A stretch of DNA of 64,000 nt. It comes from Exophiala sp. HKRS030 (taxonomy: Eukaryota; Ascomycota; Eurotiomycetes; Chaetothyriales; Herpotrichiellaceae). The stretch is from contig JAHWDD010000007.1 of the NCBI GenBank assembly GCA_023897205.1, forward strand, positions 1,612,001 through 1,676,000. Reading direction: 5' to 3'. Shown piece by piece: positions 1 to 64,000 of this stretch (its first letter is position 1; each line of letters begins with the position of its first letter). The notes below the pieces were generated by a model, which saw nothing but the letters and a program-made list of their open reading frames with translations, made no database searches and had not been told where the DNA came from. Both the position numbers and the translations under genes were made by a program.

Positions 1-513
1 AACATCGGATGCGACTGACCAGGGACTTTTGGTATCGCATTCGTCATAGTATTGGTACGACGAATAGGGAGATGCCATTATGTCTGAGCTGTCATGATAG
101 AAATGCATATCAGGATGTCCAGTCTTGCTAGTCTGATGACTGTGGACGTGATTGGAGTAGGTCTCATGAGTTGTCCATGTTGGGGCCAACTCCAGATCGG
201 ACAGCTGAATTTGGGATCTCGGTGGCAGGAGCTGATCGGCATCGTTACCAGACGCATCAGCAGGCTGATCAATTACGTTGCTGTCGTAAAAACTGTGGAA
301 TTGGTGGAGTTCTGCTTGCAGTGCGTCGAAATTCAAGCTTCGTAGACTAGAAAGGCTGAGGCCTCTCTGTAAGTCGACATGGCGTCCAAGCTCAAAGCTC
401 TCGTGAGCGTCACATTTGTGAGGTGAAGTATCGTCCTCCATTTGGGACAGTGGGTATGGATTTGTAGACATGAATGGATGCGCTGAATAGCAGAACAATG
501 GCAGTAACCCCAT
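1..513 (-). CDS. Partial protein of unknown function, C-terminus beyond left edge
   Basis: Reading the minus strand from an ATG at 513 gives 171 codons without a stop that run off position 1, so the gene is cut by the window edge. A later in-frame ATG at 471 is an alternative start, and a sequence resembling a branch point plus acceptor (CTAAC then CAG) just upstream means this could also be an internal exon. The visible part is rich in Ser, Asp, His and Tyr, has no membrane segment, and contains polar stretches such as HKCDAHESFELGRHVDLQRG. This composition is common in the disordered N-terminal half of fungal transcription factors, but no DNA-binding domain lies within the visible part. I do not recognise the family. 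Its upstream region faces the membrane-protein gene at 2098. Confidence 0.55.
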   Translation of the reverse strand, partial: MGLLPLFCYSAHPFMSTNPYPLSQMEDDTSPHKCDAHESFELGRHVDLQRGLSLSSLRSLNFDALQAELHQFHSFYDSNVIDQPADASGNDADQLLPPRSQIQLSDLELAPTWTTHETYSNHVHSHQTSKTGHPDMHFYHDSSDIMASPYSSYQYYDECDTKSPWSVASDV

Positions 514-2097
514 ATGTGTTGACTGGTTAGAAGGAAGTAACACTCCCACGACAATGGCTTGTGAGTTTGTATATTAGGGAGGGACAAGGAGAGTATATGG
601 TACATCAAGCCAGACAAAGAAAGTCAAGGTTGTAAATGCTCATCATCTCAAGCAAGCAGGTGGTATGGAGGCACATAGATTGGTACATGCAGAAAGGGGA
701 GGATCAATACAAACAGACAGGGATGAGGAACGGAACGCAAACAAAGGGTTCCTGAAGTCAAGCCCATATCCGCTTCTGCAGGAGGAAAAGACCGCTCGAA
801 TTCAGGACGGTTGATGCTAGTGCAATACAGCAGTCAGTGTATCACGGTTACCCAGAAAGCCCGGAAGCATTCTGGCCCTCCTCTGCCCAATCAATTGATA
901 TGCGGAATGAGGAGACCTCTTGTGCTACAACAGGCACGTTAACGGCTGTCATGAAGACGGGATGTTGCATGATAGTTGGATTCAAACTGCCAACCTGCAG
1001 TAACCCACAAGCACCCGTCATCCCGTAGGCCAAAAAATTTCACCTTGTCTGTTTCCCTTTAGTGGTGTGGAGATGTGGGCAAAGCGGCTTCCGTAGCACT
1101 TATCAAAAAGCCACGCTGGAATCCGAAAATATTGGGGGTTGAGTGCGGATCGGACAAGGATACAAGGCTGAGCGAATACGGGACGGACCATGCAGCATAC
1201 AGGCTTGTCCTGTGCGGGCCAACAGCAGGTCTAGGCAAGTAAGAAACAAAGGATGATCAGGCTGAGTATGCACCTACCATGCAGAGCTCATGCGTCTCCG
1301 GAGAGAGGGGGGTGGATGGTGAGATCTGGTGTGTTCCCTGAGGAGGGTTAAGCTCCTCGTCCAGGACTAACTGGCCATTCAGTATTGACCTGTGTTTCAA
1401 GTGCGGATGAGTGGTATTGACAAAAGATCAGAAATTCCGAGGTTTCTTGTCTTGTTAAAGGGGCCTTTCTCTTCTGCTTTATGACACGTAGGTAGTCTGG
1501 AAGGTAGAAGGGGGATGGAATAGCCATTTTGTTCCAACCTGAGGCGGAATCTGGGAGCAGATTGTGATTGTCACGGCAGATAAGATAAGATTTCTTGGCT
1601 CAACGGTCTCGGCCCCAATGTTATTCCGCATTCCCTTCACGGAGTATTAGGATCTTCTAGTGTGCGAGCCCATCTGAGATGATGTGTACTACTCCATCAG
1701 AGATAGTGCTTTCTTTTACTCCGAAAGGCTCGCCTCGTCCCATTGGTGTTGTTCCTCGTTTTGCTACGTCAAGTTGCAGTTTCATATCTCCTTTCTAAGG
1801 CCCCGAATTGCTGATTACGCTGATATGATCATCGCCGCTGATGTAAGTCAGCACAGCCTCAAATCAACCCTCTTTCAGAAAGCGCATTATTCTGCATCTA
1901 CCGTCACGCTTCGACCAAGCACATCTCTGGTGTGATACCAAGGCTCGGCATACCACGGCCCTGTTGTCCCCAGGTCTGCACTAGCTTTCCGCCAACATCC
2001 TGCACAGTCAGAGTCCTCTTGAACATTTCAACGCCCAGACAGACCATGATCTTGTCCTTCTTCGTACATTTCATACCCTGAACGATATCATATCGCC
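514..2097. other. Divergent intergenic region, 1.6 kb
   Basis: This stretch separates the edge gene on the minus strand from the membrane-protein gene on the plus strand and should hold both promoters. Only short ORFs with no recognisable content are seen (the longest about 100 codons, overlapping the start of the next gene). No RNA gene or clear repeat was found. Confidence 0.5.
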
Positions 2098-3452
2098 ATG
2101 CCGGAAGTTGTAAGAGGCAGTCGTGCCAGTCTACAGCTGGACCGGAATGTCTCCCCCGCCTCTCCTTCGCAGGAACGACGAGCCGTCCATTTCGGGCTCG
2201 AAAGCCCATCGGCCGAAGACACCCCTACACCCGGCATAAATGCTGTCGACACAGGTCTAAGCACGGATTCCGGGCGTAGGAGAAGCTCGCAACACAAGAG
2301 AAGGCGGACCCAGGACATGACCTCTCCGGAAAGGGCCGCATATTATGACAGTCGTGCTGCAACCAAAAGAGAATTTCGAAGACGAGCGAGTACTTTACAG
2401 GAATACTACCAGGAGCATCCTGAATTGCTTCCACAACTACCTTTTACCTGGCGTCATGGTATCAAAAGATGGAAATTATTCTTTACGATATTTATAATGG
2501 TTGTTGATGCATGTGTCATTCCACTTGTGCTATACTACACGATGAAGTTTGTGGGCCATGTGCAGGGATATATAAGTATGAGAGCCCTACGCGTCGACGT
2601 CGGAACACATTGCTAATGTTGAGCATGTAGTTTTTGCCGTGGTTGCTACCATTTGGGGTGGTCCGACCTACGTTGAATTCGCCGTACGATCCTGGAGACT
2701 TATCAAGAAAGAGAACTTCTTTCGACCATTGGGCACCTCTAATCGCTGGGCGTTCGATATCACACATTGGATTTCAAGTTTGACTATCGCAGCGGTCACT
2801 GCGTTCCTCATCATTGGCAGCGCGCCTCACATTGTGTGGCTGCGGGTGCTGTCAATGCCGGCTCCTGCGATCCTCTACTGCGTGGGCGGCAGTGTGTTCA
2901 TAATCACAATGTACAGTCTTACGGGCCGAAAAGCACCTTTCCGAATCAGCTCGACACCGAAAGGAGGAGACGTGTATCCAGGAGTGTATTATATCATGGA
3001 GGACATCATTGCCGTCAATGCCGGCGCCGGAAGGCCTTTCCGTGAAGCGCTTGCTGCGCGGTATGCTGCGAGCCCCCGCTTCCGGAGAATGATCAAAACA
3101 CAATCGTTGTTCTGGTCGATACCATCCCTAGTCGTCGCCGTTGTTTGTACGGTGGTTATTGTCATTCACCCCGTGTCTAAAGAAGTGGCCTATGGTGTTG
3201 GTACGTTTCTCACATCGCTTCTTTCTGCAAATCTACTGACACATTCTATCAGGATGGGGTGTTCCGTTTGTTTGGGTCGGTATATGGGTCGCCATCTCTT
3301 TCCCCTGGATCCGCCGTGACATGCACAAGGAGACCGTGACGTGGGAAGAAGATTTCGGTATCGTGCCCGAGAAGAAGCACAAGCACGCCGTCAACGATCT
3401 GGAGAACGGAGAGGCTCCCAAGGAACCCAAAATCCCCGAACCAGCGCATTAA
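2098..3452 (+). CDS. Fungal multi-pass integral membrane protein, function unknown
   Basis: Three exons, 2098-2575, 2631-3200 and 3253-3452, give a 415-residue protein. Intron 1 (55 nt) has donor GTATGA, branch TGCTAATG and acceptor TAG. Intron 2 (52 nt) has GTACGT and CAG. The N-terminal ~120 residues are polar and basic (KRRRTQ, RRRAST) and probably cytosolic. They are followed by about six hydrophobic segments: near FFTIFIMVVDACVIPLVLYY, IIFAVVATIW, LTIAAVTAFLIIG, ILYCVGGSVFIITMY, LVVAVVCTVVIVI and VPFVWVGIWVAI. The C-terminal tail is charged (KKHKHAVNDLENGEAPKEP). It resembles a conserved uncharacterised membrane protein of filamentous ascomycetes; I know no assigned function. It ends tail-to-tail with cactin, about 930 bp away. 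Confidence 0.85.
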
Positions 3453-4378
3453 AACATTAGGCCTTTTTCTTTTGTTGTTTGTCCCCCTCTTTTCGAAACA
3501 AAGATACCCTGTCGCAGTCAGTCGGTCGGAGTCAGATTCAGATGGATATATAGCTTGTGTGTTGCAGAGAAAAAAAGCTGGTTGTGATGATAACTTGGTA
3601 GCAGTGAGCGTTGGATCCTCCTTGTCCTCTTTTTTCTTCCTTCTTTCTTATAGAGTCAAAATCTTTGACTTGTTGACTATTTGACGATATACACGGTAGT
3701 CTTGAAGTGTGGTGTGTCGATGCTGTACTGGAAAATCACTTCCAAGTGGAAAGGATATCTATCACCTGCCTAGGTACCTAATGAGATGATACATGTGAAG
3801 TATGGCTCCAATTGACATGGAACCCCCGGTTTTCACTACAAGTACGAGTACAATATTGTCCTCCTTCTCCTTCTGCCTCCCCCCTTGCCCTATGAGCCGC
3901 ACTCGCAGGAAGACTTGGTCCCCCGGGCCTTTTTCTTGCGGACACCGATTGATCGAGACCTCCTTGTCCGTGCATGGTCGCCTCGTCACTTGTATGATGG
4001 ACGAGATGATCGGGCGACCCAGTACTCCGCGGGAAAGAGAGACTTGTAAAATCAGCCCCTTGCACGATCATTCCTTCACGCTTGCCGAACACGAAAAAAA
4101 CAAAGCCCTGGGCGCCTAGAACTGGGGCCCGGAAATCACCTTGGGACCCGGAAACAACAAACTGATAAGATCGCGTCGCAGTGTAAATACAGACAGAAGC
4201 CCGAGGCCTTTGTTCCAGTAACCTGAAATTATGCAAGTAATGCATGCGCACATGCCTGGCACTGTACCTTGACATCAGGAGACCACCCGAGGTACCTACG
4301 TACCAGGTACTGTAGGGAGGTACACGTGGGTGACCCGGTGCACCACGCCAAAACAGCAGACTAGCCTAGGTAGGTACT
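3453..4378. other. Convergent intergenic region with TAGGTAC-type motifs
   Basis: This lies between two 3' ends, so no promoter is expected, yet it holds a cluster of CCTAGGTACC / GGTACCTACGTACC-like palindromic motifs at about 3767-3781 and 4289-4378. A 165-codon minus-strand ORF (3778-4275) begins just below the second cluster. It has no recognisable domain and is not called as a gene. Confidence 0.45.
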
Positions 4379-6043
4379 TTACTTTCTATAAACGATCCTC
4401 TTGAAACTGAAATGGAGGGTCAAGATACCCTTTTCAAACGTACTCTTGAACCCGCGGTCGTGCTTGGCCGAGTAATCCCAATCGCGATCCACGATGCGGA
4501 ACGCCACGTCCTCGTAAGGGGGGCCGGCCATGAAGCGAATGATACAGGTGTCCTCCTCGCCAGCGGGGGCCAGGGTCTGACCCTTCTTCCTGCCCCCCTC
4601 TCGGACAATCTTGTAAGTGGGAGCCTTGGTCGGGTCGATGAGGTCCGGGTAGAAGATGTGGAACTTGTAACCCTGGACGACCTTGGGAGGCGGGTTGTCG
4701 TGGTCGTAGTGAGTCTGGTTGTACTTGTTCCACTCGTAACCCATCTGGACGCGGTTGAAGTATTTCGGTTTGCGGGGACGGTATTTGTTGCTCCAGATCG
4801 GTTTCGCGGTTGTTGATGTTGACGGATCGTCGAGGGTTTCTTCGCCGGCAAAGATTTCTTCGTCCTCGTTGACACCCCTTGCAACTTCGCGGTCAAAGAG
4901 CGCTTTGGTGGCAAACGAATCGTCGACGGTGTCGAAGCGAGACGTCGGATCGGGGCGAGCGGCGGCGGCGGCGGCACGCGAGGTTTGTGTTGTTGTGATT
5001 GTTGTGGATGACGAGGATTTTGAACCCGTGGATTTTGGTTCGGGTACGTAACCCATGTTTAGAACTTTACGTCTGGCACTGGCGACAGAACGTAGAAAGT
5101 CCTGCTCGTCGACGATATCAAGACCTTTGTCCCTGGATGGGATCTCAAGTAATGGGTCCGGGTCCAGCTCTTTTGTGTACTCGACGGTCCGGGCGGCGGG
5201 TTGGACGCCAGCATCGAGCATCTGCTGGCATGCCTCGTTCGCTTTCCCTTCGTTCTCGTCTCGTAATTGCTTGAGTCGTGAATCGAGAACGTCCTGATAC
5301 ACCCTTTTCAGTTTGGCCTTTGCCTTCCACACAAGCAGGCTATCCAGCAGTTGCTGCCAGTAATCGGTGTCGATGGGCTCGTCGGAGTCGAGCTTCGACC
5401 GGATCTGTTTCTCCAGCACTTCCAACTGCTCGTACGTCTTCGGGGAGAGCAATTTGTCAATGTCCGACGCCACAGAACTGACCGCCCGTCCTTCCGGTCC
5501 ACCTGTCCGTATTTTCTTCTGTCTGTCCTTGCATATGATCTGCATCGTCCGCCAGTATTCTCGGTTCTTCTTGTTGGACTCCAAGTTCATGTACGTCTCG
5601 ATGTCCTTGCGCAGATCGGACAATTGTGACTCGGCGAGTCCTTCGAAGACGCTCTGGGGGTCCATGAAGTCCAGGTCCTTCTCGTCCACCTCGTCATCCA
5701 GGGGGTTCCTCGTGGGGTCAACCACGCGCAGCGTCACGGCGAGCCAGTCTATCGGCCTCGCCCGGCCTTCTTTGACTCGAATCTCGGCCTTTTTCTTGGC
5801 CTGCTTGAGCACGAAATCGTCCTCTTGGGCGACCCATTCCCTCATCCGTTCGTCTTCTTGCAACTGGTTTATTCTCATTTGGTCCTTGTGGGACCATCGT
5901 TGTGACTGTCCTCCCCCTCCCCCTCGGTCATTTCGAGGCACATCGCGGTCTCGATGTTGTTGTCGGTCATTGTCTCGCTTTCGCCAGGGTGGAGGAGGGG
6001 AGCGCGAGCGCTTTCGTTTCGTCGCAGAATTGTAGTCACTCAT
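4379..6043 (-). CDS. cay1: Cactin, spliceosome-associated protein
   Basis: A single exon encodes 554 residues from the ATG at 6043. The frame stays open upstream to 6301, but that extension lacks family-like sequence and is read here as 5' leader. The N-terminus is an Arg/Ser/Pro and Arg/Asp-rich tract (KRKRSRSPPPP). Next come a charged helical region, the cactin middle domain (around LAVTLRVVDPTRNPLDDEVD and YMNLESNKKNREYWRTMQII), and the diagnostic C-terminal cactin domain (WSNKYRPRKPKYFNRVQMGY, then YHFDHDNPPP-like and GFKSTFEKGILTLHFSFKR up to the last residue). Cactin is a nuclear protein associated with late spliceosomal complexes and needed for accurate intron removal. Complete C-terminal conservation and normal length indicate an intact gene. 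Confidence 0.95.
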   Translation of the reverse strand: MSDYNSATKRKRSRSPPPPWRKRDNDRQQHRDRDVPRNDRGGGGGQSQRWSHKDQMRINQLQEDERMREWVAQEDDFVLKQAKKKAEIRVKEGRARPIDWLAVTLRVVDPTRNPLDDEVDEKDLDFMDPQSVFEGLAESQLSDLRKDIETYMNLESNKKNREYWRTMQIICKDRQKKIRTGGPEGRAVSSVASDIDKLLSPKTYEQLEVLEKQIRSKLDSDEPIDTDYWQQLLDSLLVWKAKAKLKRVYQDVLDSRLKQLRDENEGKANEACQQMLDAGVQPAARTVEYTKELDPDPLLEIPSRDKGLDIVDEQDFLRSVASARRKVLNMGYVPEPKSTGSKSSSSTTITTTQTSRAAAAAARPDPTSRFDTVDDSFATKALFDREVARGVNEDEEIFAGEETLDDPSTSTTAKPIWSNKYRPRKPKYFNRVQMGYEWNKYNQTHYDHDNPPPKVVQGYKFHIFYPDLIDPTKAPTYKIVREGGRKKGQTLAPAGEEDTCIIRFMAGPPYEDVAFRIVDRDWDYSAKHDRGFKSTFEKGILTLHFSFKRIVYRK

Positions 6044-6902
6044 CTTGACGTCACTGAGTCGTTGATGAAATGGCCGTCGTGTCTTTGAGAGGCGTGGCAC
6101 CCGAGTTGTCTCACCAAGTACTTCCGTAGAATGTAATGGCAACAGGCGGCCAAAGTTGATTTTGAAAAGTTGCCGTTTAATCTTCGGTAAAATACTCCGC
6201 GGTCTCGATAAGATAACGACCATTTTATTTGGGAGCATCAATGATGACAACGACTTCACTGCATCTGAACAATTGTTCGAATCACGAATCATCGTATCCA
6301 TCTACAGTTGGGCCGACCGAGGAATGGGCACTCTAGACCATTGGCAAGTAAGAAAATCAATGCAGTCTCAAGTAACTCTTCAACGAGTGAACGGCATTTT
6401 TCTCTAAGATCGACTTGGCTACTATTTGGAGAGAATAAAAAATATTCATGGTACGGTGAAGGATGATCAATATTCTTTATCCTCCACACCGCCACAGACA
6501 CACTCATTGACATCCCTTTGACCTGGTCCGTCTCATGCGTGAACCCTTCCAGACAGACTCTTCTTCTTCCATCTTTTGTTGCTCCTTTCTTCCTGACTGC
6601 GACGTACGAAGTAGCAGTCTCAGCAACGATGCCTGGCAGAAGTAGTGAGAATACCCGGTAAGTCTGATGGCTTGTGTCAGTGAATCTAGTGCGCGAGAGA
6701 CCGTGGATTGTGGACACGTTTGAGAATGGCTGGATGAGCTTCTCCTTGATCTCTCATATAGATACAAGTATTTCTGAAACCTCCATTCACATGGAACCCA
6801 AAGTATCACCGGTACAAATATCAACCAACACTTAATTCAACGACACGCGCAAACGTCCAGCGAACACACCCACACACACCCACACACACACACACCCCCT
6901 CC
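6044..6902. other. Upstream region of cactin
   Basis: About 860 bp between the cactin start and the 3' end of the small membrane-protein gene. It contains open but unrecognisable short frames and, at its left end next to cactin, an ATG-poor purine-rich leader. A CA-repeat lies at its right end. No gene is supported. Confidence 0.45.
6863..6898 (+). repeat. CA/CCCACA microsatellite
   Basis: An imperfect run of CA dinucleotides interrupted by CCC units lies just downstream of the stop codon of the small membrane-protein gene (minus strand), within its likely 3' untranslated region. Confidence 0.85.
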
Positions 6903-7415
6903 TCATAAAAACATCGGTTCCCTCTCGATGATCCTCGGTTGGGGCCCTCCTCGACGCACTCTGGCCTGCGGTGGAAACATGGGCTGTCTCTGCCGTCTCC
7001 TATCATCGAACAACCAAGGATCAGGATCTTCGGGGTCGACAAACATTGGACGAAACCCCCTCCTCGGCTCTCTGAACAGATAGATGGGTTCTGGCCTCCT
7101 GAGGTGCTCCCTTTCTCTCTCCCTTCCCCTCTGCCATTCTGGCGACCCCGGCCTCCTGGGTTCTTCCCGTGCCATGACAAACTCTTCCAAAGGCATCCCT
7201 CGAGGTGGTGAATGTCGAGGTGGTTGTCGGACCCGAAACCCCCCGGGTCGTCCTCTCCTCCGACCCCTCAACAGATCGGCGGGTGGAATGTCGTCGAAGG
7301 CGCTTTTGTTCTTGTCGTTGCCGCCGGAGAGACAGTGGAAGACGAGGAAAAACACCAAGATGGAACAACCGACCGTGACGGGTACCCAGATCTTTGCCGT
7401 GTCGTTGTCACCCAT
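6903..7415 (-). CDS. Small single-pass membrane protein with Arg/Pro-rich tail
   Basis: The preferred start, MGDNDTAK at 7415, gives 170 residues. An in-frame extension to 7538 is possible but would place 41 polar residues before the membrane segment. Residues ~9-28 (IWVPVTVGCSILVFFLVFHC) form one clear transmembrane helix close to the N-terminus. The rest is very rich in Arg, Pro, Gly and Glu (GRRRGRPGGFRVRQPPR, RGREREREHLRRPEP, RRRQRQPMFPPQ) and is probably disordered and cytosolic. No enzymatic domain is visible. It is intronless, with moderate GC bias like real coding sequence. I do not recognise the family; small tail-like membrane proteins of this build are common and mostly uncharacterised in ascomycetes. 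Confidence 0.6.
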   Translation of the reverse strand: MGDNDTAKIWVPVTVGCSILVFFLVFHCLSGGNDKNKSAFDDIPPADLLRGRRRGRPGGFRVRQPPRHSPPRGMPLEEFVMAREEPRRPGSPEWQRGREREREHLRRPEPIYLFREPRRGFRPMFVDPEDPDPWLFDDRRRQRQPMFPPQARVRRGGPQPRIIEREPMFL

Positions 7416-8686
7416 GTTTTTGCTCTTTCGGAAGGTGAGAGTGTGTACCGATGTCCTGCTGTGGACAAATTCGTCAAAGGATGTAACGACCGCGCGTTTG
7501 GTTGTATCTTCAATGGCCGTTGAACGACTCTTCATCAAAGAAAGTGGCCGGCTTATCGTTCTTCAAATCTACTTGATATATCCCCCAAGTCTGACCCTTC
7601 TGTTTGAACACCCCTTCGGCGTGCAAACAAAACAATCGTTCAATATCTGTTTGCATTCAAGAACGAATATCACAAAGTTGGCAAACGAACAAATTTGTTC
7701 ATACTCACAAGAGATCAAACAAACGTGTACGTCGCATTCAACTACATACATGGAAAACGTAGAGACACAATCTTTTCTGTAGTTTGCTATTAATGACTCT
7801 CTCTTTGATATGGCAGTTCAGGGTCAATTTGCGCGACACCACACCATCAGCAATAGTTTTGCGCAAGAAATGGGGCAAATGACATTGGCCCCCAGCAATC
7901 AACACAGGTGGTGCTCGTGGTGATGCCATCCTGGAACATATCTTTCTCTGAATAACAGACGTTGATAGCTTTGAAACACCAGCTTGCGAATAATTGTAAG
8001 TCAGGAATGTGTTCACCATGTAATGTCTACTTTATTGACGTCCCGCTCTGCCATTATTCCTCATAGGCACCACTGTTGAATTTTTGCCGAACCCAACAAA
8101 CATCCGTTGCATGCTCTAGATGATGTATGGGTCTGTGCTCAGACGTGTCATCTGAATCACGGCAGATAAAGTGTTCCTGATCAATGACCACCTCCCCCTT
8201 CTACGAGTGAAGGTGTTGGAATAAGCACAAAACCTATGGCTTGATTGCCCCGAAGGTAATCGTCGGGTGGGAGAGGGTGGTAGATTGGTGAAATATGTAC
8301 AGTATATTCGTGTTGCATATGTTGCATAAGCAGAATCTGTACATGCGGCACATAAGGAGCACTGCGGAGTGTTAGCAGGTCAAATAAACAGTTAGAGGAG
8401 ATTTCAACAGGCAATAATCAGCACAGACTTACCCAGATCTCACAACATATTGAGTGATCAAAACAACTTGTGCTCGTTCGGATACGTCCGGGCGGAAAAA
8501 AATCGCAGCAGAATATCCCATATCAAAAGACTACCCTTACAAAACGTCATCGTGTTTGCCGAGCCCAGGAAGAGTAGGAAACCACGCAGGCTAATCATCT
8601 GAGACTGGAAAAATATGAACTGTTGCGCTGCTTGTAAAATCGCTTCGAGTCGGCCGACTTTCATGTAGATTTTCGATACTCTCGAA
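7416..8686. other. Intergenic region, no supported gene
   Basis: This 1.27 kb lies upstream of the small membrane-protein gene and downstream of the bZIP gene. Short minus-strand ORFs at 7738-8019 and 8181-8414 lack recognisable content. The stretch is AT-richer than the flanking genes and probably contains the promoter of the former and the 3' end of the latter. Confidence 0.5.
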
Positions 8687-10390
8687 TTAGAAGTTCATAT
8701 TAGGGTATCCCTCCATCGCTTCTGAATGATAGACGGTGGCGAAGTCGACCTCACTAATGGCACCGTACGCAAATGCGTCTAGGGCCATCATGGGCGTGAT
8801 CTCGGACAGATTATATGCGTGCGGATTCGAATTCGAGTGATCACCATTTTGTCCGTCCTGAAGGTACGCCTGTGTATGTGATTGCTGCACATGCATATAA
8901 TTATGCTGCATAGGTACGTAGTGGGCTGATGCAGGTGGAAGCTTGATGACTTCTTCTTGCTCGTTGGGCGATGATGTTGCGGCCCTGGGTGATCTAGGCC
9001 TGGCAATGGAGTTGTTCTCTTGCGTTGACACTCGAGTTGACATTTTCTGCGGAATCTGGTTGAATGAAGGCATATCACTGTAAAGTTCTGGGTATCGCTG
9101 AAAGATATCGGGCCCCATTGTCCAACATTTGATATCAGACAATCTTTGGTCAAACGTGGGATTGATCTTGTACAACCCAGTTTCCACCTCGTGCGTGTAG
9201 CAGTCTCGGAATTCGTACGGCCACAGTATACGCAGGCTCTTGCAGAACAGATGCCAAAATTCGTTCCCACAATAGTTATGCTCACCGAAGATGAAACGCT
9301 CGCGGAGCCCAGGCCAGGCGTAGTAGTCGATTGCGTAGGAATGCGCGATTGATTGCGAAGGACGACGCATGTACCACGGAGGTAAGCGCTGGAAAAAGCG
9401 CGAGTTGGACTGGGTGTGAAACTGAATGAGTGCATGCATCGCCCTCATGCAGGCCAGTCGTTCGGTCTTTGAACATGTACAGAACAAATTCTCGTCGATC
9501 TGCCGGAGGATCTGCCACGAAGGGTGCAATGGGCCTCGTTTGGCAACAGCATCCCATCCTTCTAACAGAGCACGAATGGGCACATCGTCGGTCACATCAT
9601 CAGATGCCGGCGTTATGTCCTTGGGCCAGGCGAATCGCTGACTCAACACCTGGTTGGCATACACCCAGTAGTTCCCACGCCAGGCGACGGGTTGTCCGGG
9701 CACATGCTTCGAGAATGTATGGCATGTACATGACTTTCTCGGCTTTGCCCAATGATCTGTCCACTGTGGGAGCTGTGGAACATCACTTTCACTGCTCTTA
9801 CATTGTACCATTGCCTGATTCTTCGGACGAGGGACGTCGCAGCTCAGTTGCACGATGGGCCGTGCAAGGAGGGTGTCTTGTGGCTTGCCATTGCTGAATG
9901 GAGAAGGAGTGAAGTTGGTTCTGTCGAAACTGCAGACAGTAGACACTTGTCTATCTTCCTCCGGCTCGGTCTTGAGGTTTAGTGGGGTATCATCGGATAA
10001 GGACATCATGTTCGGTTTCGGTTCATCATCTTCGTCTAGGAATATGTGTTCCTCGTGTGATGCTGAGGATTTGCGTAGGTCGAGTGCCTTTTGAATGTCT
10101 TTCAATGTTTTTGCCATCAAGCTCCGATCAGCTTCCACCTCTTGCAACTGCTTCATCAGAAGCGCTACTTGTCCGGTGGCATCTTGACGGCGAAACTCTT
10201 CGACGAGGCCTTCCAGGTGAGCTATTCGAGATTTGGTACGTTCACGGGCTTGCCGTTGGCACCGCCGGTCAATCTCTCGTTTCTTGAGCCGTCGAGAGGA
10301 GACGAGTTTCTCGCTCGATTCGGCGGAGTCGTTGGAGGCAGGCCGCTGACTGATGGGCGTGGGTACAATTTTGGTCGTCATAATGCTCAT
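8687..10390 (-). CDS. bZIP transcription factor with DUF3425-like C-terminal region
   Basis: A single exon encodes 567 residues. Residues ~33-58 are a basic region (RRLKKREIDRRCQRQARERT) running directly into a leucine-zipper-like helix (SRIAHLEGLVEEFRRQ, then LMKQLQEVEADRSLMAKTLK) to about residue 105. The middle is a Ser/Pro-rich linker. Residues ~215-470 match the DUF3425-like domain that accompanies fungal AP-1-type bZIPs, with WGMLLRY-like helices replaced here by ALIQFHTQSNSRFFQRLPPW, RPSQSIAHSYAIDYYAWPGL and WPYEFRDCYTHEVETG. The tail is His/Gln/Asn-rich. It should act in the nucleus as a dimeric DNA-binding regulator; targets cannot be inferred. The basic region departs from the classic NxxAxx(S/C)R pattern (Cys-Gln-Arg-Gln-Ala-Arg-Glu-Arg), as in many members of this fungal subgroup. 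Confidence 0.92.
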   Translation of the reverse strand: MSIMTTKIVPTPISQRPASNDSAESSEKLVSSRRLKKREIDRRCQRQARERTKSRIAHLEGLVEEFRRQDATGQVALLMKQLQEVEADRSLMAKTLKDIQKALDLRKSSASHEEHIFLDEDDEPKPNMMSLSDDTPLNLKTEPEEDRQVSTVCSFDRTNFTPSPFSNGKPQDTLLARPIVQLSCDVPRPKNQAMVQCKSSESDVPQLPQWTDHWAKPRKSCTCHTFSKHVPGQPVAWRGNYWVYANQVLSQRFAWPKDITPASDDVTDDVPIRALLEGWDAVAKRGPLHPSWQILRQIDENLFCTCSKTERLACMRAMHALIQFHTQSNSRFFQRLPPWYMRRPSQSIAHSYAIDYYAWPGLRERFIFGEHNYCGNEFWHLFCKSLRILWPYEFRDCYTHEVETGLYKINPTFDQRLSDIKCWTMGPDIFQRYPELYSDMPSFNQIPQKMSTRVSTQENNSIARPRSPRAATSSPNEQEEVIKLPPASAHYVPMQHNYMHVQQSHTQAYLQDGQNGDHSNSNPHAYNLSEITPMMALDAFAYGAISEVDFATVYHSEAMEGYPNMNF

Positions 10391-12435
10391 GTAACCGAAG
10401 AGTCGACTAGGCTGGATGCTATCGAGTGCCCAGGTTCATATTATTGTAATAGAATGGGGCAGAAATGAAGATGTCTTCAAGGTCATGATGTGAAAGTCTG
10501 CGGGCATGACGACCAACGAAGCGCAGCCGCCGGTTTAAGGTCGATCACCAAAACCCCGGACTTCGAGGTGGCCAGGGTTGGCGAGACACAGGCTTTGCGG
10601 GGGTTTCGACCGGTCTTGACCAGCCAAATTCTCTGGCGCCAGCTGACGAAACTAATGCCTGATGCGGCTGGGATGGACTCTCTAGGAATGGCCCAGAGAG
10701 CCAAACATCAGGGTTGGATCTCGGTGAGGCAGCGAAGTGGGATGCCACTAAAATCCACTAGGATCTTTAGGCTTCGCTAAGACTCCTACTTGTAGGGCGG
10801 GCTCCAGATAGGCTCAATGAGACTCACTAAGTCCAGTTGATGGTGGGAGATTATTGGCGAGGACAGTAGGGAGTGCTTTTCCGCGCTGCTAAGTCATTAC
10901 TTAGTCAAAGAATTCACATGTCTGATCCGATCTCTCGGACACGGTTCCACCGTCAGCACATCAGGGGATCCAAGCCACGAAAGGCGAAAATGCTACTGTA
11001 TCCAACATCTTCACAAGGTTTCTGTCAAATCCTAGTGCCAGGGGATGGCCCACGAATGAAATCCTCGCTCTCGCCATTCAAGGAGGGTGCAAAGACACCT
11101 GCCTCGCAGATTCAATTCTCTTATTCTGCTCAGCGACATGATGATCAGGACGGAGACTACGCCTTGGGAACGGTTTTCCTCAGTCCATGTACGCCTGGAT
11201 GGAATGTACCAGGATCAATGCAGTCACAGACCCCGAAAGCGAAAGTTGAATGGGAAATCTCTCAATAATTTCGACAACTCAATGTTCTTGTTGCCACCGC
11301 CCCTGAAATTCGTACGAGCGACTTGCAAGGCAGGATGATCGGGATGTCCGGAGATCTGCAAAGTTGAGCGATTCCCTCTGGTCCCTGAGAAATGAAGACC
11401 TCTTTGTGACCAGATCATTTTCGGCTTGCCTCGTGTATAGCTCGGGTTTTGACCGGCCGTAGTTTTCCTCATATACACACCTACTACTCCTCTATTGAGG
11501 GTAGTGTTGGTCACTCCTGGACATCGTGGTTTCACATACATTTCAGACATGTCGGATCCGCTTCAAAACCATCCTCAGCCCATCCAAAGAGCGATATTCT
11601 TGTCGCAGCTGGCCCAACTTCCATGATGTCTCTCTGGACTTCTGCTTGCTCCTTGCGTGGCCGTGACGCAAGTTTTCTTTGTCTGTCCTGTTGAAGTGAT
11701 GCTCTAGTCAGGCGAGCAGTCACTCTCTTCACCACCAAGTTTCTTTCTCACCCATTGACTGTCGGCGTATCTCTATTCACCTCAATTCCTGTTCTTTCCC
11801 CCATATGCCCCTTACCCCGGATTTTAAGCCAAAGCGCCCACTTTGTTGTGAGGTGGCATGGTGCAATGGGAGCATACCTTCAGCTTGAGGAACCCCTTCA
11901 GATACCCGACATGCTCCTGGTCTTACGCCAGGATGTCAAGTCCGGACTGGATTGTGTGCGCTTCCACTTTCGTGAGGGAGATTCCGGTTCAAATCTGGAT
12001 GCCGCCAGCCGATGTTTTTTTGGTGGTTCATCACACACAGTACTAGCTTAATGTCGTAGCTCAGAGCGTCCCTCTCTCTGAACTTGAGCATATGTGGCAC
12101 CTGAACCGTGGAAGTAATACAACAGAGGCATCTCAAGTGGGTTCGGGAGTTAGGGGCATATATGGCTCGAGAAGCGTAGGAACTGGACTGGCAGCCATTT
12201 TAACATGTTTGACTCATTCTCGAACAGCCTCTAGAGATAAAATCACCCTGGATCAAATGAAGCAGTCCACTGAGGCTGACAGAATGATTTCGACGATGTT
12301 GCCATTTATCAATCTCACCTTCGATACACTGGACAGCCTTGTCAATATGAGCCTTGCATCCTGCTCCATCAATTAACTGAAATAGTTAAACACCGGACAT
12401 TTTGCTGTCGTTCACTCGTCAAGACATGGCATTTC
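10391..12435. other. Intergenic region, 2 kb
   Basis: Between the bZIP start and the tRNA. Scattered ORFs (for example 10873-11268 plus and 11224-11550 minus) overlap each other on opposite strands and show no domain, splice-compatible extension or family similarity. The bZIP promoter must lie in its left part. Confidence 0.5.
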
Positions 12436-12538
12436 GCTGATGTAGTGCAGTGGTATAGCATATCCCTTTCCCACAACAAAGACACCTCTCTTCACGTGGA
12501 AATAGGGGAAGACCTGGGCTCAAACCCCGGCATCAGCA
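12436..12538 (+). tRNA. tRNA-Gly(CCC) with 29-nt intron
   Basis: The cloverleaf folds cleanly. The acceptor stem GCTGATG (12436-12442) pairs with CATCAGC (12531-12537), with discriminator A at 12538. The D stem is GTGC/GCAT, the anticodon stem TCCCT/AGGGG, the loop TTCCCA with anticodon CCC at 12470-12472, the variable loop AAGAC, and the T stem CTGGG/CCCGG around CTCAAAC. Between position 37 and the 3' half of the anticodon stem lies an intron of about 29 nt (12474-12502), in the canonical tRNA intron position. The run of T after the gene (12541-12550) is a polymerase III terminator. The T loop starts with C rather than T, a deviation from the usual TTC. It decodes GGG glycine codons. Confidence 0.88.
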
Positions 12539-12540
12539 TA

Positions 12541-12550
12541 TTCTTTTTTT
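12541..12550 (+). terminator. RNA polymerase III terminator
   Basis: A T-rich run interrupted by one C, beginning two bases after the discriminator base of the tRNA gene, fits a standard Pol III stop signal. Confidence 0.8.
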
Positions 12551-12883
12551 TGCCATTGTACAAAAATGGTTGACTTGTTACCGATGGAACGAAAAACGCG
12601 CTCTGCAGCTCGCCGCCTTGAAAGGTGAGTCACTGTGAATGACTGGCGCCGTAGCAATCTGCTTCTGCGTCTTTCCGAAAATCTTTCCCCAGAGCCAGGC
12701 GCATGACGTCCGCGCGGAAAGTAAATGCTTCGAACGAGGTGCACACATCTTTCAAAGGCTCAGACCGTTGCATGATTCTGAAGCAGAGAAGAAAGCAATC
12801 AAAGATTGTGCATGGGAAGAAAGCTTCGTGTGGCTTAGACTCTAGATCCTAGATCCTACCCTTGTGAGAACATACTCTAGAGC

Positions 12884-13108
12884 TCAAACACCTACTGATG
12901 GTGATATGTTGTTTGGCATGGTAATGCTTGGGCATGTTGGTGGTCGTCCCATTTTGCCGTTGACCGGATCATCGCACTGGAAACGGCGCAATACGTGGTC
13001 AAGATTGTCGAGAATTTTGGTGACTGTGCTTTTCGAGTGGAATGGCATGTAGATACTTGTGGGAAGAACAACAACAACGATAACAAAGAATAAGCGTGCC
13101 TTAGGCAT
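12884..13108 (-). CDS. Candidate small secreted or membrane-anchored peptide
   Basis: A 74-codon frame from the ATG at 13108 begins MPKARLFFVIVVVVLPTSIY. This is a basic start followed by a hydrophobic core, as in a signal peptide or signal anchor. The rest is short and polar, with two cysteines (FQCDDPVNG and PPTCPS). No introns or homologues are recognised, and it stands alone between the tRNA and the RRM-like gene. It may be a chance frame; the hydrophobic start is the only positive evidence. Confidence 0.25.
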   Translation of the reverse strand: MPKARLFFVIVVVVLPTSIYMPFHSKSTVTKILDNLDHVLRRFQCDDPVNGKMGRPPTCPSITMPNNISPSVGV

Positions 13109-13761
13109 GGCGATTGTCCTTCTACTCCACAATAGCCAAGTATTTTTGACTGATTTTTATAGCTGCCCGTCGCTAACGTCTTGGAAACCTCGCCTACCTC
13201 ATGACCCGATTTAACAAATCATTTCTTCCTTAGCTACGGAGTATGCAGCATCGACAATTGTGCAAAGATGGCATGATCGAGCCTGATACCTATGCCTGAC
13301 GTCCCCGACTTTCTACATAACAAGGAGAAAAAGCCGTTTCTGAAACATTTGCTCCGAAATGCCCTTGAGGTCTCAGATCAATATGTGACAGCTCTAGACA
13401 AAAACCCACTCTTACCTCAAGGTTCAAGACTACTCTCATGTTTCAATACGGAAGAATTTGAATTCGGAATTGGCGTAACCTGGCATATTGCTGCCAAAGG
13501 CAATGATGTGACTGGTTCATTTGTCTAAGTTGTACATACAAAGACTGGCTCTTCTTTCTGCCATTCGATATTCATCCTTCTCGCGTGCTCAAGTTTTGCC
13601 CACGTCTCGACTCTTGCTTTGTAACCCATCGATGTTCAAAGCCTTGACTGTACCCACTTTTCGTGTCGGAAGAGAATTCTCTCCATGTCCGTCCTATACT
13701 CACATTCGTCCTATCGGTTGATTCGATACGAGGAGAAACTAGACCAGCTTGCAGCATGGCC

Positions 13762-15176
13762 TTAGCGTTTTCTGTGAACAGTCTGCCAACCATCAGCATC
13801 AGTTCCCTTCTTGCCTCGATTCACAATAACATTTCCTGGTGTGAACTTAGGTGCAGTCGGATTGTATGAGCGAATGTTCGAAGCCGACACTGCGCTGTCC
13901 CGTCGATCGCGACCTTTTCCAGGATAACCGTCTCCAGGACAAGGGATCTGGGTGATGAGGTTCAAGGGGCGTTCGCACGGGTCATGACTGAACCCAATCT
14001 GTACTTCCTGGTACGGACCAGGCTTTCGTGAACGCTTGATAAATTCGTCACGGATAATTCGTGCAATCGCAGTTGCAGCAAAGACAACCGTGGCTAATCC
14101 TCGATTAGATGGAGCGTAAGCAACCAGGGGGAAGCCTACCGTTTCCAGTATTGAATAGCCAAACCAACTCTATGTTGTGTTCTCCAACAATATCACTCAA
14201 GTCTTTCATGAATCGTACTTGATTCATGCCATTGGTGAAGAGTTGTTGGCGAGCAAAGGTTAGGCGGCGACGCTCATTGATAGGAGCCGACATGCGCTGG
14301 AGCTCATCGTTTTCTGGATATGCCTCTCCCATCTTGATCTCGGTACCTGGTCCGAACAAGCCTCCTCCATGGTCACGTCGAGCATATGAATCCTCGTCCA
14401 CGAGGGCTATGGCCGAGCTCGCATATTGGAAGATGACGCAAGTAGCGTTGTGCTGTTCCACATATACCATGGAAAAGATTGCTCCATAACTGACACGTTG
14501 GGTGACGTCCTTCAACGGTCTGTTCTTGCTCCAGCCATAGATCCAGACACAACGATAATCTTCATCTTTTGGCAACTCTTCTTTATTGACCTGTCGCTTT
14601 AAACCATCAGAGGGCCGGAATTTCACTAGACGGTTGTTTCTCGGTATGTCGGTGGCGGCGACGGCAGCCCAGGTAGATCTGGTGCCAGGAGGAGGGGGGC
14701 GAATGCTGACTGCAGGGTCGGATGCAGGGACGGGTTTCATCAGGAACTGCTCTTGGTCCCAAGGCGCGGTGACATGGTTGAACGTGTCCAGCATTGAATG
14801 GACATCTCTCGCGATCTCATTCGCTGCCTCGTTTTCATCCTCGCCTCGAAGCTTGCTCCTGATTAGCCCCAACATGCCGTATAGACGTGAGAGACACGAC
14901 ATACATGCTCCACCACCCTATTGAGATGGCTCAGGGCCTCAGCCATGACTCCACTGACATGATTAGAGTCGTTCTCAATCGCCATCATGTCCTGCATTGA
15001 TGCCTGAATTAGCGAGAACAGGGTGGGCATACCCTGGACGGAAAACCAACCTCAGAGGCAGGGCTGCTGCAGTCGCTATAGACGAGAGACGGTGTGTTGG
15101 TAACGTCGGTTGAGATATTGCTCAAGGTGCGTCGTGGTGAACACGGGGGAGAGTAAGGTGCGCGCCTTGTAGCCAT
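13762..15176 (-). CDS. Hypothetical protein with RRM-like fold region
   Basis: Four exons, 15176-15051, 15003-14905, 14851-14140 and 14093-13762, join in frame to give 422 residues. Introns are 46-53 nt. For intron 2 the branch CTAAT lies so close to the first CAG that the later AAG acceptor at 14852 is preferred, which also restores the frame. The N-terminus is Ser/Pro-rich (RRAPYSPPCSPRRTLSN) and followed by a helical segment. Residues ~155-350 suggest beta-alpha-beta units: RCVWIYGWSK, then SYGAIFSMVYVEQHNATCVIFQ and a second unit containing ATVVFAATAIARIIRDEF. These are reminiscent of RRM folds without classical RNP residues. The C-terminus ends GWQTVHRKR. Proteins of this build occur in ascomycetes without known function; RNA binding is inference only. 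Confidence 0.75.
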
Positions 15177-15654
15177 ATCGGAGGCAGAAGAAGGCAGCGT
15201 CAACAAATGTAGTGAAGGCGTATCGGTGAAAGTGAATGATTTTGGTGAACAAAGAAAATCTGGCCCAAGGTGAACTGAGTGAACTGAACCAGCCTGCCTG
15301 AGAATGCAGGGATCCAGGCAGCAGCTACCCGGGTCTGTTCCTTGCCTTAGGAGGAGATGGGGATATGGGACTGGGAGGATCAGTAATTGCTGAGGATATC
15401 GACGCAAAAATGTTTGCTCTCGAGATAAACAGTCACAATGGAAACAAGAAGATTAATCCCCTTTTCTATGTTGAGGTGCTCGCACATCTGATGCTCTTTC
15501 CGCTGCAAATCAAGCCAGCCACGCCAACAGAAGAATTCAACTCCCAAACCACCGTGAAAGGCGCCTCACATTTGCATCAATAAATCGCCTCAATAACCTC
15601 AAATCAATAGTGCCCTCATGCTCAGTAGCAATCCACATTTCCCTCTGCCAATCA
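15177..15654. other. Promoter region of the RRM-like gene
   Basis: 478 bp upstream of the RRM-like gene and downstream of the proline dehydrogenase stop codon. Short overlapping frames only; no separate gene or motif is supported. Confidence 0.5.
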
Positions 15655-17160
15655 TCATGTCCTCCAGAACGCCATCCTGCTGCCCAACTCTCGGCTCAAT
15701 GCCCGTCTCGCCTCGACCGTCCTGGTGACTGCATCTCGATTTTCATGGGCACGACGCAGGAGATACTTCATGCATTCGCCCAATTTGCCCCATACCAGAT
15801 ACTTGTAGGCCCGGGGGATTTCCACGTTGGTGGCGCTAGACTCTAAACGGCTTCTTGCAGTTTGTACCACCTCGCAGCTCACGTTGTCTGCCATCCCCAT
15901 CAACTGACCGTATGCAAGTTCAATTTGTGGCTCGCCATTCCGAGCCTGTTCATCACGAAGTTTCCCTGCTAGTCTTACAGACTCGGCGTTGTGCGTCGCT
16001 AGTACCAGGCTCGCTTGCGGGAATTCTGACGAACCACCAGCAATGGGTTGCAGCATGCCTTGATACTGTCTCTGCAGAATGGCCTTTGCGATCTCATTGT
16101 AGCACTTGTGAGTCTCCTCGATGGTTGGCCAAAAGAGCTCTCGTGGGTCGCTACCTAGATATGCTCCCCGGACGAGCTTGACGCCCAAGACGAACTCCTC
16201 GTTCCTGGCTAACTCGAGGTGGCGCGCCAATATTCGTGGAGTGCGTTGGGCATATGCTTGGTAAGTGCCATACACCAACGCTTGATTCTTGTTGTATCTT
16301 TTTGCGAAGTACATGGTCCAATTGTCAATACCCTGCTGGAGGGACGCCTGCTCAGCGTCAAAGAGGAGCTTTACACCTTTCTGTTGAGCGCTTTGGCAGA
16401 TTTCATGGACAGCCTGCTCAAAATCCGGAGAACATGCTATGGTAGCCTTGAGATGTTGCAAGGCTTGACGACCCGCACCAGTAAACTTGAGCGCAACGAA
16501 ATCGCCCGGTTGGGCTAGGTCCACGGTTGCAACAGTATTACTTCTCCATGTCGCAATTTCATCTGCGTTGAGAGCTGCTTGCTGTGATGAGTCTCGAGAC
16601 GCATCCAACCCTTCAGAATCCTCCTTTGTAAGTACAACCTCTTTTGCATGCCCCAGTATCACGCCGCTGTAACCTGTATGTTTTAGGTCTGCGATTGTGG
16701 CTCTGACCTCGGTAGGGGTCTCTCCAGCACAGAACTGTGCATAGAATGTTTTCTTGAGAAGAAAATGGAGGAGAGGATTCCGATCCGGCATGAAGAGAGG
16801 CGACTTAGTATGTGCGAGGAAGGACATTACTGATAAGGAGGGTCGAAGGAGGAGCGGGATTGAGGACACTGAGGTGATAATGTAAGAGCGGATCAGCGTG
16901 GGCAGAGAAAGACATGACAAAGGTCGTGAGACTGGCACTGAGGTCGTTACATGCTCCGTCTCGATGATGTGAGGCGCGGCCGATGAGGCATTGCGTCTAG
17001 TATGTGCCTTGCGATCCTGATGAATCTGCTGGGGTGTGTTGACCTGCGCAGGGAGTCGGATGAAGTGATTCGGCCGGATATGCGATGCCACGACCACGCC
17101 CAGGAGGAATTGCCTCGAATGTTTCGGCAGCGCTGATCTGGCAGCCAGTCGTGGTTCCAT
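15655..17160 (-). CDS. PUT1: Proline dehydrogenase (proline oxidase), mitochondrial
   Basis: A single exon encodes 501 residues. The enzyme oxidises L-proline to delta-1-pyrroline-5-carboxylate with FAD, the first step of proline use as nitrogen and carbon source, on the mitochondrial inner membrane. The first ~60 residues are rich in Arg, Ser and Ala with few acids (MEPRLAARSALPKHSRQFLL), like a mitochondrial targeting peptide. The PRODH barrel follows, with LVRGAYLGSDPR (substrate/flavin region), VLATHNAESVRLA, YGQLMGMADNVS and PRAYKYLVWGKLGECMKYLL followed by RRAHENRD. The latter is the conserved Arg-rich helix that binds the proline carboxylate. Length and motifs indicate an intact gene. 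No proline-cluster neighbours (transporter, P5C dehydrogenase) are adjacent. Confidence 0.95.
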   Translation of the reverse strand: MEPRLAARSALPKHSRQFLLGVVVASHIRPNHFIRLPAQVNTPQQIHQDRKAHTRRNASSAAPHIIETEHVTTSVPVSRPLSCLSLPTLIRSYIITSVSSIPLLLRPSLSVMSFLAHTKSPLFMPDRNPLLHFLLKKTFYAQFCAGETPTEVRATIADLKHTGYSGVILGHAKEVVLTKEDSEGLDASRDSSQQAALNADEIATWRSNTVATVDLAQPGDFVALKFTGAGRQALQHLKATIACSPDFEQAVHEICQSAQQKGVKLLFDAEQASLQQGIDNWTMYFAKRYNKNQALVYGTYQAYAQRTPRILARHLELARNEEFVLGVKLVRGAYLGSDPRELFWPTIEETHKCYNEIAKAILQRQYQGMLQPIAGGSSEFPQASLVLATHNAESVRLAGKLRDEQARNGEPQIELAYGQLMGMADNVSCEVVQTARSRLESSATNVEIPRAYKYLVWGKLGECMKYLLRRAHENRDAVTRTVEARRALSRELGSRMAFWRT

Positions 17161-18163
17161 TCTCGGCAGAGAAAGGGTATGCTTTGGTCAGTGGAGGCGA
17201 AGACTCAGGCAGCAGGCATGGGCATGGACATGGGGCATAAATGAAGAAAACACTTATATATCCTTATCCAAACAGTCATGTACGGATGCAAGTGGAACGT
17301 CAGTCCACTGCCATGGATCACGATAAGAGAGTAACTGGAGACCCGTGAGTCCAAACATCAGTGACGATAGGCGGCACTGAGGGCTCGACTGTGCCGAAAG
17401 CGGGATGATGGAGGATAATGGCGGAAGTGTCACTGCGAGCCTGCCGCGGATAAGCGAAATCACGTGCGCCACAGACCAACAGCTTACCTGTGAACTGGGT
17501 TCAAAGCACAGGCTGGTGCTTGAGGTGACTTCTCACTTCTGGAATACTTACATGCAGATTGTGATGTTCAAGCTCCTTCATGTTGCTTGCAGTGCCATGT
17601 CGATAAAGATCATCCCTCCAATATTTGTGAGGGTAAGGCTGAAACCTCCTTCGCACACTCGAGCTTTTCCATGGTCCACTAATTGCTCAGTGTCACACGT
17701 TCGCCGGCGCGTTTTTAGATATCTAGGACACTGCGATGAGAAGTACCAACATCAAATAGTTGCGATGAATATGTTGTGTTTCCAGATTCTACACTCAGGA
17801 CGAATCAGATATGGCATGTTGCTTCACTGTATCCGGAAGAAACGCTGGGTATGGTGATAAGCTGGAGAAAAACTGCGTTGCCGTCGCAACGAGAAGGAAA
17901 TCTAAAATGGCTTAGTTTCGCGTCATCTTGGCGTCTATAGCAAATCACTGGGTTGTACCGAATTCAATCCCAAAAGTGATGGCCTTCAACCGCAGGCAAC
18001 TGACGTCGACTGTCCACAGCTTGTTATTCGTGTTTTCGAGGCATTCGCGTCAATACCCGCTCGTTTTGTACTTTTAGAAGGGCCACCACTTTTTCCATGG
18101 TTCCCTGACTTTTATTTCTCTCTAGGGCCTGGAGGTAAACAAATAGCGAGAACAACAACAGCC
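17161..18163. other. Divergent promoter region of proline dehydrogenase and kinesin
   Basis: 1 kb between two divergently transcribed genes. A 150-codon plus-strand frame (17405-17857) lacks any domain and is treated as chance. A pyrimidine-rich stretch precedes the kinesin start (about 18080-18125). Confidence 0.5.
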
Positions 18164-21100
18164 ATGGCTTCGTCTGGCGGTGCTTCCTCGATCTCGGTCA
18201 CGGTCCGAGTCCGACCTTTCACAATCAGAGAAGCTGCTCAATTGACAAAATGCGACGAGACGACTATCTTTCTGGGCGACGGTTCGCTGGCGGCCGCACC
18301 AACACCCAAGCTGTCACAAAAGGGCATCCGGCCAGTGATCAAGGTGGTGGACGAGAAATGTTTGTGAGTAAAGGAGAGATACGCGGAATCATGACTTCAG
18401 CTCACAGATATTCTCTAGAGTGTTCGATCCTCCCGAAGACAATCCAGTACAGAAATTCTCTCGCTCCCTCGTCCCTTCCGGTAAGCGAGTGAAAGACCAA
18501 ACCTTTGGTTTCGACAGAATCTTTGATGAAAATGCGTCCCAAGGGGAAGTGTACGAGTCAACCACTAGGCCACTGCTGGACAGTGTTTTGGACGGCTACA
18601 ATGCGACGGTCTTCGCCTACGGTGCCACAGGGTGTGGCAAGACGCACACCATTACGGGTACGGTTCAACAACCAGGCATCATCTTCCTTACCATGCAAGA
18701 GCTCTTTGAAAGAGTGTCAGAACTGTCATCCGAGAAGGTCACCGATATTTCCTTGTCATACCTCGAGATTTATAACGAGACGATCCGCGATCTGCTGGTG
18801 CCGAGCAATGTAAAAGGAGGTCTCATGTTGAGAGAGGATGCGAACCAAACAGTATCCGTTGCAGGGCTATCTAGTCACCACCCACAGAATGTACAAGAGG
18901 TCATGGACATGATCATGCAAGGAAATGAGATGCGGACAATGTCACCCACCGAAGCTAATGCTACCTCTTCCCGTTCCCACGCAGTACTTCAAATCAATGT
19001 TGCCCAAAAAGATAAAAATGCTGGCATCGAGGAACCTCACACCATGGCAACCTTAAGCATCATCGACCTGGCCGGAAGCGAAAGAGCTAGTGCAACGAAA
19101 AATAGAGGAGAACGACTATTGGAGGGTGCCAACATAAACAAGTCTCTTCTCGCTCTCGGCAGCTGCATCAACGCTCTCTGTGACCCTCGGAAACGCAATC
19201 ATGTTCCTTATCGAAACTCCAAGCTGACACGCCTGCTCAAATTTTCTCTTGGAGGGAATTGCAAGACTGTGATGATTGTGTGCGTCAGCCCTTCCAGTGC
19301 ACATTTCGATGAGACCCAGAATACCCTAAGATACGCCAATAGGGCAAAGAATATCCAGACCAAAGTCACCCGTAATGTGTACAATGTCAATCGACACGTC
19401 AAGGACTTCCTCGTCAAGATTGACGAGCAGATGGCTCTCATCAATGAATTGAAGGCCCAACAAAAGGACTACGAGGCTGTAGCATTTGCCAAATTCAAGA
19501 AGCTAAACGAGAAAAAGGAAACCATCGCAAGGGAGGGAGTGCAGAGAATCAGAAGTGCATACGAACATTCTGCCATCGAGAGACAAGAGCGAACCAACAA
19601 TATGATCAAGTTGAAGCAGTTGGGACGACGTATCGCCATGTTATCTGCATGGATCACAGCCTTCGATACTGTCTGCGATGCGCTCGAGGACGAAGAGCCT
19701 TTGAAAAACATGCACGCCATCAAGAAGACTGCTCAAGGAATCATGATGGAACTGGAGAGTGGCCGTCACCACTGCCAGCAAAAAGTCTCAAAGAACGCGT
19801 GGGATCGAGGCATGAACACTGCACTAGACCACTCTTTGAAGCAACTTTGCGAAGTTGATACTGGAGACATGACCGACTCCGAGATGTTGCGTCGCGAAGT
19901 CGAGATGCTGAAGCTGACAGCTGAACGCGAGACACTTTCGGCTATCAATGAATCCGAAAAGACAGGCGATGCGGCTACCATTCAGGTTTTACTGCAAGCC
20001 CACTTCGAAACGATCTCGGCCATCGAAAACTTGAATAGGATGAACGTCGACGAAGCCGTCGAAGCCGCAACACAGATTCTTGGAAAGATGCTCAAGTCAG
20101 CCTCGGGTGCTGCTTCGTACATCGTGAAGCCTGACGGCAGCCTCGCCCCAGTCGAAGCATTCGCACCCTCTAAGACTGGCACTCCTAAAAGACGTAGGCA
20201 GAATCTGAACAACTCTGTGCTTGAGCTCAGCCCTCTTCGACCCAGCATGGCGTCTGCTATCCCCATGCACGTCATGCACTCACCGCCCAAGGCATCTCCC
20301 AAACGACGAGGATTACTCGGCAGCGCGAAGAAGGGCGTGTCCTTTACTCCAAAGAAGCGAAAGTCTCCCACCAAGGTAAAGCGAGCGGTTAGATGGCGAG
20401 ATGATACCGAGGATGGTACATTGGCTGAGTTCGAGAAGACCCCTCAGAAGCTTGCAACATCTTCACCTGAGGAGTCGACTACAGAGATTGCCGTCCCACA
20501 AGACTCCGACCTGACCGCCTCCCTGGGACAGGCCCGAGATCAGTCTCCAGGATCGTCTCCAATCCCACCACCACCTGAATCGCAACTAGCGGTGCAACCG
20601 AAGAACAGTCGGTTCCAAGCAGGTTTCTTGTCTAAGAAATATGATGGTTCACCATTGGGATCCATGCCGCCGCCTAGGATGACCCCACTTTCGTCTTCAG
20701 ATAGTGAGACTTCGCCTCTCAGAGAGATTGATCCTAGCAAAGCGACAAATCGACGCTCTTTGACTCCGTCTAATAAGCACGTTCTCGATATCGGCACCGA
20801 CAGTTCCAGCAACCCGTCGTCAGACACGGAGAACCAGAACAACCCCAACAAAGACGAAGTCATGAAGATCCGTGAGGCAGTTAGGCGCTCAAGCTCGGTT
20901 CGTCGCTCTGGGATCGGCTCTCGTACTCAACGCAGACGATCTCCGACAGCGGCGACGGGCATCTCGGGATCTCCACCTAATGACAGTATGTTTGCTGCTG
21001 GCCATGTTAGAAGGATGGTCCTGGGCAAGACCGACAAAGAGAATGAGTGGAAAGTTGGTGTGTTGAGCCCTCGTGTGTCTGGTATTGTCAGGGACTCGAA

Positions 21101-21245
21101 GAGCCTCAGCATGAATTCGGCCCGACGAACAACTATGAATGGCGATGCGAGATCGACACCCATCAGCAATGATCGTAATGGAGTTAGAATGGGTTCGACT
21201 TCAAGGGGAAGTCTGATGCCCAATGGAAAGGCTGTCTGGCGTTGA
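18164..21245 (+). CDS. kipB: Kinesin-8 motor protein (Kip3/KipB family)
   Basis: Two exons, 18164-18363 and 18419-21245, separated by a 55-nt intron (donor GTGAGT, acceptor CTAG), give 1008 residues. The N-terminal motor domain shows the ATP-binding P-loop GATGCGKT (~134-141), switch I NATSSRSHAV, switch II DLAGSERA and the microtubule-binding HVPYRNSKLTRLL. The neck and coiled-coil-like region follow (FLVKIDEQMALINELKAQQK), and then a long basic, Ser/Pro-rich tail (SPKRRGLLGSAKKG, KRKSPTKVKR). The motor N-terminus and tail fit kinesin-8: plus-end-directed motors that shorten microtubules, position the nucleus and control spindle length. The KR-rich tail could carry nuclear import signals. 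The gene appears complete. Confidence 0.93.
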
Positions 21246-22293
21246 TGGGTGTCCCAAAAGCAAAAACTTAGAATCGGATCGTTCATGGATTCTTGTCTTT
21301 TTCTTCGGTTTTGGCATTCTTGGGCGTCTCAAGGACGGATGAAGGGACCAGAGGCCTTGGTATGGGCTGCGCATCTTTGACCGGAGTCGACATGATGTTC
21401 ACCTTCAACAACAGCGCCACCAGGGGGCCCTTGTAATTAGTAGCGGTCTGCTCATGTTCGAGTTTTAGAACAAGACCTTTTATGACTAACGATAAGTCTT
21501 TTTGCTTGGAATCATCATTCAATGAGGATTGATACTTTTTGAGAGATATTATGCATTCGACATGACGAGCGTGTAGACCATTTTAATTGTCTCTTAAGGG
21601 CCTGGCATCCTTTAAAAGAGGTGATCATTGGACGACAGGTCTTTCGAACAGCACAAATATTGTTCGGTAGTAGGAATTCTAGATAGCGTAATCAACGTAG
21701 GGGTAGGGATACCAGTAAAAGTCTACCAAAGTGATTTGTTGGTCGAAAAACGCACGGGGTGCTGGAAGTAATTGTCATAATCTGCCGCCGATGGGATTAA
21801 GTAAACCAAAATTTCTTCAAAGGGCACAAATAGCACTCCGTAGGTAATTGAGGGTTATGGGCACCGTTTGTTAGGTACATACTTACCTAGAGCCCTAGCA
21901 CTCGTTTCAACTGCTGCGCCCCCCATATGTAGAAATTGTCATTATTATTATTTGCCCGCATCGGATACTTGTACAGACTATTACTGTATGACGTGCTGGA
22001 CTTCCGAGTCTCGAAGTTTATGGAACTTTACACACTTCGATAAACTGCGTATATAAGTTCTTGCTACTCCTCATCCTGTACACACTCAACTACTCTACCA
22101 CAGAAGTTCTAGTAAAAGCCGACGCCAAAAGACTTACCAGGGTTTATCAACAACCACCGTCACCCATCATCGTACCCCTCCTGTGTCGCCATCTTCGTCC
22201 CATCGAACCGCTTAGCCGAGTGACGACCAACAAGACAACTACAAAACGCTCCATTACCTCGGCCTCCTCCTCATCCTCCTCACGTCTCTCTCC
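21246..22293. other. Intergenic region between kinesin and msrA
   Basis: 1.05 kb holding the msrA promoter. The left third contains a minus-strand frame (21283-21522, open further upstream without ATG) whose translation looks helical and charged, but no complete gene model could be built. A TAGGTAC-like motif occurs near 21872-21886. Confidence 0.45.
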
Positions 22294-22932
22294 ATGGCCT
22301 TTCAGATGCCCGGGTTCCTATCTCGGTTCCTCCGACCATTGTCCTCGTCCCCCCACATGTCCCTCCAACCCGACGCCCTGGCCGTGGCGCAGTTCCCCGC
22401 CAACTCCCAACGGGCCATCTTCGCCGGGGGCTGCTTTTGGGGTCTGGAGGAACTCTACCGCAAGGACTGGGGCAACGGTAAAGGGTTGCTGGACTGCCGC
22501 GTGGGATACACTGGCGGAAAGACCGAGGCCCCCTCGTACGAGGCCGTGTGTTCGGGGAGGACGGGCCACGCCGAGTCGCTCCTCGTCGTCTTCGACCCGG
22601 ACAGGGTCACGTACCGACAACTGGTCGAGTACTTTTTCAAGATGCACGACCCGACGACCATGAACCGGCAGGGGGCCGACACGGGCACCCAGTACCGGTC
22701 CGCCGTCTTCGCCGAGGACGACGAGCAGGCCAAGATCGCGACCGAGGTGAAGGAAAAAGTCGGCGAGCAGTGGTACAAGGGAAAACCCATCACCACGGAA
22801 ATCCTGAGAGCCACACAGTGGTACGACGCTGAAGACTACCACCAGGATTACCTCAAGAAGCAGGAGATGAAGGGCGGCTACGGTTATCATTGCCCTGCTC
22901 ACTTCGTGAGACCTTTTCCCGAGTTGAAGTGA
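22294..22932 (+). CDS. msrA: Peptide methionine-(S)-sulfoxide reductase MsrA
   Basis: A single exon encodes 212 residues. MsrA reduces the S-epimer of methionine sulfoxide in proteins with thioredoxin as donor, protecting against oxidative damage. The catalytic motif GGCFWG with nucleophilic Cys47 is present. The conserved GYTGG, YEAVCSGRTGHAE, FFKMHDPTTMNRQGAD and GTQYRS blocks follow in order, ending with the C-terminal HxDYL-type region (AEDYHQDYLKKQ) and a late Cys (YHCPAHF) that may resolve the sulfenic acid. The ~30-residue N-terminal extension (MAFQMPGFLSRFLRPLSSSP) is basic and amphipathic, so a mitochondrial form starting at the first ATG and a cytosolic form from Met22 are both possible. 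Confidence 0.96.
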   Translation: MAFQMPGFLSRFLRPLSSSPHMSLQPDALAVAQFPANSQRAIFAGGCFWGLEELYRKDWGNGKGLLDCRVGYTGGKTEAPSYEAVCSGRTGHAESLLVVFDPDRVTYRQLVEYFFKMHDPTTMNRQGADTGTQYRSAVFAEDDEQAKIATEVKEKVGEQWYKGKPITTEILRATQWYDAEDYHQDYLKKQEMKGGYGYHCPAHFVRPFPELK

Positions 22933-23151
22933 AGTGCGCGGGGACTCTTCTCAACCTCGAGGAAACCTCCCCCAAAAGGTGTGGTGATCCTGGGGATCGT
23001 GACGATTGCTTTATGTGGTGTATGATGTAGAATATGATTAAATACCTAGGTACAAAGATTTGCAATATTTCGACTTTGAGTTGTTTCTATTCTGATTTCC
23101 AAGATCACGCTCTAAGAGGTACGGCAGTACAATCCCCTGATATGCGTTGCA

Positions 23152-24027
23152 TCACAGCCGGCTAGGCATTCTAACCGCGCCGTCGAGACGTATAACAATA
23201 CCGTTGAGCATGGGGTTCTCAACCATTTCTTTGACGAGACGGGCGAATTCGTCCCCTCTCCCCATGCGCATTGGGTACTGGATCATCTCAGTATTGATTG
23301 ATGCACGAGAACCAGTGCTACCCTTCGGCTTGCTTTCGACTCCCTCCTTTTTGGCTGGCGCTGCGGCAGTCTTCTTCACTGGCGCGGTCATTCCCGTCTG
23401 GAAGACACCAGGCGCAATGCCCAACGCTCGAATACCTGCCTTCTGCCCTAATTCTCTCGCCAGTGGTAACACAATACTCCTGACAGCACCCTTGCTTGCG
23501 CTGTAGGCCAATTGCCCTACTTGCCCTTCGTAGGCTGCGACTGAAGAGACCACGACAATGATGCCTCGTTCACCATCAGGGCCCCACGGTTGATTCAATG
23601 CCATGTGTGGCACGGCCAGACGGATCAGGTCCACGGTGCCTCGCACATTGATGGTCAGCGTTCGGTCAAACACTGACATGTCCATGTATTTCACCGACTC
23701 ATGTGTGGCGGAGGGGTCTTGTTTTGGGAGGGAGAGCGCAGCGGTTCCGATACCAGCGCAGCATATCACGCCCGAGAGAGCCATGTGGGTTTCTTGAGTC
23801 CATGACAACGTGCTCTTCAGTGCGGCCTGTAAGGATTCGGTAGAAGCGACATTGGTCTTGTTGAAGATGACCTTGGATGTGTTAAGGAGCGACGACGCAT
23901 CGGAGGGAGGAGGATTCAGATCGAGGATAGAGACATTGGCGCCATTCTGCAAAAAGATCAAAGTGGTGGCTAGTCCGAGGCCACTGGAGCCTCCGCTGAC
24001 GATGAAGGTGCGGTTCTTGATCTGCAT
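23152..24027 (-). CDS. Short-chain dehydrogenase/reductase
   Basis: A single exon encodes 291 residues, the standard SDR length. The Rossmann cofactor motif is VSGGSSGLGLA (~10-20), the NAG-type motif appears as CCAGIG (~89-94), and the catalytic Ser is at 161/162 (VVVSSVAAYEG), with Tyr175 and Lys179 in YSASKGA. The acidic residue after beta-2 (ILDLNPP) suggests NAD(H) preference. The overall pattern resembles type 2 3-hydroxyacyl-CoA dehydrogenase (HSD17B10-like), which acts in fatty-acid or branched-chain amino-acid breakdown. An Ala/Lys-rich insert (VKKTAAAPAKKEGVESKPKG) sits in the substrate-binding loop. The substrate is not determinable from sequence alone. It is divergent from the Munc13-like gene. 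Confidence 0.92.
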   Translation of the reverse strand: MQIKNRTFIVSGGSSGLGLATTLIFLQNGANVSILDLNPPPSDASSLLNTSKVIFNKTNVASTESLQAALKSTLSWTQETHMALSGVICCAGIGTAALSLPKQDPSATHESVKYMDMSVFDRTLTINVRGTVDLIRLAVPHMALNQPWGPDGERGIIVVVSSVAAYEGQVGQLAYSASKGAVRSIVLPLARELGQKAGIRALGIAPGVFQTGMTAPVKKTAAAPAKKEGVESKPKGSTGSRASINTEMIQYPMRMGRGDEFARLVKEMVENPMLNGIVIRLDGAVRMPSRL

Positions 24028-24850
24028 GGTGTTAACGTGCGCAGATGACCGAAATGCTTACCTGGTGATGATCCTGATACATATACAAATACTGTTGTAC
24101 CCAGAGGAGTGCAGAGAACATAGCCAGACCTCGGTTCGCGCATGGGCGTTCTCAGTCATGTGCCATTGCCTGAGCCACACACGGCAGCGGCGCAGGAGCT
24201 TTTGTACGGGCTGCTCAATTCATATGTGTCTTGAGTTCAAATGCGACAACCTTTCCACAAGGCTACTGCTTCAGAATCTGCCGCACGTTGTCGTACTCAG
24301 ACAAGCCAATCCCCCGCATATTGAATCACTGGTGAGCCGTGGCTGCGGCGCTGGAGACGGTATATTTAGGTGCCTGTATGGCACGTGAGGTGGAGGTCGG
24401 TTGTCACTTCCCGAAATCTGAAACCAGCGAAGCACAATTCATCACACAGGGATCAGGCTTGCATCGAAGAGCGTGTCATGAATGACTACACAGTCGTGTT
24501 GAGATCAGCAAGATCACTCTCCTCGTAGCTGTGGCCCAAGACTCTCTTTTCTTATTGTTACAAAACTACTCAACGCAATGATAAGACATGAGGCGAAGTT
24601 GACTTACTGCTTCTTCTTCTACAAGTTCCCCGCCACTGTCGCCCCCTGGTAGTCAGACTTAGGCGCACTCCCTTCCTGCGTCGTCTTGAGTCTCTACGGA
24701 GTAAAAGCAGGCTGATCCTGTTCCACCACGCAATCACGAGCCGCAGCATAAGGTCTTCCTTGCACATTTTCTAACTTTGAGTCTCTCTTCTCTCTTTCTC
24801 CCTCTCGTTGTCTCTCGTTCTTTAGCGATTTTTGGTTCTATGCCCGCCAT
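24028..24850. other. Divergent promoter region
   Basis: 823 bp between the SDR gene and the Munc13-like gene. Frames here are short shadows. The right end is a strong pyrimidine tract. Confidence 0.5.
24782..24824 (+). promoter_or_regulatory. Pyrimidine-rich core promoter/leader tract
   Basis: An almost uninterrupted C/T run (TCTCTCTTCTCTC-type) sits 27-70 bases before the ATG of the Munc13-like gene. CT-rich tracts of this kind commonly mark transcription start regions in filamentous fungi. Confidence 0.5.
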
Positions 24851-27800
24851 ATGTCCCAATCCTCCCACCGCTCGAAAGCGCCCAGTCGGAGCGTCAACAG
24901 CCTGCGAAACGGGGATAGGGTGTCTAGAGAGTCCTCCAGGGTTCGCAGAAAATCCATCAGCATAAATGATGCCTATCTGTATGCGTTAAGGGTTGCCTAT
25001 CTCTCCTACTTGCTTCAGCCTCGTACGTTCCGCAAGAAACATGTCGAAAACAGACCTGCCGTCCACCGCGCAACCACTTCCTCCTCCTTCCATGACTTGA
25101 TGAACGATTTCACCATTGTGCGAGACTCCAAAAGTACAAGGTTTCCTCATGACTTTATCAAAGAGCTGGAGAAGAGGTTGCAAGGTATCCTCATTGGCAA
25201 AGAGAGGCGCCCGGAATACCAAGATGCGGTGGTCAAGCGGACCTTCGCCATTTTCCTCAACACACTGTCGGACCCTTCGTTCAAAAAGCGGATGGATGCG
25301 GATAGAAGAGTTGAGGACCTGGTATTGATCTTCTTTTCTAACACAACGAAAGAGCTGCAACGTGGAAAGCCACCTGGTGACGACGGGGTGAAGCGTATGG
25401 TCGACCGTCATGTTGCGCTCTTCGTCCGCCTTTTGAGTCTCATACTGAAAGACCGAGACTGGGCAAAGGATAAGCCTGAGTTGGCGTCCCGATTACAGAC
25501 GTTCGAGTCGAAGCTGCTCAAAGGAGATGAAAATCTGGCTGCCGCACAAATCAACGGACAGAGCAGTGTGGTGGAAGAAATGGTGCCGCTCAGCTATGAT
25601 ATCAAGGACATGCCTTTGGTACAGGTGGTCGGGCGAATCTTCGGCTTGACCAACACCATGATGAAGTCAGACATCGACAAACACAAACATGTCTGGACCG
25701 AAAAAGCGGCGCTTCAAGATTTGAAGACATACCAGCAACACCTCAACCTTGGCACCAAATTGACTCTCAATTCCGGCGATTTCGACACTCAAGAAGCATA
25801 CGAATTCTGGAAAAAAACCGAAGGGCCAGATCTTTCTCAGCTTATGCTTGCGATTGTACAAGCAAATCCCGACTTGGCTAAAAGCACTCCAGGCGGGAGC
25901 CTGCCACAATTCAATCCTCAAGGTGCTGGCCCCATTTCCACGGAGTCTCACTATGCAGAAGTATCGAAACTTCTCTCCAATGACTCCTCCTCTTATGTCC
26001 TAGATCTGCCGGCAGATCTGGGCTCGCTTGATTTGAATGCGGAATCGGCCCAGCGCGAAAGTGAACCAGGCCACGTTTATACTTTTATACCCTCAGATGC
26101 CAGAGCCATGTTTCGAACGATAATGCTGCAGGCTCTCAATCACGACCTTAACGATGATACGAATGATGGAGCAAATGGTCAATTGTTTTCGAAAAAGACC
26201 ACAGAGTTGCTCAACGAGATTGCTTTGAGATGGCGAATACCCAAGTTTACTCGAATTGTACTTTTTCTGGATGTTGTCCGTGAGAAGTTTGTGGAACAGG
26301 CCATTGGGTTGGAAATGCTGGACGGGGCCTTCAATTATGTGAAGGAGCCTCTGCAAGATGATTCCAAAAACAAGAGAGCATCCCTCATTATGAGTTCGGT
26401 CCTCTATGATCGATATAATTGGACGATATCCGACTTTGCCTTGATGGGCAAAATACTCAGTGCCCTACATGAGGCACTGCTTCGAGACCTTTACGAGACA
26501 ATCATGACCTCCTTTGCAGACAAGGCTCATTTGCCAAAACTGGGTATGATTATGGCTATTATTGACGAACACATCAAAAGTGATCCCAACTTTGCACAAA
26601 ATGCGGAAGATTTTCAAAATTTCAAGAATGCAGCCATTGATGGTCTTGCAGCTGAAGCTCGAAAATTATATGACAATCTTCTCGACAAGGAGCTGCCTCA
26701 AGAGAACGAAAAATGGGAGTTTTACCACATTCAGCAGGTGGCAACTGGTGTATTAAAACTTGCCGAGAAAGTTCAGAAGAGGTTTCGAAAGAATCCAGAG
26801 ATCTTTGGCATCAATCCTCTGATGATTCTACTCAATTGCACCCTTCCAGCGTTTGCAGAGGATTCGAAGGCGATAGTTGAATCAGTACTCAACACTGCTC
26901 AGAGGAATCAAGTAGACATTCCCATTCAAGACGGATTCGACCTCTACAAGGAGCTTAGCGAATTTCGACGAGTTCACGCCGATGCTCTACCGCATCGTCC
27001 ATTCCCGTACAAGCTGGAAGATCTACTGGCAGACTTTGTCTGGAAATGGATCCGTACTACCGAAGAACAAGTCATTGGTTGGGTTGAAGGTGCAGTCAAA
27101 CATGATACGTTCACCATGAGAACCCAAAACCCGGGCCAGGTACCGACTGAGGATGAGCGTCATTCAACGTCGGTCATGGATATCTTCAGCTCTTTCAATC
27201 AGATTATCGATCAAATAGGCCAACTTAACTGGGACGATGACTTGACATATGCGAAGTTTCTCACAGCTGTCTCGAAGGCGATAGGCAATGGTGTCTCGAG
27301 GTATTGTGAATTGTTGGATCAGATGTTCAGTAAAGAGATGGATCGACTGACCCCGGAACAAGAAGCCGCTGCCAACATGACCAGACAGGAGAAATGGGTA
27401 CAACTGGCAAAAGACACATGGAACAACAAAGAAAGAGTGGAGCCTTTCCAGTTTTACCCTCAATCTTTTGTGAAATTGAACAACATCTCTTTTGCCATCC
27501 AGCAGTGGGACAAACTCGAGCAGGAAGTCAATGTTGACGCATGTGCCGAGGTAATAAAGAAGTATGCTCCTCCCGCTGCTCAACGGCCTCGGAGGACGAC
27601 GAATTATGTATTCACCATCAAGATTGTAGAGGCCGAGGACCTGAAAGCTTGTGATGTCAACGGGTTCAGTGACCCGTATGTGGTTCTGACCGACGAGTAT
27701 CAGAAGCGACTGTCAAAGAGTAGGATCATCTACCGAAATTTGAACCCGCGCTGGGACGAGTCAGTTGACATTACGACGCAAGGCCCTTTGAACCTCATCG

Positions 27801-28957
27801 CTACCATCTGGGACTGGGATGCAGTTGGTGACCACGACTATGTTGGACGAACCTCCCTCAAGTTGGACCCATCACATTTCAGCGACTTTCTGCCTCGCGA
27901 GTATTGGTTGGACCTCGACACTCAAGGTCGACTTATGGTTCGTGTAAGCATGGAAGGTGAACGAGATGACATCCAATTTTACTTTGGCAAGGCCTTCCGA
28001 ACCCTGCAGAGAACTCAACGAGACATGACGAGGAAAATCACCGACAAGCTGTCCGCCTATATCAATCATTGTCTCTCTCGACGAGCGCTGAGATCTCTCC
28101 TCAACCGTGGCATATCCATTTCAACAGTCTCCAGCTATTTTGCGCGGAACCGTGCTTCAGTGATGCCAGCATCAACAATGCCAACCGACGCCGAGATCCT
28201 CAACGCCCTCAAGCCCCTGTTTGACTATTTTGACGACAATTTTGCTATAATGCAGCAAACTCTGACTGGGGAAGCCATGATTGCTGTGATGACACGGATC
28301 TGGAAAGAAGTGCTGGTGACTGTTGAAGGTCTACTTGTACCTCCTTTGTCCGACAAACCATCACAGCAGAAGGCTTTGACGCAACAAGAACTTGACATTG
28401 TCTTCAAATGGTTACAAAGCCTCTTCGAGTTCTTCAACGCTGTGGACGAAGATACTGGTGAAGCCAATGGTGTACCGTTGAATGTCTTGAAGAATCCAAA
28501 ATATCATGAGCTCCAAATGCTGAATTTCTTTTATTTCGAGCCGACCGACAGTCTCATCCGAGAGTCGGAACGTATGGCATCCGCGACCGCCGCGAGTCAG
28601 CAAATGCAGCGCTCGAGGTTTAGTGCACCAGCGAACCTGGGAACCATGGGCGGTGGTGCGCTGCTCAACCCGGGCGGCATCGCGGGTGCAAGACGTGCTA
28701 AGAGCATCATGCTTTCGAGGAACTTGGGGACCATGCGCAAAGCCAAGGAGGAGAAGTGGAAAGCTGCACAAGCCGATCCGAACGATGATATGATTCTACG
28801 CATTCTCCGAATGAGGCCTGAAGCAACTGGCTACCTCAGAGATCGATCACGACAAAAGGAACGTCTTGCGGCTGCCGCGGCAGCAGAGATGATTGTACGA
28901 CAGAGTCTACTTGCCGGTGGTGGTAGAATGACGGGTCCGAGCGTGGTGAGAAGATGA
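24851..28957 (+). CDS. ync13: Munc13/UNC-13-like C2 domain protein
   Basis: A single long exon encodes 1368 residues. The N-terminus is basic and Ser-rich. A large helical region (about 100-880) matches the MUN/DUF810-type module with its MHD1 part (around NWTISDFALMGKILSALHEA to LDKELPQENEKWEFYHIQQV). A C2 domain follows at about 915-1030: FTIKIVEAEDLKACDVNGFSDPYVVL, with the Asp-rich calcium loops DVNGFSDPY and WDWDAVGDHD. After that comes the second Munc13 homology region (LKPLFDYFDDNFAIMQQTL, ELDIVFKWLQSLFEFFNAVD). The tail is Ala/Arg-rich. Fungal Ync13-type proteins act at the plasma membrane and division site in vesicle trafficking and wall integrity. The complete domain order and absence of stops indicate a functional gene. 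Confidence 0.93.
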   Translation: MSQSSHRSKAPSRSVNSLRNGDRVSRESSRVRRKSISINDAYLYALRVAYLSYLLQPRTFRKKHVENRPAVHRATTSSSFHDLMNDFTIVRDSKSTRFPHDFIKELEKRLQGILIGKERRPEYQDAVVKRTFAIFLNTLSDPSFKKRMDADRRVEDLVLIFFSNTTKELQRGKPPGDDGVKRMVDRHVALFVRLLSLILKDRDWAKDKPELASRLQTFESKLLKGDENLAAAQINGQSSVVEEMVPLSYDIKDMPLVQVVGRIFGLTNTMMKSDIDKHKHVWTEKAALQDLKTYQQHLNLGTKLTLNSGDFDTQEAYEFWKKTEGPDLSQLMLAIVQANPDLAKSTPGGSLPQFNPQGAGPISTESHYAEVSKLLSNDSSSYVLDLPADLGSLDLNAESAQRESEPGHVYTFIPSDARAMFRTIMLQALNHDLNDDTNDGANGQLFSKKTTELLNEIALRWRIPKFTRIVLFLDVVREKFVEQAIGLEMLDGAFNYVKEPLQDDSKNKRASLIMSSVLYDRYNWTISDFALMGKILSALHEALLRDLYETIMTSFADKAHLPKLGMIMAIIDEHIKSDPNFAQNAEDFQNFKNAAIDGLAAEARKLYDNLLDKELPQENEKWEFYHIQQVATGVLKLAEKVQKRFRKNPEIFGINPLMILLNCTLPAFAEDSKAIVESVLNTAQRNQVDIPIQDGFDLYKELSEFRRVHADALPHRPFPYKLEDLLADFVWKWIRTTEEQVIGWVEGAVKHDTFTMRTQNPGQVPTEDERHSTSVMDIFSSFNQIIDQIGQLNWDDDLTYAKFLTAVSKAIGNGVSRYCELLDQMFSKEMDRLTPEQEAAANMTRQEKWVQLAKDTWNNKERVEPFQFYPQSFVKLNNISFAIQQWDKLEQEVNVDACAEVIKKYAPPAAQRPRRTTNYVFTIKIVEAEDLKACDVNGFSDPYVVLTDEYQKRLSKSRIIYRNLNPRWDESVDITTQGPLNLIATIWDWDAVGDHDYVGRTSLKLDPSHFSDFLPREYWLDLDTQGRLMVRVSMEGERDDIQFYFGKAFRTLQRTQRDMTRKITDKLSAYINHCLSRRALRSLLNRGISISTVSSYFARNRASVMPASTMPTDAEILNALKPLFDYFDDNFAIMQQTLTGEAMIAVMTRIWKEVLVTVEGLLVPPLSDKPSQQKALTQQELDIVFKWLQSLFEFFNAVDEDTGEANGVPLNVLKNPKYHELQMLNFFYFEPTDSLIRESERMASATAASQQMQRSRFSAPANLGTMGGGALLNPGGIAGARRAKSIMLSRNLGTMRKAKEEKWKAAQADPNDDMILRILRMRPEATGYLRDRSRQKERLAAAAAAEMIVRQSLLAGGGRMTGPSVVRR

Positions 28958-29452
28958 ATTGACTTTTCAGGGAGAAGTGTTGTCTTTTTTTCTTCATTCA
29001 CAAATCCATCTGTCTAGCTGGTTAGGGTTCTGTTGAACCGCTTTGGGGGAGGATTATTTTGATTGAAGGATGGATATTGTTTTGGGGATTTATGAATGAT
29101 GGGCATGGATAGGGGTCATGAATCATGGATTAGCACTATGGACGTTATAGGAGTAGTTTGATCAAGGAGACAGGAGAGTAGCGTCAAGCTTTTGATTAAT
29201 GATGACTGAGTAATATATTATGATTCCTCGCTATAAGAATTGAGTACTCGTACAAGGTGGAAGACCTACCGAGGGTACATATGCTTCTTGCCCTCACCAC
29301 AGACACACCTCTGGTTAGTTTTTCTGCCGAATCAGTTCACATTGACGCAAAATAGATCGTGTGAGCCTCTCTTGTGCTATAAAGGGAATTTTTGAGGCCG
29401 TCGTAGCTCAGACAAGCCCGCGAGCCCATCAAAATTGACATGTTGGTGGTGA
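28958..29452. other. Convergent intergenic region
   Basis: 495 bp between the 3' ends of the Munc13-like and HET genes. T- and AT-rich, no gene seen. Confidence 0.55.
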
Positions 29453-31710
29453 TTAGACGATTCTGACAGATTCGCGGGGCCATCTGCTCCTCTTATACTC
29501 TTGGAAGACTTCTCTGCAAAAGATGCGCTTTGACCGTCGGACCCCACCCCTAGAGTTGAGGCGATGGTCCAGTGATTGTTCCTGAGGTCCGATTCTTCTG
29601 GATAAGAACGAGGGAGACGTCGGTATGCTGTAGAAGCTCAGTCGCAAAACACCCAGGCGTTCAAAGACCGTGCCCCTCTCGTCTTTGCGTGACTGTGATC
29701 TCCTGAGGATAAGGGCATCAACACGGCAATCAATTGAAGGAAATTCTTGAACCAACAACAAGGCGGCGTAGCAGCCTTCACCAGAAAATTCGTTTGCTCT
29801 CTGACCGTAATCGAGCTCAACCACACGAGAAAGGTGGCGCTCGAAAGCCGAAAGATTACTCGATGCGGAACGCCAGGTAGGATGGTAAAGCCGAGAAAAC
29901 CGGCAGACCGGTCCGCGTATGGTGACTTGGGCGTGCAAGACACCGCCGAACGGATTGCTTGACTCCACCAGATCAAAGCTGACGTCTTCCAGTGCTGCCA
30001 GGGACCTAAGGCTCTTGTTTGTCCAGTCGTTTCGAATGGTATACCCACAAGGAGCGTTGGCCCAGCTCCAGGAAGGAGCTTCGACCTCGACATCATGGGT
30101 AGACTGATCAAGTTTGTTGCCGAATAGCTCCAAGCCTTTGGCGTACCACAACAAACCTGGAAGCATGTCTGACTGCCAAAGACCTGCCACATACCTATCG
30201 CTTTGGAGGGTCGCTCCATACATTCTCGCAATTCCTGAAATTGCAACGAGTCGATCTCGCCGGTATTTCACACATCGAGCAGAGTAGTCTTCGACGATGT
30301 CGTACCAGATGCGATATCTATCATGGAGTGAATGACATTCCGGATTCTCCAGGTACTTTGGCAGGAGTTTGAACTTGGTGAAAAGGTCGAACGTCCAGAA
30401 GGGCCTTCCACCTGGTTCGTCCACAATGCTGAGAACGAACTCAGTCATGGGAACGTGTTGGACGGCTCGCTCGTACCGAACCATACTACAGCATTTCCAG
30501 GCGATGTGATGAGAAGAATAGAACAAGATTCGGTTTGGTAGGAGTCCTTCTTGCAGAGTCCAGGCACGTTTAGACCATGGTCCGGTCAACTGGTCGTTGC
30601 GATCGGGCCACGAGTGCGAGACGTACACCTGCGGCGGGTTTCGGCATTCGTCACTGGCGACCTGATTCGTCTCCTCTTTCCAAGAGATTCCGACGTACTG
30701 GGTTTCCCGCTGTCTCAGGAAGCTCTGCGAGGCATCATCCGTGTCCACGCTGGCGATGGTCACCGTTGATTGTCCATAGATGAAACTCATCTGTGAAGAT
30801 TGCTCCAACCAATCGGACTCCTGGTCTTGAAATATGCACAGTGCATCAACCCACAGATATTGAATCCCTAACCCCCTACTGATGATGATTGCATCCTGGA
30901 TGGTTGCGTCCAAAGCCGAGATCTCAACACCGTCTTTCAAAAGCTTTTCTGTTCTTTTCATCAACTTCAACGGCGGCTCCCTGTCCCCCCACCGGTAGCT
31001 CAGAGCAATCCATGGTCGCAGTGATACTCTGGGCGGGAACTCGACAAGGTGCGGATTTCTACTCTCACTTCCGACATGTAGGAAGCGTATTAGCGATCTC
31101 GGACCTGTTAAGTTGGGGGCCGGGCAAGCGTGATTCTCCAGGCAAGATGTGAGCCATCTTGAAGCAAGCGCCACACAGCCGGGATCCTTAGAATGAGGAT
31201 ACAATTTGCTGAGCGGTTCGAACGGAAGGTTTGAAGGTATGTTGACAGAATCTTTCAGTGTTAGGTCAGTAGAAAGGTGCTCTGCAGCAAATGAGACATA
31301 CTATAATCAATGCTAATGTCAAGATCACAAAGGCTGATCGGCCCTTCCTCAGGGCTCGCGAAGAATGACCTTAGTTTCGGCTCTAGGTATGGCGAAAAGT
31401 GAGGAGGATCATTTTTATAGTCTTCTATTGTCTTGCCCTGCGTGAGGATTATAGGAAGATCGCCCGCTAGTTGTGCTGCCCCTGGCTCTTTGCGTTTGAA
31501 TGCGTCGAATAGAAGCGTGCACAAACCACAACCGGCCGAAGCTGCGGCTTGTATCTGGGATATGTTATCAGAATGCCTGAAGCACAAACTGTCTAAGTGC
31601 TCGTCCCAAAAATATTGTCGATCTAGAACGACGTTTGTTGGCAAACCCACGTCAGGGTAATTGAAGATCTGGTACAGATCGAAGCTATTGCAAGTAGTGC
31701 ATAGGGCCAT
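29453..31710 (-). CDS. HET domain protein (heterokaryon incompatibility-type)
   Basis: Two exons, 31710-31302 and 31251-29453, give 735 residues. The 50-nt intron has donor GTATGT, branch CTAAC and acceptor AAAG, and restores the frame exactly. The N-terminus begins with a Cys-containing segment (MALCTTCNSFDLYQIF, then SAGCGLCTLLFDAF), as in many HET proteins. The HET domain begins near residue 200 with IALSYRWGD, continues with AIIISRGLGIQYLWVDALCI and SQMSFIYGQSTVTIAS, and ends with RAWTLQEGLLPNRILFYSS. HET proteins control non-self recognition and cell death after hyphal fusion; they are numerous and fast-evolving, and most have no known partner. No NACHT, ankyrin or prion-like partner domain is visible here. 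Confidence 0.92.
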
Positions 31711-33249
31711 AACAGCGGAACATGGAGTTCTTTGAAGGATGAGAAGTTGTGAAAAAGGGGAGAAACTAATAGGAAACGAGGTTGTAGTGTAGGCTTCTAT
31801 AATGACGGGGGCCTTCACCGCAATACGCTGGGCTGTGCGGCTTCAAAGACACAGCCTCATGCGACGGGGCTGACAGCTTGTAAGACCAGTACAACACTAG
31901 GACAGGGAATCTGCCAGGGTCACTGGCGCCCGTCTGAAGCAGATGCCTGACTGAGTGGTATGGTATAGCCGATCGCAGCTCAGGGAGCGTTCAGGCAGCC
32001 TTCGCTTAGCCGTTGGTATCGGGCCGTCAACGACAATTGTGTTCTTGTTCTCGAGCGATCTAGGCATTTCATATCATCCTTGTCCGGGGCCTATCATAGG
32101 AAAAGCTTTCACCGCCGCAAGGTACCCGTTTTAAAGGAACTTGTACTCTGTATACTTGCAAACGTTGCGAACAGTCCAGTATGGCTGACCAGATCATCAA
32201 TATCGTTCGGCTTATGCTCCTCGAATCGTACGTTCCAAAGGTCGTCAATGTAGGGCTCGTCTTGATCGTCAGGACGTGGACCCACCCTTTCCCGTCCGGG
32301 GCCGAAATAGCATTTGGCTCGCCGCCGCTGTTGCCCTCTCCCAAATATGGCCTGCAAGATCGTCTGTCGTAGCTGCGTTGAAGCTTCTGAGTGCCGACGT
32401 TTGACCAAACACGTTGTTTCTGTAGCTAGAGGCATGCGAGAAACCTAGAAGCTCGAAATGATGTGGCAAACAACCATTGGTGTATTTCACAACCGGTGTG
32501 ATAAAGAACAGCCTTGTCCGCTGTCTAGTGCAATGAGAACTGGCCAAAGTCCCCCTTTTACAAGAATAGTGCGTCGCTGGGCGAATCACCTCTCGTTCTT
32601 TAAATGTCGAGCTTGTGTTTTCCTCAAGCGCTTCGAAATACCTATTTTAGCTATTACTATCAGGGTAGCTTCTTTAAGCTCAGAGGGGGCACAGGGAAGC
32701 AGAGTACCTCGTTCTTTCATGTATACCGAAGTATCGGCGCAAACAACACGCCGAATCAAAGGCGGTAGGCTTTTCCCCGGCTGCCATCAACCGCGAAGGT
32801 GACTTTTGGTCATCGGTGACGGATACAAATATCGATGAGCTTTTCTCGATCCATGACCATAGTGCAACTACCACTCTTATCAAACCAAAGTCGCCATGTC
32901 CTGGTCCATTTCGATTCGAGGCAAATCTTTCTTCCCTTGTCATCTTCGGCGGCCAGCTTCCATGTTACGAGGCTACGAGATGGGGATGAAACGTGCCACG
33001 AGATAATTTTGAGGAAAGAATTCTCTACCTTGGGTATAAGCTAGCTACACCCTACGGCGACTATCTTCTAGGAGGAATCCTTCCCTCTTTTTTTTCTCTT
33101 TTGGTTTTGTTCTTTTTTTTCCGTTCCGGTTTCATCATTTTCACCTTTTTTTTTCTCTTGTAAAGTTCTATTCTACTCTGAACACATGTGACATTTTTCC
33201 TGATTTCCCACGAAAGCAACGAAGCAATCACAAAGTCCGGGGGCCCCAC
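31711..33249. other. Intergenic region with broken-looking frames
   Basis: 1.5 kb upstream of the HET gene. Minus-strand frames at 32109-32435 and 32269-32589 overlap in different phases and look partly protein-like, but no start, splice or family could be assigned. The right end (33060-33170) is a T-rich tract behind the iron permease stop codon. Confidence 0.4.
33085..33165. repeat. T-rich tract
   Basis: Several T runs of eight or nine bases, broken by C and G, lie 85-165 bases beyond the stop codon of the iron permease gene. On the coding (minus) strand they read as A/G-rich sequence in the 3' untranslated region. Confidence 0.7.
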
Positions 33250-34854
33250 TCACGCATCATGTTTGGGGCGGCAACTCACCGACGCAGGCTCCTTGGTTCC
33301 ATCCCCGGGAGACAGCACGTCTCGGTCCCGGGCAGCGTTTTCAAGCCGGTTCACGAAAGAAAGAAGCATCAGTCGCCGGTCGTACAGATTCCGCAGGTTG
33401 ACGCGGGACCTTTTGTCGGCGGCATTGTGTCCCGTGATGAGCACGAGCATGAGAAAGTTCTCGATCAAACTCGGTGGGACGTTCGAGAGCAACTGGCCGG
33501 TGAAGCTCCATCTCATGGCGGACGATCCGGCCACCAGGCCGACAAGTGTCAGCACCCCGAGGACGACGGTGATTTCGTGGGCACAGACGCGAGCCATGAC
33601 CTCGGAAAGTCTGTACGTCAGGCTCGGGTCGTGGATCGTCTCCCTGGGGGGCGGTGTCAGCCCGATCGCCCCGAAGAGCCTCTCGTCGCCGACGTCGATT
33701 TCATCGAATTCCCTTTCGACGTACGAATTCAGTCGGGCCTGGATGTTTCGGAGCACGAAACCGTCATTCATTCCCACGAGACCGGCGTAGGTGCCGATGA
33801 TGAGCCACCAGTTGTCGTTGAAGTCGAGGACCGGGCCGATGGCGACCCACGTCACCATCACGCAGACCAGGATGGCGATGCCGATGAGTGTTCCGACAAA
33901 GTCGGCGTAGTAGAAGGTGGCCCGTTGGATCTTGCTCATCTTTGGTGGCGGCGCGACCACGACCGGGTTGTCCAGAGAATCACCCGTCAAACGTCGAAGC
34001 TTGATTTCCAGGGCCGAGTCCACCTTGAAGATCAGGTCGAGACACCTTTCCATGTACGCCGAGTGGCGTTCCCGGACGTTGGCGATGAAGGCAAAGCTGA
34101 AGACCATGGTCGCAGACGAGGCCGAGTTCATGTACAGTTGCCAGTCGTTGCTCCAACCGTTGAGCGGACCGATGCCGATCCAAACAAAGACGGCCACCCA
34201 GTACGCGCATATCGTGAGCAGATGTCCCAGGATCTCAGATGTCTTGGTCACGAAACGCCCGAACCGCGTCTCTGGAGGAAGACTATCAGCAAAGTCCGAT
34301 ATGTCCCGATCCGACAGTTGCTGTTGGTTGGAAAGGTCGACAAGTTCGTCAAAGCCGGAGCCGCGACGAACCCTGTCGAGCATTCTGACGTGGCTCAGGA
34401 GTCGGGACTGCAGCTGGATGGTCGCGTACATCCCATCGTCGTATCCGTTGAGCTGTTGCCGAACGAGGAAAGAATCGTAGATGTAGTTGACGATGGCTTG
34501 GATGTCCGAGATCAGGATCTGCCAGAGATTGTCGTGGCCGTAGTGGATGCCGAGCAAGGCCCACGTCAACAATCCCGACATGATGATGGCGAGTGCAGAT
34601 TGAGAACCTGCAGCGGCGACGACCCTGTCGAGCCAGCGATCCAACAGTCTCGCTTTGGCCATTGGCGTGAAGCCAGTAGTGTTGTGTTGACCACCCTCAC
34701 TTACACTCTGAGTCGGAGCAGCTCCCCGGATCTCTCCTTTTTCCCCCGGCTTGCTGATGACATTGCCAATCTGCCTCAGTAGATTGTTCTTTTCACCAGG
34801 GCCGGCGGCCGTCATTTGAGTTTCAGCTTGTCTCGCCATTGTCCTTCTTCTCAA
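33250..34854 (-). CDS. fet4: Low-affinity iron/zinc permease, Fet4 family
   Basis: A single exon encodes 534 residues. The family imports Fe(II), and in yeast also Zn and Cu, across the plasma membrane with low affinity. After a polar N-terminus of ~75 residues, the protein has paired membrane units typical of the iron-permease family. Hydrophobic segments include ALAIIMSGLLTWALLGIHYG, ILGHLLTICAYWVAVFVWIG, SATMVFSFAFIANV, TLIGIAILVCVMVTWVAIGP, WWLIIGTYAGLVGMNDG and ITVVLGVLTLVGLVAGSSA, with a final one near LIENFLMLVLITGHNAADKR. The repeated motif of polar residues after a helix (IQAIVNYIYDSFLVRQQLN and GMNDGFVLRNIQARLNSY) shows the internal duplication. The next ATG (34839) is an alternative start. 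High GC produces a long antisense frame that is not a gene. Confidence 0.9.
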   Translation of the reverse strand: MRRRTMARQAETQMTAAGPGEKNNLLRQIGNVISKPGEKGEIRGAAPTQSVSEGGQHNTTGFTPMAKARLLDRWLDRVVAAAGSQSALAIIMSGLLTWALLGIHYGHDNLWQILISDIQAIVNYIYDSFLVRQQLNGYDDGMYATIQLQSRLLSHVRMLDRVRRGSGFDELVDLSNQQQLSDRDISDFADSLPPETRFGRFVTKTSEILGHLLTICAYWVAVFVWIGIGPLNGWSNDWQLYMNSASSATMVFSFAFIANVRERHSAYMERCLDLIFKVDSALEIKLRRLTGDSLDNPVVVAPPPKMSKIQRATFYYADFVGTLIGIAILVCVMVTWVAIGPVLDFNDNWWLIIGTYAGLVGMNDGFVLRNIQARLNSYVEREFDEIDVGDERLFGAIGLTPPPRETIHDPSLTYRLSEVMARVCAHEITVVLGVLTLVGLVAGSSAMRWSFTGQLLSNVPPSLIENFLMLVLITGHNAADKRSRVNLRNLYDRRLMLLSFVNRLENAARDRDVLSPGDGTKEPASVSCRPKHDA

Positions 34855-37344
34855 GCGGAGCTCAATTTGAAAAGGTCTTCTTCTGCCAGGTCGGCTCGTC
34901 GCTCATCACTCGGGGCTCGTCATCCAACTATCCTTCTCAACCAAATCCCAGCCAGTCATGTATAGTTCAGTTTTTATACGTCTCACTGCAGGAAAATCTC
35001 GCCCTATGGTGGCTGTAGGTCTCGTGGAGCTGTCTCGCAGGAGAACGTCGGGATCTTTGGGCTCGAGGGTCGTTTACAGACCATGACCCGGGAGCAAATT
35101 CGATCGAAGGCAAGGTGTTCCATTCACGGGGATTTACAATGTCAAGTGTGTGATTAGAACACAGGTAGTTCCAGAAAACAAGTACGCTTCCCAGAGGATT
35201 TATATAGATTTGCCGTTGTATGGGTTTATTGATTTTGAAATTTCCTTTTTCTGTAGGAGTTTAGACAGAGGTATTTTATTTCACCGTCAAATTCCTGTGT
35301 GGTTCCCATGAGGCTGTGCCGTTCGAGTTCTGCCGCAGTGAACAGAATGCTTACGTGGCCAAACTTTGCGCGTCTACACCATTGCTTGTTCAATCGAGAG
35401 ACCGGATTGGTGAGATTGAGACTTGAGTTTTGCCAGCCTCGAGGCCGGCGGATGTCTAATGAATGTAGCGGGTGGTCCAGCACTGACCATTGACATGAGC
35501 AAGATGAGAAATTTTTTGTACCAGGTAAGGCGAACTAGGTCGCATTGAAATCAACATGTGGAAAGATTCCTTCACAGTACGGAGGAGGATAATGAGGCAG
35601 TGCAGCCTTTCTTTCTTGTGGAGGAGACGGAATTGTGGGTCACCCAACCTGGCCGAGGGCTAGAATTTCCCAGAAAGGACTTCGAGCGAACTGCGTTACG
35701 GGGTCAAGATAAACTGCCCCAAATGCTCGTCGTAGGTACCATTGAGACTTCATTTTCATTCTCGAAAATCTTTATTGCATATTGAGCATCGGTCATGCCA
35801 CTAGACTCGCCAAATCTGACCGAAAATCATAGCAGAATGAATCCTCAGTTTCCATACGAGTTCAAATTGAATATTGGCTTCTTTAGAGTCATTGACACTG
35901 CATTTTGAACAGACCCAATAATCATAATCATGAATATATTGCTTCTAGTCCTATAAGAAATTGAATAATTATTCATATTACGTGTAACACGCATGAAGGA
36001 AAAACGGAGAGAAAATAAAGTCTTGATGGATCAAAACAACAGAATTTTATGCGATTGATTATGCTATGGCCGTTCCGAGGAAACAAAAGAAGTCTATCAA
36101 AAGGAAGTCAAAACATGAGCCAAGGGGATAGGGTCAGCTTTCATCTTCTTAGCAGCTCATTCGAGGTAGCCATATTCTATAATCATCAAGGCCAGTCCTT
36201 CTCCTCCTCGTAAGTCCTCTTAGCCAGCTGCGAGGACGAGAAGGATTAAATTTGACATTTTTGAGGGATTTCTCAGAAAAGTGCTGCACAATGCTATTGG
36301 ATCCGGAGAGGACCACTGGAGTACCGTGGACAGCATAAACTCCTCGGGTTGGAATATGTTGATGACTGTTTGTTCATGCATCGACGGCGTAGTTTGGAGG
36401 GTCATCACGTCAACCCAGGCCCGAGTGTGTTCGTGCCTTGGATATATGTGTAGTTCTTCCGCCTTGCCTATTGTTTATTGCCTTGATGTGTAATGTGTAA
36501 TCGGGTCTCAAGCTAATTCTGGGTTGACATGGGTGGCCGTTGAACAGTAGGCTGTGGCGGATGGTGTTCTGGCCAGAGGAGGACACTGCATTCGTACGTG
36601 TACCGTGGATGGCCGGAGGAGACTGCTGCTGTAACAAAGATGCTGTCAGTACATTTACTTGCTGGAGGAGAAATAGGCGGGCTGCTCACTCTCCATGTCC
36701 TGACTCAGTTTGTTTCCAGCCTTCTTCTCACCATCCAGATGAGAGCTCTACGAGTCAAAATGGGGGTAAACCACAAAAGGAAAAAATGGCAGAAATGTTT
36801 CCAGAGTGGTTAAGACATGCCTTCTGCTTCTACTCCACTGTTTGGATGGCTGCCTGTCTGATATTGTTGGCTTGCTCAGTGAAGTTCCATGGTTTACGGT
36901 TGTAAGTTTATCGGTGCCTGCGTATGAGATTCACTTCTTTTTGGCAGTCATGTGAATTCAGGTTTGAGGCATAAGACAGATGTATCAACAAAATGTCCAC
37001 ATGGTGAAAATTATGAGTTGCACATGAGGAGATCAAAAAGAAGATCCATCTCGTCAAAGTGCAAAGTACTTGATCCTTTTCTTTCCCCAAAAGGTTTGCG
37101 TGGAAAGAAAGAAAAAGTTGTGTTTGTGGTTTACTGCCTGCGCCTCCAGAATCCATCAGACAACACAAACTCGCGACGAGCTTCACTTGCTCATCTCTCT
37201 TCAATCTCTGTTGAACCATCCATCTCACCGAAAGCACACATTCCTCTTCTTCGCAGGCAAAACGATTTCCTTGACCCTACGCATCAGCGTCAACATCTTC
37301 GGCGGCAGCGGAACGGAACAGAACCAACAAACCAAACAACGAAA
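34855..37344. other. Long divergent intergenic region, AT-rich centre
   Basis: 2.5 kb between the iron permease start and the first small HTH-like gene. The centre (about 35750-36200) is AT-rich. Small frames such as 35558-35785 and 36540-36905 have no recognisable features. An in-frame open stretch from 36952 leads into the small gene but looks like untranslated leader. Confidence 0.45.
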
Positions 37345-37921
37345 ATGGACGACGCAACCGCAACCAACAAAGTCAACGGCGCCAGTCATGACGACGACGA
37401 CGAAAACAACAGCAAATACAACTCCTCCTCTTCCTCCTCCTTCCCTTCAACTCATCACACGGACCGAGCCAAGATTGCCTCTGATATGGCCAAGCGTATC
37501 GCCGGTGGTGCGAACCTGCAGACCCTTGCACACGACCAGAACATGACTGTGGAACAAGTCTGTCGCATGGTTGCCATGTTTGCAGATCAAGCGGGCGAAA
37601 TTGCCAGAGCCACTCTTGGATCGGTATGTTTTTTCTTTCTCTCGCCTTGACGTCTCCACGCAGTCAATTATATGAATCATGTGCCGACAACTAACTGCAA
37701 GAATGTAGGACACCATGTACAACGTCATCGCCGAGAACAAGGAAGGTCAAGGCAAGGCCATCCAAGATCAATGTGAGCAAGAGATGATGAAGGCGAATCA
37801 CAAAGTGTCAAATGGCTTGAAGAACGGAGCAGAGGAAGAGAAAGAGGATGAAGATGAGGCAACAAAGATCCCGCCACGGATGCCTCAGAATTTCAATCCT
37901 TTCGTGTACTACCGCCTGTAG
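37345..37921 (+). CDS. Small protein A with one HTH-like module
   Basis: Two exons, 37345-37623 and 37709-37921, separated by an 85-nt intron (GTATGT, branch CTAAC, acceptor TAG), give 163 residues. The start was chosen at MDDATATNKV; the frame is open upstream to 36952, but that part is not protein-like. Residues 1-40 are acidic and Ser-rich (DDDDENN, SSSSSS). Residues ~43-80 form a compact helical module: KIASDMAKRIAGG, then NLQTLAHDQNMTVEQV and CRMVAMFA. This fits a helix-turn-helix pattern and matches modules in the proteins at 42810-43601 and 44648-45325. The C-terminal half is Glu/Lys-rich and helical, ending NFNPFVYYRL. No known family is recognised; DNA or protein binding is inference. 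Confidence 0.65.
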
Positions 37922-38335
37922 ACGCGGTGGCCCGCGGGCTAGTCACGATACCTTTTGTGGTTGTGTCCAAAGCGAGAGAGAAATTGACATTAGTTTCTCA
38001 TGTGATTGAGATTGAGATACCTATTCAGCGATGACAGAGAATGTCGATTGATGAAGCATGAGAAAGAGATCGAAACTGAATGGAAAAGCTGACCGAAAAT
38101 TGACGCGTCATGATTGTTGTGGCTCGAGGTTACACAAGGCTGAACGAACGCGAGGCTGAATTTCTCCTTTTGATTGGGTGTCGGCTTTTTTTTCTTTAGC
38201 TTCACCCTTGGACTTCAGCTTGCTGCCTGCCTTTACAGCTACAGCATCACCTACTCAAGAGACGTTCATAGGCTCAAGTCTTTGCGGTCTAAGTAATCGA
38301 ATAATGACCGACCGACTCTGCCCTCCTCATACCTC
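37922..38335. other. Convergent intergenic region
   Basis: 414 bp between the 3' ends of small protein A and the DHA1 transporter. Nothing recognisable. Confidence 0.55.
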
Positions 38336-40192
38336 CTAAGATACCGCAAATCGACTCCTTTTCCTCAACCTGGCCCCATAAAAGTAGATGAAGTACATTC
38401 CAAAGACACAAATCACAGTCAATCCAGCAAGCAAGCTGACTGCACCGTCTATACCAAGCGTATCAAACATGGGCCGCGCGTAGGAGATTGCCCCAGCCGC
38501 GAACAATGCCCTTGCAAATCCGTTGGCGGCGAACAGAGATCCCGAATACTGCGCGTACGTAAACGGCAAGTAAATAAACATGCACTGTGTGATGACAAAG
38601 ACGCCCATCATACTAAGTCCCACTCCAATCAGGCTGACGATCCAGTGTACACTCGACCGTGCTGTCCAAGCTGTAATATCGTCACACATGCGTTAGAATA
38701 TCGACCTCGACCTGAGAGTGCCGAGAGCAGGTCAGTATAAACGTACCAAAGATGATCAACCCAGCCGGGATGAAGAATGTCGCGACAAGTCCAGGCCACA
38801 GCCGCGCTTCAGGTGGAACAACTTGCATACTCGCCATCTTTGCGTCCGCGTAGAAATAAAAGTATGAACAGTACAACATCATTGCGAGAACCAAACCCAC
38901 GAGCACGGAGAGAAATGCAAGTCCAATCTGGCCAAGATTGAACCCGTACTCATCGCCATATACGAGTGGAAAGGCCTCGAAGAAGGAATAGTATATCCCG
39001 TATATCAATGCCGTGTAGATCGTGGTGAACAAAACCGCCGGGTCGAGTATGTTGATCTGCCAAGGTTTGATGAGGGCATCGAAGACAACTTGTCGAGGCG
39101 ATAGTTTGGCTTGTTTGAATTCAGACGCAGCTTTGAGGTCAAGACATCCTGTGCGTGCTCGGAGTCGTTGAGCCCGACGGAGCAAAATGTTGTCGGATGA
39201 TGTCTCTGGCAGGGATAAAAGCATGAGGAACAAAGTGAAGCCGGACAGCCATAGAAGCTCCCATGAGGACCATCGCCACGTCTTAGCCTGGACTGAGAAC
39301 CCACCTACAAGAGGACCGAGAGCCTAAGACGATGTTTAGTGTTAGCCAGATGTGGGCATGATATGGAAAGAAGTGAATGACGTGACAGGCAACAAGAGAC
39401 ACAACATACTGGACCAAGCGTCGCTCCACATCCCCAGAACGTTATCACATAAGGCATGATCTTTGCACCGTAAAAGTCTCCATAGCTTGCTCCACCTGTT
39501 GAGAGAGCAGGTGATCCAAAGAATCCCAGCAGAAATCGCAGGACCAGTAGCCCCGGAATATTGTCGACAAGAGCCATTGGGATACAGAGGATGAACAACA
39601 GGAAGAAGGTGATGATGTAAGGAATGTTTCGACCGATCGATGGAATCTCAGAGAGTGGGCTCAGAATGAGCGGCGCCACTCCGTATCCAAGGACGTACAA
39701 AGACAAGCCAAGAGAGCCAATGACTTGAGGGATGTGGTACATGTTGACGATGTCGGGAATACTTGCAGTGTACATCGACGTGCCAATGTACACAGTGAAA
39801 GTATACAACAGTATAACGAAGGAGACGTAGCCTTTCTTGAGAGGCGACCAGTTGTGAGGATCGTCTGGATCCGAGTCCTCGTACCAGGACACAATGATTT
39901 CTTTCCTCTGGTTGTAGTTTGGTCCTGCTTCCGGGTCAAGTGATCCATTGCGTCTCTTTTGTCCACCGCTGTCAAAGTCGTCCACTTCACAGCTCGGTTG
40001 ATGTGCTTGGGGGAGATCGCCATGTTCAGGAATGTTATCATGATTGTCGACTTGCTTCTGGACATCTTCAGGCTGCCAGTACTCTGTCCTTAGCAGAAAG
40101 TCTGGTAAAGATTCACGATGAGGGGCAAGGCGGCCACGACTGAATTGACGAAGAAGATAGCCAAGTGTTGAATCCCGCACAATGTCGTACAT
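38336..40192 (-). CDS. MFS transporter, DHA1 multidrug family
   Basis: Three exons, 40192-39410, 39323-38747 and 38670-38336, give 564 residues. Introns of 86 and 76 nt carry GTATGT/TAG and GTACGT/CAG ends. The N-terminal ~120 residues are cytosolic and contain the DPDDPHNWSPLKKGYVS segment typical of fungal DHA1 drug:H+ antiporters. Twelve hydrophobic helices follow. Helix 1 reads FVILLYTFTVYIGTSMYTAS, helix 4/5 carries LVLRFLLGFFGSPALSTGGA, and the central loop reads LPETSSDNILLRRAQRLRA. The family exports xenobiotics, polyamines or secondary metabolites at the plasma membrane. The Zn2Cys6 gene directly upstream on the same strand (519 bp away) is a plausible regulator of this transporter. 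Confidence 0.92.
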
Positions 40193-40711
40193 GGTGACTT
40201 TTATTGGCGAACACGAGGAGATTTTGGAAGAGCCAAAGCAAGACCATCGAGGGGACTGTACGCACGCAGGTGTTAGTATCCTCTGTCTTCACCTTTATAG
40301 TCTTCATCTGATGCTCGATGGTATGATGGAGCTCCACTCGTCCCATTGCTAGCGTCAGAATGTTGCGCAAAGCTAACCACGATGGGTAAGTCCGACTTCC
40401 TTGCACTTGTACCAGGGGCATGATGAAGTGGCCTATCGTGGATCGTTGCAAGGTTTCTCATGGACGTAGGAGTTCCACAGGTGGAGATCACAGGTACAGC
40501 AGATCAATGTTTGCTCTGATCGGAGCGACAATGGAACTGGGATTGAGTCATGTTCGTCTCGCCGCCAACTCCTTCGAGGTCGATCAGTCATACAGGCTGA
40601 AGCAACATACCCGCCCATATCAGAACGTGTCCCTCGGCAATGTATCGAAAGGGAAGGGTTTCTTGTTCCTGTGCATTCTTAGCTGAGGGCCACATAACTG
40701 TCAGTAGTACT
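40193..40711. other. Promoter region of the DHA1 transporter
   Basis: 519 bp between the transporter start and the stop codon of the Zn2Cys6 gene. No additional gene. No obvious paired CGG triplets were seen by eye. Confidence 0.5.
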
Positions 40712-42374
40712 TCATACCTGCGAAAGAAGTGTGGCCTGACCAATACCCATGGTGAGACCAATCCATGCCAGACATTCGCGCATCCGAGCTCTAATCTCCA
40801 ACGGTACGATAGATGTGGCGGTGATCACCCACAGTGGATGAAGCAAAAGTAGTCCGCCGATAGATTTGCCAGGAAGAATCGTTGGCATGTCGCCGTTAGA
40901 CTTGGAATCAAGGGACAACCTGTCGGTGCTCAACTGGTACGGGATGGATGCGATAATGTCTTCGACAAGAATGAGAGCTGTGGTCAAGTCGTCCTGTGCA
41001 TTGGGAACATCAATCAGGATGCTCTTACATCGGACGATGATCTCAAGGATGAGGAGGCGTGATTTTCGGTATGTATTCCAGACGGCGGCAACGTAATCTG
41101 TGGTGGTGAGACAAATTGCCCAACAATAGGCCAGAGAACACTTACAATCAAAGTAGCTGTCAATTCTTCCTGAACAGTAATTTTTACTATTGGATAACCG
41201 AAATCCTGCCTGGCTGATTGTCTTGGGCTGCCACTCTTGGATTTGACTGGCTTCCCATTGTGCAAAAGCTCCATCAAGTGTCTTAGCTTCCTCGAGGATA
41301 TTACTGATCTCTTCGTCCGGAGGGACCGTTTCGTCCAAGACAAAGGCTTCTCGTGCTTTGTAGAAGACAGAGTGGAATCTGATCAATATCTTGTCCAGAT
41401 TCTGAACCGAATCATTGGAAAATGGTGCGCATAGGAGCCCACAACCTCGAACCTACTTCAGAGGTTAACATGTCTCCCCCTATAGATTGTCCAGCGAGGA
41501 CTGTACTCGCCTCCAACAGTTTTTTGAGAACTAGCGGGTTATGGAGCTGGAAGAGTTCGATTCCGGCAGCCAAGTCGAATGGCGAATGGGGTTCGGACAA
41601 GATGGCGGCAATGCCGCGAACATGGAGAGTGTGATGGCCGGGGTTTTCATTGTCACCGGCGACGATCTAGAAAGGGCATAAGTGAGAAGGACAACGATAT
41701 AATGAAGGCACGAACCTCATAAATACCAAGTAAAACAGCTGTCATCAGTGCCTCCACTGATCCTGCTGTCGCCGGCGTGCCCAGCACCTTCTGAAACGAC
41801 AGAAGCAACCTACCATATTGACTTCTTGCTTCCTCTACGTAGTCAGACCGGCCGGACTTGTTCCCCACGGCTGCCAATGCGACGGTTCGTGCAGCTTCGG
41901 CAAGATCAGACGAAGTGTCCTTGCCCACCAAAGATTCAAATCCATCGAGATATCCTCGTGAGATGTTTCTGTCTTTCGAAGTTACGCAAAAGTCTTCGAG
42001 AAATACTCGAAGGAAATCGATTGCTTTAGATTGAGTCTGAGGTTCTAGATCATCTTCACACAGCTTGACAGATGATAGATTCATCCTTTGAAGTTTAGGT
42101 TGTCCCACATATTGGCGAAAGACGAGACTCGAGTCATACTCATCGTACCCTGGACAAGGCCTTTTCGACTTGAGGCACCGATTGCAGGCCTTTCAATATT
42201 AGTCCGCGTGTAGGATCAAATTAATATGCCACAAAGACTTACTGGTCGGGTCTCGTCGCACTGAACTTCCAATTAGCCACGGCGATTTTATCGTCTGAGT
42301 GTCTATAGCAAACCTACCTTCTTCCGTCTCTGTTTACAGGCCTTACAACCACGAGAAGCCCCATGATTCACCAT
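40712..42374 (-). CDS. Zn2Cys6 transcription factor next to DHA1 transporter
   Basis: Six exons (42374-42318, 42260-42243, 42189-41716, 41666-41457, 41401-41146, 41097-40712) close to 466 residues. The zinc cluster is split across three exons, including an 18-nt second exon, and reassembles perfectly as C-x2-C-x6-C-x6-C-x2-C-x6-C: GCKACKQRRKK, CDETRPA, CNRCLKSKRPCPGYDEYD. The rest matches the fungal-specific regulatory region of this class (DLAEAARTVALAAVGNKSG, HHTLHVRGIAAILSEP, the C-terminal RMRECLAWIGLTMGIGQATL). Introns are 48-57 nt with good consensus ends, and two carry CTAAT/CTAAC branches. It should be a nuclear regulator. Its adjacency to the DHA1 transporter suggests control of efflux. 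Confidence 0.88.
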
Positions 42375-42809
42375 CTGAGTGTAGTACGCTTGCTAAGAGC
42401 TGCCTCGGTACGAATATGGAACTCCTGTTCAACTACATTGAGTACACCCGTTGAGAGGGAAGAAGTCGTCAAATGGTAATACGCATCCATCGTTCGAATG
42501 ACGGCAAGACCTTGCAAGGTACGTGAAATCTTACCTAATGATACACAGCCTTGTGCTTAAGTAATGTGAGCCAATACCTTCTTGGCAAGGCTGTGATTAC
42601 AAGGATGAACAATGTCGTGCCGCCACAATCCCAAGGAAACACAGAAACAAGGACATCAATTTGAACCTCATTCTCTATGGGGTCTTGGTCTGCAACTTGA
42701 ACATCATGTTTGCTAGATTTCGAAAAACAATCAATCATCCAACAGTGTCTTGACTCCACACCACAAAATTTCCCATTCTTGTGTCCTCTGACGGAACCTT
42801 CGACTGATT
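42375..42809. other. Promoter region of the Zn2Cys6 gene
   Basis: 435 bp between the Zn2Cys6 start and the stop codon of small protein B. A 92-codon frame (42535-42813) lacks features. Confidence 0.5.
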
Positions 42810-43601
42810 TCAAACGCCCGCGTTTGCAGCGTCCGCATCCCTCTGAGCCGCGAACCGCGCAATTTCTCTCACAATGCTAGAAGGGTGACCACGCATCCGA
42901 AATCTCCTCGCGACCTCCTCGACTGACATTCCATTGTTGATGTGTCTGATCATGCGGCGTACACCTGCCGTCCCGATGGCGTCGCGGGCGGTCCAATGAA
43001 CACCAACGACGGCGGCGCCCAATTTTGGAGCAGGAGCAGGAGCAGGACGATGTTGCTGGTCAGCCAGTGCTTCTGCGACTTCGTCGGATGTGATTGTCGT
43101 CCAACCATCCTCGTCATTCTGTGAGACAGCCATGTACGGATCCAAGTGTATGGGAATCGTTCGAGTTTTGGTCTTGGGCTCGGTATCGGTGCTGTTTTTC
43201 ATAAGGTGGCCTTTGATGTAAACATTGGTATCGACGAGCGGGTCATCAATAGCCGAAGTAATGGTTGGAACGATGACATTAGCTGCATTCTGGCGAACAT
43301 GGTTCCGACGTTCTGCTTCTGCACGGTTCACAAAGTTAGCTTGATTTGTTATCATCATAAACGCAGCAAAAACGTATGAGAGGAAAGAAGGGCACATACT
43401 CTTGGTCGTGATATCTTCCAAAATCATCTCGAAGCTGCTCTCGTCGTCACTACCATCACTCTCATGTTCAAGCCTTGAATCGCCATCATCTGGCTTTGGT
43501 CTTTCCAAGAGTTTCTCTGTATCATCGACAAGTCAGTCACAATTGTCCGTGAACAAAACGATACCACTCCCCCACTTACCTGATAGCTTAGTTGATGCCA
43601 T
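42810..43601 (-). CDS. Small protein B with one HTH-like module
   Basis: Three exons, 43601-43580 (only 22 nt), 43516-43400 and 43318-42810, join in frame to 215 residues. Introns have GTAAGT/CAG and GTATGT/CAG ends, with branch CTAAC in the second. Residues 15-45 are acidic (DDGDSRLEHESDGSDDESS). A polar middle section includes DEDGWTTITSDEVAEALADQ and a Pro/Ala repeat PAPAPAPK. The C-terminal ~50 residues hold the module GVRRMIRHINNG, MSVEEVARRFRMRGHP, SSIVREIARFA. This has the glycine/polar turn and VA/IA spacing of an HTH and parallels small proteins A and C. No known family is recognised. The Arg-rich module could contact nucleic acid, but that is inference. Confidence 0.65.
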
Positions 43602-44647
43602 GTCCGGAGTTGTTGAAAGTGCTTCGTCGACAAGCGAAGAGAGATGATGTCGCGCTGTGAGAATTTCCTTGGAAAAGAAATTCCAGAGATCCTATCACTC
43701 TGTAAGAACATCCACAACTTATAAGTTTGGAATAAAGATGGAAAAGGGAGGGAAAAGGTAAGTACAATGAACGTAGACAATAGGTGATGGGGACGCAGAC
43801 GTAGTGGCAAACGCATCTCTATCCTTGTTCACCCCCCCAACACCCAACAAGGGGTATATCATTCCAGTTATCCCACAGAAACAAAGAAGAAAGGGAAAAA
43901 CTTACGGGTGATACAGGATGATGCAGAAAGGGAGACCTTACAGGTGGTGAAGAATGGATGTGGGTGATGCAGGTGATGCTAGGATGGCAGGGAAATGCCA
44001 TCCATCCATCCATGACTATTGATGCTGTCAGGCTGTCACCCCGAAACAGAAGGCAGTTGGAGGTCCTCTTTGTATAAATGGTATAGGACTGTACGTTGGA
44101 GAGCGGATCTGTGAAACCCAAGACTCGAAAATGATTTCGATCCTGTCATGGCAAAAGTGGTCAGTGGTCAGTAACAATGACAGAGGCCAGGATGGAAGTC
44201 AACTACGAACATACCATATAATGATATTGAATTTCACTTGGTTCCATGATTCATCATGTTAAAGGTATACGCCAAACTCACCGTCTACACAGTCCCGGAG
44301 CTTCACTTAAGTAGAGCGCAGATGACAAACGAGAACTCGTTTATCTACTTGAAGTGCTACAATCAGTTCACCGTTTACATGACTGACCAGACGAACGAAA
44401 ACACATGAACACGAAAGACACCAGACGAGAGCAAGAGTAAGAAATGGAAAGAAAAAAGGTCAACGACACCCAACACCATCCAGTTTCGTTTCATTTGAAC
44501 GTTAAGAGGCTTTCAAGGCCAATCCTCCTGGGTCAGAGGTCACCTACGCCCATCTACGTACTGACCGGCCACCAGTCATCAATGGTGTCTTCCACCTGTC
44601 CACATAAACGCACACACACACAAACGAGACCGCCCCATATTTTGTCA
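43602..44647. other. Intergenic region with short direct and inverted repeats
   Basis: 1.05 kb between small proteins B and C. It contains GGTGATGCA-type direct repeats, a CCATCCATCC run and an 8-bp hairpin near 43982-44003, probably in the promoter of gene B. A 100-codon minus-strand frame covering the repeats is not protein-like. Confidence 0.5.
43982..44003. repeat. 8-bp inverted repeat (hairpin)
   Basis: GGATGGCA at 43982-43989 is perfectly complementary to TGCCATCC at 43996-44003 across a GGGAAA loop. It lies about 380 bp upstream of the start of small protein B and is followed by further CATC units. It may be a protein-binding site or chance within a CATC-rich tract. Confidence 0.6.
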
Positions 44648-45325
44648 TCACTCCATACACAAACCCCATTGGGCAATCGTCTCGATCATATCCCTGACGG
44701 TAAAAGCGTACCGACTCGCCACCACCTCTGGAAAGACACCTTCACAAATCTCCCATACCATACTTCCAAGTAACCAAACCCTCAATTCCATCGCATTTGT
44801 TGGTGGGTAGTTGTTGTTGGTGTTGGTGTTGCCGTTGTTGCCGTTGCTGCTGTTGTTGTTGTCCTGGGTGGCAAACCCAAACTCATCCATCTTCCTCTCA
44901 ACGTGTTGAGCGATACGGACCACCACGTCACGAGGCGTGACTCGGTGTTGGCGTGCCACCAGAGACAAAGAGATATTGTTGGCCATCTTTCTCATCATGT
45001 GGACGGTCTCCGAATCCCACCAACCACGTTGGTAGTCCGTCATTGTCAAGTAACCATTGTCGACGGGGAGACCCGAAGCTCCAAGGGCCATGTCCGCACG
45101 GGTCATGGCGGAGGGTGCCAGGAGATGAAGCGGGAGGAGGAGTCGGCCTCCGTTGAAACGACACGCTTCAAAGGACATGGGTGCTAAACCAAAAAAAAGG
45201 TAAGAAGTAGCATGGGAACACATCACACACACGCATGCACGCACGCAATCATTAGTGCGGGAGTAGAAGTAAAAGAAAAAGAAAAGAAAAGCGCAAGTTC
45301 ATCAACACTTACTGACGTTCGCCAT
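44648..45325 (-). CDS. Small protein C with two HTH-like modules
   Basis: Two exons, 45325-45313 (13 nt, encoding MANV and one base) and 45183-44648, give 182 residues. The 129-nt intron starts GTAAGT and ends TTTAG after a pyrimidine tract. If the short exon is wrong, translation could begin at the ATG at 45178. Residues ~64-98 are a first module (TVHMMRKMANN, ISLSLVARQHRVTPRDV, VVRIAQHV) and ~141-177 a second, weaker one (LLGSMVWEICEG, VFPEVVASRYAFTVRDM, IETIAQW). They are separated by an Asn/Gly/Thr-rich linker encoded by AAC-type repeats. The tandem arrangement suggests internal duplication. No known family is recognised; it is related by pattern to small proteins A and B. Confidence 0.62.
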
Positions 45326-45922
45326 ATCAATGGCACGAGGTCGAGCGTAAACGCGACCCAAGCGAAGTTGTTGAATCCAGTCCATTTTTTTTGGATGTCT
45401 TCTGCGCCCAAGACCAAGACCGAAAGGAACAAAAAAGAGAGGACAAGACTCGGTCGAATGACAGAAGTAGGTTGTGAGGTTTTTTTAGAGCAAGAGCCAA
45501 CGGAAAATGCGTGATGATAGACAACCAATTCCTGCTGGACGAAGCTGAAAAAAAGAAGATACAGAGAAAAGTAAGACGAAGAGACCAGCAGGAATATCAA
45601 AAAAGATGTGAATTCACAAAGTAAAACTGAGCATTCAACATTGCGAAGTTCCATCAATAACCAAAGGCGGTCGGGTACAAAAAAGGGTCGCGAAGTCCAC
45701 TATGGGAAGGCGGTGTCGAATGGCCGGTGAGAAGAACAGAAGATTGTGAATGATGTAGAGCCATCGCGAACCATTGATGAATTGGATCGTAAAACAAACC
45801 ACGCTAGACATGCATTCGCAGAATGTCTTTGTCTTCTTTCCTCGCCGAAAATAAACAAACCCCGGCCAGGAAAAACAACTCAGTCAAGAAGACCATATCA
45901 AGCAAGCCCAAAAAAACCAACA
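45326..45922. other. Upstream region of small protein C
   Basis: 597 bp between small protein C and the permease stop codon. AG-rich on the plus strand; only short frames are seen. Confidence 0.5.
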
Positions 45923-47677
45923 TCAGGCAATCCAGAACCATACCCGTTCAAAGACGTTTCTTGGTTTCACCTCTGGCCAACCTCCTTCCATGCGGTCGAT
46001 CTCGGCTTTCCCACTCCACAGGTCCATATCCTTCAGACGAACAAATCTCGTCCGTTTGATAAATTTGTAACCCAAGAAAAGACAGGCAAAGATCGGAATG
46101 TCGATGTAAGGCGGGACAAAGGATTTCGCACTGAAGCGGCCAGGGAAGAAGCAGTCGAAGCCGTTGAAAAGGGCGACGGTGAGGCAGAAGCAGATGGAAA
46201 AATAAGCCAGGAACGGTTGGAACGGAGACTTGTACGGCAAGCTGGATCGTGCTATGCCGTTGTGCCTGAGAGCGTAGTAAAACCGAAGATACGTGACGCA
46301 GATACTGGCCCACACGATCAAGGTGCTCACGGCCGAAAGGTTCGAGATCCAGAAAAAGACATCGGATGAACGAGAACTGACGTTGAGGTAGACCAGCAGG
46401 CTGAGTAGGCTGGTCGCAGCCACGCACGCATATGGCACACCGAACCGTTCGAACCTGAGAAAAGCGGGAGCTCTGTGATCAAGAGCAGTAGAGTATAAGA
46501 CTCGCGTGGAGGCGTAAAAGAATGAATTCCCCGCCGACCATGCAGATGACAGGATGACCGCATTGATGATGGATGGCAGCGCTGGGATTCCTCCGTTAAC
46601 AATCGCAATCACAAAGGGACTCGCTGCTGCTCCTGGTGCCGAATTGTCGATTGCATTCAAAAGCCGAGGGTCTTTGGATGAGACACACATGCCGATCAAT
46701 AACATCGTGAGGACGTAGAAAATAGCAACTCTCCAAAACACTCTCCGTACGGCTTTGGGGATATTTCTGCGAGGATTTTCCTGTGTGGATGTGAATTTTC
46801 GAATCTCGGTCAAGAAGAGCCGTACTTACAGTCTCTCCGGCCGCGATGACAACCATCTCACTGCCTCCGTAGCTAAAGGTAGCAGAGATGAAGATCTTCC
46901 AGAAGGCGAGGAAGCGGCCCAAAGCCCCCGTCTCGAGATACTCCAGCATCGGGCCAGGGTGATCCCAATACCGAAAGCCAATTCTGTCGTGGTTCGGGGC
47001 GCCACCAAGGGTGATGATGAACATCAGCAGGATAAGTCCAACGATAGTGGTCAACTTGATCGCACCAAAGACAAATTCGGCTTCTCCATAGACGCGCACT
47101 GGGAAGCAGTTGATGGCCACCATTGGTACGAAAAGGACGGTGATCCAGACTGCGTTGGGCACTGAATTGGGCCAATATCCTATGACGACCGCTGAGGCGG
47201 AGATCTCGATTGGCACACCGATCGCCAGTTGGTACCAGTAGTTCCAGCCCTAAAGCATGTCAGCCAACGATACCAGGATGATGGGGTTTGTGTCCGACGG
47301 ACCAAGGTGAAGCCCAAAGCAGGGTCGACAAATCGCGCTGCAAACACTGGAACAGCACCGGGAAGAGGCAGGTATGTAGCCATCTCTCCGAGAGAGTTAA
47401 TGACAGCATAAAGGTTGAAACCCGTGATGAGGTAGGCTAGGAAGGCGGACAACGGTCCGGCAAGACTCAAGGCCTGGCCGCTTCCGACGAACAGGCCAGT
47501 GCCGATGGCGCCTGATAATGCCAGAAATTGAACATGACGCGACTTCAGCTTACGATCGAGGGTGCCAACGTTTCTCTGCTCGTGCTCAAGGTTTTTGAGA
47601 TCTTCGTCGTCGGTGCGGGCGTCGACGTCGGCATCTTCTACCTTGCCAGGCTCGATGTCTTTGGGCTCAGGCTCCAT
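45923..47677 (-). CDS. Amino-acid permease, YAT family
   Basis: Three exons, 47677-47303, 47249-46830 and 46780-45923, give 550 residues. Intron 1 uses a less usual donor GTCCGT; intron 2 has GTAAGT/CAG. All phases match. The polar N-terminal ~45 residues are followed by the permease signature SGAIGTGLFVGSGQALSLAG, then LAYLITGFNLYAVINSLGEM, and the typical AAGETENPRRNIPKAVRRVF loop across the second splice junction. Later helices include NSFFYASTRVLYSTALDHRA. The tail is cytosolic, with DLWSGKAEIDRMEGGWPEVK. The family (yeast GAP1/AGP-type) co-transports amino acids with protons at the plasma membrane, and substrates vary. Twelve hydrophobic segments are expected and about that number can be counted. 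Confidence 0.93.
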
Positions 47678-48212
47678 AACGATATCAGCATGACAGATCT
47701 TGAGAATTGCAAAATTACAGATGCCCAGATGGTCGGCATCAAGCGTTGGGAATTACGGGGAGTGCAAGGTGGTCATGATGGTTTTGTAGATCCTTGTAAT
47801 GTGTGAGTTCGGATATATGCGTTCTGCGTACCACCTCAACCAGATAGCATTCAATCTTAGTTGATGTTACGCTGCATTGCCGGGGTAAAAGGACTGGTCG
47901 ATCCTTGGGTAAGAAGCTCACTAGGCTATTCAGATATTGGTTTTGGTTGGCCGCCAAGCTGAGAGGATCTGTGGATCGACTAATGGACTTGTAGAGAGGC
48001 GGTCTCACATCTCACCGCGGTGAAAAGAGAGATTCCGACTGGTGCAAGTCGATATCACTGTCCACAAGACTGATAAAGAGATGGGTTTGCGGGTTGGGTT
48101 TCATCCAGGGTAAGTAAATCCTCCCAAGCCATTTTGTAGCATATTGCCAAGTTTATACTTCATGTCGCTTGTACAGATCATCTCATCGTACTTGTCCAGC
48201 ATCAATATCATT
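47678..48212. other. Promoter region of the amino-acid permease
   Basis: 535 bp between the permease start and the stop codon of the hydrolase gene. It contains the CACCGCGGTG palindrome listed separately. No gene. Confidence 0.5.
48013..48022. promoter_or_regulatory. CACCGCGGTG palindrome, possible Zn2Cys6 site
   Basis: A perfect 10-bp palindrome containing CCG directly abutting CGG lies about 335 bp upstream of the permease start codon. CCG/CGG inverted or everted triplets are the usual targets of zinc-cluster regulators, two of which are encoded in this window. Function is inferred from pattern only. Confidence 0.3.
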
Positions 48213-50048
48213 TCATTCCTCTTCAGATCCACCTGCCGCTATGATGGAATCTTCGCCCGCTTGGGTGTAACGTGCCCTTCGATCAATACAAGTCTGGCAT
48301 CGCCCAAATTTGGCACATTCTGGTTTCAAATGAAGCCAGATCTCTTCACCTGACCGTTGCAACCGATCCCAGTATCTCCGTCGCCAGCCTGGTATCATTC
48401 TTTTGAGGCCCTCGTGCTTGATCTTTAGTCTGGTAGCCGTCCACTTCTCGTCCGGTTGATGCTCAGTCGGCATTTCATGTAACACTTCCAAATCGAGGGG
48501 ATTGTTCTTCGATAGTGTTCTCAAAAAAGGCTGGTCGCGTTTGACCTCTTCTGGCATCACGCGGGAGAGAAAGTCCAAGGATGTGTCAATATTCAAATCG
48601 ATGGCTCTGATGGGATTGATCGTCATTTTCAGCACACCACTCGCAATATGAGGATACAGGACGCAGAAATCCGACTGAGAGATGTGAACAGTGCCTCGAA
48701 CAGTCACTAGCCAGGCCGGCTGTTCTTCGTCGAGAGCTTCTGAGACGACTGATTGCGCAACATCAAAATTCTCTTTCCAGTACATGAATGCCTCGGAATT
48801 GATGCCAAGAAGCGGGACATGCAGCCGATATTTCTTGTCATCTGGAGGAGGGAGCACCGCCATGCCCCAGATGTCGTAGACTATGCCTTGCGTGACATAT
48901 TTGAACTTCTCCCTTTCGCGTAGCAAGCTGATTGTCGTGGTGCCACCAAAGGAGTGTCCTACAATTGTAACGCCTTCGGTATGAAAACGGCTTTCCCAAG
49001 CCGACCAGTCAATACCTTCGAGACCAGCTTTTGAAGCACCAATGGCGCCTCGTACTCGAAGATTACTAGCAGCAACTTGAGCCCCATCGCCAGCACATAT
49101 CTCTTGCATGACTTGATAAGCCTCATGGATCTCCGCCAAGCGCAGGTCGATTTGAGCACGTCGAAGCTCTTTGTCAACTTTGTGGCCCGGGGTTGTATCA
49201 TACTTATCGCCTTTTGGGAAGATGAAGTCGACAACATCATACGGCCTTTGTTGATCATGCTTGAAATGCTCAATGTTTCCACGTCTTTCAAGGTGGTCCC
49301 GATCTGCCGAGCTACCCGGAGGATGGTTGATCAAGGTCCTGGGGCCGCTACCGTCTCTGTGCTCTAAAGCAACGACTACGAAACCGTGACTAGCAAACTC
49401 ACCACAAACTGTCGAATATGCCGTTCTAGTACCACCAAGACCGTGACTGAAGATGATAAGTGGGAATCTGGGCTTTTCGGGTCCGCACGTCGGAGGCGCA
49501 CCCATGCCGCGTCGATGTACACCGTCATTCGTCGATTCGTAACCCTGACGGGGCCAATGATTCGCAAGTCGCGCATTCTTGTACGCCGGTAGCTTCGTGT
49601 ACCATGTTGTACAAAAGAACCACCATTCAGCCAAGTGTTCAGGGAGAGAGGCGAAGCGACCATATCCACGACTCGTCTCATTCCTCGGACGACTCAGCCA
49701 GGTGGGACGATATCTCTGCCCCGGGGTAGATGTATTGAAGTCAGCCCTTGACTCAAAATGGGCCGGGTAGTAAATAGTCATGAGGACAGTCTCGAGTGCA
49801 ATCAGATGCACCTTCTGCCGCGTGATGTGGGAAAAGGTCCGTGGCTCTCGGGCAGGAACTTCGAGGTCGATGGTCCCAACATGGTATGGACCAGTATATT
49901 TTGGTAATTTGCCGTATAGAGGCACCTTGTCCCTGATACCGCTTGGTGGTCTGGCTTTTGGATTTCGTCGGGGCACATCCTGGGGTGTGGTCTTTGCGTG
50001 TTGAGGATGACCAAGCACCCAATCAGGGAAGATTGCGGAAATCGGCAT
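48213..50048 (-). CDS. PAF-acetylhydrolase-like serine hydrolase
   Basis: A single exon encodes 611 residues. The alpha/beta-hydrolase core shows the oxyanion-side motif IIFSHGLGGTRTAYS (~198-212) and the nucleophile elbow GHSFGG with Ser366. A candidate acid lies in YDIWGMAV and the catalytic His in VRGTVHISQSDF. Preceding TIDLEVPAREPR and TIYYPAHF segments are typical of plasma/isoform-II platelet-activating-factor acetylhydrolases. Such enzymes remove short or oxidised sn-2 acyl groups from phospholipids; the fungal substrates are unknown. It has no signal peptide and a long charged C-terminal extension (~110 residues, with WRRRYWDRLQRSGEE and a terminal CQTCIDRR), so it is probably intracellular. 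Confidence 0.9.
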   Translation of the reverse strand: MPISAIFPDWVLGHPQHAKTTPQDVPRRNPKARPPSGIRDKVPLYGKLPKYTGPYHVGTIDLEVPAREPRTFSHITRQKVHLIALETVLMTIYYPAHFESRADFNTSTPGQRYRPTWLSRPRNETSRGYGRFASLPEHLAEWWFFCTTWYTKLPAYKNARLANHWPRQGYESTNDGVHRRGMGAPPTCGPEKPRFPLIIFSHGLGGTRTAYSTVCGEFASHGFVVVALEHRDGSGPRTLINHPPGSSADRDHLERRGNIEHFKHDQQRPYDVVDFIFPKGDKYDTTPGHKVDKELRRAQIDLRLAEIHEAYQVMQEICAGDGAQVAASNLRVRGAIGASKAGLEGIDWSAWESRFHTEGVTIVGHSFGGTTTISLLREREKFKYVTQGIVYDIWGMAVLPPPDDKKYRLHVPLLGINSEAFMYWKENFDVAQSVVSEALDEEQPAWLVTVRGTVHISQSDFCVLYPHIASGVLKMTINPIRAIDLNIDTSLDFLSRVMPEEVKRDQPFLRTLSKNNPLDLEVLHEMPTEHQPDEKWTATRLKIKHEGLKRMIPGWRRRYWDRLQRSGEEIWLHLKPECAKFGRCQTCIDRRARYTQAGEDSIIAAGGSEEE

Positions 50049-50579
50049 CTTCCTCGTCTGAGGTGCCAGAATATGCCACCCCAGTGAATCCCAGTAGTCC
50101 GGACGGACTTGGCTCAGACTTAGGGACAGTAGAACTTTAGCATTGTTGCTGGATGAGTTGGGCCATGTCCTGCCAATCTTGTTAGAGCCTCCGGACTTCG
50201 GATCACTCGTCCTATGTCGATGATGATACGGGTATCTCTCTCAAAAGGTGACGTTGATATCCAGGGACATCAATATCTGTATGCGTTCGTCACTGTCAAG
50301 ATAGTGAGCACGACGTACGAAAAATGGATGTACGTGAAAGACATTGAATCTCTGTCCTCGCTTAAATGACGTCAGAAACACTTCCTCAAGCCGGGTATCA
50401 TCTCCGGAATGAGAATGCTGACATGTCTCCTTGAGCGCTTGGAAATGGGTTTGAAATCAGCCTACAAGAGGTGTTGTAGGCGTGCCAGATCAATGGTAAC
50501 TCCAGATATCCAGAGAGGGGAAATTCGTAGGCGCCCGCTGTCTGAAGGGAACAGATGTCGACCAGCCATGTGAGAGCCG
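50049..50579. other. Promoter region of the serine hydrolase
   Basis: 531 bp between the hydrolase start and the stop codon of the second Zn2Cys6 gene. No gene or clear motif. Confidence 0.5.
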
Positions 50580-52783
50580 CTACGGCCAAAGAGCGGCTTT
50601 TGTTAGGCCAGAGCTGTCACCCGGATGTTCCGGCTCCTGCACAGCTACGTTGATATATTGTCGGGCCTCTTGCACCGACCTTGAAGTTTGTGGTAATTGG
50701 TCTAGAGCCTTCAACAAGGTGCTTTTCAGATAATTGTACGCCTCAAGCTTCATCTTTCCGTGCCTGCGCTCTCGGCTGATGACTTTGTTCATGAGCTGTA
50801 CTGCAGCAACAACATGATGCGGGTATGGGTCGAGTTGGACAAAAGAGGCCGTGAATGTACATGGACCTTCTGTGGATTCGGAATCGTCCGCTGGAGCTCC
50901 TATTGTTAAAGTATTCTCCAGACCAAACTTCAATGCATTGACAATCTCTTGCTCGGCAAAGAGTCTTTTTTCTTTCAACAAAAGAAGTAGATCATCTCGC
51001 TCAGCTGCCTCAACGTTATCCACTAGCATCAAGATGCCCAAGTGATAATGTAACATGACCTCGTACCAATTAAGACGCTCCACCTGGCTGAGGAAATGAA
51101 GTCTTCGTTCACATGCGCTCAACAAGGGTCGAAAGGTGTCCTGGTATATGTCGGCAGCTTCCGTGAAGGCATCCCAAGCTTGCTGGACTTTATCTTCCTC
51201 ATCACCTTCGCGGAGTGCCTCTTTGAGGATTGCAATCATCTTCCATACGAACACTTTACAAGCTGCCGCAGCTGCAATGATCTGCGAGGCAGTGTCGTCA
51301 GAGACTTCGAATGCTGAAGTGCGCCATTCTTTGGTCCGCGTTTGGAAGGAATGGGCACCGGTGCGTAATACTCGCCATGCTGACTCGGACGCAACCCCGT
51401 GCAAGCCAGACGAGAGTGACGAGCGAAAGTTAAGAGTAAGACTAGCCGATGTGTCGAACGTCAACGCGCCCCAGTAAGCTCGGCTCTCGCTGTTCAAGAA
51501 TGCCTCGCTTAGTGGGAAACTCTTTGGTTTGGAATTGGCTAGAGGAGCCATGCCAAATGACACGTTCGAACCACTGAATTGACAGTTGCGTTGACGCTCA
51601 CGCAGACTTTGTATTTGTTGGAATGCAACTTGGACGCAAATCTGGCCCGTGATCCCGTCGACTTCTTCGTCTCTGGATACCCCAACAGGGATCGGCGTCA
51701 GGCCAAAAAGGAAAAGCGTCAAGACGGAGCGATAAGAGACACGGTTGATGACCTTGAGCATATCTCGCCGGGATGCGCGCCACGATTCGCGGACCAAATC
51801 CTCCTGGTTGAGACCTACCCATTCCTGCTGTGGTATGAGGTGCAGCCATGGCGAGGCAAATGATCGAATGGCTAGTTTCAGAGAATCTTCAATCTGGAAG
51901 TTCCGCTCCAGTCGCTGGCTGAGTGGTGTAGCTGCAGCATCTTCCAGGTTGCGCGCTTCCCAATCGTGGTCAATCGCAGCGTCGAGTTCGGCAAATAGTT
52001 TGGAAGGGCGGAAGATAAGATCGTAGCTGGGATCCCAACTGTATTGCAAACGTTAATGAGAGACTTCAAGAAGGATGTAAGTCATCAGGTAGCCGCGTAC
52101 ATGAAGGGACAGCAGTCACGGCCCAGCCAGAAACCAAATATCTGCTCCCAGCAGGACTCGAAAATTTGGTGAAACCATGATCCGAGCGAGCTGCTCACAT
52201 TGTCCGGATGCAATTGCGGATTGCTTGGAGGGCTGATGATTGGGACCGCGACACCTGAGTCGGACGAATGAGTTCTAGCATCATATCAGAAACAGTCTGT
52301 GCTTGTCAAAATCGCGAAACCCTACGGTGTGTACCCTGCGGAGGGCTGGAAGATGGTCCGAGCCGATGTTGTGGTAGCATCGACACTGGCACGAACAGAT
52401 TCCGGGGATGATGAGGCTGCTCGTGGTGGCGAAGCCTCGCGCTTGTTACGTCGAGGCTGTCTGGCTGGCTTCTTTACATCCTTGATCCACTAGCGTTACG
52501 AGGGTCAGGCTCTTTATTCAAGGCGATCATAGATGTGTTATCCGAGTATCAACTTACCTCAAAGGTACATGGTCTTCGCCGACGAGTGCACCTTGAACAA
52601 GACCCATCCCAATCAGGCTGAGATGGATCAAATCCTACCCTTGCAGCATCACAGGCTACGTAACCCGATTAGCGACGTCGTAAGGATTTGACTGAAGGCC
52701 AAGAAGTACACACCTAGACGCGAATTTCGGCACGCATCGCAGCTGGAGAATTGTGTCCTGCGTGGTCCAGGGATGTTACGCAT
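50580..52783 (-). CDS. Zn2Cys6 transcription factor with enlarged zinc-cluster loop
   Basis: Five exons (52783-52714, 52655-52558, 52489-52335, 52274-52101, 52038-50580) give 651 residues with all phases consistent. Introns are 58-68 nt. The zinc cluster spans exons 1 and 2: SCDACRNSRLACDAARVGFD, then SQPDWDGSCSRCTRRRRPCT. Spacing is C-x2-C-x6-C, then a long ~16-residue loop before CxxC-x6-C, ending in FEW as is usual for this subclass. A basic linker follows (KKPARQPRRNKREAS), then the motif SSSLGSWFHQIFESCWEQIF. The long last exon is a helical regulatory domain (YWGALTFDTSASLTLNFRSS, ERLNWYEVMLHYHLGILMLV). It should be a nuclear regulator. Targets are unknown; GH76 and the hydrolase flank it on the same strand. 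Confidence 0.87.
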
Positions 52784-53357
52784 TCTCAATAGCTGTTGTG
52801 CTGATTCAGCGGCAGGTCCTCCGTCCCACCTCTCACGGGTCCACGAATATGTAAAAGCTGTGGCACATCAGTCTTTTCATCGGGTCGATCCTCTCAATCT
52901 TTCAGTTTGAGTGAGGGCGATGAGTTTCCGCATATCAGAACTAGCGTTTCGCAATACCGTCGAATATCAACTGATGTAGAATGCTTGCGACTTGCGGATG
53001 TAGGAAGATTTCGGCGAACACACAAAGCCACTCCGGCGATGCGAAGAAGAAGGGGTTCGGTCTGACCAGGAAAAGTCTCAGCTTAGTTTTGCTTAAAATG
53101 GTATTAAAACCCAGTCACCATTTCGTCAGACAGAATACTGCCTTGTTCCAGGGAAAGACTTGGCCAATTGCTGGCTCCGAAGCCCAGACCAGGTCAGGTA
53201 TAGGGAGGATACGGAGAACAAGGACCTTCCCCGGACTGTCAAGCCTCAAAGCTGATCATCATACGGAGTATGTACATATTCAATTGTGACACCTCCAATC
53301 ATATCCATCCAAAATTGTATGTACAAACGATACACAAGTCATTTACTGTCATATCTG
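52784..53357. other. Promoter region of the second Zn2Cys6 gene
   Basis: 574 bp between this regulator and the GH76 stop codon. A 102-codon plus-strand frame (52981-53289) has no features. Confidence 0.5.
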
Positions 53358-55025
53358 TCATATAGAGATCTGTCTGAAATAGACGTCCCAATTCCATCTC
53401 GCTCGAAGTACTGCCAATCCTCCACTTTGAGTCTCAACTGTTCGACCTCTTCCTCGATCGTTATAGTCCGCCGGGGCAACAGATTGGCCCGGCCAAACTT
53501 GTAGTTTCGGGTTGAGATGGTCCTCAGCGTCGTCTGCGAGGACGGTCGTTTCGTGAATGATCTCCATTTCTTTCTCATCAGGTTGTCCAAAAGTCCACCA
53601 CATTCCAAAATGACCATTGGTGTTTTTGGTGGCCAAGGCAGCTCGTGAGTTGTGAGCCACCCATTTATCATAAGCAGCGCACCGTGCAAGGTGGTAATCA
53701 TAAGTGTCCCGGTCAAAGTCATCGGAACCTCCTTTTGAGGTGAGGAATGACTGCTCTTGGGCCCAGAGTGGCCTACAGAATTCTGACAAATGGTGGAAGA
53801 AAATGCCTTTGAAAGTTTGTCCATCCTGACTGCAATAGCCACCGTGGTCGCAAAACTCCTCCAGAACTCCGCCTCGTCCCAGGCCACTCCACGCAGGGTC
53901 AAGATTTGGCCATCCAGTGGCACGAATCACACTTTCCACCAGAGCATGGCCATCGTCTAGATAGCTCCGTGCTCCAGTAGCAATCCAGAGGCCACGGCTG
54001 GCGGACAAGACGACACCTTGGTTGTAGGTGTAGACCATCCGGTTCAGTTCATCGCATTTTCCGGTGCCCGGATTGACTGTCCCATTGGGATAGCGGTGCC
54101 AGCCGGTAACGTGAAATCCATCTTGATACATGCCTGCATCGGGACTGCGCATCTGACTCTCCATGAGCCATTTGTAACTCTTGATCGCGTTCTCCAGATA
54201 TACAGAATCATGCGGTTTGGCAGAACCTTCCGAGCCTTGCGCCATGTAGGGTGAAGTGTTGTTATCTCCCGGGAAATACAGATACATTCCAATGCTCGCA
54301 GCGGCGAATAATTCATTCGTTATGGCGTTTTTGTAGGGCGTAAGATAAGGGTTCCAGATCATGCCGCCACCACACAATGATTCGTCCCATCCAGCTGCTG
54401 CTAAATCGTAAAAAATGCGAGCCCTATGCGCCGCCATAGGGATGACCTGCAAGCCATGCCATCCGTTATTGTGTCGTAGAAAGTCCCAATGTTTCAAGGA
54501 ATACATTTCAGCAAATTTGAGGTTCTCGAGCCAGCCGAGCACCACCCAAAGCATATCATCATAGGCCTGATTCCGCAATCCAAATGCGTTCTCGCCAAAG
54601 TAGAAGACCGATGTTTGTGCAAAGTATCGATCAATGATGTTTTGCATGACCAACATGTCGGCGCAAGTAGAGGTCGCAGAGACGTCCAGCGAAGATACAA
54701 TGCTGCCCAACGTTGCCGAGACCTGGGTTCCCATGACGGCAGAAGTCCAATCTATGGCACTTGGCCAGGTCCCAGAGAACAAGTCAAAGTATGTGTCTTG
54801 CATGGCCTCCAATGCGTCGAGCATGTCCTGTAGGACGGGTGGAAGATCGTTCTTCCATGGCTTTTTATGTATTTCGTCTCTTTCATTCGCGACCAAGCGT
54901 ATTTGACCGGGATCTTCAACAACCAGGGAATCCGCGACTGACGCATAGGCAGATCGTTCGACAGATCTCGGCTCTGCAAGTCCCAGTATCTCGAGGAAGA
55001 TGAAAAAGACAAGGAAAGGCCGCAT
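53358..55025 (-). CDS. Glycoside hydrolase family 76, alpha-1,6-mannanase
   Basis: A single exon encodes 555 residues. The protein starts with a signal peptide (MRPFLVFFIFLEILGLAEP). The GH76 alpha/alpha-barrel follows. ALEAMQDTYFDLFSGTWPSA is a characteristic start, and NQAYDDMLWVVLGW holds the catalytic Asp pair (Asp156-Asp157). Further conserved parts are WDESLCGGGMIWNP, TYNQGVVLSASRGLW and the terminal GGLAVLRARW. The family cleaves alpha-1,6-mannan backbones. Fungal members (Dcw1/Dfg5-like) act on GPI-anchor mannose to attach proteins to the wall, while others degrade mannan. No GPI-addition signal is obvious at the C-terminus (VYFRQISI), so a soluble secreted enzyme is favoured. Confidence 0.93.
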   Translation of the reverse strand: MRPFLVFFIFLEILGLAEPRSVERSAYASVADSLVVEDPGQIRLVANERDEIHKKPWKNDLPPVLQDMLDALEAMQDTYFDLFSGTWPSAIDWTSAVMGTQVSATLGSIVSSLDVSATSTCADMLVMQNIIDRYFAQTSVFYFGENAFGLRNQAYDDMLWVVLGWLENLKFAEMYSLKHWDFLRHNNGWHGLQVIPMAAHRARIFYDLAAAGWDESLCGGGMIWNPYLTPYKNAITNELFAAASIGMYLYFPGDNNTSPYMAQGSEGSAKPHDSVYLENAIKSYKWLMESQMRSPDAGMYQDGFHVTGWHRYPNGTVNPGTGKCDELNRMVYTYNQGVVLSASRGLWIATGARSYLDDGHALVESVIRATGWPNLDPAWSGLGRGGVLEEFCDHGGYCSQDGQTFKGIFFHHLSEFCRPLWAQEQSFLTSKGGSDDFDRDTYDYHLARCAAYDKWVAHNSRAALATKNTNGHFGMWWTFGQPDEKEMEIIHETTVLADDAEDHLNPKLQVWPGQSVAPADYNDRGRGRTVETQSGGLAVLRARWNWDVYFRQISI

Positions 55026-55674
55026 GTTGTTGGAAAAGGTTGTATATTCTATATCATCGCCGTGCTAAATTGATACGAGGGAATGGTGAAACGGCGAAAA
55101 GGATAGCCCAGCGGCCACTCTCATCTGTATTTTCAAGGCTTCATCTCACGGGAAGGGTCGACACTGAACGACTGAAGACCACGACAGGACGGGCCTTGTG
55201 ACCTGACTGGGTTGAATAGGGATTCTTAGAGAAGGGAATGCCGATGGAGACTAGCTCGATAAATCATATGGCATGCAAAAGATGTCAGAAGTGCAGCAGG
55301 AAAGTCGAAGGTTGGAGATGGGTGAATATGAAGGTTGCGTGGGCGTAAGCGCAGCCATGTCGTTGGGTGGAAAACTTGGTGGCGCCCACAGAAATGCGAG
55401 ATCTGGGCATCGGAGACTTGCCGATGGAGGCGCCTTGGCCCTTGTGACTGGGCACTTCTCCAGGTACCTTGGCCTATAACGAGTGAGGAATACGCCTAAA
55501 ACGATCAGACTAGCCTTGACCTGCGCCCCCCCAACCCCGAACACTCCAAACGTCCGCATGACCACCAGCAGCATCGTGACTAGCGAGACGAAGTCAGCTA
55601 ATAAAGGAATCCGGCATGCATTGCAAGGCATATTATTCGAAGACGCTGGTATGATTAGCCACCTATACACCGAC
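55026..55674. other. Promoter region of the GH76 gene
   Basis: 649 bp between the GH76 start and the cupin stop codon. A 161-codon minus-strand frame overlapping the cupin 3' end is a shadow; no separate gene. Confidence 0.5.
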
Positions 55675-56577
55675 TCAAAGTGTCTGTTCCTTCGCCTGGA
55701 CAAAGAACTTTGCAATAAACCCCAACACCGTGACAAACTAAAACAAGCACGAGACCTGTCAGTCCGAGAGCCTCAGAACCCAAATACCTAGGCATAGCGG
55801 ATATGCAGATAGGCACGGACAGGACACATGTGCTAATAGTGAGTAAGGAACAAGATACTCACCGCCTGATCAATGAACTTGATACCTCCTGGCAACGGAG
55901 GATACAAGTCACCATCATACGCGACTCTCAACAGCCTCCAAAACCCAGGTCGACCATCTTGACCGAGGGCGTCATTGAAGAACCTGTTTTCAAAGGACAT
56001 AATGACCACGTCAGCCCGCCTCAATACCTGGACTCGAACAGATCAAGATTTCCACACACTCCCGACGATTTTGGGATGGACAGTTTGTGTGACTTACAAA
56101 GCTTTCCCCAGACCCCACGTTTCCGCCGGGACCGCCGTCTCTCTCAACACAGTCTTCTCTCCCTGGAACCCTTTCATACTGTGTACATGCCATCGTGGCA
56201 CGAAGAAGGCTTCGTCTCCCGCATTGATCACCGTCTTCCCTTTCCCCTCGAGATTCGCTTCGATTCGACCTTCTAGAACGGTCAAGTATTCATCGTGATA
56301 CTATTCATTTACCGAGAGTGTGTCATTGTCAATGTCAATGTCAATGTCAAACCATCAGCGGTCACACATACACACATACACTCCTCTTTCACACACTGCA
56401 GACACTTTGTCCTGCAAGGAGGGGAAAAAAGGGAAAATCCATTGGAAAATAAAATACCTTGTGCCAGTGTGGTGGAACTTCAAAGACTTCTGACCCTTCT
56501 TCACCATCGTAAACTGTGTCCATTACATATTTTTCAAAAGAACCATCCGCTTTTTCCTTGTCGATTTTGATGTGCAT
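55675..56577 (-). CDS. Cupin-domain protein
   Basis: Four exons, 56577-56458, 56300-56098, 55983-55863 and 55737-55675, give 168 residues. Introns of 157, 114 and 125 nt are longer than their neighbours' but have standard ends (GTATTT, GTAAGT, GTGAGT; all AG). The cupin barrel shows motif 1 across the first splice (PPHWHK, YHDEYLTVLEGRIEANLEGK), with the metal-ligand His/His/Glu pattern, and motif 2 with the late His (FVPRWHVHSMKGFQGEK). A conserved C-terminal unit follows (FFNDALGQDGRPGFWRLLRV and YPPLPGGIKFIDQA), then a hydrophobic end FVTVLGFIAKFFVQ. This is a common fungal cupin type of unknown substrate, sometimes found with oxidative or secondary-metabolism genes. It may be a metal-dependent dioxygenase or isomerase, or non-enzymatic. 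Confidence 0.85.
56327..56350. repeat. TGTCAA tandem repeat, four copies
   Basis: Four perfect TGTCAA units lie inside the first intron of the cupin gene, followed by a short CACATA run. They help explain the unusual length of this intron. Confidence 0.9.
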
Positions 56578-57299
56578 GATACATCCCTATTTGTTACTCG
56601 TAAGATTGAGTATATGTATGTTAACCCCAGTGGCACCAGTGTAAATCATGCTGAATGTTTGTGGGGGTTACTCCCGTATGACCCCCAGACCCGGAGCAAA
56701 TCGCGGTATAAACCAAGAGTAGGTACTTTGTACGGATCACATACCTTTCCAATCGTAAGTGTCTTGATCGTTTCATAAGATGGCATCTTGAACCCGTTGT
56801 ATCAAGTGTCTGAATTGATCAAGTGTTTATTCAGGTACTCCGTAGATGACAAAGGAATCAACAAACTTTTTGTCATCACCTACCGAAGGGTGGCATCGTC
56901 AGTTCTTACCCCTCTTCAATCCTTATGCTCGTTCGATGGAATAAAGGATGGAACACGATAGGTCTCGCTTACCGCTTAATGATTGCCCTAGAGTACCTTT
57001 TAGTTCATCATCAATGGAGGTTGCTTGATTATGGGAAATGCTTGACTACCTCGTAATTGGACCTAATGTAGGGCGCCTTAATGCGGGATCTTTTGTACCT
57101 GATCGACAGGCATTTTGTACGCCCCCGCCGAAAAGCCACATGGTTAGAGATGATAAGTCGAGCATCGATCAAAGATGTACGAAGAGAGAGTGAGATGTCT
57201 TATGCGGTATCGATTGATTTTTTATCCCTATTCTGGATGACGATTTACTTTTCTCCTCGTACTCCATACGGATCCATCTATTTCGCGAAGAGTATGAAA
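56578..57299. other. Promoter region of the cupin gene
   Basis: 722 bp between the cupin start and the aldo-keto reductase stop codon. One GTAGGTAC-like motif occurs near 56720; no gene is seen. Confidence 0.5.
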
Positions 57300-58387
57300 C
57301 TACCGAGAGTAGTTGTCATACGGAGCTTCGTCCTTGACGCTCTCCCAGATCTCATCGATGCCCTTACAGGCCTTGTCACTCAAAGGACCATTGGCCAAGC
57401 CTTTGAGCGTCTGCTCGAGCTGTTGCTTGGAGCTGGCGCCGACGATGATGGCGTCCCCGTGGCTCTTCTTGAGGGGAGAGTTGTACGCCACCCAACGGTA
57501 GGCCAACTCGGCGCGAGAGCAGCCTTCCTCGTTGGCGATGACCTCCCACTTGGCCAGGGCGTTGAGGAACGACTCCTTCATGTACATGTCCCGGTACATG
57601 CCGCCCAGGGCCTGCTCGCTGAACCGACCGGCGCCGTCCTTGATCTGCTGGGCCGTCTTGGTCAGGAACCCACCGGCCATGGGCGAGTAGGCGTAGAACG
57701 CCATGTTGAGCTTGCGGAGCGTGGGGAACAGTTTCGTCTCCTGGAGTCGAGTGACGGGGCTGTAGTTGCCCTGGTAGGCCGTCGGGAGCACGTAGCCGTT
57801 CTTCTTGCACGCGTCGTAGACCCTTTGCACGTCCTCGGCCGAGTAGTTGGACAGGCCGAAACGCTTAAACAGGCCGAGTTTGTAGGCTTCGTTGACCCCG
57901 GCCACCGTCTCTTCGATCGGACTGTCCTTGTCAGGAGCGTGGATGTAAAAGATGTCGACCTGTGAGTTTTGCATTTGGCAACGTCAGCAAAACCAGAACA
58001 GTTTTCAGATCAAGTGATACAGGAAGTAAAAACAACGCCGAAATTCTGTTCTCTTTCAGACGCAAGTCGATGTTCTGATATTCCACATACCTGTTTCACA
58101 CCCAACTTCTTGATACTGTCCTTGGCCGTGTTGACGATGTTGTCCTTGGTCGCCGAACCGAGTGTCCACCCACCGAGCCACTTGGTGTCAATGGTGAACC
58201 TGTCTCCGGCCTTGAGTTCACCGAGCTTCTTCTCAGACTCTCCATAGAGCTGGGCAGAGTCGATGGTGTTGGCTCCATGAGCCAGGAGCATGTCAAAGGC
58301 ATCGTTGATGTTTTTGTCGTCCTGCCAGTGCTCGTAGTTTCCAATGACGGCCCCGCCAAAGACGACCTTGAGTCCCTCTGATGCCAT
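57300..58387 (-). CDS. Aldo-keto reductase (AKR7/aflatoxin-aldehyde-reductase type)
   Basis: Two exons, 58387-58091 and 57959-57300, separated by a 131-nt intron (GTATGT/CAG), give 318 residues. The catalytic tetrad is visible: Asp43 (TIDSAQLYGE), Tyr48, Lys69 (IDTKWLGG) and His106 (FYIHAPDKD). RFGLSNYSAEDVQRV and AYQGNYSPVTR are barrel segments, and IIVGASSKQQLEQTL contains the NADPH 2'-phosphate-binding region. The enzyme should reduce aldehydes or ketones with NADPH in the cytosol. Resemblance to fungal aflatoxin B1 aldehyde reductases suggests detoxification of reactive dialdehydes, but a mycotoxin substrate is not implied. The coding part of exon 2 is distinctly GC-rich relative to flanks. 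Confidence 0.94.
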
Positions 58388-59952
58388 GTCTTTGTTTTTT
58401 TCTGGGTGGGTCCCGAGTTGATTCTTGTCTACGGTTTACTGTCTGCTTCAGGTTTGAGGAAAAGAAAATTAAGGTATAGGAGTGTGGATCGAGGTCTTTT
58501 AAGTGAAGGTAATAAGTGAAAAGAAGCTCTCTCAAAACAGCATCGGTGCCGGGCAAAGTGGTTTATAATTATGCCTTACCTACCCTTCCTGTTTCGAACT
58601 ACCGCGTCTCCCCCCCCCCTCTATGACGAAGAGGGGTGCCAGTCCCGGTAGGTGTGTGACTGTAGCTTAATAATGGGATTCTATTGTTGAGAGATGGAAT
58701 CAGGGAAATGTGGGGAAGGGATCAAAGTCCGCGGCGTCAACCCGTTACGAATCCAACAATTGTGGTATCTAGCTAGACACACAGCGAAAGAGAATACCGA
58801 CTTGAACAATTGGTCAAGAACCTGATGGCACCAGTGTCTTGACACCAACTTACTCATGAACTCAGTTGTATCTAGGTAATCATGTAAACTGCGTATCCCT
58901 ATATCGGCATGTCTTGTTATCCTGTTCCAGTGTCCGTCCGAATCGGCATTGACATAAAGAATGAATGCCGTTATGACAAACTGCGCCCAACTCGACGTCT
59001 GGCGGATCGGCGAAACAATTCATCCGGCTGGTAATTCTTACAACACGGAGCGCCGTACAAGCGATTTGGACGAGGCTGAAAATAGGCCATGACCAAGATG
59101 TCATACTATAGCCTCAATGACATTCCAATGACATTCAAGTGGATGATTTGGCTTGATTTCTCCACGGAGGCTTATCACATGTATCACAGGTGGTCGCTGA
59201 AGTGATGGACCAGGATTTGACCTCGATCCGCACTCAAGTAATGAGCCGTGTCTCAGGTACAAACCACAGCCTGGGCCACGACCAAGGCCTCATTGCGTAG
59301 TGGTAGCAGCAGCGCCTACGAAGCTCGAGCTCGACTGTGCACACCTCTCTCACTGTGACAACTTCCGGCATCTTTCGTTATAGTGCTGCTGTTGTGAGAG
59401 TGGAGAGCCGGTGATGTCTATCGAGCCCACATGTACAAATGCCCCAATACAGGCCATATACGTAGATTCCTAAGGTGATTCATATTACAACTTCTTCGCT
59501 AAATAACTATCTCTCTCGATTATGCCTTGTTCTGCAGTGCCCTCGTCGGCTGCAGGCCAACTGCATGTCCTCGCCAACCAGGTTCGAGCTACATCAGTCG
59601 TGAGCGACGATGTGAGAGACCACCAAGATGGTGGTGATTCTGCGCCATCCAAGCGCTGGCCAGGAACAGGCCTAGCCACCTGGCGGCCCGCTGGTGACCT
59701 GGCCTGCAGAAACGAGCTTAAGTGCACCAAAATGCCGACGTCTTTCCTCCCAATGCTCTTTCGATGCAGCCATAAAAAAAAATCCACATTGCCATAAATG
59801 ATAATGATCGTGATGTGATAGTAGGAGATTCGTTAGATTTCAACGCGAGAGTGCTTCGAAGGGAGTCGAGAGCCTCAGCCTCCACACAGCCATAATGCCC
59901 ACGTTTGCTTGGTCTGTCGATCACACCAAGCTTGCTCGAAAGGGTATTACTG
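58388..59952. other. Intergenic region with a tRNA-like fragment
   Basis: 1.56 kb between the aldo-keto reductase start and the Myb-like stop codon. It has small frames without content and a sequence near 59286-59324 that looks like the 5' half of a tRNA (A-box-like) but lacks the 3' half. No gene is supported. Confidence 0.45.
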
Positions 59953-60743
59953 CTAGTGACGACGACTGTAAGCTGGTCGCTCCTCGGGACTCTGATAACT
60001 CTGTGATGTATTATTTTGCGGCCTCCCTGCACAGTAACTATCAGCAGTTGTTGATGCAGTTTCACCTTGTCGCAGTCGCTTACCGGATTGTGTCCGCACA
60101 TGCCTGCTATCATTGGCAGGAAAGCTTGTGCTCCTGCTGTCACTGCTCCACGTCGCAGTCGCAACGTTGGCATTGTTTTGAGGAGCCGACGCTGTGCGAC
60201 GGTGAGTGCTATCAGGAAAAGTGTTCCGAATGAACGTCTCGAAGTTCGGAAGCCTTTGTGGCTGCGATGGTGCTGGGCGCACCGCCAGGTTTTGTGGAGG
60301 ACTGTTAAATTTGGGGGACTGCTCTTGTGGCCCCTTGCCCGCTCCACCTGTGATTGCCGATGGCGAAGGGCTGTTCGATGCGTCGGTGGTGTCACTAAGC
60401 TCTGACTCGTCATCCTCAATGCCATCGCGACGACGGCCTTTTCTTCCCGCTTTCAAGTGGTGACGGTGCATACGACAAGCCATGACCGTTTTGTCAAGTC
60501 GCCGTGCGATTTCCTTGTAGTGGATTTTCTGGTCTCGGCTTTGAACCAGAAACTTCTCCTAGGGTAGTGTCAGCTATGAAATCTGCGGTTGGGTGCAAGC
60601 ATAGAAACCTCTTCATCCGTCCATGCGCGAATCAACTTGCCCTGACGGACTTTGTCCCTCCTAGACGAGTTCGGAGACCTTTGCATCCCCAGAGACTGCG
60701 ACGTCGACCTTGAGGATGGCCTTTGATTGCTCGAAGACGACAT
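59953..60743 (-). CDS. Myb/SANT-like DNA-binding protein
   Basis: Two exons, 60743-60609 and 60558-59953, separated by a 50-nt intron (GTTTCT...CTAG, branch CTGAC), give 246 residues. The intron interrupts the Myb-like repeat. Joined, it reads RAWTDEEEKFLVQSRDQKIH then YKEIARRLDKTVMACRMHRH. This is one helix bundle with the first tryptophan, an acidic turn and the recognition helix ending HHLKAGRKGRRRD, a basic segment that could also be a nuclear signal. The rest is Ser/Pro/Gln-rich and disordered. Single-repeat Myb-like proteins of this form are common in filamentous ascomycetes, with unknown targets. The start at MSSSSNQRPSS is the first in-frame ATG. Confidence 0.8.
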
Positions 60744-63700
60744 CGCACATGGCAATCAAAATGAAGATGCTGGTCAGCCTCTACCCCGGAATTCCGGAGG
60801 CAACGAAGGATTAATGATTGCGATGTTGAAGTTGTGTGCGGAGGAAAGACACCTAGCAAGTCAAAAGGGAGATATCGGGGGAGCAGTGACTCTTGGAGCA
60901 AAGAAGTACATATATTCTTCTACGACTCTTTGACCCTCAGGATCCATATGCACTTTACAGAGACCAAGCACAATCAATCTGCCTTGACGAAACGCGGAGG
61001 CGGACTTGATGCTGGCTCAGTTGTTATGCAACCATGCCATGGCCGTGGTCATGAAAGAATCATTCATTGACTTGATCCATGGCTTAGTTGGATCGTCTGG
61101 CTTTGTGAGGGGACGGGTAGCCGCTGATACCGCACAAGGTGGCTTGCATTAGATGTCTGGAGTCACTATACCTACGCTAGGTATAGGCATGACAGGCGTG
61201 AGAAGAGTGATGGGGTACAAGGTGGGTTCATGCAATGAGACCCGGCCGTCGTGTGGTCGCGACCAAAGGAGCCCATCCTACCCCCGAGGCTACATGGTTC
61301 AACAAACAGGCGACGTAGCGGAAGTGAAAAGTGAAAGGGTCGATCGGCCGATAGGCATCACAGTCATACAACCAGTCTGGCATCGAAACGCCCATGCAGC
61401 TCCTTGGCCTTTGTCAGGAAGCGACTGAATACACTCACCTCGAGTAGGCATGGCTACCGCGACCGGCAAAGCATAATGCTGGCCTCCATGGGTTCCGAGT
61501 AAAACTTCCATGTTGGAGGGTCGCCATGCTCGACACAGGGTTCACCCAGGTCTGCCTTAAAGACCTGTTCGGCGAATTGGGGGTCATATTGTGGTCCAGC
61601 AAGCGCCAAAGCCTTCGGGCGGCTAATTCATAGTTGGCGGAGCCACAGAATCGAGGTAACGCTATCTCAAGCGACTGGCCAGAAGTGCTGTGGTCGTTGC
61701 GGCACTGCAAATCTCGCAGCACGAATGCCACGCTCATTCAATAGTCGTGTTCGGGCATCCATTCTGCAGGTCGAAGGGCTGAACCAGTGCGATTTTCATG
61801 CACACTTGACAATTCAAAGACAGGGTATGCCGCATGGCAACGATGCTCCCGCCCCCGCAGGGCTGCTTCTGCCGGCTGTCGTAATGCGAGCAGACGATAA
61901 TGCGCGTTGACCTGATGGAATGAGAAATTGGCACTGCCATCTTGTGGTTGGCCCAATCTTTACTGTTGGACGTCAACATATCTTGCCTTTTCGAGGCTCT
62001 ACTTGACCTCAGCGCATTTGCAGATTGAGGAGGGACTGAAGATACAGTGCTGGTCACGAACTGATGCTGGGTGAAGTTGCTATTGTAATTGTTGTTCTTG
62101 ACGAGAATGGAAGTCAGGTGTAACGACCGAGACGCGTCGGAACATTGAGCTGACATCGGGAACGCGGTCGGCTAAAACCTGGTTGCATCTTGGGGGCGGA
62201 AAGTGGGACGTTTTAGTGCCCAAGCCCCTATGTACTTCTGCAGCTCATGAGCCTACCACGTCAATCTCCGGTGTGATAGAAGCGCCATTGCATGCATCGG
62301 TTATTGTTCCGAAGACGCTGGCGCCGAGGGCCAAAAGACACGCATATGCAGAGTGTGGCAGTCGCAGTTTGGAGTACATCATACACCACCTTGGCACAGT
62401 GAGACTCTTTCATCTTGCGGCCTTAGACTTTGTAAGCAAGCTCGATGGCACAGGGCATCATGAACAGGCGTTTGGGACTCTGGTCGAAGAGCCCAACAAA
62501 GCAAACGGTGAAATTTCGTAGCTGCAGGTCGAAGATCTTAAAACAAGCATTGGTCCAGACCTAGAGACCTCGAGTGATACCATCCTTCTGTCTAGAGCAG
62601 GTGTCATGGACAGTATCACGGAAACAAATAGCACATTCGTGCATTTGATTGCGATCCCTGTCTTGATGCCTCTACGATCTCGCATACCAGCCATTATCGA
62701 TACCTCCATTTTCAAGATTTCTTGTTGAATGCGACAGAGTCTGTTCCCAGCAAAGCCTGCAATCTCAGCGAAAGGATGATACATCGCCTAGATCGGAAGG
62801 CTTCGGGCAACTCGATAAGAAAGCTAGAATTTAGATGAGGTGCAAGGTACGCAACATGTCGTCAAGTGTGCCTCCCGAGAGCGGTTCTACCACCCAAGAC
62901 GATAGCAACCTCGAATAGTGCGCCATCTTGAGACTGTGCCGAGTGATGAGGATCAGATAGCAGAAGGCTAAGAGCGTGCATTATTGCTGCATGAGAATGT
63001 CAGCCACTGTCACATTCGGGGAACCTTTATGAGAATGATGAAGTCTCCAGCAACGGTCGCATGATGTGCTCCAAGTGGAAATCCGATGAAGATTGACCCA
63101 CACACTCAATAGCTTCGGTGATCAATGGTGCGTCCCATGTAACCATCGCTCCCGTAAAGGCTTCCATTACAATAGGCTCTGCATTTGTCATGGGACTTGA
63201 AGATACGATTGACCGATAGATTCCAGTGATTAAGTGACGAATGCACAGGCACTTATGGTAAGATACGCCCGTCACTTAGCCGTAGAGTGATGCCGAAGCA
63301 GCACACATGACAATGACCTGTGCCTGGCAGCTTCAGGACCGGCCCGAGTCGTGTGCCTGGACAAGTCATGGACACGGACCAACCTGAAGCGCCGTGAGTG
63401 CGCGGAGGGAGGAGATACTGTTATTATGATGCAAGTCTTTTGGTAGACGTGTACAGACCGACCATAGATGGCGAAGAGCTCGGTGACTGATCAGACATAT
63501 GAGTTGGGAAAGAGAGGAGTAACAGGTCGGTCGACATGAATGTGGACCACACCAGACTCCTCGTACTCACAGGAAGATAGAGAAGTGAAGCGCGCCTGAA
63601 TATGGAAGGTTTCCCGAGACACTTACGTTTCTCCTATTCCGAGCGTTGTCTCAGCTCACGCAGGCTGCGCAATTCCAACAACTGCGATGAGGTAACGCAG

Positions 63701-63861
63701 CCTGCGTCGTTCCCTGTGATTGCTTTCACTTCTATGCTTTCGTTTCTGGCTATCTGGAGGCCATCGTCTTATCTGAGAGATATTTACTTCTAATAATCTT
63801 CCCTTATCATTCGCACAGGCACCACTCTCTCGTCTCAGTTGGTGATGTCTACGCAGCAACA
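60744..63861. other. 3.1 kb without a convincing gene
   Basis: Both strands carry only short frames. Minus-strand pieces at 63027-63275, about 62890-63000, 61734-62156 and 61435-61737 look weakly protein-like in changing phases, as expected either of chance or of an old broken gene. Splice-compatible joins could not be found. The right end contains the ERD2 promoter. Confidence 0.4.
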
Positions 63862-64000
63862 ATGAATCTCAATATCTTTCGCATCTTGGGCGATGTCTCG
63901 CACACGGCCTCAAAATGCATTCTCATCTGGGCTATTCACTCCAATAAGAGCGCTGAAGGTTGGTCCTCCTCGTTGTGAGATTCAAGCATCTACAGCTAAC
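63862..64000 (+). CDS. ERD2: ER lumen protein retaining receptor (KDEL/HDEL receptor), first exon
   Basis: Exon 1 (63862-63958) encodes MNLNIFRILGDVSHTASKC then ILIWAIHSNKSAEG. This is the very conserved N-terminus of Erd2, whose first helix starts MN-x-FR-x-xGD-x-SH. The exon ends in phase 1 at donor GTTGGT, and the following intron shows a branch-point-like GCTAAC at the last bases of the window, so the remainder lies to the right. Erd2 is a seven-helix receptor that retrieves HDEL/KDEL-tagged proteins from the Golgi to the ER. Only the first ~32 residues can be seen. Confidence 0.88.

What the first reader, a model, noticed from the sequence alone, without database searches (positions are those of the whole stretch)
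37345..45325. Three neighbouring small proteins share a ~37-residue HTH-like module
Translated exons at 37345-37921 (A), 42810-43601 (B) and 44648-45325 (C) contain segments alignable by eye: A MAKRIAGG-ANLQTLAHDQNM; B MIRHINNG-MSVEEVARRFRM; C1 MMRKMANN-ISLSLVARQHRV; each is followed by a V-x3-(I/V)A-x3 helix. The pattern (hydrophobic helix, Gly/Asn turn, LA/VA helix, polar turn, V..IA helix) is that of a helix-turn-helix. The outer sequences are unrelated and low-complexity. Three such genes within 8 kb suggest a local, fast-diverging family not described to my knowledge. It might be a set of small DNA- or protein-binding adaptors. The alignment is by eye and short, so convergence of simple helices cannot be excluded.
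Basis: partly seen in the sequence, partly recalled or inferred. Interest (0 to 1): 0.75.

Follow-up and report, generated by a model that had tools for sequence, protein, structure and literature searches.

The report
Linked helix-turn-helix genes in black yeast
Three small neighbouring genes of a black-yeast fungus each seem to carry one or two copies of the same short three-helix unit, of the kind that often grips DNA, in proteins so far filed only as 'hypothetical'.

Summary
Genes A, B and C are real spliced genes: deposited Knufia peltigerae proteins match A and B, and C has Exophiala relatives that move its start to 45385. They carry four modules (A, B, C1, C2). A profile of C1+C2+B ranks module A above every unrelated window ORF examined (77.4 against 26.7); 0 of 466,169 shuffled or reversed 36-mers reach it. 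On 200 kb of E. coli its best hits lie in PinQ and NarL, proteins with known HTHs. AlphaFold models of C and, separately, A give the same long-short-long three-helix unit at the same alignment columns, with moderate confidence (module pLDDT about 62-79). No fifth copy was found in the window or 200 kb of flanks. A linked set of small HTH proteins, found mainly in Exophiala/Knufia-type black yeasts, is likely.

Descent by local duplication is probable but unproven: HMMs link B and C but not A, and A, B and C1 resemble PinQ's HTH about as well as they resemble C2. No function is shown; charge suggests that B and C1 bind nucleic acid and C2 a partner. No Pfam or NCBIfam cut-off is met. Interest is moderate.

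The parts
37345..37921 (+). Gene A, 163 aa, exons 37345-37623 and 37709-37921; ortholog Knufia peltigerae H2204_001028
37486..37593 (+). Module A (residues 48-83): three-helix HTH-like unit, net charge 0
   Evidence: leave-one-out profile; model of ortholog P0013; charge
42810..43601 (-). Gene B, 215 aa, exons 43601-43580, 43516-43400, 43318-42810; orthologs H2204_001026 and E. spinifera PV08_03374
42840..42953 (-). Module B (residues 169-206), basic (+5), with a 2-residue insertion in the turn before helix 3; structure not modelled
   Evidence: profile-profile match to C1, HMM match, leave-one-out, charge
44648..45385 (-).
   Evidence: relatives such as P0002 and P0005; splice sites
44891..44998 (-). 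Module C1 (residues 87-122), basic (+6 here; +3 to +6 in the 10 family rows)
   Evidence: model helices 63-81, 86-92, 97-115 of P0001
44654..44761 (-). Module C2 (residues 166-201), acidic (-3 here; -1 to -3 in the 10 rows), the most conserved of the four regions of C compared (mean pairwise identity 0.80)
   Evidence: model helices 144-160, 165-171, 176-190 of P0001

Best explanation
A, B and C are a linked set of small proteins built on one 36-residue, three-helix helix-turn-helix unit (A one, B one, C two), with named relatives almost only in Exophiala/Knufia-type black yeasts, and probably derived by local duplication of one module. Shown: the genes, the four modules, their shared pattern, their linkage, and the conservation of C. 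Supported by models: the three-helix unit in A, C1 and C2. Inferred: the proteins act inside the cell; B and C1, which are basic, contact DNA or RNA; C2, which is acidic, tryptophan-bearing and the best conserved, is a protein-binding or dimerising copy, so that C works as a bridge or co-regulator; A, whose module is neutral and whose tails are acidic, is a partner or modulator. No function has been measured.
For: Leave-one-out profile scores A 77.4, B 87.0, C1 118.7, C2 72.8; the best unrelated ORF in the window or 200 kb of flanks reaches at most 44.8 in any of the four tests. The same profiles' two best E. coli hits are in PinQ and NarL in all four tests (gene names; that these stretches are their HTHs is recalled). 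HMMs: C1 finds B (13.1 bits; best of 10,230 decoys 10.4) and B finds C (17.0; best decoy 9.2). hhalign B-C1 P 2.5e-5, C1-C2 7.6e-4. Two models made without each other's sequences place helix 2 of A (LQTLARD), C1 (LSLVARQ) and C2 (PEVVASR) in the same columns. B and C have consecutive locus tags in E. spinifera. Charges.
Against: Standard HMMs do not link A; hhalign A-B falls in another register and A-C2 is P 0.06. A, B and C1 with PinQ's HTH form a tighter foursome than A, B, C1, C2 (36.3 against 33.3), and PinQ outscores C2 on C2's own leave-one-out profile (84.3 against 72.8). The models are of modest confidence (mean pLDDT 53.4 and 54.7; only the best of five models of C exceeds 44) and Foldseek has no match with E below 1. 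No intron position is shared near the modules. Helix 3 is only weakly basic, even in B and C1. The profile misses other kinds of HTH, so 'no other copy' speaks only of this subtype.
Confidence: 0.5

Rival explanations
1. The modules are real HTH units but not close kin: each gene independently holds a generic HTH, and their nearness is partly chance.
For: Some bacterial HTHs score nearly as well (PinQ to B 44, against A-B 41); A,B,C1,PinQ beats A,B,C1,C2; A is not linked by HMM; no shared intron position near the modules.
Against: No other such unit was found in the ORFs of about 256 kb around, so four in 8 kb by chance is unlikely; within-minus-cross similarity ranks 1 of 126 groupings; C2 resembles the other three modules more than the five bacterial controls (mean 23.7 against -7.2).
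Confidence: 0.28
2. The modules descend from the DNA-binding end of a mobile-element enzyme (a resolvase/invertase-type or transposase-type HTH) that was captured and then duplicated.
For: The best E. coli match in all four leave-one-out tests is the recombinase PinQ; B's weak family matches include HTH_38 (E 0.05) and a PHROG called transposase (E 0.075).
Against: These matches are below the curated cut-off or not significant; no enzyme domain was found in A, B or C; the E. coli sample is only 200 kb.
Confidence: 0.12
3. Convergent short amphipathic helices with no common fold.
For: The modules are short and only 7-12 of 36 columns are identical in any pair; the models are of moderate confidence.
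Against: Zero of 466,169 shuffled or reversed windows reach A's score, and the models agree on helix boundaries column by column.
Confidence: 0.07

Closest known systems
Three-helix HTH domains of LuxR/NarL/GerE type (PDB 1je8, 6jqs, 1fse)
   Same: Short helix 2 followed by helix 3; both models list NarL/GerE-type domains among weak Foldseek hits (A: 1je8_A, 1.9 A over 40 columns, 25% identity; C: 6jqs GerE, 1.3 A over 39 columns, 10% identity).
   Different: E-values 2.4 and 6.3, so not significant; no receiver domain was found; long helices 1 and 3; eukaryotic.
HTH_38 / HTH_23 (Pfam PF13936, PF13384)
   Same: B residues 173-201 match HTH_38 weakly (13.8 bits, E 0.05).
   Different: Below the cut-off (27 bits); A and C give no match to either; no transposase domain found.
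HTH of the PinQ recombinase (E. coli K-12 control)
   Same: Best E. coli scorer with each leave-one-out profile; B to PinQ 44, 9 of 36 identical.
   Different: No recombinase domain found; taken from a 200-kb sample, so it is the nearest seen here, not the nearest known.
Sf6-type terminase small subunit (PF20901)
   Same: Best Pfam match of A, covering the module (residues 42-90, E 0.048).
   Different: 14.2 bits against a cut-off of 27; no phage context.

Membership tests
Three-helix helix-turn-helix fold | three helices with a short helix 2, a tight turn, then helix 3 | tested here: met
   A: 32-49, 54-60, 65-87; C1: 63-81, 86-92, 97-115 and C2: 144-160, 165-171, 176-190; module block pLDDT 62-75 (A) and mostly 67-79 (C1, C2); predicted models only; B not modelled
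Three-helix helix-turn-helix fold | sequence resemblance to known HTHs | tested here: met
   the top two E. coli hits of each leave-one-out profile are in PinQ and NarL; that these stretches are HTHs is recalled
Three-helix helix-turn-helix fold | significant structural match to a solved HTH | tested here: inconclusive
Three-helix helix-turn-helix fold | DNA binding | not testable with these tools
   charge pattern only
Pfam HTH_38 (PF13936) | score over the curated cut-off (27 bits) | tested here: not met
   B 13.8 bits; A and C not listed
Pfam Sf6_terminase (PF20901) | score over the curated cut-off (27 bits) | tested here: not met
   A 14.2 bits
One local paralogous family A+B+C | mutual profile hits above all decoys | tested here: inconclusive
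   met for B and C; for A only with the near-ungapped leave-one-out profile, not with HMMER
One local paralogous family A+B+C | linkage kept in other species | tested here: inconclusive
   consecutive tags of B and C in E. spinifera (PV08_03374/03375, both with a longest contig of 3,929,205 bases); A and B in K. peltigerae (H2204_001028/001026) both list a longest contig of 799,556 bases; the DNA of these genomes was not seen

The most novel reading that the evidence does not exclude
A black-yeast-specific family of HTH-only mini-regulators, multiplying at one locus, in which gene C fused two copies and split their jobs: a basic module (C1) that grips nucleic acid and a nearly invariant acidic module (C2) that has become a protein-docking surface for the products of the neighbouring genes.
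Probability: 0.25. Interest if true: 0.6.

Novelty: new member of a known kind. Interest (0 to 1): 0.4.

Why it matters
If true, it would show how a lineage-restricted regulator family can arise in fungi, which rely mostly on other factor types such as Zn2Cys6 and C2H2 (recalled): by spreading a tiny HTH module through neighbouring genes and letting copies drift between nucleic-acid and protein binding. It also gives a likely fold and a testable role to genes deposited only as 'hypothetical protein' in Exophiala and Knufia.

Tried and rejected
HMM searches for A: not taken as proof either way. HMMs built from 2 near-identical A rows, or from B+C1+C2, do not link A; the simple additive profile does. 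I think the latter is more tolerant of distant substitutions, but this was not tested.

In one search the figures for C1 and C2 left out (P about 1e-15) are invalid, since the target ORF holds the sister module used in the profile; one search scores each module alone and replaces them.

Curated families: Pfam and NCBIfam gave nothing over a cut-off. PHROGs gave weak matches, all to different or unnamed families: P0012 to phrog_36246 (E 0.0012, residues 123-203, reaching into the module), P0013 to phrog_104, a portal family (0.0038), P0006 to phrog_28498 (0.0042, residues 109-165), P0001 to phrog_5897 (0.012). Two unnamed families, phrog_28498 and phrog_22028, appear for both P0006 and P0010 (E 0.004-0.14) and were not followed. 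PDB sequence search gave 1, 3 and 0 matches at E<=10, none an HTH regulator and none below E 0.9. A match of B's middle block to an ORF at C1:4730912 (E 0.014) looked like an acidic stretch of an ORC4-like protein (name recalled from the translation) and was taken as chance.

HTH_23 and HTH_38 searches of the whole genome gave 10 and 4 places (lower bounds), one over its cut-off in total. None of the stretches around these 14 loci scored above 23.8 with the four-module profile. So they were not added to the set; it also shows that the profile does not detect every HTH.

Literature: no paper in the library holds any of six locus tags tried. Other searches, of which I saw only titles and abstract starts of the rows listed: Knufia peltigerae genome (4 of 4 listed), Exophiala/HTH/lineage-specific (12 of 416), Chaetothyriales orphan genes (10 of 241), black-yeast genomics (8 of 76), fungal-specific small HTH proteins (8 of 10), domesticated transposase HTHs (2 of 2). 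No listed row was on these genes. In PMC5415576 only the passages found were read.
Full report
What was checked. The window lies at G000:C7:1612001-1676000 in a 59.8-Mb, 50-contig fungal genome. Database relatives place it next to the deposited genome of Knufia peltigerae, order Chaetothyriales: B is 99% and A 91% identical to its proteins in the alignments. My spliced models of A and B have the same start, end and exon joins as those deposited proteins. For C, 10 database clusters match, one of them the window's own. Named ones come from Exophiala spinifera, E. xenobiotica, E. sideris and E. viscosa, plus one labelled Elasticomyces elasticus; four have no name.

How widely the genes occur. 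At E<=10, C matched 10 clusters including the window's own, B two (K. peltigerae and E. spinifera), and A two (K. peltigerae and the window's own ORF). This search needs shared 5-residue words, so diverged orthologs can be missed. B and C bear consecutive locus tags in E. spinifera, PV08_03374 and PV08_03375. A and B in K. peltigerae are H2204_001028 and H2204_001026, both with a longest contig of 799,556 bases.

Is the module more than chance? The register is 36 columns without gaps, except for two extra residues in B. Profiles were built by summing BLOSUM62 scores with equal weight for C1 (10 rows), C2 (10 rows), B (2 rows) and A (2 rows), leaving out the module under test. A scores 77.4 where the next unrelated ORF among the window's 930 stop-to-stop ORFs of 40 aa or more reaches 26.7, and 0 of 466,169 shuffled or reversed 36-mers reach it. 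Forty shuffles of the window's ORFs give maxima of mean 27.4 and top 43.7 (Gumbel P about 4e-4). For B the score is 87.0 (P about 4e-5). Scored alone, C1 has 118.7 and C2 72.8; the best ORF in 200 kb of flanks (3,021 ORFs) reaches 36.7, 25.2, 37.2 and 44.8 in the A, B, C1 and C2 tests. Pairwise, all six combinations beat shuffles (7-12 of 36 identical; z 3.9-6.0). HMMER gives a weaker picture: C1 and B find each other above all 10,230 decoys, but A is not linked. hhalign gives P 2.5e-5 for B-C1, 7.6e-4 for C1-C2, 1.8e-3 for B-C2 and 3.8e-3 for A-C1, while A-C2 is 0.06 and A-B (2.9e-3) aligns in a different register over 14 columns.

Is it a helix-turn-helix? As a control, 200 kb of E. coli K-12 was scanned with the same profiles. 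The best two hits of each of the four leave-one-out profiles are in PinQ and NarL, with PtrR, MhpR and PdeL in some lists (gene names; that the matched stretches are the HTHs of these proteins is recalled). Lower rows include chance matches, and most annotated regulators of the four stretches do not appear among the rows printed. That profiles made only from these fungal modules pick HTHs first out of bacterial ORFs is independent support. AlphaFold2 of C (database row P0001, 10-row alignment) gives helices 63-81, 86-92, 97-115 and 144-160, 165-171, 176-190, with block pLDDT in the modules mostly 67-79 and five model means of 53, 44, 42, 40 and 39. A (P0013, two rows, so effectively a single sequence) gives 32-49, 54-60, 65-87 with block pLDDT 62-75 in the module. 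Helix 2 falls on LQTLARD, LSLVARQ and PEVVASR in A, C1 and C2, the same columns of the register, and helix 3 starts at the same column. Structure searches are only suggestive: no Foldseek match at E<=0.001. For C, the best VIA rows are mostly bacterial HTH regulators (ChrA 6.0, TraR 5.8, GerE 5.8, RhlR 5.3, sigma-28 5.3), with unrelated proteins among them. For A, helical bundles lead.

Are they kin or merely all HTHs? Mean pairwise similarity among A, B, C1 and C2 is 33.3, against 17.7 among five bacterial HTHs and 13.1 across; within-minus-cross ranks first of 126 groupings, but by the within-mean alone A, B, C1 and PinQ score higher (36.3). PinQ (84.3) also outscores C2 (72.8) on the profile of A, B and C1. 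The five bacterial controls were picked because they scored well with these profiles, which favours the null. The stronger argument for kinship is rarity: four units in 8 kb and none found in the ORFs of the remaining roughly 256 kb of window and flanks. Units broken by introns, units of another HTH subtype (one search shows that the profile misses these), or units in other parts of the genome could be missed. Searches of the whole genome with three relatives and with two Pfam HTH families found no further member, but these searches are not sensitive to distant copies.

What do they do? Nothing measured bears on this. In all 10 C-family rows C1 is basic (+3 to +6) and C2 acidic (-1 to -3). B is +5 and its E. 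spinifera ortholog +3; A is 0. The third helix alone is near neutral (-1 to +2) in every row. C2 is the most conserved of the regions of C compared (mean pairwise identity 0.80, against 0.69 for C1, 0.60 for the N-terminal block and 0.28 for the linker). The reading I prefer is that B and C1 contact nucleic acid and C2 docks a partner, with A a partner or modulator. The fold is likely (about 0.85), kinship more likely than not (about 0.6), the division of labour a guess (about 0.3).

Comparison with what is known. No cut-off of Pfam or NCBIfam is met, and PHROGs gave only weak, mostly unnamed matches (listed under Tried and rejected). Two weak Pfam matches fall on the module and are to HTH-bearing families (HTH_38 for B, Sf6 terminase for A), both below cut-off; the other weak ones, such as Dak2 and RRP7, look like chance. 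Shelest 2017 (PMC5415576, passages) lists HTH types found in fungi, such as AraC, Fis, Psq, lambda-repressor-like and homeodomain-like; none was shown to be the parent here. The kind of domain is known; the family and its arrangement are not named in anything I found (searches in Tried and rejected).

Noticed in passing
window 38297-42192 (-): Between A and B lie an MFS transporter (Pfam MFS_1) and a gene with a CxxC..C stretch that looks by eye like part of a Zn2Cys6 cluster (no Pfam match in the single ORFs tried).
   Followed up: partly
window 45926-46825 (-): Amino acid permease (PF00324, E 1.5e-63) beside gene C.
   Followed up: no
window 29456-31300 (-): HET-domain (heterokaryon incompatibility) gene (PF06985) about 6 kb from gene A.
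   Followed up: no
P0008: A C relative is filed under Elasticomyces elasticus, a Dothideomycete, yet by eye it is nearly the same as the Exophiala sideris protein: mislabelled genome, contamination or transfer.
   Followed up: no
L013-L017 (C2:5721402, C3:5524983, C3:7797265, C4:5788457, C7:2941494): Five places with the same HTH_23 score and the same 384-aa open-frame length, as a repeated mobile element would give.
   Followed up: no
window 42810-43601 (-): B holds two further conserved blocks outside the module (FEMILEDITTKKAERRN and KTKTR...ADQ; 0.71 and 0.85 identity to E. spinifera) with no convincing family match.
   Followed up: partly
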